From positions 124,001 through 188,000 of the forward strand of contig NW_026251769.1 in assembly GCF_025024155.1 (NCBI RefSeq): a stretch of 64,000 nucleotides of DNA. The letters run 5' to 3'. The number at the start of each line of letters is the position of its first letter. The stretch's first letter is position 1. Made by a program: the position numbers and the translations under genes. The notes below the pieces were generated by a model, which worked only from the letters and a program-made list of their open reading frames with translations, had not been told where the DNA came from and did no database searches. Positions 1-64,000 of this stretch are shown piece after piece. Origin of the DNA: Gamsiella multidivaricata (taxonomy: Eukaryota > Mortierellomycota > Mortierellomycetes > Mortierellales > Mortierellaceae).

Positions 1-2123
1 TTTTTTTTTTTTTTTTTTGTTTGGACGCACACAGTTAGTTTTCCACCTGGGAACCCTGTTCTTCGGCATGAGTTAATCCCTGATGGTATGAAATCAATCT
101 GCTCCGCTTACAGTTCAAACATTCTCGTGATGATATCCTTGGTCAACTTGGGGATGCTGGGTTCCACGGATTCCAAAAACTGTGCAGGTGAACTGAATAT
201 CCTGGTGACATCGTTGCCCCATAGCATCTCGACGAGTACTTGCCCCAGACACCAGATGTCATGCTTCCTGGTGTAAACGATGGACGCCTCCTGAGGATCC
301 GGTGATGGCCATGCTCTGGGGACTTCCTGGCCAGCGTCAACATTGAAACTGAATATCTTGTGCATGTCCAATAGTCGTCGATGGTAGCTCGTGTTGTTGA
401 GTTTAATGTTTCCATTCGGATCCAGCACAATGTTCTTCAGCCTGATGTCTATGAGATGAGTACAGACGCATTAAAAATAAATCTACGCCTGCAGATAACA
501 GCTATGTTTAAAGTAGTCCCATATCCGATCCCCTTACCCTTGTGAATAACATTGTTAGAGTGGAGATAGACTAACGCTTGCAGGAGCTCCTTGAGGTATC
601 TCCGGGTCTTATCAAGTTTGACACTGCCTGCAATGTTGATAAGCGATTCCAGAGAGGTCATATTCGCAGAACCCCCGTCTGTCAAAACATGAAGGTTCCA
701 TCCATTGGCGGTTTTCTCAAGGCGAGAGTCCAAGATGGAGACGAGATGGTGATGCCGCAACAGTTTTAACCTTGACAACTCCTTTTCTACGTCCTGTAGT
801 TTCTTCTTTCCAAGGTGGGTGCTGTAGTGCGGCGCTGTAATATCGAATGTCTTCAAGAGTAAGAATGGAACGTCTGCTGATGAATGTGGCCGTGCGGTGT
901 AGTTGGTAGGCAATGCAGAATAAGTGGAGCTGATCAAGCCGCGAGAAAGACACGAGCCTCTCAAAACAGAGCGGAAGGCAGGAGCCTAAAGCACACAGAA
1001 AAAAAGGGTGGACACTGTAAGTTCGGCGCCGTTACAAAAATCTCAACTGTCATGATCCGGGTCCTTCTTTTGATGGCGCATACCTGAGAATCTTCTGGGG
1101 AAATCATGATCGGCATTTCGAAATTCACGCTGACAGCATCCAGTCCATATCCGGATCCACCACCCGATCCGCCGTCCATGTATTCTCCGCCGAATTGCTC
1201 CTGTTGCTTGTTTTTGAGTTCCTTCTGGCGCTTCTTTTCCTCTTTGATCTTTTCCTCCTTGCGCATCAGATCTTCGCGAATTTTTTGGTCCAGAGTTCTG
1301 TCCGCATTCATCCTAGCCTCCATTTCGAGCTCCTGCTTCTTGGTCATCGCCTCAAATGCCCTCTCCTTTTCGTCCTTGTTCGTCTGCTCCACTCGCTGTA
1401 GCATTTGCTCGTGGAAACTCGTGTGTTTAATGAAGAGACTGGAATTGTTCTGGGTGATGTATTCCTGGACGAATGATGCTAATTCGTACATCATCTCCTG
1501 CCCAACTAATGCCTTTGCCTGGTTGGGAACGAGTTTCGATAATTCCTGAGCTTGCGCCGTAGACAGTCCTCTGGGATTCTCGATCTTCAAGTCTGGCGCT
1601 GTCCTGGGATATGTCTTCGTGAACCTAGTGGGCAATCCATGATTAGAAGCAAAAGGAAATGTAGTCAGGAAGACTGTAATCAAACGGGGAAATAATCAAA
1701 GTGGCCAAATGAGATACAGGCTCGCTTACTTGACGCGCAAGTCCACAGACACATATCGCTTCAATTCTTCCTCCTGAGGTAGTAGATGAAGCCGGAATTC
1801 GGGTACTGTAGGCACCATCTAGATTTGAAAGCGGCAGGGCGGAAAGGAAATGTCAGTCCTGGCACACTCTTCTGGCGAAACAGAGTAGAATTTGAATATT
1901 CCTCTGGAATATATACCTTCCATGCCGATGGTATGGTGATGGGCTGGTAATCCTCCATGTAAATGGCTATTACAATGACACAAGAAACGCAGCGGCCAGT
2001 TGGCATCTTTCTCACGCATATCACTAGGAATTTGCTACAGCAGCCAATGTGATATGTACCTTTAAGAGCCTCCAGCTCGTTTTCCTGCAGTTCTAAGAGT
2101 TCATCCTGGTTCATACCCGCCAT
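1..2123 (-). CDS. GCN2: GCN2-type eIF2alpha kinase, amino-terminal part (runs off the window)
   Basis: The product senses uncharged tRNA and phosphorylates eIF2alpha under amino-acid starvation. Only the amino-terminal half is present. Exons with matching phases are 2060-2123, 1917-1966, 1730-1818, 1084-1624, 538-985 and 112-448; the next exon below about position 90 is unresolved. The first exons encode an RWD domain (starts MAGMNQDELLELQENE, then AIYMEDYQPI), the domain that binds GCN1. A highly charged Lys/Glu coiled coil follows (about residues 150-230). Exons 5-6 encode a kinase fold (LLRHHHLVSILDSR, VYLHSNNVIHKDIRLKNIVLD, HDIWCLGQVLVEML). It lacks a normal HRD and DFG (HKDIRLKN, IKLNN), as expected for the GCN2 pseudokinase domain. 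The catalytic kinase, HisRS-like and ribosome-binding domains would lie outside the window. The start is the first ATG before the RWD domain. Confidence 0.88.
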
Positions 2124-3046
2124 GGCTTAATGGATTGGAGCCTGAAGTTGCAAGGAAGGGAGGACAAGTTGTGGTAAAGAAAGTGTGTGAACCAATGGGT
2201 GCTCCGAGTGTTGATTATCCAACCCGGAGAAGTAATTACAGATTTTCGATGGTTCAAGAGTTGGGAAAAGGGAAGGGGGCGTTCAATGAAAGGAAGAAGA
2301 GCAGTCGATCGCGTCTTCTGCCTTACAATGCCATGACCGAGGACATCATGCTGATGAATAAACGACACGCGACTGAGGGGAATGGAATGATTGAACGAGG
2401 AAGGAGCAAAAACCAACGGACGGACATCTTGATATGTGGTCAAAGTCATGTGACATAAACCTGCACTGACCAGGCTGCTCTGCTTGCGAGGCAGCACAAG
2501 CGAGGCACGTTTGTGCTAATCCCTTCAGACCAGATCGTGCCGACTTCACTGCGCCATATTTGCTGGTCTTTCCATTGATGCCGCTCTCTTTTCGATAACC
2601 CCCGCTCCTCATTCTTTTTGGTTCAATGAGCCATTGAGACATGGCATGGCCGGTATAGCGCAGCTATATATGTAAAGTGCCGTGGCAATGCGGGGAACAA
2701 GTTCCCGGGTAAGGAGTGCTTCGAGAGTATCCTGGCGGGGATAAGATTGGGTTTGGGATCGACAGCGCCCGCATAGAATACTTTCGAAGCCCGTGGAACC
2801 AAGGTCACATAACCTTAAAGTCCGTGCTAGGCCCATGCAAGGCACAGGGCAGGAAACCATATGTTGGAAACGGAATAAATAGCCCCCTGATCGTGGTTCT
2901 TCGCCCTTATCTCTGCATCACTCCACCCCACCACCCATCGCATCCACTACTTGGTCCGCTTCTTCTCTTTGCTGTACACTATCTCTCTCTCTCTCTCCAT
3001 TCGACACCCACACGCTTGCATACCTACCTAACAAAAATCATCCATC
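2124..3046. promoter_or_regulatory. Divergent intergenic region between GCN2 and HSP110
   Basis: About 920 bases separate the start codons of two divergent genes, so it should hold both promoters. Near HSP110 there is a TATA-like AATAAATAGC at about 2874-2883, an adjacent CCCCT (stress-response-element-like) and a CT-rich pyrimidine stretch at 2980-3000 just before the start. I did not find an unambiguous triple heat-shock element. The short open frames here have no recognisable product and I do not count them as genes. Confidence 0.4.
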
Positions 3047-5964
3047 ATGTCTGTCGTTGGTACGTATTCTACACCCATATCTTCCTTTCCCAGGCACACC
3101 AACAACAATTATCTTTCCCTCGCTTGCTCTACACTCCAGGACATGCTCTACACCCATGTGAACTAGGCAACTGACACTTGCAATGCTTCTTTTCCTGGCT
3201 CTAGGTATCGATTTCGGAAACTTACAAACAATTATCGCTGTTGCCAGAAACCGTGGTATCGACGTTATCTGCAATGAGGTCTCCAACCGCTTCACACCTG
3301 TAAGTGCCGCTCAGTTCCTTTTTGTTTCGACTTTTTGCTGCCACGATCTCAGTCCGTTGTTTGCTGAAGTAGATTGGACTTGACTGGACTGAGCCGGATT
3401 GGACTGAAAAGTGCTGGACGGAAGGAGAAACACGTTTTGTTCGGTTTGGTTCGACTCGATTCAGTTCGATTTGATCTTTATTCGATCTCTATTCGATCAT
3501 CATTCATGCCGTATCTTCTTATCGGTGCTTCTGTGTCCATTTTGTTTATCCTTTTTCCCTGGGAAGAAAAGAAAAGCACGCAGCAGGCAGGATGCGGGAG
3601 TAAAAGGCGGCCATTCATATGTCAAGGGAATAATGGGTCACTTCTGTAGGGCAGTTCGACTCTGTGCAACAAGCAAACCAAGTCAAAGCTTGTCAAAAAG
3701 TATCCATCAACTAACAAGAAACCTATCCTATTTCTTGAATCAAATAGACGCTCGTCTCGTTCGGACCCAAGCAGCGTTACCTCGGTGAGACCGCCAAGAC
3801 CCAGGAAATCTCCAACTTCAAGAACACCATCTCCTCCCTGAAGCGCCTTGTCGGTCGCACCTTTGCCGACAAGGAGATTCAGGAGATCGAGAAGCACTAC
3901 TTGACCGCCCCTTTGGTCGATGCCAATGGCCAGCTCGCCGTCAAGGTCAATTATCAGGGACAGGAGACAATCTTCACCACTGTTCAAATCTTTGCCATGT
4001 ACCTCACCAAAGTGAAGGAGATTGCCACCGTCGAAACCAAGCTTCCCGTCTCCGACTGCGTTATCGCCATCCCCTCCTGGTTCACAGATATTCAGCGTCG
4101 TGCTGTCTTGGATGCCTCAGAAATCGCTGGACTGAACGTCCTCCGTCTGATCAACGACTCCACCGCCACCGCTCTCGGCTACGGTATCACCAAGACTGAC
4201 CTGCCCGAGGACAAGCCCCGTAACGTTTGCTTTGTCGATGTCGGCCACTCCACCTACACTGTCTCAATTGTTTCGTTCATTAAGGGACAGCTCACTGTCA
4301 AGTCGCGCGCCTTTGACAGGCACTTTGGAGGTCGTGACTTTGACCGCATGTTGGTCGACCACTTTGCTGCAGAGTTCAAGACCAAGTACGGTATTGATGT
4401 CAAGTCCAATGGTAAGGCCATGATCCGCCTGATGGCTGGATGTGAAAAGCTGAAGAAGATGCTCTCCGCCAATGCTGAGGCTCCCCTCAACATCGAGTCT
4501 ATCATGGAGGATCGCGATGTGTCCTCGATGATGAAGCGTACCGAGTTTGAAGAGCTGGCAAAGGACTTGATTTCCCGCTCGGAGGCTCCTCTCCAGAAGG
4601 CTTTGGAGGACGCCGGCTTGTCGAAGGAAGAGATTGATGCTGTTGAAATGGTCGGAGGCTCAATCCGTATTCCCGCCCTCAAGGAACGCATTCAAGCTTT
4701 CTTTGGCAAGGACCTCTCCTCTACTTTGAACCAAGACGAGGCCACTGCTCGTGGAGCTGCCCTTCAGTGCGCCATCTTGTCCCCCTCATTCAAGGTCCGT
4801 GACTTTACCGTTCAGGATATCACTAACTACCCCATCAAGATGACCTGGCAGCCTACCCCTGAGGAGGATGAGACCGAGCTCGTCGTCTTCAACAAGAATA
4901 ACTCGATCCCCTCGACCAAGGTTCTGACCTTCTACCGCTCCGAACCTTTCGATCTCGAGGCCCATTACGCTGAGCCTCAGGATATTCCCGCTGGCATTAA
5001 CCCCTGGATCGGCCGTTTCTCTATCAAGAAGGTTGAGCCTGTCAACGGCGAGCCCGCCTGCGTCAAGGTCAAGGCCAGAATTAACATCCACGGTGTTTTG
5101 ACTGTCGAAAGCGCTTACGTTGTTGAGGAGGTCATCAAGGAGGAGTTGATTGAGGAAAACGCCAATGCCGATACTGAGAACCCTGATGCTCCTTTGACCC
5201 GCAAGGTCAAGAAGCTGGTCAAGAAGGGCGATCTTCCCGTTGTTAGTGCCACCTCTGCTCTTGACCGCGCTATCATCAACGAACTGAGAGAAAAGGAGAT
5301 GGAGATGATTGCCGCGGACAAGCTGGTCGTCGACACTGAGATGGCGAAGAACACGCTGGAGGAGTACATCTACGACACCCGTTCGAAGGTCAATGGTGGC
5401 GTCTACGCGAGCTATATCAACCCCAGTGACAAGGACAAGTTCTTAGAGGACCTGAACAACGCCGAGAACTGGTTGTATGATGAGGGCGACGAGACGACCA
5501 AGTCGGTTTATACTGCCAAGTTGGCTGAGCTCCAGGTTGTCGGTAACCCTGTTATCCACCGCTACCGTGAGGCCGAGGCCCGCCCCGCCGCTGCCCGAGA
5601 GCTCCATGAGACCATCAACAACTTGATGGCCCAGGCCACCAGCACCGAGGAGAGGTACGCACACATCCCTGTGGAGGAGAAGAACAAGATCGTGGAGAAG
5701 TGCTCGAAGGCACAAACATGGATCGAGAACAAGATGGAGCGCCAGTCGATGCTGAAGAAGTACGAGGAACCTGCCTTGACCTCGGCCGATATCCGCAAGC
5801 AGCGCGATGACCTCGTTTACTTTGCCACACCCATCCTCAACAAGCCCAAGCCCAAGCCTGTTGTTGTTGAGACCCCTCCCGAGGCTGCGTCCTCGCCAAA
5901 CCCCGAGCGCAAGACCACTCCTGAGACTAAGGAGGACGATACTAAGGACATGGACATTGACTAA
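3047..5964 (+). CDS. SSE1: HSP110-family chaperone (Sse1/HSPA4-like)
   Basis: Cytosolic HSP110 proteins are nucleotide-exchange factors for HSP70 and hold unfolded clients. Exons are 3047-3059, 3205-3299 and 3748-5964, giving 774 residues, close to the usual HSP110 length. The first exon encodes only MSVV plus one base. The actin-like ATPase begins [18 protein letters not shown], where HSP110 has FGN in place of the HSP70 FGT, and continues with [25 protein letters not shown] and [10 protein letters not shown]. The nucleotide-site loop [14 protein letters not shown] is present. The beta-sandwich and extended acidic/lysine-rich linker (about residues 490-530) and a long helical lid follow. The tail ends in acidic DDTKDMDID. 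The gene is divergent from GCN2, and codon use is strongly biased to C-ending codons, consistent with high expression. Confidence 0.95.
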
Positions 5965-6202
5965 ATCGTTCATGGACAGCCTGTGCCTCTTTCCCCCTTA
6001 CCACCATAGTACATAGTGCTCTTGTATACACCTTTGCTCACTCACCAACCTCATTCATAAAGATATCATCATTGTTTTTTTTTCATTGAAAATGACTGCC
6101 TCACAGGTTATCTTTGATCTTTTGCAGGCAACTCTTGTGCTTCATGAAACAATAGCTTCGTGTGTAACATCAATTGGCGTCGCGATAACTCGTTAGCTAC
6201 GA

Positions 6203-9200
6203 CTATCTTCCTGGGGGCTTGAAACTTGCAAGCATATCCCTCCAACTGAGATCCGTCCACAGTTCCTTGAGCAGCTGGATCGTATTCACGATCGCTCGCA
6301 TCTGGCCAACACCGAGCTCCAAAGGTTCCTGAATCCAGCCGCTGGTCCTCGCACCCAGCACTGGGGATTTTCGAGACCGACCTTTACCAACAAAAGATGA
6401 TTAGTCAACCTATTAGCACTCGTTGCGAAATAACGGTATGCTTGGTGCAACTGGTACTGGTGTTTGTAGAGCAGGTGGACGGCTACGGCGATTGTAACAG
6501 TCGAGAGAAGCATCAGGTATAGATATTTGATCAGAACCTGGAATGGCGCCGAGTGGCCTCTGACCTGCCATTCCCTGGAGTTCGAGATCGCACAAGTCGT
6601 GAACAATTGTTGAGGCTGAGGCTGAGGCTGCTTTGGGAGCTGACAAGCCCTGGTCTGCTCTAGCTCCATATGCAGGGTCTCTAGCTCCTGCCAAGACTCT
6701 TCCAGCCTGTGCTCGAGGACTTGTTTCTCGTGGATTGACAGGACTGCCTCTTGAATTGATGCAAACCCAAACACTTTTTCCTAACAAAGCATCGTATCAA
6801 AGGAAGTTGAAAAAAAAAAAAAAAATGCAAGAGTTGGTCATTAATATTATCAGGGATCATGGGCACTTTCTTTATCTTCTCTTTTTTTCTTCTTTTTTTA
6901 CCTTGATGAGCTCTTGATTCAGTTCTTGCACAGTACACTCCTTTGCTTGTAAGCCTATCTCTGTGTTCTGACATCTCTCCAGCATATCTGCCATTTCTTG
7001 TACCAACTGGTCGATTCGGTTCGTCAGTAAATATTCTTGATCATGTAGACGTGCCGCTGCCTGCTTCCAGTACAAGAGCTGCATCCGTGCCGTCGCCAGC
7101 TCAAGTGTTCTCGGGGAGGTACGTTCGGTCCTTGCTGATAAAAGGCCTGTAGAAATACTGGCTCGAATGGAAGGAGATGCGCAGGTAATGATAGATGATC
7201 GAGGAGGAGGTGACTGATCCAGCAGAGGAGAATCTGGAAGAGGTGGAAGAAGATGATCTGGAGTGAAAGTCTCGATCAAATTCTGAGAAACTGCTCTATT
7301 CTCGATCGACAGTGAACCTGGGAGCGAGATTGGGCTCGACAGATGTCCTGTATCCAAGCTAGAAGCTTCGCACTCAAGGTTCAATATGCCATGTCTGTTT
7401 TTCTTGGAGTAAAACACGAGCTCTGGCTCAAATGCCCGCATTGGTATCCATCCTGGCGAGTTGTTCCCGGACGGCGCCGCATCCTCGTGCTGATTTTCTG
7501 GGCTCGTATTCTCAGACGAGGGTACCTCGAAGCAGGCTATGATCTGAAGGCAAGGGTCGAATTGTACTCGCTTCAGCACAGAGGTGTCGATACTTTCCGT
7601 CGTGACATTTAAAGCACCCAGTATGGCGCTCGTTACCTGCTGCGATGACATCACACATGGATTGTTGATATGAATGTTAAAGCTACTCTCCTCAAAGTTG
7701 GACGCGATCTCATCCTGCTCTCTTTCCTGCTCTAGCTCGCCATAGAGATTCAGTTGTTGTACTCTGTTCCACAACAGCCGCCTCTCGGGCCCTCTTTCCC
7801 TCTCCCCTCCTTGATCCACCTCGGCGCAGATCTGGAGTAGTCGGTCAAAATCGATGTAAATGATACTAGTCTCTTGATCGTCGTCGTCATTTGCGTCGAA
7901 ATGGCACGCCTTGGTCACCGCATCGCGCTCCTGCTCATTCTGATACTCCATCTGCATTAGCTCCGTAGGTACCAAACCCTTGGAGCCAACCATCGAACCT
8001 TGTTGCATCTCGCTATTCAATTTCGCCTTCGACTCGATCCCTAAGACTTTGACACCTTTAGTCTTCAATTGTTCCACATCTTCGAAACTGCCGACGGAGG
8101 CTGATGCTTCCCAATATCGAGTACTCAATGTAGCGGACATGAGTACCGGCGACCCCTCTACCAACTCGTTCCTCTGTTCCTCGGTCATAGGCTCTCGAAA
8201 TCGCAAATATGTAGTGGATTGCGTTGAAATCGATAATACTGATTTTTGTTCCTCGAATCGGTCAATTTTTGCTCTCTCCTTCGCTACTGTGTATCCTCGT
8301 TCCTGGAGATTAGGTAACGGAGCCTCGCTGGACTGGTCACGGTCGTCTTCTTTAGTCAAGTCCAAACTATTTCTATCATTACGAGTTCCGGAGTCGACAG
8401 TACTGTATTGGCAATAGAACTAGTGTCCTCTGTGTCCGTGCTTGTGAAGGAAAGAGTGTCAAATGACTGTGATGATCCGAGATCTAGAAATACACTCCTG
8501 GGCAACTTGCTGCCATAGCTCTCTTCTTCACCATCATCACTGCTGTCATGGTTGTAAATAGGTGACGGTAGATCATCATATCTTTCAGAATCATCCAGCT
8601 GATCCGTATCTCCAGCAATGTCATGATGCTTTAAAGTCTCCAAGTTGCTCACGCTTGCTGTGGCGGCGAGTAAACTTAGGATAGGTCGGAAGAAGGAGCC
8701 CTTGGACAAAGACTGGTTGGTATGGGGCGGTCCGGTGTGGCCGCTCAATTTTGAAAACGCTCTTTGGTTATGCTGTGTGGATAGTTGTGGATTCGCTTCT
8801 GCACTGACTCGAGACTGGTTATGAAACTGCTGTTGCTCCTCCAATTGATAGTAATGACTCTGATCTGAGGCGAGTGGTGCAGCTGTGGAAGATGAGGATG
8901 CCAATCCGATTCGAGTGCAGGATGGAGAAAGGTAGGCACCAGATGTGAAGAAATGGTTGAAAGGACCAGCAGAGGCCGGCTGACGTACTTTTTGTTGCGA
9001 CTGTTGCCGCCGCTGCTGTTGATGTTGGTGACAGTGGTCATCCTGGCTCGCGACCGAATCGTCATGCCTCTGGATATAACTCATCCGTGTCGTAACCGCT
9101 GCTGAATCCATTGCGTTATTGGCGGCGGTATCAAGTACATCTTCTAGATCCTTTTGCTGTTCACCTACTCCTATTACATTCACGCAGCTGCAGGCGGTTG

Positions 9201-9660
9201 ATGTATTAAATGCCACAGAGAGGTCATCGGCCGAGCTATTTTGTTGGTGCTCTCGCAACTCTTCAAAGGACATCCTGGGGTGGTTGCAAATGGTTTGTTG
9301 CTCAGGTAGGCTATTGAGCTTTTGAGAGTGCAGCGCTGATTTTGATTTGAGCGCCTCAGCACTGGCGCTTTCAGGGGATCCGCATTCAAGCAAAACTATT
9401 GGTATACTTTGTGCTGGTGAGGAAGGATGCGAGCATATGGAAGAGGAGGAGGTTGATCTTGGCAGCTTGAGCATGCTGCCAAGGTTCAGTTTGCTGTTAG
9501 TGAAATCGATTATGTGAAGGTAGGGGTTGCTTCTGCAAAAGATTAAAAAGAGATCGCGGGGAAAGGTAATGGCGAGTGAGTGAGTAGAAGAGGGACGATC
9601 TATGCTGCAGGCAAAGGGCATATTGGAACAACGGAGACGCGTTTGGTAGACGCGTCTCAT
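6203..9660 (-). CDS. Unrecognised coiled-coil protein with a near-C-terminal membrane segment
   Basis: I do not recognise this family. Four exons fit in phase: 8383-9660, 6902-8332, 6388-6780 and 6203-6328. The 8382-8333 intron is only 50 nt (GTAATG...ACCAG) with a CTTGACTAA branch-like site. The product is about 1,075 residues if it starts at 9660; ATGs at 9621 and 9474 are alternatives, and a strong acceptor near 9534 suggests the 5' end may be spliced. The first third is Ser/Gln-rich and low in complexity, the middle is acidic, and a coiled coil covers roughly the last 250 residues before the membrane. The hydrophobic stretch YLYLMLLSTVTIAVAVHLLY lies near residue 1,000 and about 65 residues follow. 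The layout resembles a tail-region-anchored tether of an internal membrane, which is inference. Confidence 0.7.
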
Positions 9661-9836
9661 CTCCTTCCTTAAATGGACACGCCACCAACCTTATAACATA
9701 TAGTGCAGAAGAGCCCTTAACAGAAGTCCTTTGTTTTGAATCCAATAGAAAAAAAAAAGTGCCTGACCGTTTGATAGACCTCCAACACTAACCATCAACC
9801 ACACCGCCACCGACGCTTTGCAGCTCCACATCAGTC

Positions 9837-10914
9837 ATGACACGATACACCAAACTGGAGAGGAAGCGCCATGTCGACGCCTCAGAGTCTTTTTCAGTCA
9901 CACCACTGATGCCCTCCAAGAACGTGCAGCCTTCGTCTTCAACGTCAATCGATGGCTCAACACCGAGTAAACAATCAGAAACACCTAAGGAACGTAAGGC
10001 GCAGGGCGAGAAGAACGCCAGCAAGAAAAGAAAAGCAGAAGATTCGTCCGTAGCACACAATGGTGCAACGCCAGGAGAGGCAGCGGTCGAAGATGGTACT
10101 GGTCCTTCCAAGAAAGCCAAGGGTGCGAAGAAGAAAGGGAAGGGCAAGAACAAGGGCGAAGCTGGCGAGAATGGGCCAACTGGAGGAGGTAGGAATAGTC
10201 AGGCCAACCATGACACTGGCGATGTGTTCAAGGACTACTTGAAGCGCTTTATGCTAACATTAATATTTGATTGATAGTAGACAATTCGGCAAAGTCAGAG
10301 AGGCGCCGACTGAGGAGACAAAAGGAGAAGGGCAACGCAGCTGTAAGCGCTCAAATTCTGGCTTGCATAGTCCAATGTCGATCAAAGACTCTGAAAGTTG
10401 GGCTTATCTAGACATGATATTGATTTTTCCTTCGATCGACATTTTTATCTACTAGGTCTGCTTTGCTTGCCGTAAGACAGGGCACAGCGCCAAGAACTGC
10501 AAAGAATCGTCAGGAGTGGGCATGTGTTACAGCTGTGGTTCATTAGAGCATATGACAAAGGACTGCAAGAAGCTATCCAAGGATGGCAACAAGTTCAAGT
10601 TTGCGACATGTTTTGTTTGCAAGGAACAGGGCCATCTTGCAGGACAATGCCCTAAGAACGAACGAGGATTATACCCGAACGGGGGCTCATGTCGCTTTTG
10701 TGACAAGGTCGATCACTTGGCCAAGGACTGCAAGCTGACTAAAGAGGATGTCGGTACAGTAACACTGGGCAAGATTGATCTGGTGCAGGGTGCAGATGAC
10801 GATGACTTCCATATCTTTGTGGATGAGAAGCGCAAATTGGTAGAGGAACAAAAGACGATCAAGAGGATGGTCAAACCCCAGATAAAGACACCGAAGAAGG
10901 TCGTTTCCTTTTGA
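9837..10914 (+). CDS. ZCCHC9-like CCHC zinc-knuckle protein
   Basis: Exons 9837-10188, 10281-10342 and 10456-10914 join in phase to 290 residues. The amino-terminal half is lysine-rich and disordered with nuclear-localisation-like KKAKGAKKKGKGKNKG. The C-terminal exon carries four CCHC zinc knuckles: CFACRKTGHSAKNC, CYSCGSLEHMTKDC, CFVCKEQGHLAGQC and CRFCDKVDHLAKDC. Spacing, the GLYPNGG linker before the last knuckle and the PKKVVSF ending match the animal ZCCHC9 family, nucleolar RNA-binding proteins linked to pre-rRNA processing and exosome recruitment. The functional link comes from the family, not this sequence. The splice before knuckle 1 (NAA|VCFACRK) matches the family alignment and supports the model. 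Confidence 0.88.
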
Positions 10915-11372
10915 TCCCCTCGGAATATCAAATAAATGTAGCGTATCGTTCACTCAAGAAGCGTTCTTGAATGGTTCCCTCGATCCATCCTGGCAGCTGG
11001 CTATGAAATGAAAATGAAAATGAAAGTATAAAAAATGCCACCACTGGAGTGGAGGCCGCTCAGTTGAACAATGTTTTTCCTGGGGATGTGGCGATCGACG
11101 TTCTGCCCGTTCTTTTCGTCCACAGCTTCCACGGGCGGAACTGCCATATATGGAAGCGGGATGTGACTTGTTCTCTCAAAGCAAAGCAACGGACGGAGTC
11201 ATTGTGCGGAGCACTGGGCTGGTCCTGGGGAGGGCACTCACGCCCAACAAAAACAACAAACACAGGAGCTGATCTCTTTCCATCGCCTTCTTTCTACTTC
11301 TTCATCCCGCCTAGCGCTCCTCTTCCTCTCGCTTCCCTCCCTAACCCCGAACCTGTAATAATATCCTTCGCC
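10915..11372. promoter_or_regulatory. Intergenic region upstream of mitochondrial GrpE
   Basis: The 458 bases between the ZCCHC9-like stop and the GrpE start include AGAAGCGTTCTTGAATGG at about 10960-10977. It contains TTCTTGAA, a heat-shock-factor half-site pair (TTCnnGAA) flanked by another GAA. A pyrimidine-rich tract (11280-11340) precedes the start codon. The heat-shock-element reading is tentative because the third half-site is off-register. Confidence 0.3.
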
Positions 11373-12235
11373 ATGTCGCTCTCTATTTTCTCCTCATCCC
11401 TCAAGGGATCTGTCCTCAAGGCCGTCCGTGTCTCCGCCGCCACTCCCGCTTTAAGACCCGCTTCTGTCTGGACCTCAAGGCTCTACTCAACCGGGAGCAG
11501 CAATAACGGCAACAACAAGGAGAACAAGGACGAAAAGGATAACAGTAGCAATAGCAAGGAGGGCGCTAACGCTCAGGACACAGCAGCAGCACAAGCCGGA
11601 GCAGAATCAGCATCAGGCGAATCAGCACCGAGCGAGAACGGCAAGTCTGCCCACGAAGAGGCCTTGGCCGCCAAGGATAAGCAGATCGCCGACTTTAAGG
11701 TAACAATAGCAATGAAGACACTATAGCACCATATTCCCAGCAATGTTCAATGGTACTGATCGCCGCTCACCCATAACCTATTTGAAATCAACAGGATCGT
11801 TTGTTGCGCACACTTGCAGATATGGAGAATCTCCGCAATAGAACCGCCAAGGAGGTTGCCAACACCAAGGACTATGCGATTCAAAAGTTCGCCAAGGATC
11901 TCTTGGATACGGCTGATATCTTGGCCTTGGCCATCAAGAACGTGCCCCAGGAGGAAATCGCCGAGAGCTCAGCCAACAATCACTTGAAATCGTTGCACAC
12001 GGGTGTCTCGATGACAAGGGACGAGCTCCTCAAGACCTTCAAGCGGTACGGTGTCGAACCCTTCGATCCCATCAACGAGAAGTTCGACCCCAACTTGCAC
12101 CAGGCCAACTTTCAGGTCCCCATGCCTGGCAAGGAGCCAGGCACCGTGTTTGATGTCCAGAAGGCCGGATACATGATCAAGGGACGTGTCTTGCGGCCGG
12201 CGCAGGTCGGTGTTGTCCAGTCAACCGATAATTAA
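11373..12235 (+). CDS. MGE1: Mitochondrial GrpE, nucleotide-exchange factor of mtHSP70
   Basis: Exons 11373-11699 and 11795-12235 encode 255 residues. Mge1 releases ADP from mitochondrial HSP70 in the presequence import motor and in matrix folding. The amino terminus is a mitochondrial presequence (MSLSIFSSSLKGSVLKAVRV ... SRLYST), then a low-complexity Asn/Ala/Glu linker. The GrpE signature begins at the exon boundary: a long dimerising helix (DRLLRTLADMENLRNRTAKE), then FAKDLLDTADILALAI, and the beta domain with GVEPFDPINEKFDPNLHQA, VFDVQKAGYMIKGRVLRPAQVGV. The start is the first ATG after a pyrimidine-rich leader. An in-frame upstream extension exists but has no coding character. Confidence 0.94.
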
Positions 12236-12528
12236 AAACCAATATCCTGCCTGAGACTCGTTGGATCGTGGTTTGGAATGGGAAGGGTGGATCGGCATGG
12301 AATATGAGCAAAACGTTCCTGGGCATCATAGTTATCTTTTTTTTCTTCTTTTTTTTTTTTTTTTCGTTCTTCGTTCGGCAACATCGTAATATTAGAGCAT
12401 CTCTTTTCTTGTCTTCTTTCGCATTGACAGTGCGCACAATGTAACCCAATCAATACATCATATATACATAGAGCTGGAATCAGACAGCCGACATGTTTAT
12501 TGTTGGAGATGTTTGGATTCGAAGCCGA

Positions 12529-13087
12529 TTATGAGGATGGTTTGTCCGTGGGTGCTGTGTCCATCTTTATCCCTGATACCTCGTCATCGTCTACGATTCC
12601 GAGGTTCCTCTTTCGGCGTTCCTCACGCAATGACTCCATCTATACGGTATCAAAAATGCTCATCAGCGCTTGTGTATGTTGCCTGGCCCCTCAAAATTCA
12701 AATATGGCAGCCTGGCAATACAAAGTTCAAACACCCGGGGGGCCGGGGGATAAAGGGGGAGGATAGCAGGCTTACCCATTTCTTTTTGCAGTCCGCGTAG
12801 TCCTTGAAGAACCGTGTGCACCGTCGCTTATCATAATTGTTCTCATCCATGCACTTCATGGAAGCCTTTGTCTGCTCTCGACAGGGATCCATATACTGGG
12901 ACTGAGCTTTGGCGTAGTAGTTCTTGTTGAACGTCTTGAGCTCCTCGTCCGAGGTCCGAATGTGCTCATGGGGCTTGCGAGGTCCTCGAGCAGGAGTGGT
13001 GCCGGTGTCCGACTGTGCGTTGAGATTAGCGCTCGAGAACGTGGTGTTGTTCCCCCTGGCGACATGCGGTGATGATTCCGTTGACAT
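12529..13087 (-). CDS. COX23: Twin CX9C protein, COX23/CHCHD7-like
   Basis: Exons 12776-13087 and 12529-12639 give 140 residues. The domain PCREQTKASMKCMDENNYDK then CTRFFKDYADCKKKW has paired CX9C motifs and the ENNYDKRRC core seen in COX23/CHCHD7. These intermembrane-space proteins are imported by Mia40 and linked to copper delivery for cytochrome oxidase. The amino-terminal 50 residues are variable and Ser/Thr/Asn-rich. Exon 2 encodes a basic helix (MESLREERRKRNLGIV) and an acidic tail, and is supported by a phase-0 acceptor. The upstream in-frame ATG at 13180 is rejected because it would translate a GATTC simple repeat. The gene converges on MGE1 with about 290 bases between stops. Confidence 0.85.
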
Positions 13088-13106
13088 TGCTGAAGCGTGT
13101 TTGTAT

Positions 13107-13141
13107 GATCCGATCCGATCCGATTCGATTCGATTCGATTC
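13107..13141. repeat. Short (GATYC)n simple repeat in the COX23-like 5' leader
   Basis: Seven tandem five-base units, the first ones GATCC and the later ones GATTC, lie 20 bases upstream of the predicted start codon, so they are probably in the transcribed leader. Confidence 0.8.
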
Positions 13142-13936
13142 AATTGGGTGGGAGGTGAAAATGAAGGGGAAGACGTGCACGATTTCCTAGACCGCTTGGG
13201 CGTGACAGGTTTCAGGCTGGCTCCCTTTGCTTAGTGTATGTGTACTACGTACCGCTGCAATCGCGTCGCCTTTGAAAAGTATACGCGCATTTGTCATTCT
13301 TGACGCGTACACACAGCACAAAAAAAAAAAGAGAGCATGACCCTCTCATCCTTCGCCATCATAATCTGAACCATTCCTTGAACACCTTCAATGGTATCTT
13401 AAAAAAAAAGAAAAAAAAAACTTACACAAATATGGCTATTTTGATCGAATCCAACGCGATGCATGCTGGCAGTTTGCGCACTGCGTAGACGCCGCGAGGC
13501 TCGTCAACCTCAGCATGGCATCCTTTTCTGGACAGGGACGTCAATTGACTCCGTGCAAGTCGTAGACATTAAACCGCCAGCGGAGCATCTCGGGAGCTGG
13601 TTCTTTGCTGCGAAGCGAGGAGTGCACAGGACGCAGGAAGTGTCAGATAATTCATTATTGACATTGCACAAAAAATAATTACCAAGAATGGATTGAATGT
13701 ATGGCGCGCGCAGCGAGCACACGCCGCGTCCTCTAATTGCTTCGTTTGTCTATAGCGCCATCCACATTCGGCAGCCCCTGTAGGCATTTTTCTCTGCGCG
13801 ATGTGCTACGACACCCACGTATAAAAAGCGCATCGAACCAACACTCCGGTTCCACATCACTCAAAGCAACATCATCCAGCAACTTTTCCTTCATCTCCTC
13901 ACTCTTCCTCTTTCAATAAAAAGCAGAACCACCACC
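13142..13936. other. Intergenic, no gene seen
   Basis: About 800 bases between divergent COX23-like and the small mitochondrial protein. It contains A-rich tracts near 13321 and 13404 and a pyrimidine-rich leader just before 13937. Open frames are short and lack coding character. Confidence 0.5.
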
Positions 13937-14256
13937 ATGACCGCCATTACATCGTCCCTTCGATCGATCCGCGCACCAGCCCAGGCTCTCGCCCGTCGAC
14001 AGTACTCCTCGGCCGTGTTGTCGGCTGCTCCAACCCCCGCTTCTGCCAAGTCGGCGGTGACTACTGGCCACTCGAACCAACGCATTGCCATTGCCTCGGG
14101 CCTGTCCTTTGCGATCGGTGTCGATGTCACCTATGCCTACTTTACTCTCTTCCATAAGAGTAAGTTTATAGAGCATTGCTTACAAAAAATAAAAAAATAA
14201 ACAAAAAATCGAGATTAACGCGAGTTATTTGTTTCTTAGAAGATATCTCGGCTTAA
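13937..14256 (+). CDS. Small single-pass mitochondrial protein
   Basis: Exons 13937-14159 and 14240-14256 encode 79 residues; the last exon supplies only KDISA and the stop. The amino terminus is an Arg/Ser/Ala-rich presequence with LARRQYSS, an R-x-Y/S processing site. One hydrophobic segment follows (IAIASGLSFAIGVDVTYAYF), then TLFHKKDISA. Size and layout suit an inner-membrane small subunit such as an accessory subunit of cytochrome oxidase, but I cannot assign a family. The 5' leader is CA/CT-rich and typical of an expressed nuclear-encoded mitochondrial gene. Confidence 0.7.
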
Positions 14257-14403
14257 AGACGTGATTCTCACAGCGAGCGCTTCTGAAGCCGCATATTTTT
14301 CATTCGCGGTCCATTCCTCCTCACTCTTTCCTTCTCGCTCCTGGATAACATACCACAGCTCATTTCAGAAATAAAAACAAGAATCTCTGCAGAACGCAGT
14401 TTC

Positions 14404-14440
<37 letters not shown>

Positions 14441-15205
14441 AGCAAAAAAGCGCGCGTTCCATCTGATGCGCATCTGGCCACCAAAACCTATGAGTACACG
14501 ACAGACAAGGCCAATAAAGGGATATTGTTTTATAAAGAATGCGCTTTCAGGAACTAGGTAGGATTGCCTAGGAGAAGGACTAAACACGCAGCAGAATAAT
14601 GCGGACAAGTGATATGATCACCACGCATCACGACCGGGTCCAGCCCCTAACTCGGTTATCATCGGAATCGACCTCACGAGCTGCGACTTGTTATCTAACT
14701 CAAGCAATCGTACATGTACAACACATTTCGTGTTATCTCGTCTTCCATTGAATAACTTAGACCTGATCCTTTGGCGAGTTCATGGAGGGGGATGAGCGCA
14801 CAATGGACTTGATTTTTATATATATTAACTTGGAAGAGATGTTGGTGTGGATGCTGCGTTCATATCTTAACAGCTCGCTCATGGCCTTGCACCGGCACAA
14901 AAATGGTCTTAGGCACCTGTAATCAAGAACAGGCAGCAGACCAGTTCAATTCTATGAATTCACTTAAACCTCATGGTGAGGTGAATGTGAAAGTGCACAG
15001 GCTACAGTTGCTACCTGCCTTGGTGGAGAGGTGTGTGGACCTTGTAAACATGGTCGTATATTCTCCCTATATTAAGACCTGGCTGAAAGGGAGCGCTCTG
15101 TATTTTTCACTCACGCTACTCTTAGACCAATTTCATAGACATATTCCTTGATACTCTGGAAATGTTTCCATGCCGGCTACATACCTGGAATTCTATTATT
15201 TCTAG
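14257..15205. other. Gene-poor stretch with a 33-base A tract
   Basis: No supported gene. A run of 33 A residues occupies 14406-14438. The region 14903-15151 has an open frame on the + strand with weak coding character that might be an exon of the 15206-15424 segment, but I found no convincing splice pair. Confidence 0.4.
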
Positions 15206-15424
15206 CATGACGAGGTCGTCTACAGAATCCAGGCGCGCATCCTCACAAGAAATCTAGCAATGATCCGGTTCATGAACAGCAAATTTGAGGTTCTAACTGC
15301 AGCATCCCGCCAGGAGAATGATGTCGCAGATAAGTGTCGCTTGATGGATACGTTGAATTCAAACTGCCCATCCTTCTACCGGTACAACGTGCGGCTTGGT
15401 AGGAACTGGAGTCTTCGTACTTAG
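15206..15424 (+). CDS. Orphan coding-like exon, no family recognised
   Basis: A polypyrimidine-TCTAG acceptor at 15205 opens a 72-codon frame ending in TAG at 15424. The translation begins HDEVVYRIQARILTRN, continues with FMNSKFEVLTAASRQ and ends LGRNWSLRT, and looks like a helical globular tail with balanced composition. No start codon or upstream exon is clear. It could be the last exon of a small gene or a leftover of one. Confidence 0.3.
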   Translation, partial: HDEVVYRIQARILTRNLAMIRFMNSKFEVLTAASRQENDVADKCRLMDTLNSNCPSFYRYNVRLGRNWSLRT

Positions 15425-15768
15425 CTTTATGATTAGCATGTTAGGATACGATTGTATGATGCAAGTTTAAGAGCTGTTTGCGCTCTCTCGATCAAAATGG
15501 GTCAAAGGCAGGTCTCCTAGGGGCGCTTCGTTGGGCTGATGTGAGCTCGTACTATGGCGAAGGCTCAACTTCAGATTTAGAAGGAATGGGTTCAAGCTGT
15601 GTCTTGAAGTCATGGTGGTAAAAAGGGTACTTTATTTATTCATAGTCAAGCAGACAGAAAAAAGTATGATTGAAAAGACATCTTTATTTGATGCAGAAAT
15701 CTTCCTACTCCATCCATCATTATCGCCCAGAATCATTGACCTCGCCGCCGTCTCGTATCGTTGTCTTT

Positions 15769-15827
15769 CGCTTCGCTGCCTTTCGTTCGCTGCATTTCGT
15801 ATCGCTGCATTTCGTTTCGCCGATGTT
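15769..15827. repeat. Short tandem of a TCGTTTCGCTGCATT-like unit
   Basis: About four imperfect copies of a 12-17-base unit (variants of TTCGYWTCGCTGCCTTTCG) follow one another. The region is otherwise non-coding. Confidence 0.6.
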
Positions 15828-15959
15828 CCTAAGGTACTCAAAAAAAAGAGAAGATACCGCCAGCATTTTCATCCTCATTGTTCAGCTTCCATTGTCCATG
15901 TAAAAATCTTCTCACCGTGAAAGCCCACCCCTTCCCCACAGACCTTTAAGGCCGACCTT

Positions 15960-16562
15960 GATCTTCCAGACTTCTGCCCCGAAGGGTCGTGAGCCGGGTC
16001 ATGCAGACTTCTGCCCCGAGGAGACCTGAGTCGCGTCATCCTTGCTTCTGTCTCCGAAGAGAACGTGAGCCGGGTGTTCCTGAATGTGTCCTGTATATCC
16101 CGATCCTGCATACTTCTATACTATCCTGATGCTACGTCATGCGGCCCCTTCATCCGTAGATGGTGCGGGTCGCGCCATGCAGACTTCTGCCTCGAAGGGT
16201 CGTGAGACGCGTCATGCTGCCCCTTCATCCGTAGATGGTGCGGGTTGCGCCATGCAGACTTCTGCCTCGAAAGGACGTGAGCCGCGCCATGCCACCCCTA
16301 CGTGCTAAGACGGTGCGGGCTGCGTCCTGTATAATCCTGATCCTGCATGCTCCTATACTATCCTGATACTACGTCATGCGGCCCCTTCATCCGTAGATGG
16401 TGCGGGTCGCGCCATGCAGACTTCTGCCCCGAAGGGACGTGAGCCGCGTCATGCTACCCCTACGTACTGAGACGGTGCGGGCTGCGTCATGCAAACTTCT
16501 GCCTCGAAGGGACGTGGGTCGCGTCATCCTTGCTTCTGTCTCCGAAGAGAGCGTGAGCCGGG
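15960..16562. repeat. GC-rich interspersed/tandem repeat with higher-order structure
   Basis: A unit with the elements CGTCATGCGGCCCCTTCATC, CGTAGATGGTGCGGGTCGCG, CCATGCAGACTTCTGCC and CGAAGGGACGTGAGCCG recurs at roughly 80-base spacing. A longer block that includes CTGTATA..CCTGATCCTGCAT and CTATACTATCCTGAT..TACG occurs at 16091-16140 and again at 16327-16377, so the array has a higher-order period near 237 bases. Copies differ by substitutions. No long open frame is preserved. Confidence 0.8.
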
Positions 16563-16700
16563 GATAGGTGCTGGGTGCTGAAGATGGATGCTGGGTGCTG
16601 GGTGATGAACGATGGGTGATGGGTGCTAGGTGATGGGCGATGGGCGATGGGTGATGGGTGATGGGTAATGGGTGGTGAGTGATGGGTGATGGGTGGTGTG
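16563..16700. repeat. GGGTGATGGGTGCTG minisatellite (G-quadruplex-prone)
   Basis: The + strand has more than fifteen near-regular GGG runs spaced 3-6 bases apart (GGGTGATGGGTGATGGGT pattern). The spacing suits G-quadruplex folding on the + strand, or on an RNA transcribed rightward. It directly abuts the GC-rich repeat. Confidence 0.75.
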
Positions 16701-16844
16701 TAGTAGTGTATTGTTGGTTTGTGGAGAGGGTGTCCGTGCGCGTGGGTTGTTGTGCTGTGTGAGGGTTGGTTCTGTGGAGAAGTGTGGGAAGACAAGAAAA
16801 AGTATGTCAGAGAAGGAGAAAGTCAAAAGTGAAGGTGGACATGT

Positions 16845-17015
16845 GTAGAGTGACGTGAGAAAGTAGAGAGTGGAGATGGAAAGTGGACGTGAAGAGTGTA
16901 CGTGCAAAGTGGATGTGGAAAGTGGACGTGCAAAGTGGTAGAAGGTGTAAGTGGAAAGGGCAAGTGGAAAGGGCAAGTGGAAAAGGCAAGTGGAAAGGGC
17001 AGGTAGAAAGGGGCG
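16845..17015. repeat. AAAGTGGACGTG / GGGCAAGTGGAAA minisatellites
   Basis: Two adjoining purine-rich arrays. The first repeats GTGGAAAGTGGACGTG-like units (16865-16940). The second repeats a 12-14-base GGGCAAGTGGAAA unit about five times (16950-17010). They complete the roughly 1-kb repeat island. Confidence 0.75.
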
Positions 17016-18551
17016 GAAAAAGAGATAAAAGTGGGCTTATGAATATTACTTACCTTGATAGCTTTGTTGCTGTCTTGCGCCCAGTTTTATCCAGTCGATC
17101 CTGTAGGAGACATCAGATTAAGAGGTGATGGTGAAGCTGAAGCGAAAGAAGAGAACGCCTCCTTTTATAACCCCCTGGAACAAGTCACTCCCAATTGACC
17201 GTGGTGGGATCCTCGTTTTTCTAATTGCACACAGTAGCCACAGTTAGGCCTTGAAGGATTAGCAAAGGCAGTTGAAATTGGCGGTCACGTTCTGCCTATC
17301 CGTATGATATCCAGGGTGCAATAGCAAGCAATGGGTGCTTCAATCCACCCTCCTTGGACTCCAGATGGAGTTTTTCTACGATAATTTCCTCCGGTCAAGG
17401 CAGGGCTCATTTCCAGGCACAGACACTTGTTTAGGTTAAGGATCTTCCCACCAACTCTGCTCAGCACGACCTAAACGCAGATCGGCCTATGAGCATGAGA
17501 GCAAATAGGAGTATGAAACTTAACCACATCAACAAAATAAGATTGAACCGCACACAACGTGTCTATTATATTTCTGCAAAGGTCAATACTTAGCGTAATA
17601 TGTGCATGCATTCATTACTATTAATACCATTATTCGCCTCTACCAATAAGTTCTACATGTGTTTCTCATAGCAGTATCCAAAGTGTTAATTATGGGCAAC
17701 ATTTCCTGCATAGAACGCCTTGCTCAATGGTCTGTACAAGGGGGACGTGGTTCGATAAAAAAAATATATATCCGCTCCCTGCTGCGGTGTGATAATGTAG
17801 GCCCGAGAATTAAGAGGACGAGAAGCCCGAAGATGACAACAACGTCACTCCAACACACTTTGGATCATGCAGGGCATCAGACGGAGTGACACAAGGGAGG
17901 AACCACCACCAGCGAGAAAGAGTCAGGAAACCATATAAAGCAGACCTTAAAGGTAAACAATGTTGCACAGAGAAGACCAACCTCACTCCGTGCTATCAGT
18001 AGAGAAGACCGAGAGGGCGAGGAGGAAAATACCACTGAAGCGCAGGGGCTAATGATAGGAAGGAGATCGTCTCTTCTCTTACTAGACGATACGTGTCAAA
18101 GTTAGCCGTGGTAGAGTATACTTCTTGACAGTGACGGTATTTGCACCATTCGGGTCATAAATTTTGCTGACCTCCCCATATGTTTTCCCATAATTGAATA
18201 AGAGTGATATATTTTAGAATAGATAAAATAGGGAGGTCGGCCATATCCTTTGACCCCAACTCAAATAGGACCATATTATGCATCCATTCGCACAATACCA
18301 TGGACCATAACTCTGTTTCCACCAATAGACCAAGAGACAACGGAGAAGGGGCTTCCACAAGTGCCTCTTTCTCCTCTTTCTCTGTCAATGGAGTCGACAT
18401 TGCACATGCTGGTCAAGGTGATGGTATGCTCTGACATTAGCCAGCTGAAACGCTACTCATCACATCGATCGACAACACCAACTTACTATTCCTTCTTCGT
18501 TTCCACCGGTCGTATATTCATGTATATAGCCGCTGCCACTTCGTGCCAGGC
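17016..18551. other. Mostly non-coding; one orphan exon-like segment
   Basis: The - strand at 17054-17100 has a good acceptor (TCCTACAG) and donor (AAGGTAAGT) bracketing 47 bases that read DRLDKTGRKTATKLS in one frame. It may be an internal exon of an unrecognised gene transcribed leftward across the repeat island. Other open frames here lack support. Confidence 0.25.
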
Positions 18552-18939
18552 TTTCGAAGACTCAGTAGACACGCCAGACTACGCCTATGCATATAGCGAT
18601 GTACTCGAGGGATCGTCTGGCAATATCTATGTAGAGCGCGACGACCCGACGTTTGCTGAACGCGTTGATCAAGAAGACGACATGGACGACGATACGACAG
18701 ATGAGGATATAGGCTACGGCTTAGACGACGTCGATGGCACCAGTGTTGCAATGAGTGACGAAGAGGAGTGTCGGGAACAACTGCTGGATAGGCGTAGCAA
18801 GAGAAAGGCGGAACAAGCACCAGAGAAGGCGCGACCTGCTCGCAGGAGGGCAACAATGGAATCCGGCGACCAGACTGCACAGCAAGTCCACATTCACTTC
18901 CAGGGCCTCCGTCCAGCAATACCCCTTTTCTGCCCCTAA
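18552..18939 (+). CDS. Hypothetical acidic protein fragment
   Basis: An open frame with strong composition bias follows an acceptor-like TTCGTGCCAG. It reads AFEDSVDTPDYAYAYSDV, an acidic block (EDDMDDDTTDEDIGYG), then a basic block (DRRSKRKAEQAPEKARPARR) and ends FQGLRPAIPLFCP. No family is recognised. The start and earlier exons are not clear, and an overlapping - strand frame at 18900-19190 also looks partly coding, so the true model may differ or the locus may be decayed. Confidence 0.3.
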
Positions 18940-20391
18940 GGCCTTCAGCACAATCAGCTCCTCCAAGGCCATTATGGTCAAGCAGCACAGGTTGATTTTT
19001 TTGCTTCTCACCCTCAAGTTCGCGTACTGCCTTCTCGATGGACTTGCTGGGAGGTCCTGCCGTGATCGAGTGCTGCTTTTTGTGTTCCCCTCCAATTTGA
19101 GCCCGCGTCCTAGCTGCTTTTTGGCTTCTTGGAATGCTTGGTACTCATCCTGCTGTATAGGGGGTTTAACAACGAGCTTTGTAACTTCTATTATTAGTTC
19201 TATTTACAACAGGGGACGCCGCGCGATTAGGACTTCGGCGAGGGCGTGCTTCGGTCATTTACTGGTTCGCGGTGCAGGGTCCTCCTTTAGATCGGAATGA
19301 ATTGACACAAAGGTAAAATAGACTAGACAGAGATAGAAGGAAATAAATATAGGGAGTTGTTTGGCTAAATGGTTCGAGCTAGGACTATGTTCCATTGAGA
19401 ATGACTGAGGTAGTTACAAGGTATTCACATATATGATGTCCGATGAAGTGAGAAGTCGTGACAATGAAGTCCACCCCTCTCAGGAGTCGTTGTATGGCAA
19501 TGTTCGCTGATTAGGCCTCCATTGTACCTTTATAATACCGTTTCACGAGGGTAAGCCGATGATGAATGTTCAATAATGAGACGATCGGAAATCGGGGAAA
19601 CGTTGCAATTGATAGTGCAAAGGTGGCGAATGATCAGGCTTGGCATTCTCTGTTGATTGTATCTCGTTGCGTGGGTTGCTGACGACGGCAGTCAGTACCT
19701 GTCGATGATGCGGTGTTATCCGGACAATCTGAACGAATGCATACAAGATATATATGTGAAGAAGACTCTGGTTCAGGAACCAGACCGTTTATTCTTTTAT
19801 TCTGGGAGCGGTGCTCTTCCCCGTAATTTAATAGCAAAAGTTCTCATAGGCTTGAAGGTTGACCGCGCTACTTGACTGATTTCCCTATCCTCCATTGCAT
19901 CCCTAGCGACCTATCGAGATTTGCGCCTACCTGCGTATGTTGAAAACAGCTATGATGGCGATGTGGGTGGACATCTGTGTCAGGCCGTGGCAAAGCTACT
20001 CGTATATCACTGATCGTGCTTCGTGTCAAGCAACTAGCATCTATCAGTGTAATGGCTCTTTATCAAAGCCTTTTGTTATTGTGGTAATGCCTTTCTTTAT
20101 TGTGGAAAGTCTTTTTTATTACGGAAAGTCTTTTTTATTGTGGGAAAGCAGACATTGCTTCTCGCCTATAAGTATTCTGCCACACTCTTCACAGCTCTCT
20201 TCGTTCATCATCCTTTCTCCTCATCGCTCTTTGCCCGCAGTTCGCTATCCATATACATCTTCACGCTAGATACTATACGCCTGTAGAAAAGGCAATGTAC
20301 CCTCCAAGCCTATCCTTCCATATCTTCAGCGTCCTTACGAAAGGGTTTCACTAACACTGCTAAGCTTTCAACCCACCATAGTGATCGCAGC
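18940..20391. other. Intergenic, no supported gene
   Basis: Open frames are short and on conflicting strands. The only structure I see is the tandem repeat at 20076-20150 just upstream of the XPG-like gene. Confidence 0.4.
20076..20150. repeat. Four imperfect TTTATTGTGGAAAGTCTT units
   Basis: TTTATTGTGGTAATGCCTTTC, TTTATTGTGGAAAGTCTTTT, TTTATTACGGAAAGTCTTTT and TTTATTGTGGGAAAGC follow one another about 240 bases before the XPG-like start codon. This is a small tandem array that could sit in the promoter or at the edge of the mobile module. Confidence 0.7.
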
Positions 20392-21710
20392 ATGGGCATA
20401 AGAGGCCTTTACAGTACTCTGAAGAAGCGCGGTTTGGATCCAGTTGCCGCGGATCCTCAAGATTACCAGAACCAAGCTGTTGAGGTTGACCTCTTCGGCG
20501 CGTTTTATGGATCCCTCGTTCGCCAGATCACGGATGATTACGATCCAAGCAAGGTCCGAGCTGTCGGTCTCACGATGGCAGCGCGTTTGGCGAAGGACTT
20601 TACCCCTGCGCAATGTACGATTCACATCGATGGCGCCCCATCCCAACAGAAGCGGAGTGAGCACATCAGGCGAAAGAACAGACTGACAGCGGACCTCAAG
20701 AAGTTGCAGGCGAACTTGAAAGTCATGAGCACGAAGTCGTCGAACGGCCAATGGACCTCGAAGAGCGTGGTAACGAAGATCAAGAAGGGCCTCCGCGATG
20801 TATACAGATTTGATGCAGCAGCCAAGCAGACACTCCGGGATGCCTTACGAGAAAAGGGGTTTTCTGTCTGCACTTGCAGGACCGAGGCCGACACCTGCAT
20901 TGCACGCACACTGACCATGGCAGCCGGTAGCTTCGTGGTGTCAGCAGATTCTAATCTGTTGATATATCTGTCGGTCACCAAGATTTTGCGGCCGATCTTC
21001 CACGGCCTGGCCTATGCATTGTACACCAAGGAGAGTGTTACCAATGCACTTCACGTTCCCAGCGCAGACTATGTGACGTTGCTGGGCATCGTGTCCAAGA
21101 ACGACTATACCGAGAACATTCCCGGCCTTGGAATAGTTCGCAATCTGGAGATCATCCGCGCTCTATCCCAGTCGCCCGATATCAGCTATATGTTCGATGC
21201 TTACAGATTCATGGCAGCCATCAAAACCCACGAGGTTACCAACCAGAGCCGATTCAAGCCATCGGAAGACATCTTTTTGGATCTCGAGGAGAAAGTGCTC
21301 CAACTGCAGCCAGGAGATGAGGCCGCCGATGAGGACATGCTCGGCTTTGATTTCAACAGTGCAGCACCGCAGTTCCGGCACCTCGAGCTGCAGCGATTTG
21401 CCGTCGCTGCATATCAGCATGCGAGTAGAAGGTAATTTAAGTGTGACACCACTTCATTCACACACGCGTTGTACAGATATCAAGTTCTCTAACACCTTTT
21501 GCATGGCGATGTATGCGTACATTTACTAGTGCGGTTCCCTTCTACGTTGCGAGGAACTCAAAGCGGAACCAGTTCCGGTCGATCTTTTCAGACAAGAAAT
21601 CAATCCTACCACGACAATCGATTGACTTCTCGACTGTCGTACCTCACGATCGCCCACAGCCAAAAGCAAAGCCCCCCGTCAAGACTCGGAAGGCGGTCCT
21701 GAAGAATTAG
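20392..21710 (+). CDS. FEN1/XPG-like (PIN-fold) nuclease domain, N-terminal half of an XPG-Fanzor module
   Basis: Exons 20392-21431 and 21530-21710 encode 406 residues ending at a TAG. The start MGIRGLYSTLKKRG matches the XPG-N signature, where the free amino-terminal Gly-Ile/Val-x-Gly forms part of the active site. Acidic residues follow in family order: Asp33 in VEVDLFGAF, Asp in HIDGAPSQQ, Glu-Ala-Asp in CRTEADTC, and SADSNLLIY where FEN1 has DxD, then KNDYTENIPGLG as the helix-hairpin loop. The second Asp of the DxD pair is Asn here. FEN1/XPG enzymes cut branched DNA; the role here is inferred. The linker after residue 347 is basic. After the TAG the same frame stays open into a lysine-rich stretch and the Fanzor region, so this may be half of a larger protein. 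Confidence 0.8.
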
Positions 21711-24252
21711 AACAAAAAAAGGAGGAAGAAGGAGGCACTGCCGAGAAAACGGAAAGGGGTGGGCTCTGCCGACCCATCGAACCCACGACCCACTTCTGCA
21801 ACTGCAGCGGACCGTCGCCTCCGCAAGCTGCATATAACCAAGGCACTCACTGTGGGGAGTGTCCAGGCCAACATAAAGCGAATGGATCAGATCTCGGTTG
21901 CAGAAAGCAGGTTCCTTTCAGACAGGCTACGTTCAACGGTTGCGATCCTTAACGCGATCCAGATGAATATGTACGAGGCTATTGCACTGGATATCGCGCG
22001 GCTTGTTCGTTCCAAGGACACAGCGACAGATGTGACACAGCGGAAGGAGGATATTGCAGACATTCTCGACAGCAAGGCCTTCTACTTTGCACTCAACACA
22101 CTCTTGTGCAGTGGTCAAGAAGGACGAGGTTCTCAGGCTGTTCGAGTATCGGTTGCTCCTGCGCGCAGGATGAGCACTCGAAATGCGCCGTTGGTCCCTG
22201 GCGTCCCGCAACCGCAAGCACAGGCACAACCACAACCACAACCACAACCAACAGCCACCCATGCCCGACGTGTCTTTGATGCATACACGACGCTCACCGG
22301 CTTTGTCCCCTTTCGCCAACGAGAACCAGAGATGTTCCCTTCGACGGTCTCGAGGCTTGCTGTTGCGGCGGTCTACAATGCAGTGCGAGTCCATTACTAT
22401 GGCGCAAAGATATATTAAAGAGTGTGCAAGATGTATCCGTTGTGTTCCTTGCTTTTCGGAGTACTAGTGTCGACCATTAGCTCTTCAAATTTCTTTAATA
22501 GTTTTCCGAGAACGAAGAGCGCCCCGAAGCTGTCAATCCAATCGACTACTTCTTCGAAAAGAATACCGAGAAGCGCATGTTTGCAGACTTTGTCAAGGCA
22601 AAGTTCGCAGCTGGCTTCGTGTTCTTGTCAGAGGCGGACCTTGTCTATTTATTCTATACAAGCAATACGACACGGCCAATTATAGTCCGAATGCTGAGCG
22701 ATACAACATCCAACGCTGCGGAAGCCAAGGTCGTCGGCAAGAAAGGATCCTCATCGAAAAGCTGCTATACAGACTGGACTCGGCGACGCGCTTTGACGGG
22801 TATTACAGGAAGGTTTCGATTCAGAGTGACAGACAGCACCACACAAGGTTCAAGCTTCGGGGCATCATCTGCACGAACGGACTGGTGTTGCATCTTCTTG
22901 CGCATGACACAACGACAACGCGACGCCGAACACCCCGCCAAAGCATCAGGGGCGATGACGACGATGAAGAAGAACACGACGACAACGACAACGATGGCGA
23001 CGGCGACGAGGATGTGACCCTGTTCCACGATGTTGACGGTGACTATGACCTCGACGACGCGTTTCTTGAAAGTGGAGGGGACGAATCTGGTACAGATCCG
23101 GTCGCAGCTGCGGCAGGACCCGCCAAGAAGGAACGCATCACGCTCCCGTCTTCGACGCCAGAAAGTTCAAAGCGGCGGAGGCTGTCGATACACCAACTGC
23201 CATCCACAGACCCTACTGCGACTGCTTCGTCCTCATCCAGCTCAGAAGCCCCATCTGGTCCAACGTCAGGCGCAGATACGATCGATGTCACACGCAACAC
23301 CATCAACTGGAAGCGAAGTTCAAAGATCCTAGAAAACGTGGAGGTGCGCTTCAACTCTCCTGGCACTTGTCCACCAGGCGATACTGTGGTCATCGGCATT
23401 GACCCGGGCGAGGTCTACACAATGACAGCGACAAGAATCGACTCCGCCCTACCTACGAAAAGAGAGTCTTTACGAATCTGCAGGGCATTCCTCTACAGGC
23501 CTTACATGCTCTTCAAGCGTCTCCTAGAAAAGCAGAAGGCCGCGGCACGCATTGATGTTCTTGAGGCAAGCCTGCCCTCATTTACCGTGGAGAAGATCGA
23601 GGAATACCTGGCGTATCTGGAGGCGCCTGGCACGGATGGCACCGCCGCGACCGCCACGAGAGTCCGCCTTTTTAACTTTTACAACAGTCAGTGGATGCTA
23701 AGGAAGCGCTGGGATCTTCAAAAGGCTCAACAGGCAACGTATGACTACGCAGTTGCGGCCTTGCTTGACCTCGTCGTCAGCAAGGACTTTGTTGGTCAGC
23801 CGCTGAGCTCGCAGGATGGTGTAAAAGTGGTGTTTGCAATAGGATTGGGCTCTTTTGATTCGCAAACTGGCCTGTCAAGCAAGCATAGCGCACTCGAGAA
23901 GAAATTTGTCGGCAAGGTAAGAAGAAGGAAAAAAAAAAAAAAAAGGGTGGCATACCATCTCTCATCCGCACTGCAACTTTTTCTCATCTGTTTATTTGGT
24001 CCTTGATGCTGCTGATAGGCAAAGGCTATGGGACACACTGTGGTCGGGGCGCACGAGTACTACACCAGTGCTCGGTGCCCTCGTGACCAGTGTATGGCGT
24101 TCTTGGAGTCCGACAAGAGGCGGTCAAAGTACTGCCGAAGCTGTCAAATGTACTTTGATCGCGATATTGTCGGCTCTGAGAACATTGCCACCATGTGTCT
24201 GTCGCAAATTCAGAACCAGTGCCGGCCTGCCAAGTTCATGCCATCAACATAA
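21711..24252 (+). pseudogene. Fanzor (eukaryotic TnpB-like) RuvC nuclease, frame interrupted
   Basis: Coding segments are 21711-22415 (same frame as the XPG part, closed by TAA at 22416), 22502-22650, 22645-23916 and, after a clear GTAAG...GATAG intron, 24019-24252. The first carries a nuclear-localisation-like KKRRKKEALPRKRKG. The third has RKVSIQSD and FKLRGIICTNGLVLHLLA, resembling the Fanzor wedge-like region. The RuvC fold follows: VVIGIDPGEVYTM (Asp codon at 23401), LFNFYNSQWMLRKRWDLQKA, VFAIGLGSF, then AHEYYTSARCP (Glu codon at 24055, the alternative catalytic Glu of Fanzors), a zinc ribbon CPRDQC...CRSC and YFDRDIVGSENIA (Asp codon at 24163). All three RuvC acidic positions are kept. 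An intron 22383-22501 could bypass the TAA in phase. The frame change near 22640 remains unexplained, so it may be recently broken. Confidence 0.7.
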
Positions 24253-25904
24253 TCATAGGGGGCTGGAACCCTCTTTCAAAAAATAACGTGCATGAACACC
24301 CAACCCATTCCGAATTCTAACCAGCCACTTTTTTACTTGATTTGGGTGATTTCTGGTAGACAGATACTGTACAATCAAACGTTCAAGTTATAGGTCAGGT
24401 CTTGCGGCTCCTATGAGGAAGATGTTGTACAACGGAATGTCCATGTCATAAGAGTCCACGAAAGACGCCATAGATCTTGCCTCGGTCAGTCTTAACGGGG
24501 GGCTTTTGTGCATCGACCTTACGGACCCCATTCGTCCATACACTCTACAAACATGCGCGTACGATGATGAGCAATATCATTCATCGCACACTGAGCTGCA
24601 TCGAGTGGACAAAAATAAAATGAACGCCTAGTTTCTAGGCCATGCCAACTACATGCTAAACAGAAACTAGAAAATCAATCCCATGTGTAGCCTATACTAT
24701 GAATCAAAATAATGCCGATCCGGAGACCATTAAAATGAGTCCTTCGCCAGCTAAAGTAATGACCGACTTCCAATCATACCCGGCTACCATGATTAAACGA
24801 GGATGCTGTTGTCGTTGCTGCTGTCTACTACGGGCAGTCCGGAGTGTTACTCATTATAGTATATACTCTTAGTCCTAGTATTCATGACATCTGACCCGTT
24901 TAATCGGCACAGATGGATGGCAAAGGAACGCGCACCGCCCAGTCTTCCTGTTATAGTACATTGCGACGGATCGATGGATAGCTTTTTTTATGAATAACTT
25001 TATTGGCAATTGCCTACTGTTTTGCAACGGAAAGTTGCTTATAAGTGCGCAGCCTGTCCACTTCAAGGCTACCAGAAGATGTACATGCAAGTGCTAAGGC
25101 AGCGCCAACTGCGGAGTCGGATATTGCAAACAGATATAAGGGAACTGTACATTTATCACATATGCCGTTTTTGCTAAATAATCGCACTGGAGAAATTGGT
25201 ATCCGACTGAGCAAACGGACAGTGGGATTGACGACAAGTATATGGAAGCGGCGTGGCACTCTAACAATGCATCACTTTTTAGTTTCTTACTTCGCTAGCT
25301 AACATTTGCTTTCATAACTGTTCTACAGGAAAGTTCGTGTCATGTTCGAGAGGATATACCCCAATGCATTGCGATACATGGCATGTTTAGATCTTACATC
25401 ATTAGCAGCGTGCGAAGCGGCAAGTAAATGGTCAAGGCGATGACAAGGCACGCGTCTTCTACGCCCGAAAACGCGTCTCTGTCCTCGACACCCAGACGCC
25501 TATCTTATAGAACCCTACGTTCTCATTCTCATTGGAACACGGACCGACTACGTTCCAGCGTTTAACGTATCCCAGGTAAACCGTTCAAGCTTCACGCTCA
25601 ATCCAAACGAGGAGCAGCAGTGCTTATTTAGCCTTTATAATAAACGATGAAACTATTGTTGCTTTTTGAACGGAAAACATTTACAACGTTTTAGAATGGG
25701 CCTGTTGGTGAGCCTTTGCCTGCAATATCTGTTATCCGGTCTGCACAAAGACGCACGCAGATGGGTCAATGCGAATGTTATCTATCGTTGAACCTTACTT
25801 CTTGCAACATTTGATTTACTCTCTCTTTTCGACATTCCAACTCCTCATTCTGCCCTTGCACACTCGATTCATTCTCATTCCACTCAGCAAAAGACAAAAA
25901 CCAA
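24253..25904. other. Intergenic; 3' flank of the Fanzor region
   Basis: No gene is supported across 1.65 kb. In known Fanzor loci the guide (omega) RNA lies at or beyond the 3' end of the nuclease gene, so 24253-24600 is where one would be sought. I see no clear terminal inverted repeat by eye. Final bases before 25905 are CT/CA-rich, like the leaders of other genes here. Confidence 0.35.
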
Positions 25905-27467
25905 ATGACGCGCGTCAACCTCGATGGACTACAATCATTCTACGCGTTGAGTAATGCGCGTCAAATCCCTCTTCTCGGTCTCGGGGTCTACCTCATAGAG
26001 CCGGGCAAAGCAACCGAGGACGCCGTCCTCTGGGCACTGCAGGCATGCATCGTTTTATCATCTATCTCCACTGCACACTCCGTTTCATACCCCACTTTAC
26101 ATTTTATCCACCATACCGCAATTTGCTGAAAAGAAGATACGACGGACTTACAGGCTATCATTCCTTCTCTCCCTCTTCCCTTGACGGACATCTTCGCATG
26201 ATGTCCATCTATTACTAGGCAGGATATCGTCATATCGACACGGCATCCATGTACCGCAATGAAGTCAGCGTTGGCAACGCTATCCGAAAGAGGTAAACCT
26301 GCTTTTGCTGTTTCCTATGTTGGTTTACTCCATTGGGTAGTGTTGGAAACAAGCTCTTTTGTAACATCCTTTGACAACCGGTGCCAAACCCCCTCTCCCC
26401 CCATAATAGTGGTATCCCTAGAGACCAGATCTTCGTTACAACCAAGCTGTATGACCATGACCAGGGCTTCGAATCCGCTATTTCGGCGTGCGAACTCTCT
26501 CTGGAGAAACTCGGCTTGGACTATATCGGTAAGATAAGGGCAAAGGCGTATTTGTATTTTATTTCTCATGCAATAATTGCTGGGCACACTGACATTGAAA
26601 TTGTCGAACACGCTGTTTTTGAATGTAGATCTGTATCTTATCCACTCGCCTAACCCTGGACCGGAGCGTCGCAATGATTCTTGGAAGGCGCTGCAGAAGC
26701 TGGTTGCCCTGGGCAAGGTTAAAAGCATAGGTATGCAAAAAACATAGCGATGGTGGATCAATTGTTACTGAGAGTAATGTTGTCTATTTTCCCCCTATGA
26801 CTTCATGCGAGCATTCTGTCTAACCCCTATTTCTCTTTCTCCAGGCGTCTCGAACTATGGAGTGCATCATCTGAAGGAACTGTTGGGGTCTAATCCGACG
26901 ATTCGACCAGTTGTCAATCAGATCGAGGTAAGTTCTCAAAGGAACCAGACATGTTGGGGAAATGACAGCACGAGTGTCCTTTCCCACATTTTCGTCGCAT
27001 CAAAACAAACGGAATCTGATTATATGCTTTTCCCTTATCCACGGTTCGAGTAGGTGCATCCGTGGCTCACCCGCGAGGAAATTGTCTCGTTTTGTGAGTC
27101 TCAGCATATCGCGGTTGAGGCCTACAGTCCTCTCAGTCGTGGACACAAACTGGAGGATCCAATGCTGGGTAAGATTGCAGCAAAGTACTCAAAGTCACCA
27201 GCACAAGTACTGGTCCGCTGGAGTCTTCAAAAGGGATACATTGTCCTACCCAAGAGTGCTCACAAGGACAGAATCGAGCAAAATGCGGATGTGTTCGATT
27301 TCGATCTGGCAGATGGAGATATGAATGTGATGGATTCTTTCAACGAGGGCTATGTTTCTGGTAGGTTTTTAATCTGTTTTAAGAAGGAAACATGTCCATG
27401 GCAGTGCTTGTCTGCTCACATTTTTCTTTGCATATCCTTAGGTTGGGATCCGACTGTTGCGCCTTAG
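25905..27467 (+). CDS. Aldo/keto reductase (AKR family)
   Basis: Seven exons (25905-26042, 26219-26292, 26410-26528, 26629-26730, 26845-26927, 27054-27360, 27442-27467) join in phase to 282 residues, slightly short for an AKR. It is predicted to reduce carbonyls with NADPH in the cytosol. The catalytic tetrad is visible: Asp and Tyr in [15 protein letters not shown], Lys in [10 protein letters not shown] and His in [12 protein letters not shown]. Later motifs are [33 protein letters not shown] and the cofactor-site [19 protein letters not shown]. Intron 1 appears to be GC-AG: the junction must fall at WALQ|AGYRHID, where the genome has CAG|GCATGC. The gene sits between the two XPG-Fanzor copies and looks intact. 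Confidence 0.93.
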
Positions 27468-28062
27468 ATTTCCCTCATGGCTCATAGCCTTGGCTACAGC
27501 GCCTTCAATAGCACCTTTAACAGCGCTTGCAAAGCGAATTGGATGCGAAACAAGTCCAGGATAGCCTTGTGAACACAGCACCGGCTTTGCTGCAGATGTA
27601 CAGAGACGAAATTTTAATAAAAAGAACAACTGTACAAGTATATATGGAAAAGAGATATGATATTGTAAAGCGAGATGCGATAGATAGTTACGAGGGCTGA
27701 GAAAGAGTGAGAGTGAGAGCAGAAAAATGACAACGGCAACAAAATTCAAGTGTAAGTGGAGACAAAAGAAAAAGAGAAAAAGTCGGCAAAAAAAATATTG
27801 ATCTGCTCGGAAATATACGATCTAAATGGCTTCTGTCGTTCTCATCTATGCGCTAGACTGTGTTCCGCACGCATTTCTTGGCAGTTCTGATCCGCATTGC
27901 CAAATTCGCTTCTCCTTTCTCACTCGTTCCTTATCTCGCATCTCAGCCGACAGTTCGCATTTTTCGAGACATAGTGCGTTGGTGGTAACAATATGGCTTT
28001 AATAGGTTGAAGGCGTTGGTTGTTTGCTGCTTCAGTGACTGATAACAAAGCGCCCTCAATCT
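27468..28062. other. Convergent 3'-end region, no gene seen
   Basis: About 600 bases between the AKR stop and the end of the TOM6-like gene on the other strand. AT-rich 3'-UTR-like sequence; short open frames only. Confidence 0.5.
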
Positions 28063-28236
28063 TTAAACGCCCAACATATCACCGAGGCTGCGAAGGAAGG
28101 TAACAGCGAGGCCAAAGACAGTAAGGGAGATCGCGATCGAGGTGTTGCCGGCCCGCTTCTCGGGAGCAGTGATTTCCTGACGGATGAAGTTGGTAATGGC
28201 GTTGCCGCTGCTCTTGGGTGCGATCTTCTTGACCAT
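28063..28236 (-). CDS. Small tail-anchored protein, TOM6-like
   Basis: A single-exon 57-residue frame, too short for many gene finders. It starts MVKKIAPKSSGNAITNF, continues with a polar segment ending in APEKRAG, then one membrane-spanning helix (SIAISLTVFGLAVTFLRSLG) and DMLGV. The layout of a soluble amino part, a C-terminal helix and a tiny tail, plus a pattern like fungal Tom6 (EKxR..I..S..VF..GVAFL.S), suggests a small subunit of the mitochondrial outer-membrane translocase. Similarity is by eye and weak. Codon use is C-rich as in the highly expressed genes of this window. Confidence 0.6.
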   Translation of the reverse strand: MVKKIAPKSSGNAITNFIRQEITAPEKRAGNTSIAISLTVFGLAVTFLRSLGDMLGV

Positions 28237-28379
28237 GGTGATTGTAAGTTCAGGCTGGCTATGAGTATGTGGATGTGAGAAGTATAAGATCCCTTACCCG
28301 ATCAAGTTCATAAACAGTGAGCAGCAGAAAGACTAGTCACACATAGAATCCAGGACAATGGGTGCGAAAATTACGTCAC

Positions 28380-31300
28380 GTCTTGCATCGGCACCGCGAT
28401 GCATATATGTCTTGCACGTTGAACAATAAAGCCGGCGGATGTTGACCTGACCAACAAAATCCTCAGTTCGGACACTTTTTCGAGGTGTAATACTTATTTA
28501 TGCCTAACAATGTAACCAGGCGATCTGGCCTAGAGAGAAGCAGAAACAAAATCATCGGGCACTTAAGACAGTTGCCAATCTGCCTGTATTCCTCGCCTCG
28601 CGCCCTTCTTGCGTACCACTTGTGTTTTTTCGAGGACCATGTTGCGGTTATAAAAGGAATCGAGGTGGACCTCCACATTCTTAAACTTGTCAACGTAGTC
28701 TTTAATGCTTGATCCAAAGCCGCGTAGGGGGGGAGGGGGGTAAGTTGCTTTCGATGCTGCTGACAGATGTCGAGTCGTAGTTTGATTTGTCCTTCCTTTG
28801 TTCTATCCAATGTCGACGTTTTAGTGTGGGCTGATAGACCGCCTTTTGCTTAACAGCAAGGTTATAGAACTTGGCGACCTTTTTCTCACCAGATGGTTTA
28901 TTGACCGCAATATTCGTCCCTGCTCCTTTGTCCAGCTTGGGCCTCTCATGACTGGGCAACAAGGCGCTCGCTTCTATCACAAATGCTTGTCCTAGATCTA
29001 GACCTAAATGCTTGCCCTTGATCCAGACCTAAACTCTTGATCTGCTTGGGATCACATTCTCAAAGATAGACGTCCTGTTTAATCTTCAATACATTCCTAA
29101 ACTCGGTCAATAAATAATCCGCGCTGCCGAGAGTAGAAGTGATGCGAGGAGGTAGCTTAGCCTCGGGAGGCTGTCTGTACTTGTCCGTATTGAGTTCGTT
29201 CAGCTTGAATGCTAACAGCTGGAGCCGAAACTCATCCGTCCGAAGTGAGCCGTGTGCCATACTTCATACATTCGTAATTTAGTTTAGCAAGGCATGTATG
29301 ATGCGATAACCCGCCAGGACAACTATAAAATAGGTGTCCTGGCGGGACCATTAAAGATCCCTCTCTTGTCTCGTTATTTGTTTTCCACTGGTAAAACCTT
29401 ACTTTATTGCAAGCTGCATAGAGCATAACCGCGTCCCTTGTAAGAGCTGAATGCCTCCAATGTGCTGTCTTATCTTATCAAGCAGTGCCATCAAGGTCGT
29501 CGTGTGATACTTTATGAATCTTTTCTATCCCTCTGGCGTATATCTTCCAATGTCGGTGACCAGCTTGGTAATGAAATGTTAAGGTGTCATTTTCGAGGGC
29601 CAATACGACACGTCCACCCGCGCGATATTTTCGGTGCTTGGGAAATCTGGCTTGGCATAGTTTTGAAGTAGCTTTCGCAAGGCCACACCTTGCCAAAAGA
29701 TCTTGGTCAGCTCCAACTCCGAAAGAGATACGAAGATGTCTTCAAAGGGGGTTAGCGGAGCCAGCCTCCGACCACTCATGCAGACCCTGTCTAGAGGAAT
29801 AAAGTTCTCGATTGCTGAAATACCGTGATCAATGCTACCTAATGCATCTGCAGACAAAAGAAGACCCTTTGTCATACAAGCCTTGATCTATTTTGAAAAG
29901 GATGGGCGATGTCAGCAAGACCTTCCTTGACACACTTTGGCGCTGATTGAAGCTACATGTCGGTACCTTCTCACAAAGATCTTTTGAGCCATTGCAGTAA
30001 TGATTCTTTAACTCGACCGAAAGCTGTGTGGCAGTAGATCTCAGAACAGTGGGTCCTGAATATGACATCTTTGTCCCGTCCTTGGTTATGGCTGGCAAGA
30101 ATTTCTTGGCTTTCTCGATGAACCGAAGGACATGGGACCCCGACTCCAAATTGGAGGGGAGTTTGGAGTTGTAGATGCACACAAAAAGCGAGAATAGGAA
30201 TCCCAATTGCTCATTTTTCGTGTCAATCTTGCCGTCGTGCATATCAAGTTCTTAGAGTCCTTGAACAGCCTTATCGGGGTCGTTGTTACTGGCATCATCC
30301 TTGGAGACGCGGAGGCAGAGTTTGTCGAGCAAGATTCTGTCTGTCTCATTGATGCCGGTGGTTGAAAGGCGTCCAATGTGCTGACCAATAGCTCTCTGGT
30401 AGGTACGTTTGGCTTGGGACACGTGGCAAATAGCTTATTGGAGGCAGGTCTCGATCTTTGGCAACAACTCGGATGCCTTGGACTGTTGAAACTCCTTGTT
30501 CAGTGCTCACATAACGTTGACATTAATGGTTCCGACATCGAGTGTCCTCGTTGGATGTCCCTACTGCATAAATATGACCAGATCCGCTTTTCTCTTGTCC
30601 TCCAGCGGTTTTGGACTCACTATCGACGTGTCCTTCTTTTTCTTTTTTTTTTGGGACGCTGGTGTCGCTTTCCAAGGGATTCTCCGGCGGCTCCTTACAT
30701 GGCTTCCACACGTGCTTCTTCAATATGTCCGGTGGTTCGTGCTGAATCATTCGAGACCGCGTCTTGAATGAGAAGAGCTTCTGACACTTGTATTTCCTTC
30801 CAGAGCCGTGAGCAGATGACTGCTGATCAGGAAGACGTCCTCCTCTGGCCTGTAAAACTGGTAGCCTAAAAAAGTTGCAAACATTTATATTAGTTGATTG
30901 CCGCTTTCTTTTTTTTTTAAAAAAAAAAATGCTCAATCGACAAAACTAGCCTATTACCTTGTCTCTGCAAGGAGTAGTTGTCGCTCGACCTTTCTCTTTT
31001 CCAGCAACTCACAGAGAAGACGCCGTCTTTGCATTACATCCTCAACGGTCGCGAGTGTTTGTGTGGAGGTCTGAAGAAATGTAGAGGCTTGCCAACTGCT
31101 CTGTTGTCGATGCATGAAAATTCTCAGAGGTACGGAAGTGCTCGCTGGTCACATTCTTGCTAAGTACTTGACCATGGTCTCCGCATCTGTCAAAAGAATG
31201 AAAAATCATCATCAGAACATATCGCAAGCGTCGTCAAACATATCGTTGGGCATGCTGTTCTTCAAGCACCTGATACTTCTAGTGATTTGATTGGTAATGA

Positions 31301-31810
31301 TTCCAAGTGATGCAGCCGTAGTCGTTTTTAGAAATTGTACAGAGCACAGTAAGATGCACCCTGGAGATACGAAGGCTCCCCAACACACTCGGAGCGTCGT
31401 ACACCAGGAACTTCCTTCTCGATATGGGTCTCCAGATGGTCGTAGTTGTGTCGTAAGCAAGCATATCGCTGTCGGTTGATAGGATTATGTCGTTGGGTTG
31501 GCAGTCGTGAGCAATCACAACGTCAGTAGGACATTCTATGACGTTCCATTCTATGCTGCACATGTATTAAGCAAAACCTTTGCGGAAGTCCACGGACCAG
31601 TAGAAGAAGGCTGTGTTGAAATGAAGTTTCCGCACTTTGTGTATGTCCCTCACGTGTTCTTCTATGTCGCCGATGCATTTCTGGGCGAGCTGGAGAGCAC
31701 CGACACGACGCTTTTGCAAGTCTGTTATTTTTCATCTGGCGAAGGACCATCCAGATAAAGGACTGAGCTCTTTGGGGTCCCAGACTCCGATATCGCTTAT
31801 TCAAGGGCGG
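28380..31810 (-). pseudogene. Decayed XPG-Fanzor copy
   Basis: Read on the - strand from 31810 downward. An XPG-I-like part (31042-31800) has DIILSTDSDMLAYDTTTTIW and LTVLCTISKNDYG, parallel to SADSNLLIY and LLGIVSKNDYT of the 20-kb copy, but with stops and no MGI start. A continuous linker frame (30523-30936) follows. A degenerate Fanzor part ends the module: TDEFRLQLLAFKLNEL (29060-29260), LDLGQAFVIEASALLP with the RuvC-I Asp (about 28990), NLAVKQKAVYQPTLKRRHWI (28800-28870), LLGINKYYTSKKCPN at 28463, then after a TGA and frame change FVGQVNIRRLYCSTCKTYMH. Glu is Lys in NKYYTS and HRD has become HRG, so the RuvC site is dead. Many frameshifts and stops make it a fossil. Confidence 0.75.
28983..29032. 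repeat. 25-base tandem duplication over the RuvC-I motif
   Basis: TGCTTGTCCTAGATCTAGAC and TGCTTGCCCTTGATCCAGAC, each followed by CTAAA, lie side by side in the decayed Fanzor copy. They duplicate the segment that encodes GLDLGQAF on the - strand. Confidence 0.7.
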
Positions 31811-32467
31811 TGTGAGCGTTAGGCAAGGGATGAGTTGTGTAGGTATAGTGAATAAGAGGATAAAATGTAGACCGTTGACACGAAGTGTGGGTGGTGGTTA
31901 ATGGAGATAGAGGGCTGGGCGACCTAGGGACACTGAGAGCAGACAATGGCCTCGTATCCAAGCTTTCGAATTAAGGGCTATAGACCTACAATACCCACCG
32001 CTGACGTTTACAAGATGAATAAGGAAGGTGGCCAAGATGGGGCTAAGCAAGCATCAAAGGATGTACAGCGAATTGTGTTGAGGAGTAAAATGAGAGTGAA
32101 GGAGTGCGTGAAACACATGGCGCCTTTATTTTTTAAACGATAATGACACCCCAAGTAAATGGTTGATCAGACTCAAGACTAACTGCGGGTGGACTGTTCC
32201 ATCGTAGAATCCAACACATAATACCCAACAAGGCTTTATTTCTCAAAAAAGAAAACATGTAATCCACGCTACGGTTGTTATATTACACGACCAGAGGCGC
32301 GATACCCGAGATGAACAGCCGGGTGGAGTGCCTGATACGAATTTCTCCTGGCATTGAGCCTGATGTAGCACATCGCGCCACGAAGCATTCACTGACCTTT
32401 ATCTAAAGGAACATTCAGAAAAGACCTACAATTAGTACACAGATCGACTAAAATTACACCGGAGCAA
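31811..32467. other. Region between the decayed XPG copy and the snoRNA introns
   Basis: No protein gene is supported. The - strand at 32467 follows a strong acceptor (TTTCTCTCCCCAG), so the part just below may be the last exon of the snoRNA host transcript. Its 3' end cannot be placed. Confidence 0.35.
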
Positions 32468-32584
32468 CTGGGGAGAGAAAAATATGAAATGTAGCTAGCC
32501 GACTGTGCTCATTGCTAATCCCTCTGTAACTCAAACATTGCGCGTGCATATCAAGCAAGTTGCCAGCTTGCTTTCCCTTTTGCT

Positions 32585-32690
32585 GATATCAATTTTTGTC
32601 AGTAGTAATTTAAAGGTAGCTAGTGTTTTTTCGTCAGCGTGCAAAATACACATACAGCCAAATGCCAGATTCATCATAAAAATGATATCA
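32585..32690 (-). ncRNA. Box C/D snoRNA, snR13/U15-like, copy C
   Basis: C box ATGATGA at 32671-32677, D box CTGA at 32599-32602, and an extra internal CTGA at 32634-32637. The terminal stem pairs TGATATCATTTTT with AAAAATTGATATC, allowing one bulge. It has the same GGCATTTGG guide and CTGT. The conserved CTAGCTACCTTT near the D box gives eight more bases (GCTACCTT) complementary to rRNA AAGGTAGC, which directly precedes CAAATGCC. It lies in predicted host intron 3. Confidence 0.75.
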
Positions 32691-32994
32691 AACAAAAAGA
32701 AATAACACGCGCACCGTAAGATGAAAATAAGAAAGAAAGGAAAGCAAAAATACCAGTCGAACAATATACGTCGTTCTTACCATTAAAATTAAATATCTCT
32801 CACGATGCGAGGAAGGTATGCAGAGGATTCAGACCGAGATTGAGATCAGATATCCGTCGCTTCTTTCATTCCTCATTCGTGAGAGATTAGCTCTCAGTCC
32901 ATGCTCCAGTTCACTGCCATATATCTATTCGATTAAGACATCAGTCAGTGGTTAGATCGTGTGTCTCATAACGAACGAGAGCATTGGATGTGTT

Positions 32995-33094
32995 AATTGG
33001 AGTGTCAGAAAAAATTTAAAGGTAGCTAGTTTTTTTTCGTCATTATGCAAAATGCACATACAGCCAAATGCCAGAATCATCATAAAGACCAATT
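32995..33094 (-). ncRNA. Box C/D snoRNA, snR13/U15-like, copy B
   Basis: C box ATGATGA at 33077-33083, D box CTGA at 33005-33008. The terminal stem is AATTGG (33089-33094) with a perfect CCAATT partner (32995-33000). It carries the same GGCATTTGG guide and CTGT D' box as copy A, while the stem sequence is different. It lies in predicted host intron 2. Confidence 0.75.
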
Positions 33095-33279
33095 GAACAA
33101 AGAACACGATCGCCAGATCGAGGTAGAGGGAGGAGACACGTACCAGTTGAATTCAGTTAATCGACAATGACATTGATCAGATACGAGGATCGAATAGATA
33201 CGCTGCAGCATTCCATGGAAACGAAAGTGCGTTAGCAATTGAAGACAATTAACATGATCAACATGGGACATTAAATATC

Positions 33280-33384
33280 GAGATGAGTGTGTTGTCAGAA
33301 GTAATTTATAGGTAGCTAGTTTTTTGTCGTCAGTGTGCAGAATGCACATACAGCCAAATGCCAGAATCATCATTTAACAATCTC
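33280..33384 (-). ncRNA. Box C/D snoRNA, snR13/U15-like, copy A
   Basis: C box ATGATGA at 33367-33373 and D box CTGA at 33295-33298 (- strand). The terminal stem pairs GAGAT (33380-33384) and TGTT (33376-33379) with AACA and ATCTC on the 3' side. After the C box comes TCTGGCATTTGG followed by CTGT, a degenerate D' box. GGCATTTGG is complementary to CCAAATGCC of the large rRNA, and the fifth base upstream of the D' box pairs with the third A. That equals yeast 25S A2281, the snR13 target (known from the literature). It lies in predicted host intron 1. Confidence 0.75.
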
Positions 33385-33762
33385 GCGATCTCAAAAAAAA
33401 AAAAAAAAAATTCGCGGCCAGGCTTGTAAGACTTACTATAGGAAAATTTGATCCGCAGTGGGCAATTGATAGCTCAGGAAAGGGAATTGTCGACCATGGC
33501 TTCCATAGATGCAACGAGCGCGTAAAGGCGATGAGGTGGAGAAGGGTGGGAAGAGGTGGAAAGGGTGAAGCCTGAAAAAATTTGCAGTGTTCGCTTTTAT
33601 ACCAAAAGCGGGAACGCAAAATAAAAATACAAATGGATCTTAAGCTGTAAGCCACTACATACTCGCCCTCAGCGCAACTGCACTCGGCTCAAAATGCAAG
33701 GTGAACATAGCCTTCCTGAGTTTGCATTGATAATACTCTGCTCCACCTCTCATCCCTCCTTC

Positions 33763-35914
33763 ATGAACGAAGGCATCACTGACCCTTCGGACTGGCCCCC
33801 ACAGTTTGCGCCACTGGGTGAAATTGACTCACACCTGCGATGTCCCATCTGCAAGGAGCTCCTCAGGGCAGCTATGATGCTGCAATGCCACCATAATTTT
33901 TGTTCGGAATGCATACGACGACACCTCGACAAGGAGTCCACTTGTCCGGCTTGTAGAGTCGCAACCTCAACAGCACAGATGCGCCGTAACACTGCTTTAG
34001 ATGAAATAGCGAACAGTTTCAGGGATTGCAGGTCAGTTACTTAAAAATCTTTGGCCTCTTGTCTGCCCTGGATATTACTTTGGACGGAAAAATGGTGGCA
34101 ACTGAGCACTCTCAAGGCTGAGCCTATATAGGATACTCCCTTTTTTGATTGAAATAGGTCATTACTTCTAAAAACTGTCTTGGAGTCTCTAGAACCAAAA
34201 CATACACCAACGCCCCAACTATCACGCTCTGAGAGCATGGACATTGAATACGAAAGTCAATCGCACAAGAGGCGGCGGACGTCGTCCAGAATGTCAACTC
34301 GATCGTCCTCACATTCAAATAACCAGGACCATATCGAGGCGGTCATGACAACCCACTCGGAGGGAGATGATGACAACGATGACGATTTTTTTATGGCTTC
34401 TCAGGATTCTACTTCATCATACAAGGGAAAGAATGTTGCTCGATCTGCTGCAGGTGCGCATCCTATCGTGTCTTGAGAAGCAGGCTTTGCTCCCTATCTT
34501 TATTGCCATCAATTAACACTTTAATGTATTATTTCAAAACAGGACCCGCGCTTCGATCTAGGACAGGACGTCAAAGATCGCCCACTGTCACTACCGTTGA
34601 TTCACCTCAACGACAAGGACAGCTGCAATATCATCCTGCGCCTCTCTCTCAGTCAGGACCACAATCTCAATCTCAGAGCACATCAGCTGTCTCCACATTA
34701 GCGCCCAGCACACCCACCACACCCACCCAACCGCAAGCAGGAACTCTTGTGCCCTGTCCTGTTTGTGAAGTAGCCATTCCAGTATCCTACTCTGAAACAC
34801 ACCTGGATAAGTATTGTCTGATAGGAAAGAAAGATTCGGCCTACACCATCCCTTTCAAATTATTTCTGGATCAGAGCCGGGAAGTCATTGAGTTGTATGA
34901 GAGGCAGGGCACCACAAAACAAACTGTAGTCAGGCCGTCTTCTGTAGGATCTCCACAGCGGCCGAGCACCTCCAACCTCTTTGATATGAGCAAATCGAGA
35001 AGTGGATCGCCACTTCAGAATCGGACCAAGCAGCTAACGATATCAGGCGTCATTCCAAATCAAACATACCCGGAACAAAAGAGGTGTGTAGTCCTTTTGT
35101 CAAACGTTTGGTTCTAATACGGGAAACGTGGCTGACGAACTGGTGACTTGGATATTCGTTTCATGACATAGAATCCCAAAGTTAACGTATAGCGTCCTTA
35201 ACGACAAACAGCTCCGCAAGAAACTAGGGGTACGATGTGCAAATGTTAAGAAGAATCGAGAATGACGTCTTTGCTTTGCTAGCGAAGAGCTGATCATGGA
35301 TCGATTTTATTTTATCTGCACAGGAACTAGGGTTAGCAATACATGGCGACAGACAGCTACTACAAAAGCGCCACGCCGAATATGTCACCATCTACAACGC
35401 CAACTGCGATGCTACCCGACCCCAAACGAATACTCAGCTTATGAAGGCTATGGAAGCCTGGGAAAGAGCATATGAGCAGGATTTGGTAGCCAAGGAAGAA
35501 CAACGGAGAGTTCTAGAACAACAGCAGAGAAAACAGCAAGAGATTGCGCAACGGGAAGCGAAGGCAAAGGCAAAGGCAAAGGCAGAGGCAAATGTAGAGG
35601 CAAAATCAAGTGCTGCTGGTGCTCCACTGACAACCACTGTGCTACTATCACAAGGAAGCACAATCGATGGCGGTGATGCTGCTGGCAGTGCAAGGTCTTT
35701 TGTTCCCAATCAAACTAATAACACCGACGTGGCCATCGCGGTAGCATCATCATCGGCATTTGCGCATTCACTGAAGTACGCAAACGAGTATGCAGAACTC
35801 ATCGCGGATGTCAAGAGGCGATCCCAGACTGACAAGGATAAGACAATGGCAGACAAACAGAAAGAAATTGCTAAAGATCAGCTCCAAGAGACAGCGCAGA
35901 ACCATCTTACATGA
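33763..35914 (+). CDS. RAD18: RAD18, E3 ubiquitin ligase of post-replication repair
   Basis: Exons 33763-34031, 34158-34453, 34543-35083, 35172-35229 and 35324-35914 give 584 residues. Rad18 with Rad6 mono-ubiquitinates PCNA at stalled forks in the nucleus. Domains in order: C3HC4 RING near residues 27-65 (CPICKELL, CHHNFCSECIRRHL, CPACRV), a disordered Ser-rich stretch with SHKRRRTSSRMS, a UBZ-type zinc finger (VPCPVCEVAIPVSYSETHLDKYC), and a SAP DNA-binding motif split over exons 4-5 (IPKLTYSVLNDKQLRKKLGE, LAIHGDRQLLQKRHAEYV). A Lys/Glu helix follows (ERAYEQDLVAKEEQRR), where Rad6 binding is expected. The start chosen gives the usual MNEGITDPSDWPP; an in-frame ATG at 33694 is the alternative. 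Confidence 0.93.
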
Positions 35915-36179
35915 CGCCAATAAATCGAGAAATAGGGACCACTGCACTTAGCGATCGCCTGCAATCAGCACATGTCCACTTCGTGCTCTGCTAAGATTTC
36001 ATTGATACAATGCTGTGTGCTATTGTCAATCGGATCAACTCTGCATTCGTCCTGTTCATTCTCTCTTTGATTACTATCATGACCTTCATTGCAATATAAA
36101 TCCGGTGCTCCTTTTGCTGAAGATATTTTAATAGTCAGAGTCGATAAATGCTCCACGGGTTTATTTAGGAACGGGAAAC
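35915..36179. other. Convergent 3' region between RAD18 and eL33
   Basis: 265 bases with no supported gene; likely shared 3'-UTR sequence. Confidence 0.5.
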
Positions 36180-36920
36180 TTAAACTCTACAGTGCGAAGG
36201 AAACGAATGATGAGAAGGATAATGTAGTTAGCACAATTAATCATCCTTTATGAACATATCGCCACGCTTGCAAGTAAACAAAATCAATTTCCCATACCTG
36301 GAAGGGTACATCATCTGGAGACGGTGCCCAATTGAGAAAGCAAAGACAGGTATATTATGATCGTGTTAGCATCCACGTCTAGCACAGTTCACTGCTCGAT
36401 CCAGTAAAGATTAAAAGAAAGGAAAGGTAACTTACGACGCGGACGGAGGCACCGAAGGACTTGGCGGGCAAGTTGTTGCGGAAACGGGCCTTGACAGCGC
36501 CAGAGCCACCGTGGGCGCGAGTGATACGACCCCAGATACAGCGGATCTTGGAGCCGTTGACCTCACGCTTGGCGCGGTACACAAAGGCAACACGCTTGCC
36601 GAGGTAGAAATCAGTATCGGCAGCAGTCTTCACACCCTCGATCTGGATGAGCGAGATATCGGGGCGCTGGTTGCGCTTAGCACGCTTGAATCCAAGAACA
36701 CGACCTTTAGCGTAAAGACTATAAGTGTGCCGTATGAAATGGAAGATAGTAGACGTTGGGATTGGTTGTTAGATGCAGGGGTTCTGTTGAACGTGTTTTG
36801 GTTTGTTCTTTTGAGAACTGTTTGGTGCTGTTGGAGCTTTTTTCGCTTTGCTGTTGGATTGTTCTTTCTTGATGTATTGATGCTGTGATAGAAACCAAAG
36901 TAGATCCCGTGCGTCGCCAT
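36180..36920 (-). CDS. RPL33: 60S ribosomal protein eL33 (RPL33/RPL35A)
   Basis: The central exon 36436-36718 encodes [40 protein letters not shown] and [20 protein letters not shown], unmistakable eL33. Two tiny exons finish it: 36298-36314 (MMYPS plus two bases) and the 7-base 36180-36186 (completing Arg, then Val and stop), matching the usual C-terminal LYPS-R/N-I. The amino terminus is uncertain. The only nearby ATG (36918-36920, MATHG) would give MATHG-LYAKGR, but no GT donor in the correct phase follows it, so the first exon or its splice site is unresolved. Confidence 0.88.
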
Positions 36921-37633
36921 CAACTACAAGAGAAGCGTCCTGACACAGGCCAGCGAAGGAACAGTGAAGTGACGCTGTGTATGACAGGCGAATTCCATTA
37001 TCGTAGATGGCTTCATCTCCAACGTTGACCCTCGTCCTGTCTCAGTGCAGAATCATAGGTTCCGCATGACTTTAGCCATGCAACGCCCTTCTGCCCCACA
37101 AGTGCCGGTGATGTTGGTATTGTCGGTCTCCAGTGATCTCAATTGAAAATTCTCTATTCCGCCAAACACACAAGCCCTGGTGCTAGAAGGGCTGCAGACT
37201 GCCAGATCGGCTCCTCTGCAGTCAACTTAATCATGGGTGCCGTCCTTCTCCTGCTGATCATTTTTTGTATCCTCAAAGATAAAACAAAAGAATAAAAAGT
37301 CGATCCTGCTGCTGATGGTGTTCCTGTATCCTGTAGAGAGAAGTGTGCTGCCTTGTTTCATTTGCTAGATTGATGGACGGATGGATTGCTTGCGATCAAT
37401 GGATGTGGATGGCTCTCCAGCACATACCGACTCATTGTTTCTGGCTAAAATTTAGAGAGGGAGCGAACTCATGTGGGGCCATCAGGCAGGACTTATGTCG
37501 AGCAAATGCTTAAGGGTTTCATATTCACTCACCACACATGCATTTAATGATAATGGCAGCCGGTTCTTCACCTACAACTTTTCACAGTTATTTACAGAGA
37601 TCTGGACGCTACCTAATCATGTCTTTTTCCTCA
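36921..37633. other. Intergenic, no gene seen
   Basis: About 700 bases upstream of eL33 and downstream of the glycine-rich gene. It presumably holds the ribosomal-protein promoter. I saw no clear motif or tRNA. Confidence 0.4.
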
Positions 37634-38746
37634 CTACTTATCCTCCTTCTTGAGGAAGGAGCTAGCAAAGCTACCGATGGCACCAATAGCCTGCTGAGTG
37701 CTACTCTGTTGGCCATTCTGACTATTCTGACCACCCCCATGCGAGAAGGTGTTAAAAACATTCCCCAGCGCAGCTCCAGCGCCGCCTCCATCTTGGCCAC
37801 CTTCTCCTGTTAGCGTCCCCATAACCGCCTGCTTGATATACTCAGGCGAAAAGACCTCATCACGGAGCTCCTTCTCCAGTGTTGCGGTCTATGCAATCGA
37901 TACAATGATAAGATAACATATCCATTTAGTAGAAGTACCAAAGAGTTCATTGTTCACGGCAGTAGAAAGACGATTGAAAGAAGTACTTGCCATCTGAACT
38001 TCAAACTTTTGCAAGTACGGCTGGAGCAAGAGCAAAATTTTGGGTGACAACAAGTTCTGGAATAACTGCTGGATTCCACCAGTTTGTCCACCGGTCGCAT
38101 GTACGTCCCCAGCATCACCACCGCCATTTACGGGCTGGTCTCCAGGACCATGGCTACCCATAAACTTTGACATCAATCCAGCCGCCGTACCCAGTGCCCC
38201 ATTCGCACTACCGTTTTCATCAATCAGCTGCTGGATAGCGCCACCGATCGCTGCTGGAAACGAAGACGACATCTTGTTACCCATGTTCTCGCTGACCTGT
38301 TTAATTATCGGCATAGAAGCCGTCATGGCCGAGTTCACCATTCCTTCCTTGCCATTCTTAAAGAAATCAAAATCGATACCCCCGGTTTCGGGCGCACCAC
38401 CATTAGCTGCGGTGCTTTGCTGGGTGAGCACATTCTTTGCAGTGTTTATGACGCCGTTCGTTAAGAGCGTATCCATGCCCTCGCTGGAAGTGTCGACAGT
38501 CATGTTTGTGACAGAGGTCAGACGGTTCATGAAGTTGGGACCGAGCTGGGAGATGATCTGGGAGACCATAGGATTCGTGCCTTCGCCGCTGCCGTCCTTT
38601 CCAGTAAGAAAGCTCATGATGGTGCTGGGGAGGTCACTTTTGAGATCACCCTTGGTGTCGTTGAGCTGCTCTGTGACCTTGGTCTCAACGTGAGGGCGAG
38701 CTTGCTGTTCGACATAATTCAGCAGAAGAGGGCCTAGCTGGTTCAT
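37634..38746 (-). CDS. Unrecognised protein with Gly/Ser/Gln-rich C terminus
   Basis: Exons 37991-38746 and 37634-37888 give 336 residues. The intron must be in phase 0 and the only donor that fits is GC-AG (ATG|GCAAGT...GCATAG). The amino-terminal 180 residues look helical and amphipathic (MNQLGPLLLNYVEQQARPHV, MVSQIISQLGPNFMNRLTSV, MPIIKQVSENMGNKMSSSFP). They are followed by a Gly-rich segment, another helical block (SPKILLLLQPYLQKFEVQM|TATLEKELRDEVFSPEYIKQ) and a Gly/Gln/Ser tail ending SFLKKEDK. No signal peptide, membrane helix or catalytic motif is visible. The function is unknown. Confidence 0.7.
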
Positions 38747-39191
38747 AGTACTGTCAGTGTGTTGAAGGAGTAGGTGGGGACAATGATATATCAGAAGATC
38801 GGCGATGTTTTGTATGTAATATGATACGATGAGTTGGAAGCGAAGGAGAAGAGGGAGAACAAAAAAAATAGTCGATGAATGAATCAGAGCAGATAAGCAG
38901 CGAGAGAAGGTGAAACAGCAGTTTAAGGCGGAACGCGATCGCCACAAGACAGCGAGGATAATGGCAATAAGCCCAAGGTAGAGCAGATCTCTAGCACTGT
39001 GCCTAGAAAACGCATTGGCTGGATATGGTAGCCAAATGCGTATCCTCGAAAAGCGGATGAGGTTACGATGCACAAACGGCGCAGAACAGTGTGCGCTGCA
39101 TCTGTTTTCTGTATTTTCTATTTTGTCCATGCACTGTACCTGTTTATTGAACACCCACGCTCCTTCCCTTTTCACCATTCATCAAATCGCC
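38747..39191. promoter_or_regulatory. Divergent promoter region
   Basis: 445 bases between the divergent starts of the glycine-rich gene and the thioesterase gene. An in-frame extension of the former runs through it but lacks coding character. Confidence 0.4.
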
Positions 39192-40185
39192 ATGGCCACC
39201 TCATTGAAAAAGCTCTCTTCCGTTGTCCAAAAGGCCTCTGGCAAGCACACCGCCACACTCATCTTTATGCACGGTCTCGGGGACTCGGGATCTGGATGGT
39301 AAGTCTTCCGCCCTGACTGCATGCAGCAAGTGAGATCACGATCTGAGCTTGTCTTACAAATACTCACACCAGCTTGAACCACTTCTGAATCTGCAGGGCA
39401 ACCATCGGAGAGGAGGTATGGTAGACACATTTATTGCTGGCAATACTTTGTATTCTAACGTTACATTGGTCTCTTGTACCTACCGCTACTCACCCGCCTT
39501 ATTTGTTTTCTGTGGTCCTGCACAGCTCACAGGTATCCTTCCCCATGTCAAATTCATTTTCCCAAATGCTCCCTCTATGCCAGTAACCATGAACCATGGC
39601 ATGCACATGCCTTCCTGGTACGATATCAAGAACTTGTCAAAAGTCGACGATGATAAGGAACAGGATGAACAAGGAATGCTCAAGTCTAACCAGCAACGTA
39701 AGAAGCATATTAAAGCACCCAGGTTGATCATTCAATTCAGAGCGAGACCGCTAATGAACTATTTCTTCTCAGTCATGCAGATCGTGCGCGAGGAGGTCGA
39801 GGTGGCCGGCATCCCAGCAAACCGTATCGTGATCGGCGGCTTCTCTCAGGGCTGTGTCATGGGTTTGCTGCTGAGTCTCACATCCGAGTTCAAGTTTGCA
39901 GGTGTTGTCGCCCTCAGTGGATACCTGCCCTTGCACAGCAAGATCTTCAACATGGCGACAGAGGCGAATAAAAAGACTCCAATTTTCTGGGGCCATGGCG
40001 ATGCGGATCAAGTGGTCCGTTACGAGTATGGTCAACGATCCGTTGAGCAATTGCAAAAGCACAAGTACGCTGTCAGATTCAATACCTATCCTGACTTGGG
40101 GCATGGTTTTGGTCTGGAGGAATTCAGGGATCTGTCGGCGTTCTTGAGGGAGACCCTTCGCCCAGTGGATACTGCCAGCGCATAA
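39192..40185 (+). CDS. Acyl-protein thioesterase (APT1/LYPLA family)
   Basis: Exons 39192-39298, 39397-39415 (19 bases), 39526-39697 and 39773-40185 give 236 residues, typical for the family. The enzyme removes palmitate from protein cysteines in the cytosol. Alpha/beta-hydrolase features: ATLIFMHGLGDSGSGW with the oxyanion loop, VKFIFPNAPSMPVTMNHGM, MPSWYDIKNL, the nucleophile Ser in IGGFSQGCVMGL, Asp in WGHGDADQVVRYEYG and His in YPDLGHGFGLEE. All three catalytic residues are kept. Confidence 0.95.
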
Positions 40186-40300
40186 ACTGCTCTTTCTCTT
40201 TCCCTAGACTCCCGAGGAAGAATGACAGCAGCTTGGTCTGACTATATACTACGACTGCGAGCATAGATGGCGTCAATAAAGACATTTATTACGAGAATTT

Positions 40301-41408
40301 TTATTCTTCTGCTGTAGGTGCGGATGTCTTCTTTACTCGTGATGTTCTGGGTTTCTTATAGAGAACCTCCTGACGATCTGCCTTCATGGCCGCATATCGA
40401 CCGCACGTAAACAAGTAGTCACTCAGTCTGTTCAGGTACACAGCCACGCTCTTATCGACTCTTTGTTCCTGTGCTAATGGGATAACTCGTCTCTCCGTGC
40501 GGCGACTGACCGATCGAGCGACATGCAACGAAGCCGCAGCCTTTCCACCAGACTGCACAACAACACCGCACATGCAAAAACAATTGAATCGTTAGGCGAT
40601 CGACTGAAAAAGGAATATTACGTGCCATTGGTGACGAGCATAGCACAAACTTACAGGCAAGATAAAACTTGTAAGCGGAGGTAATTCCTGATCCATGGCA
40701 TCGATCCAAGCTTCAAGATCCTGAACATGTTGACCTTCTGAGTCGAACTCTGTCCGTACTAGGCGCGGTGCCGTGGCGGAGTCGCGAGGGGTGGCAATGT
40801 TGGACCCGATATCTTGTAAAAGGCACTGGATTTGCTCCAATTGAGAGACCATACTCTGCAGGCTCCCATCTTGATCCAGACAGAACTCTCGTGCCAGACT
40901 AGATAAAAAAACGCATAAATGATGATGACTTTGCTTGTCAATAGGCTGAAATGCCTTTTGATTTGTGTCACGTCGCGAATGTTCGTGTCGATACGACATA
41001 CCCAATGGACGATGACAGCTCGTCATTAGTTCCTATGATATTTTGAAATAGACATGGAGTGCCAAGGTCAATTTGCGATCATTTTACAGCCGTCTTCGGG
41101 ACGGATGATTTATATGAGCTGATTTGATCCGCAAGCGGATCGTGGACATACCGAGCGCATCAAAGACTAAATCATCCTTGGGTCTGCGTTCTCCTGTGAA
41201 GAGAGATGAAGTTCCTTTGTCTCCGGTCTTTGTGTAGATCTTGGGTCTACCAGCAAGCGCAACCCTTGAACATACCAACTGTGTTTAGCAGATGTTTTCT
41301 CTCTATATCATAAACGTTGTGGCACTGCCCTGTCAGGTACCTTGTTCCTGTCGAAAAGGGGCTGACATCGGCGCGTCGTATGGTCGAGCGAAACGGGCTC
41401 AAAAACAT
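40301..41408 (-). CDS. MMAB: Cob(I)alamin adenosyltransferase (MMAB/PduO type), mitochondrial
   Basis: Exons 41341-41408, 41152-41264, 41002-41032, 40655-40898 and 40301-40552 join to 235 residues. The enzyme transfers adenosine from ATP to cob(I)alamin to make adenosylcobalamin, the cofactor of methylmalonyl-CoA mutase. The presequence [20 protein letters not shown] is followed by the PduO ATP-binding signature [20 protein letters not shown], then [38 protein letters not shown], and [13 protein letters not shown] with [17 protein letters not shown]. Intron 1 uses a TTCAAG acceptor chosen by phase. Presence implies B12 use, which occurs in early-diverging fungi but is absent from most Dikarya (established knowledge). 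Confidence 0.93.
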
Positions 41409-42165
41409 ACCCGTTGTTTTTCTATTCAGGACGGTGAGAGTGGTAAAGAGGAGAAAAAGCGATTGCAATGCATCGGACTTTTCATGAAGACAAAAAAAAA
41501 GTCACTCTTGAACCGTTAGGATAATTTTCTATGTGATCCGCTTTGGTGAAGAATGGCGCATTCCGAGTGGCATCATCATCAAGACCAGTCGTCTGCTAAT
41601 CGCAAAGAGGGTCCCCTTAAGTATTAGAACCATTGACATACCATATCTTCTGTCTTTTCATAATGCCAATGCTCTTTACTCCATTCATGCAGAGTGACAC
41701 TTTCGCCCCTGCAGCAGGCAGAACCCCGTGCTTGCTACTAAGTCTGATTCGCATGGGTATCCCTCCATTTTTGATCGATTATCACTCCGCCTCAATGAAT
41801 CACGCCCTGGCGGCGGTAATCAAGGAGCAATTGACCAATGGCTGTGTGTGAACGTGCGAGTTCAGGTACCAGCTAAACCGTAAAAACCTTAATGGTTTCT
41901 GAACCCTGTTTTTTTGTTGTTTAATCAACCCCTTCAGCGGAGGGAACTACCTCTTAAGTTCCATGGGTCAAATGGACATTTTTAAACATTCGCCCACCTC
42001 AGAACGTTCTGAAGAAATATCTACGAGCAGCAGTAAGAAGAAAAAAACGGCTTTTTTCCTTCATTCTCCGGTCTTCGTTTCTCCTCTCTTTTTTCTTATT
42101 TCTTTCCTCTCATCCTCCTTACTCACCCCTGGCTATCATACCCTCTCGAACCATCGCTTCGGAAA
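41409..42165. other. Divergent intergenic region
   Basis: 757 bases between the divergent MMAB and ThrE-like starts. The end near 42060-42165 is CT-rich and leader-like. No gene is supported. Confidence 0.4.
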
Positions 42166-44601
42166 ATGCCAGATCCACCAAACGTTCCCGCCAACAGCAA
42201 CGAGCATTCCCTGAAACAACCACAAATTACACACAACGACCACAACAATGTCCAAGACTCCTCTGCAGCAACAACGTCCCTGGCATCTCAAATCCAAGGT
42301 TATGCCTCGTCCGGTTTCGCATTCCCGTCCTCAAACCCCTTTTCAGATACACTGGGGCCAAGCACCCCCTTCGGTTTTGAAAGATCTCCGTCCCTGACGC
42401 CTGAGGAGACGCCTCTTGGAACCCCCACGGCCGAACTCCAAAAACTAAGTCTTGGAGTCGAACGCTACGCCCGAGCGATCGAGGACCCAGGGCTGATCGG
42501 CAGCTTCTCAGGCACAGTGCCATTGCCTACTCTGTCACAGACGCATCATACCGCAGCCAGGCGTAGGCCCTCCAATATGGCGATGGAATCGATCGCCGGT
42601 GGCGATACTGGATTGAATAACTCTGACCCCTCAAACATGAACCGTAGAAAAAGTGCTGTTGCTGATGGAGTGTCTGGTCATGGAGTGACACTTGCTTCCA
42701 TCAGACGGGCCTTCACAGGCAGACTGCACCCGCAGGATGATGGTATGATTGACCTAGAATCGAACATCAAGCATACAATCGAGGATACAAACAAGTGCCC
42801 AGAAGTTGTTGTCAGTCAAATGGAAGTCGTCTCCCACAGCGAAAAGATTGATCCGATAGAGGACCTCGAGGTTTTGAATCTAGGTGAAGGTCTGCGCCGT
42901 CGTAAGCCCAAGGGAGGTGTACTCAGTCAACTGCTAAAGCTGCAGCGTAACGAGGCCACCGCTGCCGCCGCTGCCGTAGAAAGATCTTCCTCGTTAAGAC
43001 TGCACCCACCATCATCCGCCAAGCGTCCTGCCGTCAAGCGAGTCAAAAAGGCATTCTATTACCGATCTTCTAGGAACAACTCGGCGACCAGCTTGAAGGT
43101 CGCAGCTCCTCTATCTGCCGCAACCACGCCCATGGATTCGCCCAGGGTTTCGCCCAAGATATCGCCCCGCAACTCTATGGTTCTCGACAACGAAAAACTC
43201 AAGCAAGATCGGGAAGACAACGCTGCCGCTGCCGCCGCTGCGATACTCAAAAAAGATGTAGATAATCGAACCATTCACCACGACATTGCCGAGATCCTGA
43301 CACGCCAGTCGTTCCTCATCATGATGACCAAGGCCTTGATCCTCTATGGTGCACCTTCACACAGGATCGAGGAGACATGTGTGCTACTGGCAAGGAAGAT
43401 GGAGGTTGATGCCTCATTCTCGTTACTGCCGGGTCTCATGACCGTCTCATTCAGCGATCCTGAGACCCACACAAGCGACACACGACACTTGAAGTGCAGC
43501 CAAGGAATGGATATGAGCAGACTAGCAGAAGTCCACCGGATTGCGCTGGCGGTTCTGAGGGGTGAAAGCATCGAAAAGGCGAACCGGGAACTGGAGCAGG
43601 TGACGCTGGAGCCGCCGATCTATCCACTCTGGCTGACGCTACTGGGATGGCTCGGCTCCTCTGCATGTGTGGCTCCGTTGGCATTCGGTGGTGGGTGGTA
43701 TGATATGGTCGTCGCGGGATTTTGTGGTCTAATGGTCGGTATCCTCGGTATCGTGGCCGGCAAGTTCCCGGTCTACGGCAATGTCTTTGAGATGACATCG
43801 AGTATTTTGGTCGGGTTTGTTGCGAAGGCCTTTGGCGATCGCGTCTGCTTTTCGGCTGTCGCATTGGCTGGCGTGGTGGTACTGTTGCCAGGTTTGCTAT
43901 TAACGCAGGCGATTATGGAGCTGTCATCCAGGAACATTGTCTCTGGTGCCGTGCGAATGTTCTATGCGCTCATGTATGCCTTCTTTCTCGGATTCGGACT
44001 CGCCCTTGGTGCAGAGGCCTGGGATCATGTAAGTTACAGCCTCAGTTCACTAATGAGAATGACTTTGTCGCTGCGCATCCTTTACTGACATTACGTTTTT
44101 CATTTCAAATGTTTATAGATCTCAGGAGGACCAACAACAGCTTCGCCCACGGCATGCCAGCACCCGATTAGTCGCTGGTGGTACTTTTTGATCTACCCCG
44201 CCGTCTCTGTATGCATCAACATCACCTTCAACGCTAACCTCCGCCAATGGTTCGGTATGACATTCGTGACAGCCGTAGGCCTTGTTCTGACCTTATTCCT
44301 CCAGACTGGACCCCAGATCACGGCGGCCATTGCTGCGTTTGCAGTGGGGATTACTGGCAAAGTGTATGGACGATTGACAGGGCAATTGAGTTATGTGCCG
44401 CTGTTAAGCGGTGTCCTTCTTTTGGTGCCAGGAAGTGTGGGTGTGCGTGGGATCTTGGCAATCATCGAGAGCGACCCTTCGCAAGGGTTCACGTTTGTGC
44501 TGACGATGATCCATGTGTCGGTGGCGATCACGCTTGGAATATTCTGCTCGGCCCTGGTGTGCTACCCGTTCTGGCGCAAGAGCACCTTCATGAACTTTTA
44601 G
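42166..44601 (+). CDS. ThrE/Prm10-type amino-acid exporter-like membrane protein
   Basis: Exons 42166-44028 and 44119-44601 encode 781 residues. The amino-terminal 370 residues are Ser/Pro-rich and disordered. The ThrE hydrolase-like domain follows (LTRQSFLIMMTKALILYGAP, HRIEETCVLLARKMEVDASF, LLPGLMTVSFSD), then about ten hydrophobic segments: PLWLTLLGWLGSSACVAPLA, MVVAGFCGLMVGILGIVAGK, VALAGVVVLLPGLLLTQAIM, YALMYAFFLGFGLALGAEAW, FVTAVGLVLTLFLQTG, YVPLLSGVLLLVPGSVGVRG and others. Bacterial ThrE exports Thr/Ser; fungal members include yeast Prm10/YJL108C of unknown function. The substrate is not inferable here. The intron splits DH|ISGGPTTASP in phase 0. Confidence 0.88.
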
Positions 44602-44947
44602 ATCTTTACATAGAGGCCTTGATACTCTTATTCAGGAATCATACAATAATTCGCTATCCTTATATCTCAACTATGGAAAATCAGACAAGGATGAAGAATG
44701 AATTTCTGTGTAAAAAGATATCCCGGTGCCCAAACAGTGGGATCTTTCGAGCAAACAAAAAAGGGGCCGCCGGAAAAGGGAATAGTTTATCTTCGCAGCA
44801 ATAGAGTTTACGCCCTTGGCAAAATGGCGGGGGGAGATCAGACAGATAAATACTGCTGGTGGTCCTCCTACCCATTTGCCACCCCCGTTCGCGGACACAT
44901 CCCCTTCCTTATCCTACTGGTCCTACTTCCCCTACTCCCTGCCAAGA

Positions 44948-46720
44948 ATGTCGACTGCTCTGCGGATAGCAACTTCCGCTAGGGCCTGTTGTGGCACTCT
45001 TCCCCTCCTCGCCAGAGCCTTCCTCTCGTCGACCTCGGGATCTAAATCAGTTCGATCAGTCCCACCATTGCTCCGATTCACACATTCGAATCACGCTCTC
45101 CATCGACCGAATCCTCTCCTCAGGACCTCCCCTCAGCTTCTCAAAGTCGCACACAGTAAGACCATCCCCTCCCGCTTATCAGCGTCATCATCAGCATTCT
45201 TTGTACATTCGAGGCGTGTCGTGTCCACAACTGCAGCCCCTGCTGCAAAAGCCGAAGAGGACGAGCCGATCCAGGGCTCCGCACCTTCATACGAGCGTCA
45301 TCTCCTGATCTGCACAGGCACACCCTCCGAAAACTGGGTCAAGAAACCTGAACTTTCAGATCCGTACCACAATCTCCTTATGACTACCGTCCGTGGACAG
45401 GAAGTCAAGGTCAACTTCACGGACGAGCCTTCGGGGGAACACCAGGAAGATATTCTTTCGTCCAGAGGTCCGAGACACGATTTGATCCTCTTTCCGGATA
45501 ATGTCAAGTTCAGAGGGATCCGGTACGAGGCCTTCAGGGATCTCTCGCGCTTTTTGGAGCAACATCCTAGTGGTACCCTGCGTCCGAAACTCGAGAAAAT
45601 GATCTCGGAAAGGACTTCTCTGAACAGCAAGAAATCTGCTGCCACCAGCAGTGTCAGAACCGAACTCATCCCCGGAAGCGGCGAACCCATCACCATCGAT
45701 TTGATCGCAGAGCCGAGTGCAGTTCTCGTCTGCACCCACGGATCGCGCGACTGCCGCTGTGGCGAACAAGGTGGAGACTTTTACAGGGTTCTCAAGGATA
45801 TGGTCCAGGCAACCGGATTAAGTGGCTCGATCAAGATATATGGGGTCAGTCATATTGGCGGACACAAGTATGCGCCTAACACAATCATGTACCCCTCGGG
45901 CGACTGGCATGGTCATCTGTCGGAGCTGGATTCTGTGGATGCGCAGCAGATCTTATTTGATGCCCTCGCAAACGGTGGAATCGCCGGTAGAGTTAGAGAA
46001 CGTCCACAAGCAGATCCGGTCATGATCGACAAATGGAGAGGGCGCATGGGTATGAGCAAAGAGGAGCAAATCCAGTTGTATCAGCAAGTGCTGAAGAAGC
46101 AGAAGCAGCGGTCATTAGGATCGGGTCAACTGCCAGGACAGCAGCAGCCTCAGAGTCTGTTCTCTGCGCCGGGCGATGATTTGTATGAGGACGATGGACT
46201 GAAGGACCAGAAAACGGCGGTCTCAGTCGAGTCTGAGAAGCCCTCAACGAGCCAGGTAACAATAGGAGATGGGGCGTCGCGGGTCAGGGTTGTATTCGAG
46301 ACGTATCAAAAGGTCCGCACAGAGATCGATGCCAAGGTCGGCGAGAGGATTCTGGATATTGTCAAGGATAAGGATCCTAGTCGCCACGGCATTTATCAGG
46401 CACTCGAATGCACCTGTGGTGGCCAGTTAGGTAAGTTGGAAACTTCTTTGCCCACCTTCATTCAAATGCACTTGCTTTGACATTCGTATTGATAATTGAC
46501 AATCGTAATTTTGTATCTCTTGATTTCCTATCTTCCAGAATGCGCAACTTGTCACGTCTACATTGAACCACCTTACAGTGCAAGACTGCCTGGAGTCACA
46601 GATGCAGAAGAAGACATGCTCGAGTACGCTGTCGGCCGCAGAGATTCCTCTCGCTTAGGTTGCCAGATCAAGATCCAGCCTGACTTGGAGGGCATGGTTA
46701 TCAAGTTACCGCAATACTAG
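44948..46720 (+). CDS. Sucrase/ferredoxin-like (AIM32/Apd1) domain fused to adrenodoxin-type 2Fe-2S ferredoxin
   Basis: Exons 44948-46430 and 46539-46720 encode 554 residues. The start gives an Arg/Ser-rich mitochondrial presequence (MSTALRIATSARACC). The thioredoxin-like Suc/Fer domain has FPDNVKFRGI, VCTHGSRDCRCGEQG and GVSHIGGHKYAPNTIMYP, the CxxxxxCxC and HxGGHK signatures whose Cys/His bind a 2Fe-2S cluster in Apd1/Aim32. A charged Gln/Lys linker (about residues 360-430) leads to a second domain, VRVVFETYQKVRTEIDAKVG, CGGQLECATCHVYI and SSRLGCQIKI: an adrenodoxin-type CX5CX2C...C set. The intron falls exactly within the C-x5-C loop. Both domains keep their ligands, so the protein may carry two clusters. 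An upstream in-frame non-ATG extension is rejected. Confidence 0.9.
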
Positions 46721-47140
46721 AAATAAAACAAAAATAGAACCTCATCAACAAGAACAACCACTTCTCGACAGTAACCTCTTATGTGTGTCTTTTGCAGATA
46801 TATTATCAGGTCAACCGTCAACCAAGTAGTTAGCAGTTAACAGCACAGCGTGAAGCAGAGCCGTAATACAAGTGAAAAAGAGAACGGTTTTCCGAATGCA
46901 GATGAAGCGTGCATTTACTGCCCTTCTTTTTGAACAATTTTGCATAAAAAACAAATTGCGAGTAGTTAACGGATGATGCCTCTGGGCCGTAAGTGTCGCC
47001 GCTCTACTCTCAATAAAACGGACATAAGCAGCGATGGCTGTCTCTTTATTTTTTCAATTGCGCGCCTGGATTCAGCTTCTTACACATCCTCCTTTCCTCC
47101 TCTTACAGCTCCCCTGCTCCAGCACAATTAAGTTTTCATC
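46721..47140. promoter_or_regulatory. Intergenic region upstream of ATG22
   Basis: 420 bases with no gene. A pyrimidine-rich stretch at 47080-47110 precedes the ATG22 start. Confidence 0.4.
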
Positions 47141-49262
47141 ATGGCACCAAAGATATTTTCAGAGAGCGCCAGCACTCTGAAAGTCCTCACAGAACTGGAT
47201 TTGGACGGCCATGAAGAGAAACAACATCATAAACCACTTGTGACACCTCTTAAACGATCTGAGCTCTGGGCATGGGTAAGTGTTCGTAAGGAACTTGAGT
47301 CGCATGTCGAATGGATCTGTAACCAATAACGCCACTAACCTGGTTCTATTACCTCCTCCATGTAGTACATTCAAAACGGAACGTAAGTGGGTATCTGCAC
47401 CGCCATAACGAAAAGAACTGTCATCGTATCTAATCTTCACCGAGCACTCATCCTGTCGCTTTCTCGCCCCTTGTTATTGTCAACCAGATACTGTGGTTAC
47501 GGATGGGTTGCCAGCTCGTTGTTAGCCCCGCTTTTAATCCAAGACATGGCCTCCAGGGCCGGCGTGATGGCCTCAGACCACACCATCTCCTGCAACGTTA
47601 CCATCCCAGGCTTCAAATGCGTGACTTTAGTGCTGGGACGCTACCTAGAACCAGGCACCATCTCGCTCTACATCTCGTCTCTATCCTCCATCCTCAGCTT
47701 CTTTGCCTCACTTTCCATCTCGGCGGTCGCTGACCATGGATGTATGTTACACCCTCTTCATTTCTTTCTTTTTCTTATGTAGATTTGCTAATGCAGCTGA
47801 GCAAGGAGGATCTAACCTATCTGTCCCTTGACTTCTTACTTGCTCTAATTACTACACTTCAGCTTACAGAAAATCTCTACTGATCGCATTCTCTGCTCTC
47901 GGCTGCATCAACGCTCTCGCCTACTTCATCATTCAAAGCCCCTCCCTCTTCTGGGTCGGCGCAATCCTCTCTCCCCTCGGCGGAGCCTTCTTCAACATCA
48001 CCAGCGTCTTCTCTCACTCTTACCTCCCACTTTACGGACGCGCCCACCCCGACGTTCTCGCAGCTGAGTCCCGGGGTGAGTCCGTCCAGGTAATCCGGAA
48101 GATTGAGGAACAAAAGATCAATGATATCTCGGCCTACTCGGCCGCGGTCGGGAATATCGGCGCAGCGTTGATTTACGTTGCATGTATTGGTATATCCTTG
48201 AGCATGAACGAGAGCCCGTTAAGTCTCGAGATCGCGATCGCATTTACGGGCGTGTGGTGGCTGATGTGGACCCTGATCGTATCTCCTTACCTGGATGCGC
48301 GGCCAAATGAGCCCTTACCCAAGGGAACCAATTGGGTTGTTCATTCCTGGAAAAAGAGTAAGTTTCACCTGTGTCTTTCATGCTGTTGCTTCGCCATCCT
48401 AGTAGGCATTCCAGCCAAAACTAATCCGCCTTTCCGCCGTGATACGCTTCGTGCCCTTTGTGCGATTTGTAGCATATGACACCTTATGCTCAGCCCGCAA
48501 ACTCCCCGAGATCTTTAAGTTCATGGTCTCCTGGTTCATTCTCTCGGACGGTGTTAACACCATCCCCACAATTCTCTTCATCATCCTCTACCGTGAACTC
48601 GGCTTCACCCACGTTCAATCCCTCATCATCTCCGTCCTCCTTACCGTCATGGCCTTTGTAGGCGTCTATGCATTCATGTTCTTCCGCAAGCTCTGGTCCC
48701 TGAGCACACGATGCATGATCCTTCTCTGTCTGGCCCTCTACACGCTCTTGATAGCTTACCTCACCATAGTCCCGTTTTTTACAGACAAATTTGGGTTGAA
48801 AACTGTGGGTGAAGGATGGGCCTGCACACTCTATATTGGATTAATTATCAGCACCTTCTATTCTTCTACACGCGTGTTGCTGTCGGAGATGTGTCCCGAG
48901 GGGGATGAGAATGAGTGGTTTTCGCTCTACCTCCTGGCAGACAAGGGATCTTCATGGTAAGTGCTATTTCATTTTTCTTCTCGAGAATGCTCGATATGTT
49001 TATACTGGCACTAACATCCTCTTTTTTTTTCTGTTGTTTCTATATTTTATAAATGTTTAGGCTGGGTCCACTCGTTACAGGAGCAATCTTCACTGCTACA
49101 GGCGACTATCGCAAAGCATTCTGGTTCCCTCTTGGTTTAATCGCCCTTGGCGTCGCGATCCTTCTCACGGTCGACGTCGATCTAGGAAAAGATCAAGCCC
49201 AGCAGTTTGCTAGGGATAAGCGCGAAAAGTTGCAACGGTCTCGACAACAGCCTTCTTTTTAA
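47141..49262 (+). CDS. ATG22: ATG22-like vacuolar amino-acid permease
   Basis: Exons 47141-47275, 47366-47382 (17 bases), 47488-47741, 47863-48357, 48473-48956 and 49061-49262 give 528 residues. Atg22 is a major-facilitator-type effluxer that releases amino acids from the vacuole after autophagy. The signature opens LKRSELWAWYIQNGTYCGYG. About twelve hydrophobic segments follow, with SISAVADHGSYRKSLLIAFS, LSPLGGAFFNITSVFSHSYL, SWKKTYDTLCSARKLPEIFK, WFILSDGVNTIPTILFIILY and WFSLYLLADKGSSWLGPLVT. The exon 4-5 junction was set by phase: the acceptor at 48471-48472 yields WKKTYDTL. The order of motifs is complete and no defect is seen. Confidence 0.92.
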
Positions 49263-49517
49263 ATCGCCAGTTATACCCTCTACACGACATTGTGTGCATT
49301 TGTATCATAGTAATCGCATATTTTTTTCTTCGTTTACTGAAACTAGCTAATTAAACATTGGTGTAGCACAAAGACGGTGCCGTGAATGTGTACGGGCGGA
49401 AACGGGACGTGTTAAACACGCGGCGCGTCAAATCTCGTCCAATGATAATCCTTTCGATGCGTCCCAAGACTGCTGCTCAAATTTTCTACTAAACTAAAAT
49501 TCCTCGGTGGAGCTGCT

Positions 49518-51989
49518 TTAGCTTCGCTGTCGACTTGACGAAAACTGATCCAGTCCACCTGCATCCTTGGGGATCATCACCGGTGCAGAAGACGTATTGA
49601 CAGGGAAAATGCGATAATCCTCCTCAATCTCGCTGTCTTCATCATACCCCTTGATTCGGTGCCCACGGCCCATGATTCCTGTGACACCTGCATTATCTCC
49701 GTCCTTTGCGAACTCGTACACTGTCATGTCGCTGAAATATGAAGAGAGTGTAGACATGGAGGAATTTGATGGCGAAGACGGCAGGTAATAAGCCGATGGA
49801 GACGAAGACATCGCTGGCGAGGACGGCGTACTGTCGCTACCGTTGTTACTGTACTTTTTGTTGTCCCCACTGATCCCTGCGCCAATGAGCCCAGAAGTTG
49901 CTAAAACGTCCTTGACATCCGCCGAGGCACGCTCGGCCATGTTATCCTTCCCCATAAAGGCAACCTCCCGATGCCCTATATCCCGGGCCCCATCTTTCCG
50001 TCGCTCACCCGTAATCGCCGCTACAATTGGACGCTTGATCTCCAATCGCTCCCGTTGCTGCTCTAGCTGCTGCCCCGGTCTCCGGAACTCGTCCTCGATC
50101 GGATACATGAGCACATTCATCCTCAAAGTGATCACCACTACCGTATTCATCGGCACCTTCAACCAATCCGTCTCCTCGACCGTTAAGGGCTCTGACGCGA
50201 TCATCACTAAATCCTCCCGTTTCGCAGCCTCTTTGACCATCTTGTAATGCCCAGGCTTATAGCACTCAAACTTGGTTCCTGATGAGATATACAGGCTGGC
50301 GGATTCGAGCGTCAAAGAGTTGATGTAGCGCGTACACACAACCGAGACCCCATCCGTGACTGCAAAGTTCATGAACGAAGCCTCGCTGATCCCAGCGTCT
50401 TTACTCCATGCGTTGAGTTTGGAAATGGTCCTCAACATCGCTACTTTGAGAACATTGTGACAGAACGGCTCCGCCTGGCGCGGCGCCATAAGCTGACTGA
50501 GAAAGACTGCAAACACCCATTCTGAATCTGTGTTGCCATTCACAGTCAGAAAAATCTCGTCCGAGAGCGACTCTTGGACCTTGCGCTTGATCTATGAACA
50601 ATAAAACATTGGAGCTCTGTCAATCAGATAAATGAAAATTAAAAAGAACCACAATCATCCCCATCTACACCCATACCAAAAAGCTTGGTTATCAATGACT
50701 AATAACAAAAAAAAAAAAAAAGCAGTGGAAAAACTCTGCTTTTCGCTCTCTCTCTCTCTCTCTCTCTTCTCATTCATTGCTCTTCATTGCACAACCGTTT
50801 CTTCTCCAGTTCGCCCCAATGAAATGAACGGACCAACAACAATAGCGCGATATGTGCATGGATGGTGTCAGGAAGGACCATAATGATGTTAGGACAGACC
50901 ACACTGGCGTCATTTCAAAAGTGCAAGAGTTCTTTTTTTTTTACTTACCAAGTGAAAATCCGCAATCAGGCCATAGTGCATGAACATTAAGCGTCCATAC
51001 TGCCAGGGCTGACCTATTTTTTTTTATTATATTTTTGCATTCCTGTATCAGAACAAAGAGCTACGATAATAGTATGCCTCGTTTCATCTGTTGATCATCT
51101 ATTCATTCCGGAACCTGCTCAAAAAAAAAAAAAAAAAAAAAAGAAGCTGCAGGAACAAATACTTACAGTTGCTTTCTGATACCGAGCCCGCAGACGAGGC
51201 GCGCACATGGGCAAAGACCAAAGGGCTCTTGATCTTCTCTGCCAGGCGAATCAGATTCATGTTATTCCATGCTGGCGTGACCGAGGTGAATAGACAAGGC
51301 GTTGCTCCTGACTCTTGATCTGGTTGGGATTCATACCATCCTTTCAGAAGGAGAAAAATAAAATAAGATACAGTCAGTAAACTTCATGCCCTGTCCTTCC
51401 GTTGCTAATTTGAAATGCATCTATCCACATCAACGGGCTAAAAAAAAAAATATGCCCGCACGGTTTAAGGTACTCAAGTAGATGGCGACCCATAAAATTA
51501 TACAGACCCTCAAAGATGGATAGTCGGAACGACAGCTTAATTATACGGATGGATATCAAAGAATCTCATTATCGTCGAAAAGCATGCAAAGTTGCTTTGC
51601 CGACTATCTAAAGACTTACCGACACCAAATCCATCGCCTGCCGAAAAAAAAAAAAAAAAGGGCTGTGAGTGCTTGATGCTTGAATCTTGCTTTGTTGTAC
51701 AGCCCCTGTAATATTCATTTCCCTCGCATACCACTGACGCATTGTCTTCCCTGCAACCGCAACCTCGAGTCGAAAGATTGATTGATTATTGAATGTGCCG
51801 GTTTGGTCAACAGCTGTGAATCCGGTGCCGAGTACAAAAAAAGAAAAAATAAAGTTGTTATTTCTTTGCCCTGTCCTTTGAGGAATGAGCACCATTCCGA
51901 ATGCATGCATGCAAATGAACAACGGGAGCAGAACCTACATGGGCCAGCTGAATTGGCTGTCGTCCTTTGTAGAGCAGCATTCTGCACAT
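49518..51989 (-). CDS. DUG3: DUG3-like class II glutamine amidotransferase
   Basis: Exons 51939-51989, 51732-51813, 51620-51637 (18 bases), 51167-51340, 50949-51013 and 49518-50591 give 487 residues. Dug3 with Dug2 starts glutathione breakdown in the cytosol. Cys2, the amidotransferase nucleophile after Met removal, is present in MCRMLLYKGRQPIQLAH. Downstream motifs are LLTKPAHSIINQSFDSRLRL, VSGDGFGVGWYE, LVFAHVRASSAGSVSESNC and YGRLMFMHYGLIADF. The last exon completes the fold (GNTDSEWVFAVFLSQL, MNFAVTDGVSVVCTRYIN, DLVMIASEPLTVEETDWLKV) and adds a Ser-rich, probably disordered tail of about 150 residues. Introns contain long A/T tracts before acceptors. Confidence 0.93.
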
Positions 51990-52453
51990 GGCCGCGGAGC
52001 TGAACCGCTTGATATAGGTGGGATCCAGCTTGTGTTGGTTCGTAGAGAGGGTTTATTTATTTGTATGTATGATGTATGATAAATGATAAGAGTTATTGAA
52101 GAGCAAGGGGAGGAGGCAAAGCAGGAAACAAATGGGAATGAGAGTGAGGAATGAAGATCCAGACAAAGTCCAGCAAAGCGGCATGAGTGAGCAGGCCCTT
52201 TTACCCGTTGAGTCCACATCCCAAGGCACCATGACCACCCATGTGGCCTATATGTATTTCTGCATCAGAATACACTTCGAATCATCTACTCCACATGCTT
52301 GGATAAATAGTTCATCGTGTTGAGGATTAGAAGCAACAGAATAGAATACAAGTATATAATGCAAGTCGCTATGTATGTACATGAGTGAATAAATCAAAGA
52401 ATGCAATCGGGAAACACCAGCAGCAGGTCGACTGCTGTCTTAAGAGGTGTCAT
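51990..52453. other. Intergenic, no gene seen
   Basis: 464 bases between the DUG3 start and the kinesin stop, both on the - strand. It should contain the DUG3 promoter and kinesin 3' end. Confidence 0.5.
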
Positions 52454-55400
52454 TTATCTTCGTCCTGAGCCCTTCTTTCGACGCGTCAATGGAGCAGGTG
52501 GTGGCATCCCAATCGTCTCCTCCATTTCTTCCACCATAATCGCGTTCTTAGCTCGGAGTTTGCGCCTCCGCTTCTTGCTCGGCGTCGCCAATCCATCATT
52601 CAGATTCGATGTCGCATTTTCCTCAGGCATTTGCGTCGAGTTCTCCTGCGGATCCATTTCTTGGCTACTCGAGTGGTCTATCGTCGCCATGTCGAGCTGG
52701 TGTTCAAGGCTCTGGATAGCACTGCCATAGTCTGATCGATCTTCCAGTGATATGTCTGCGGGGTCGAGGGATACAGTCTTATCGGCGTCCCCGTCCTCTC
52801 TACCATCCTCCTCGACATGCCATTCCCATCTGCTGAAAAGATGTCTCTTAATAGGCTCATCCTCTCCGTTCGTGACGAAGGGGCTGTCCTGTGCTTTTGT
52901 TGCGTGTTCGTTATCCGAGGGCTGTGGCTGATCCACTTCCTCTTGGTGTCCATCCCTCGGCGAGAGTGGGGAAAGCCTTGGATATAGGGATCGAATGGGC
53001 GATATGTCCGCAAGAGGCGTGTTGACGTGATCGTCAATCACATATCGATTGCCCGAACTGTCACGTCGACTCTCCTTCTCAGGCGTCATCAATAGATGGT
53101 CCTGCACTGTCTCTGCCTCAGAATCATCGGTTTCATCGCCATCATCGGGTTGGAAGGTGTCGTCGTGACTCTCTTCGACACTCATGATCATTTGAGGATC
53201 ACTCCAGTTCACAGGACTATACTCCGAATCGCTATCTTCAAGAAGTGTAGGCGAGGCTTCGGTTAACGAGAGCCGAGCCTTTTTGATGGACTGCATAGAA
53301 CCCTGATTGTGAAGACCTCGGAGTGCCGCAAAACGCGAGGACATAAGAGCGTCTGAACGCATCTCCATCATTGAAAAGCGCCGAGGCCCGGTGTTGGAGG
53401 GGATTGAAACCATCATAGCTGGGAAAGATCTCCGATGTAAAGAAGTGATCATGGTTCCTGGATCGAATCGGTCAGACCTAAGTGCGGTCATAATATCTGT
53501 GGAACTCCCGTTATAGTCTTCCTGCATGGTGGTAACCGCATCGACGTCATCATTCGCTTCATTGATGTCCTTTACAGCCTCGATAGCGTCCTCGGTTGTC
53601 TCCCTAGAGATTCCATGGTTCTGATAGCTGTCAACAGGGAGTTTGGCTGACTCGATTACACACTTGTCATGGGTATCATCGTCCTGCCGGACTTCCTGCT
53701 CTGCGCGATCTTGGTGTTGATCGCTGTCGTCAACCTCATTCCTCTGGAGCTTGACATCCTTAATTAAACGACCAACCTGGGCCATATTCTCAATAGCCAA
53801 TTCGTCTCGAAGTGCCTTCTCGATAAACTCCTCATTCTCGGCAGCGTTTTTAACGAACGCTTTATCCTGTGCACCCTCTTCCAGAATTAACCCATTCAAA
53901 GACTGAGCAGCTTCCTCGACAGCCAATCCATTCTGACCCTGGACCGCTTCCTCAACGAAATTATCGTCCTGTGAGTCTTCATCGAGGATTGTCTCTTCCT
54001 GAGCAGCATAGTCGACAAATGCCTCATCCTGGGCAGCCTGCTCCACCGCATACTTTTCCGCATCCTGAATGGTTTCCATCATTCCCAACCCCACGGTTGC
54101 AGCCCTTGCAATCTCAGTGACTGTTGTAGAAGAGTTCGTCCGCCTCGCATATCTGCTCTCTTGATCCATCACTGAAGAAATATGATTTTCCGTCGTTTCA
54201 TATCGCTGCGCTGTGGGCTTAACTAAAAAGGCTGCAGGAGTGCCTTCCGAGTGGCTGCTGGGGACCCTGATATTCGACCTCCTGTGCATGCTGGGGGCGT
54301 CGTTGAGCCATTGTTGCCACGCTTTAATAGTGTGATTGGCGTCCTCGAGTGCCCGTTCCAATGCTGCTCTCTTTTCTTCGCTCTCGGCCAATGCGCTTCC
54401 AAGGAGCTGTAACTCCTCTTCTTTCGCCTGATTCTTCGTTTCGCACTCTTCCATAATCTGACGAATATTCTCGGTGGGGACTGGGGCTCTCTTGTTCTGA
54501 TTGTCGGATTTGTTGCTGATGACGTCCACGGGCTCAAGAACAGGAGGGCTAGATGACCGTCTCGAACGCGACTTTTCGATGACAGTCTCCATAGCCAAAG
54601 CCGGAGGGCTGGCTGATCGCGTACAAGTTTCTTTTTTTGAAAAGGCGACAAGAAGCTTGCTTGTCAGCTGATCCATGAACTGCTCCCGTGCTTGTCCCTC
54701 AATCGCACTGCATCTACCCTCAGCGGCCGCAAGTTTCTCGTACAGGTCCTCAACTTGATGCTGAAGTGTTGAAATCAATATGCTCGACTCTAGGTTGCCA
54801 TCTACATCATCCTGGCTACGGCTCGATTGGCCACTAACAAGCGGGGATCTAGCGGTTGCCGATGACTGTTTCTTTTGCGTGGGAGTACTCGGAGTCCTCC
54901 GGATGGGGCTGCTTTCGTCCTTTGAACCGCGTTGTCGTAGTGTTGAGACATTCATTGCCACTGATGAGAACCTCAGGCTTTGGATGGTCTCATCGAACTC
55001 GTTCTGGAATGGATTTACGTTAATAATTAGGCACATTTTCGAGTTCTTTGACTTTCCATCCAAAACGCCTTGAAAGAGCTGCGTGAGTTTGCTGTGGCGA
55101 TAAGGGACCATTTGAGGGACCTATTACAAATTGAGGTTCAGAGGTGCACCGTAGTATATGTTAGCTAAATTGTTCGTTTCCATTAAACCCACAGACTACC
55201 AAGCACAATTGTTGCAAACGTACTTTTGAGGCGCCTATCTGATTTAGTCGTAAAACTTCCATGCAGTGGCCAAGAACCATCAGACTGTTGTTGATATTGC
55301 CGGCCTCTCTCCGTCGTTGTCCAGTGCTGTTAGTGTTCCGAACGCGCTCCGATCCGGCTAGATCCACGATCGACAGTCGCGAAACAGATGTTTTGCCCTT

Positions 55401-57519
55401 GGCCGCAGTCTCCGCCGCACTATTGCCGAACTGTGGGGTCTTCAGGATCTTGATCGTGAAAACACAGTGGCTCCGAGATGACACGTTGTTGAGCAAGGTA
55501 CTGAAGACTTGCCGTTGTCTGAGCCCAGCTCGAAGAACTAACAGCGCTTCCTCCAATGTCCTGACTTTGATATCTCTTAGACCATGAATGTATTTTTGTC
55601 CCGTTGTCTGATCGGTTTGCATATGAAGTGCGGGTCGTTTTGGGCTCAGGGCGCCTAGACCTGGCACTAGCGATTCTGGTGGCTCCGCCAAGAGGTCATG
55701 AATCTTCTCAGTATAAATCTCTGCACATGAGACCCATACTGTGTAATCCATTCCATCAGGTAGTGACACAACTATGAAATGCAAGGAGAAAACATGTGTT
55801 ACATACTCAGTGACAAACACTGTGTAAAAAGCCCACATTAGTAAAAGGTTCCATGAGTGGATGTGCTGCCCTACCATGACTGTCAATCTCAGTGTTGCCC
55901 TCCCCAAGTAGACACTCAACGCTGACATCGTCCAGCTGAATATCGAGTCTCTCGGCAAATTTCATGAGATCACCATCGAGGGACTTGATACTATCCACGC
56001 TTTGTTTCTGCTGATACTCATGTTGCTGTTCGTCTTGCATAACGTCCGTCCCAGCTGTATCAATCCTTTCAACGTCCTGGAATCCAATCGGTCGGTATTG
56101 AGCAGCCTCTCCTGAGTCCTGAATAAATGTATCGATCGACCGAAATACGACAGCGAGGGCTCGCGGAAGAATGCCGGCTTGCCCAGGCTGGCTCGATCCG
56201 AGGACTGTATGTGTCTTTCCGGAATTACTGACCCCATACGCAAATAATAGGGCGTTGTAATTCTCCTGCCTCATGACGGGCGCCAACAACGGTAGGCACG
56301 TCTCCTCGAATATATCCGATTGCGCTGTGGCCTGCCCAAAGACCTTTGTGAACTTGTGCTTTGATGACTTTTTTGCCCGTGACTGTAGAGACATACACAG
56401 TGGATGATCAGGTATACATCGTGATTGCAAGTTGCGAAGAGGCACATGCATTTGAGCTGCGATCAGTACGACTTACATTTGGTGGTGGTGTCATAAGAAT
56501 TTCGGTCTCGTTCTCTATCTCGACATAACCTTGACTCTGACTCTCGTGCGTCGCTAGCTCACTTGATGGCCTGAGTCGCAAATAGGTCTAATGGACGATT
56601 TATCGACTTGTCGTTTAGTAACGCGCGTGCTTTGTACTGCCACACGCTTTGTCCTCCAGTCAAAGCTCGTCTGACGACATACCTTGATTGGCTCCATCTC
56701 TGTATCGAAACTTTTAGGGATGTGCTGCGTCGCTGTAGAAAGGTCCTCCAGCTGGAATGTTGGACTAGTTGAAGATTCTGCCGAAGTCAAGGATGCTGGC
56801 GAGGAGCACCCAAGGACCAGATCGCTCAGGGATATACGAGAAAGGTTGCCTGGAGACTGATCTGGTCGCTTCGAGGGTGTTATGAGGGTGCTGAATCGAT
56901 CACTTGGAGATGAAGGGAAGCGCGTCTTTCTAGAGGATGGTGATGATGCGACCTGGAAGGATGGGAGGCTAGAAGTAGGCTTCTGAATTAATTTTGTCCT
57001 TAGAGACTGTTTCAGGTGGAAGGTGTCGTAGATCTTTGGCGGCGGTAAGAAGAGCGAGCGAGGGCGAGGTCGAGCCTGGTTTGTGCGCTCAGAGAAGACG
57101 GCTCTTTGGTGGCGTACGGAATGGGCTGGGACCGAAGTACTGGTAGAAATAGCGGGAGAGATGAAAGCACTGGTTCCAGACGTTGACCTGGCTCCTGACG
57201 TTAACCTGGTTCCTGAAGCTGAAGAGGAGCTGACAGCAGTGGGCTTGTGCGCATTCCTCGCTTGAGTCCTGTTGTTGCCCGTCCACAAAGAAAAGAGAAA
57301 GAAAAGAGACAGTTGAGCGTGAAAGAAAGAATTGACAAAAGGAGTGAGGAGAAGAAAGTACGGACTATAGATTAGTGGCGCCTTTTTTTTCTTTTTTTTA
57401 TGTGTGCTGTGTCTGTGTGCGTGCGTGTGTGCGTGTGTGATCAACAGCCGCCATAGGATGTGCTACAACAACCGACATTGGTACCTGAAGTTGCGCGGCT
57501 GCTTGCCTGGTTTTGCCAT
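52454..57519 (-). CDS. Kinesin-6 (KIF20/MKLP2-like) motor protein
   Basis: Exons 57485-57519, 56683-57268, 56477-56587, 55875-56382, 55224-55771 and 52454-55120 join to 1,484 residues. A 200-residue basic Ser/Pro-rich amino extension precedes the motor. Motor motifs are TYLRLRPSS, the P-loop FAYGVSNSGKTHTVLG (Asn before SGKT is typical of kinesin-6/KIF20), VSLPDGMDYTVWVSCAEIYT, NNVSSRSHCVFTIK (switch I), IVDLAGSERVRNTNSTG (switch II), INNSLMVLGHCMEVLRL and VPYRHSKLTQLFQGVLDGKS. An insert of about 100 acidic residues lies between the P-loop and the YTVWVS strand, as kinesin-6 members have. The tail has a coiled coil near residues 680-850, then a long acidic segment and a basic end (PSKKRRRKLRAKNAI). 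Likely role: midzone or cytokinesis motor. Confidence 0.92.
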
Positions 57520-58563
57520 GGCTTGGATGCAGATGGAGCTGATTTAGAGGAGGAGGACAAGATGGACAAAGGTGAGAGGCAAATGAGCGAGGGATGTGGG
57601 ATGCGACCCTTGCAGGGGGAAAACGCGCGGTGCTGTTTACATTGAACAATTGCTGTGCTACGGAGCTGTGACTGCACTTGATCCAGATAGAAGACACACA
57701 TAAAAAAAAAAAAAAAAAAAAAAAGAGCTGACGGTGCTGTGGCATTAGACTATTCTGCATGGCAGCCTCATATCTGCGTTGGCTACATGATTAGGCTGGT
57801 TGAACTGTACAGCTCTCTTTTGCACAGAGCAATTAAACCCAAAGGACAGGCTGCATCGGTAGACTACGTATGTGCACTGGGGTGTAGGCCCAGACCATAC
57901 AGACGCACCACGGACATGAACGAAGGTTATTACGTCCGAATAGAGAGAGCGTTTGAAGACAAATAACAAACAACGCTGCAGGAGAGAAATGAGTGCTTGA
58001 TCCATCCACGAGCCAATCAGAAGAGACCGTTCCTGCGATGTACGGTATACCCTTTGGGCGTCGTGTGAAAGGTCTGCAGCTCCTCCTCCCTCTCCATTCT
58101 CGGGGCTAAGCGGCCTCACGCCTTTATTTCGCCTCTCTCTCCTCTCGCCTCTGTTTCTTTTTTCTTTTCCTTCTTTTTTTTTTGTTCATTCCATTGCACT
58201 CGCCCATCACCGTTTTCAAGTCTTTCTAGCCCGCTGTCTCCTTCGACCCTCTCACCCGCGTTCGCCGTCATCGTCCTGGGAAACTAATCTCACGGTCATC
58301 TCTCATCTCCGTAACCTCGCTCCACGCCCTTTTTTTTATAAAAACATATTACTCAACATAAATACATTCATATCCTTCTGACTGCCCTGCACTGGAGCTA
58401 TATACATTTATTCATTATTCAGCAATAGCACAGCTTTTTTATATACAAATATTCTTAATCCATTCCTGACTCGCACCACTACATTTATAATACATACCTC
58501 GCCTTCTCCCACGCATTCATTCTCTTTATTTGTTTGTTTGTTTACGGCAATACAAAAGCAACA
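57520..58563. promoter_or_regulatory. Divergent promoter region, kinesin and thioredoxin-fold gene
   Basis: About 1 kb between divergent starts. It contains an A tract at 57702-57724 and long CT-rich sequence at 58120-58560. The kinesin 5' leader would lie just above 57519. No gene is supported. Confidence 0.4.
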
Positions 58564-59894
58564 ATGGCACCGAACTTGCCCCTGACAGAGACAGAGAAAC
58601 TCCTGATCGACGCCTACAACACGATCCTCAACAAACCCTTCGAGGACAAGTACGAGGAGCGGTGGGAGGACGAGCCCTTCGACCGGGCCATCGATCAGTT
58701 CAAGACGCGGGCTCAGGAAATCGGCTTTACAGACCCATTCGAACTGTTGTCGAGGTTCAAAGTCGAATCGTATGAGGCAATCCGCGCACAACTCAAGAAA
58801 GGGCCTGCACCATGTTTCCGCGAGGGTTGGAAGAGCCCCATCCTCGGAACAAGAATCGACCCATTAGTCATCACCTCCAAATGTGAACACATCACCGGTC
58901 CTCGCTTCAAGGGTGAGGAAAGGGTCGTCGTGCTCGACTTTTGGGCTTCATGGTAAGTTTTCCTGATTTCATATTTTTTTTTCTCAATCACTGGGTGGTT
59001 CAACAACGACAACGACAACGACAACAACAACAACAACAACAAAAACGGCGCCGCGAGCAGATGTAATTACACTTTTGCATTAGGGTTGGTGGCAGTATGG
59101 ATAGAGTTTTCGCATGCGCTGGTCGTTTCCTTTATATTCCTTTTTGTAATCAGATACAAACACCTGATGAGCACAAAGGGCCATACGACGTCTCCGCCAC
59201 TACCCATCCTTGCTCTTGTGCATCGTGCACTATACCAAGGATGGGCGAATATGATGGATGGACTAGGACCTGACCTGGCCCATGGACTTGCAATTGATCT
59301 TGTGTCACAAGCAATCATGTACTCAACAAAAACAAAAAACCTATCTTGTTTCCTTTCTGTTCTCAATACGTTAGGTGTGGCCCATGTCTCCAAGCAGGGC
59401 CAGAGGTGTCAGAGCTGGCAGAGGAATTCTCGGGGCGAGTGGCCTTTATTGGAATCAATAATGAGAGCATTTTCAGTACCACCAAACCACCCAACATGGA
59501 GTTCCTTACCGCCTTCATGGACGAACATCAGGAAGAGTTCCGCTACACCCTCATGGTCGATAATGCCGAGGGTTTTGCAAAGGATTGTACGACAATACAG
59601 CCAAGAACTGATCCATAAAAAAAAAAAAAAAAAAAAAGCAGACTACGCATTGTGTTGGTACTGCACTGGTCTCGTCCCCAACTGACAGCCTTCATATTTT
59701 GTTCTATTTTTTTAGCGGTCTACAAACCAAGCGGGTACAGAGCCATCCCTTGCGCAGTTTTGCTCGTCGATGGGATCGTTGTTTACGTTGGATCACCTTT
59801 GAAAACCTTCCGCTCAGTCCTGGAGGAAGCACTAGAATCCGTCTCCTCCTCATCCTCGCCCACCTCTTCCGCTCATTCTTCACGGGAGGGGTAA
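58564..59894 (+). CDS. Thioredoxin-fold protein with CGPC active site
   Basis: Exons 58564-58952, 59375-59586 and 59716-59894 give 259 residues. The first 110 residues are helical and lack recognised motifs (LLIDAYNTILNKPFEDKYEE). The thioredoxin fold follows: [20 protein letters not shown], with both redox cysteines split around intron 1, then VAFIGINNESIF, FRYTLMVDNAEGFAKDS, the cis-Pro region SGYRAIPCAVLLVDG and VYVGSP. It resembles TlpA/ResA-like or other single-domain redoxins of fungi; the partner is unknown. There is no signal peptide, so a cytosolic or nuclear location is expected. Confidence 0.88.
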
Positions 59895-60535
59895 TACAGG
59901 ATATCATATTATCTAGCACCAGTATTCAACATCGTGATGAAAGGGTCATAAAGCATAATATGTGGAATGCCATTCGATTTATAGCGATCTCAGTCATCCT
60001 TTCCGTAGCCAGGCTTCCTGGTTATTGTGTCATGTATAAACCTTAGATTTGTGTATATGAACTTCCCCAGAGCGAAAGAGAGCAGTGGAGAATGGCGCAA
60101 CTCCGCATCATGTCTCTCCCATCTCTCGTGCAAACCAACGGACTGTTGTCTCCGGTGGGAACATTGGGCGCACCTAATTGGCCAATGCATCTTGCCGAGA
60201 GCGCGTATCCTCAAAACATTGTAAAAGGCACATGCACAAATAAATAAATACAAAAACATCCTTAACTCCACGCGGCCATATATTGATTTTCGGAACAACC
60301 CGCCCGACAGATGCACGCTCTGTGTTCTGCTCTCGTTTCACAACGCTCAGTGGAACCTACAGCGCTCCTTTCTCGGCGCGAGAATCAACTTGGGATCTAT
60401 GCTCTCAAGAGCACTGAAATATCCTCCGACCTTGGGATAAGCGCACGAAATAAAGTTCCTAGTTGTAGACTCTGACGGCTAGAACACAGCTTTGGCGCCC
60501 TGGCAATTTACCCGCAGTTCGCGCTGTAGCCTGCA
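59895..60535. other. Intergenic, no gene seen
   Basis: About 640 bases after the thioredoxin-fold stop. Open frames are short and inconsistent. Confidence 0.4.
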
Positions 60536-60787
60536 TTACCATATGAGACATAGAGCAATGTCGCAAGTGTAGCCTGTGGGTGCATCAGTGATCTTACCAA
60601 TGTAATTAACGGGCCCTCCGAAGGTTACCGTCTGTGGGCTGGGGCGGTAATGCGCTGCTCTACCCTCACTTCCACTGGTGTAGAGGAATGTGATGCCCTG
60701 TTTTGCACCGTAGGCGTTCAAGTTGTAGCCAAAGGGTGGTCTACACCTGCCAGGAATTACTTGGCTTTCCGTGGTACACGCGGCCAC
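60536..60787 (-). CDS. Possible small exon or gene, unknown
   Basis: An 83-codon frame with balanced composition: CRPPFGYNLNAYGAKQG, ITFLYTSGSEGRAAHY, TVTFGGPVNYIGKI and a short Cys-containing end (YTCDIALCLIW). A candidate upstream exon with acceptor TTTGCTGTGCAG and donor CAGGTGAGC sits at about 60796-60806. No family is recognised. It could be the end of a small secreted protein or chance. Confidence 0.25.
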   Translation of the reverse strand: MAACTTESQVIPGRCRPPFGYNLNAYGAKQGITFLYTSGSEGRAAHYRPSPQTVTFGGPVNYIGKITDAPTGYTCDIALCLIW

Positions 60788-60953
60788 TGCTCACCTGTCC
60801 ACAGCCTGCACAGCAAACTCAAAATAAATCGAGGAAAGTTTATTCCGTTTACCGTGAAAATAAGATGCAGCCAACTTCCCGTTAAACCATGCCAGGCTAA
60901 AGAGAACCCCTACTCAGAGCGCTGCAATGTTTGATAGCGAAACATTATAAAAC

Positions 60954-63900
60954 TCAGGCGTCTTCCGCTTTGTCTGCCTCCAGGACACTTTCTACGGCCC
61001 CAGACAGCTTAGGGGTCGCCTTAGAGATCTCCAAGATCCCTGTCATCCTTGTGGCTTCATCATTGGCTACTGCGGATAAGGGCGGAGCTCCATTGGCGCT
61101 CTTGCTTGTTGCCACCCGTGCCCCTTGCAATTCTGAAATCCCAATCGCTTCTTCCGACTTAGTCCCTCGCACATCGCCCAATCCAGGGACAATGTTAGCG
61201 GTCATGCTTGCGGAAGTTGGGGGAAGGAAACACGACAAGACCGCCTTGTACTTCTCTGGAACTTGAAGCATGGCGTGCTGCAATCGGTTCTGTAATTGCA
61301 TCAGTCGGACAGACTCCTGTTTACCCTCGTCCCTCATATCATTGTCCAAGATCACAAGGTTTTGCAACGCCTAAAAGTGCAGGAAGAATGGGGAAAATAT
61401 AATGGGTATGCATGTCCACCATTTCCAGTCGCTTATTCACCTTCAAAGACGACTTACTGTCACGAGGCCCCACACATCATTGTTAGTCCAGGTTGGCTCT
61501 TCGGAGGGCTCTTTCAATGAAAGATCGTTCTCCAAGCGCTTCTCAGCGCGGACAAAGTTCTCTTCTGTGAGTGACACGAGTAGAGATTCTTCTAGGTTGA
61601 TTGCTTTGAGTAGGGCTGCACACGCGCTCAGGTGCCGTTCTGTCAAGGCATCAAAATAATTGTCGCGCCTCAAAAACGTCTCCATGAACAGAGCCACATA
61701 TGGATTCTGGAGCGAAAGCATGATCTCCTCATTATCTGCTGCTCTTTTGACGGCCTCGCACAAAACCTCGAGATGGATAATCGACCCCACAGGAATTTGT
61801 TCGACAGCCAACAACGCACCTACATTTTAAAAAATATGATGGGTATCAGTCAAGCCGTTAGAAGGCCGACCTTCGGGTGAAAAGGACATGGCAGTCTCAC
61901 AACGCAATGCTGCCTTGTTTTGTTTACCGAGCTCGATAGATTTGCGGTTATGATTGCTGCCACCATCCAGCATGCATGCCGATAACGCGAGCTTCCAGTA
62001 AGGCAAGAACCAGTCTTTTAAAACCTGCTGGGCCGCCTCATGCTCCAGACTCCTGAAAAGGTCTGCATGCATAAAGATAAGAGGCCCTATCCGCATTGGT
62101 GGTGAACCCATGCTTGATAATGCCTGGCGTGCCTCCAATACACCATATCGGCAGTAAGGCGAATTGACTCCGCCAAACATGCTTTGGACTTGATAGCGTA
62201 ATATAACGTTGAAGCACAGAGCTATGTATTAGCACCATACTGAAGTTTAAGCCCAAATAGCTTCGAGGACGTCTTCTGAATCAATTACCTTGTACATGGT
62301 TCATACCGCCAGATTCCAGTGAATCCCTCAACTCGCAGTGTGCTTTATCCAACACCGTGAGAATCGGGGCGGCCTGTGTATAAGTGGCTTCCTTGGCAAT
62401 GACCTCAAGTATCTTAATCGAGTTTCCATAGACCTGTGGCTGCGCTGTCCACATCAGGTTTCCGGTCAGAAGCTCGATGGCTGTATGGATATTGCTCCAG
62501 TGATCCATAGCTTCAGCAAACGCTAAGTGTTGAAAAAAAAAAAAAAAGGAAGCGTTTGTCAGGACCAACCAACAGTGATCTTATTACCAGTCGCTTGCCT
62601 TTAGAACTTTTAGTTTACCTGGCGTGTTGCGGCAGACAGTCATCTGACAAAGGTAGTTACTGAGCAGTGCCAAAGCTTCAACAGCAAAAAACTCGTTATC
62701 GCTAGTTGCGGTCCCTGATTGCCCAGCAACGTTCATGACCTTTGGCGGATAAAAAACACGTTAGATCCAGCAATATCCCAAAAAAAAAACTCGTGACATT
62801 GTGTCTTTATATCCCGTCATTCGGCTTACATCTGTCAGGCGTACAAGGCCACGGTGCTGATAAAACAATGTCCCGGCCAGGGCATTCTCGGCCTCAAACA
62901 TTGCAGTCGCCATCCTATGCACGTAGCTTATTAGGTGGGAGTTCTTGGTTATTCTGTCTCAAATTGCAACATTTGTCACCTCACTTACTGTATGAATATA
63001 GCGGGGAACCGAGGCGTTTCCGAAGATGGAAGCATTCGCCAGCACTCTTGTCGATATTGGGGCAGCTCCGATAGTGTATACTGCAGCAACTGACTCAACT
63101 CATTAGGGCACTACGCCGAGAAATTGAAGACAATAAATTTGAGATATTAGTCTTCACCCAATGCATGATAGCATTATCGCTCTGTTCTCAAGGTCTTCAG
63201 ATGCCACGTACATGTTGAGTGAATGCACCCCACTTCATAGCATTGAGAGCCCAGTTATAATTATGACATTGGACCCACTCGGTGTGGAAGACTGAGTCGA
63301 TTTTGCTGAGGCGTAGCACAAGGCCAAAGTAGATAGGAAGAACTTCTCGATGAAACTGTACGTTTATCGGGTTGTTCTGGAGACAAACGTAAAACTTTCG
63401 TAGGAGAACGCCAACCGGCTTAAACTTAGCCAGCTGAAAGTTTCTCTCTTGGTCCTCGTTCATGATTTTGCTCCAGAAAACCATCATTTCCTAGGGTATC
63501 AGGGAAATCAGAGCGACTTTTCATGTTAGGTTCTAGTCGTCAGGACGTTAGCGACAGAAGCTAATCATATGAGAGTGCCCATTGATACCTTCTTATCATA
63601 GTCCATATTGAGTTGCTGCGAATCGATCTTTATCAGAATATCTATGAACACCGACCAGCATTGGAAAAACTAGAGGCAATACACAAAGACAAGCTCAAAT
63701 CGTTAGCAAACACTTCTTGGCCGTACTCATACCATTTTTCATTTGACCAGTCATTACCATATTCCGCTCGGTATCACTTTTGACGAGCTCGCTCAAAGCT
63801 TTAAAGTATTCAACAAATCTCCAACCACCATCATCCTCATCTAAGTTACCTCCGCCCCCCATGAAAAATGAAAAGAGAGAAAGAGAGAGTAAGTGCACTA

Positions 63901-64000
63901 TGCTGTAGACATTTGACGGTTGGTAATGCGGCATGACGAAACATTCAGTCGAGAATGACTATGCCTACCTCTTCGCACATGGGCATAATGGTATGAGAGT
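60954..64000 (-). CDS. C-terminal part of a very large USP34-like ubiquitin hydrolase (runs off the window)
   Basis: Exons on the - strand, all consistent in phase: 63758-63840, 63589-63669, 63212-63490, 62989-63110, 62830-62914, 62619-62739, 62289-62522, 61871-62221, 61458-61819 and 60954-61370, with a further exon above 63969. They encode roughly 700 alpha-helical residues without a catalytic motif: GWRFVEYFKALSELVKSD, VLLRKFYVCLQNNPINVQFH, WVQCHNYNWALNAMKWGAFT, FEAENALAGTLFYQHRGLVR, ALALLSNYLCQMTVCRNTPA, FLPYWKLALSACMLDGGS and HLEVLCEAVKRAADNEEIM. Composition and the YNWALNAMKWG-type motif resemble the long helical region after the peptidase domain in USP34/USP24-like enzymes of fungi (DUF3517-type). 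I assign this by eye only; the peptidase domain would lie beyond 64000. Confidence 0.55.

Follow-up and report, generated by a model that had tools for sequence, protein, structure and literature searches.

A Rad2/FEN1-type (XPG) nuclease and a Fanzor RNA-guided nuclease are, as their exon structure and homologous proteins indicate, almost certainly the two ends of one four-exon gene. The gene was found in the fungus Gamsiella multidivaricata, in a stretch of 64,000 nucleotides (contig NW_026251769.1) which is called the window below, and it is carried by what appears to be a mobile element. Judged from the protein sequences of related fungi, the XPG-Fanzor fusion is a real domain architecture that extends over the Mortierellaceae. 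Taken whole, the reading of a mobile element with a fused two-nuclease gene, in which the Fanzor half would cut and the Rad2-type half would process the product, has in our estimate a probability of about 0.6. A Fanzor-XPG fusion was not found in the open full-text literature searched, and no earlier description of a Mortierellaceae-wide architecture of this kind turned up in the searchable literature; an earlier mention is possible, with subscription papers and bioRxiv mostly outside the scope of the search. The terms XPG and Mortierella/Mortierell do not occur in the available portions of PMC3627910, PMC10711439, PMC10432273 and PMC11423790.

Gene structure and decay of the window copy

An alignment of ten close copies gives four exons and three introns for the gene (Table 1). 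The sequence-only reading had started from separate open reading frames, an XPG-like one at 20392-21432 and Fanzor ones at 22468-24003 and 24019-24252, with which translation agrees, and the Fanzor hallmarks that it listed (the GIDPG Asp, the HEYYTS Glu, CPRDQC...CRSC and FDRD) were all found. It had described an XPG/FEN1 nuclease joined to a Fanzor as two neighbouring genes; the joining stands, but what is joined is a single gene. That both halves lie in the same frame, on which it had also remarked, is a coincidence: introns intervene, and the true reading runs through exon 2 (21530-22409).

Table 1. Features of the XPG-Fanzor element in the window (positions are those of the window)
Feature	Position	Strand	Basis
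Exon 1, Rad2/FEN1-type (XPG) nuclease half	20392..21431	+	Splice as in annotated P0001; family profile to Rad2/EXO1/FEN1
Intron 1	21432..21529	+	Annotated splice in P0001 and P0004
Exon 2, with a single frame for the XPG tail, the linker and the N-terminal Fanzor part	21530..22409	+	Copy alignment; P0004 spans the junction
Intron 2	22410..22501	+	Inferred from frames and GT..AG; copy alignment
Exon 3, REC/RuvC part of the Fanzor; its RuvC-I Asp lies at 23401-23403	22502..23916	+	Copy alignment, motifs
Intron 3	23917..24018	+	Inferred from frames and GT..AG; copy alignment
Exon 4, with shifted RuvC Glu at 24055-24057, zinc ribbon and RuvC-III Asp at 24163-24165	24019..24252	+	PF07282 E 8.4e-9
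Whole element copy, about 6.2 kb	18127..24371	+	Copy comparison; left end from C171, C25, C142, C166; right end sharp
Conserved 3' terminus	24355..24371	+	Last 17 bases compared at 16 right-end loci
Further XPG-Fanzor copy, decayed and from a different subfamily	28395..31897	-	ORF pieces; similarity to L052

Why does one gene appear as two ORFs here? The reason is that the window copy is broken. It is a decayed pseudogene, with an in-frame stop at 21707-21709 in exon 2 (shared with C171 and missing in 8 other aligned copies), a one-base frameshift near 22744 in exon 3, and, in the XPG half, an Asn at the place of one conserved Asp. The intron-2 donor at 22410 is lost in this copy alone, the GT being kept in 9 other aligned copies. 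Several of the 8 copies that are free of the stop have other frame breaks, and no fully intact copy was found among the Gamsiella copies read. The C166 copy has a single frame across the junction, interrupted by one stop and about 1,175 codons long, and at the divergent locus L060 a single-exon ORF of 483 codons spans the XPG-Fanzor junction. By eye, the order of blocks in five further loci (L052, L053, L057, L058 and L061) is the same, and L059 and L062 form a more distant group. Both sets of active-site residues are kept in four subfamily models, which have 37-42% identity to the first model, the window's group having 24%.

The two nuclease halves

For the N-terminal half, the window sequence alone reaches the Pfam family XPG_N at E 0.074 only, which is insufficient, and the XPG assignment is secure because of the family profile. 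Columns 23-282 of this profile match Rad2 (4q0r) at E 5.2e-8, together with EXO1, FEN1 and XPG chains, so that the XPG/FEN1-like identity proposed by the sequence-only reading is upheld; with the window protein leading the alignment, the matches are weaker (Rad2 at 1.8e-6). When fused proteins were compared with Pfam, XPG_I exceeded its cut-off in one of the 7 and was listed below it in 4 more, and XPG_N was not listed. The NCBIfam model fen_arch (flap endonuclease) matches 4 of 4 fused proteins at E 3.6e-7 to 4.8e-4, below its curated cut-off. Counting the rows with a residue, the seven acidic positions of the XPG half are conserved in 32/33, 35/36, 35/37, 36/37, 36/37, 36/37 and 34/35, and single proteins other than the window's deviate at single positions. 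Among the four XPG-family loci of the host, the element profile gives its highest score, 38.5 bits, to L001, with at most 12.4 for the rest.

For the C-terminal half, Pfam PF07282 (TNB zinc ribbon) is matched by the window sequence (Table 1), and all 7 fused proteins compared with it exceed its cut-off. Columns 961-1139 of the family profile match the TnpB-like L79 at E 1.6e-4, and NCBIfam guided_TnpB matches 4 of 4 fused proteins (E 2.8e-9 to 5.8e-8, below the curated cut-off). A Fanzor-only alignment compared with the PDB gave nothing significant beyond the zinc ribbon, the best being LaTranC at E 0.0079. The RuvC triad is kept in 17/17, 14/14 and 13/13 of the rows reaching the site (39 rows in all), and the zinc cysteines in 14/14, 11/14, 13/13 and 12/13. 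The available part of PMC3627910 gives the Fanzor motif as D-X(125,275)-[TS][TS]XX-C4-X(5,50)-RD; its zinc part was found by pattern in 51 of 123 proteins, and the 13 spacings measured are 205-266. As far as alignment can tell, both active sites are conserved, with hardly any variation among the rows that extend to them.

Do the two halves change together? They co-diverge: their pairwise distances correlate with r 0.73 (n=32), and 0 of 999 permutations gave a value as high. Compared with C166, dN/dS is 0.38 in the XPG core, 0.85 in the tail and linker, and 0.42 and 0.40 in the Fanzor parts, values which are crude and a guide only, as they count single-step codon changes in nine related and partly decayed copies. 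The linker between the halves is of low complexity. Its near-neutral dN/dS (0.85) would fit a tether and also a dispensable stretch.

Distribution of the pair in Gamsiella and other fungi

The whole genome of G. multidivaricata (37.5 Mb, 180 contigs) was searched with the XPG half, which matched at least 93 times, and with a Fanzor piece, which matched at least 84 times. For the count of pairs, extra pieces of loci already listed were dropped, which removed 11 of 93 XPG rows and 6 of 84 Fanzor rows. A Fanzor half then lies downstream on the same strand, 383-5260 bp away, at 45 of 82 XPG-half places. Of the 14 copies with an identity of at least 79%, 13 are paired, and of the 68 divergent places 32, these 32 having 23-39% identity. 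At the sensitivity of both searches, 37 XPG places and 33 Fanzor places are unpaired. Another order or strand within about 6 kb is seen in six rows, five of which involve Fanzor places paired elsewhere, the sixth being C50. With 45 of 82 places paired, a chance neighbourhood of the two halves is ruled out. The XPG-Fanzor pair is a repeated and old association in Gamsiella, and the proposal of a mobile module agrees with this repetition, which is like that of a mobile element. The window itself holds a second, decayed copy (Table 1).

A search with an alignment of the four models found 37 proteins, and a second search, with the P0007 Fanzor half, found 91, each among about 8,000 candidates sharing most words. 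All 91 carry names of Mortierellaceae genera. A taxonomy look-up places Haplosporangium, Benniella and Actinomortierella in the Mortierellaceae, and Apophysomyces in the Mucorales. The sole outside match, P0030 of Apophysomyces in the set of 37, is partial and comes from a 2-kb contig; it is possibly a contaminant. Two of the 37 proteins have precomputed PF00867 and PF07282 domains in a single protein. By profiles that were built from the same proteins to which they were applied, both halves are present in 68 of the 123 proteins retrieved, in all 68 with the XPG half first and with a linker; the others have the Fanzor half only (32, many of which retain the linker), the XPG half only (21) or neither (2). 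The sequence-only reading had proposed a search for proteins containing both domains, and had taken a lack of them as its main ground for being wrong; since such homologues exist, this ground falls away.

The 68 fused proteins come from nine genera, namely Gryganskiella, Entomortierella, Mortierella, Podila, Linnemannia, Haplosporangium, Benniella, Dissophora and Actinomortierella. Through its DNA Gamsiella adds a tenth genus, though none of its annotated proteins combines the two halves. Among the 68, 39 begin with M and are at least 1,100 aa long. Strict patterns applied to the 68 fused gene models found all three XPG motifs in 39 and both motif sets in 19; these counts are too low because the patterns are strict and gene models are cut, and the aligned counts given above are therefore preferred. 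A spread in viruses was also considered and rejected, with 5 pattern matches in viral contigs and none confirmed.

Ends, copies and carriage of the element

The right end of the element is sharp. Its last 17 bases are exact at 10 of 16 right-end loci and have at most 3 mismatches at 5 more, with 14 different flanks in these 15; a C50 match far from its hit was left out, and a 17th match is a second piece of C142. The left ends are ragged. They lie near 18126-18139 in the window copy, C171, C166, C25 and C142, and near 19149-19167 in C175, C115b, C126 and C99, while the first match is at 19131 in C115a, 19291 in C135, 19432 in C1 and 19532 in C27. The left flank is common to C175 and C115b. No clear terminal inverted repeat (TIR) was found at the element ends, and inspection by eye of the copies that retain both ends showed no target site duplication (TSD). 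TACTGT stands before 3 of the 8 left ends read (C171, C25, C99), and the last bases of the element are TACTGTA.

One copy, C99, is without the coding part. It consists of window positions 19167-20190, about 170 unmatched bases and then 24297-24371, and thus keeps both end regions. It is similar to the Fanzor-less ghost loci described in the available part of PMC10432273 and suggests movement in trans; a deletion after insertion is possible as well.

How could the element be carried? The element ORFs scanned contain no domain of another transposase, and three of them, in the 5' region, match no Pfam family at all. Carriage by a MULE was rejected, as only one (C93:674932) of 11 MULE matches in the genome is near a listed XPG-Fanzor locus, and so was carriage by a Helitron, with 0 of 11 genome matches within 5 kb of the listed loci. 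A MULE-like ORF (E 7e-4) adjoins L052. At the 3' end of the element, four folds gave no signal above shuffled sequences (z -0.79 to 0.00) and there was no Rfam match; with neither a fold signal nor an Rfam family, a structured guide RNA there was discarded as a candidate.

Discussion

What could a Rad2-type nuclease do for a Fanzor? Rad2/XPG enzymes cut bubbles, flaps and R-loops. The R-loop of a Fanzor is a substrate of the Rad2/XPG type, so a tethered nuclease would be suited to cutting a second time or to trimming ends. We may suppose that a guide RNA runs across the 3' end of the element, starting near the conserved terminus, with its guide part extending into the flank. It would direct the Fanzor half to a matching empty or allelic site and open an R-loop, and the RuvC centre would cut at the guided site. 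The tethered Rad2-type half would then cut the resulting branched DNA, either the R-loop junction or a flap, and the break or end would be repaired by copying the element back in. The guide RNA in this scheme is drawn by inference from TnpB and Fanzor. The division of labour between a Fanzor half that cuts the guided target and a Rad2-type half that cuts branched DNA is put forward tentatively, at somewhat less than even odds.

The strongest competitor changes the roles of the halves. The Rad2-type half might be the element's own nuclease for excision and insertion, replacing a transposase and cutting branched or folded ends, while the Fanzor half would only secure that a copy is retained at the empty site. 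The scanned element ORFs with no other transposase domain, the MULE and Helitron domains that do not track XPG-Fanzor loci, and the internally deleted C99 with its two end regions all speak for it; yet neither a TIR nor a terminal fold was found at the ends as a substrate, and FEN1-type enzymes are not known as transposases. We consider it rather unlikely. A bolder reading, which we regard as improbable, is a single-chain, self-sufficient enzyme of RNA-guided transposition: guide RNA and Fanzor half would choose and open the site, the Rad2-type half would cut the R-loop or the element-end junctions, and a separate transposase would be unneeded.

Are the halves really one protein, and are both active? 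The stop between them in the window copy, whose annotated product P0001 has the XPG half only, the weakly constrained linker, and the 53 of 123 proteins with one half only would be expected of two separate proteins or a cleaved precursor, the fusion being an effect of gene models or transcripts on close neighbours. However, L060 has a single exon over the junction, the frame of C166 is continuous, 68 fusions were annotated independently (39 of them with an initial M and at least 1,100 aa), and the halves co-diverge, which leaves separate proteins very improbable. It is also very unlikely that the XPG half is catalytically dead and serves only as a regulatory or DNA-structure binding domain. 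This half is very divergent, and the Asn at one catalytic Asp in the window copy and the single deviations in other proteins agree with such a role, but 95-97% of the rows with a residue retain the acidic positions, in proteins down to about 20% identity.

According to the available part of PMC10432273, it is not known what Fanzors do biologically. The fusion to a structure-specific nuclease of DNA repair, present across a whole clade, gives a direct clue, open to test, as to which DNA intermediate is made or required by a Fanzor. Should both halves prove active, the protein would be an RNA-guided enzyme in which nature has tethered two nucleases, and genome-editing research could take an interest in it.

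Among known systems, the element shares with the Fanzor1 proteins SpuFz1, GtFz1 and PpFz1, as the available parts of PMC3627910, PMC10432273 and PMC11423790 describe them, the C-terminal motif, the shifted RuvC Glu, and carriage by a transposable element in a fungus; the window copy has the DPG motif in common with them as well. In contrast to Fanzor1, the protein adds a whole second nuclease at its N-terminus, and XPG is unmentioned in those parts of the three papers. The extra FRI domain of PpFz1 differs in that it lies within RuvC and binds cyclophilin (PMC11423790, available part). Spu-1 elements have inverted repeats according to the same portions of the three papers, while none clear was seen here. 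MCi-2 of Mucor circinelloides (PMC3627910, section 12) is alike in its common 3' part, its variable 5' regions and its lack of TIRs, but it has TSDs of 11-12 bp, which were not seen in our element, and section 12 does not mention an XPG domain. The RuvC/zinc-ribbon half resembles TnpB of IS200/IS605 and IS607, whereas the element has no tnpA gene in the ORFs scanned and has the fused Rad2-type nuclease. With Rad2/XPG, EXO1 and FEN1, the N-terminal half aligns at the metal-binding acidic residues and the subsequent NDY..G region; it differs from them in being only remotely similar and in sitting within a mobile-element fusion.

Further copies and their flanks

The window holds another copy of the XPG-Fanzor element, in which the shifted Glu of the RuvC domain is replaced by Lys. 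The right flank of the main window copy (24372-26500) and C171:129889-132017, on another contig of the genome, show 100% identity over 2,129 bases, although identity between the two element copies is 97% and their left flanks are different. The identical right flanks might come from either an assembly join or recombination within the element. On contig C99, the locus L071 is an internally deleted derivative that has no gene and keeps the exact 3' end of the element; it is possibly a non-autonomous or ghost (Fanzor-less) element. At locus L052, a MULE-like ORF adjoins an XPG-Fanzor copy in divergent orientation.

Features of the second window copy and of locus L052
Feature	Sequence	Position	Strand	E
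Second XPG-Fanzor copy, decayed, different subfamily	window	28395-31897	minus	
XPG piece	window	31566-31282	minus	
Linker	window	30945-30526	minus	
RuvC piece	window	29028-28705	minus	
Zinc-ribbon piece	window	ends 28466	minus	
MULE-like transposase ORF	L052	5805-7690	plus	7e-4

Annotated proteins

Among the matches listed, the sole one outside Mortierellaceae is P0030 of Apophysomyces sp. BC1034, a partial protein on a 2 kb contig, which may reflect either transfer or contamination. Two gene models join Fanzor-family sequence to other domains, namely PF20147, a Crinkler N-terminal domain, in P0120 (Linnemannia hyalina), and a NACHT/WD-repeat protein in P0041 (Entomortierella parvispora). Both might reflect annotation effects or insertion.
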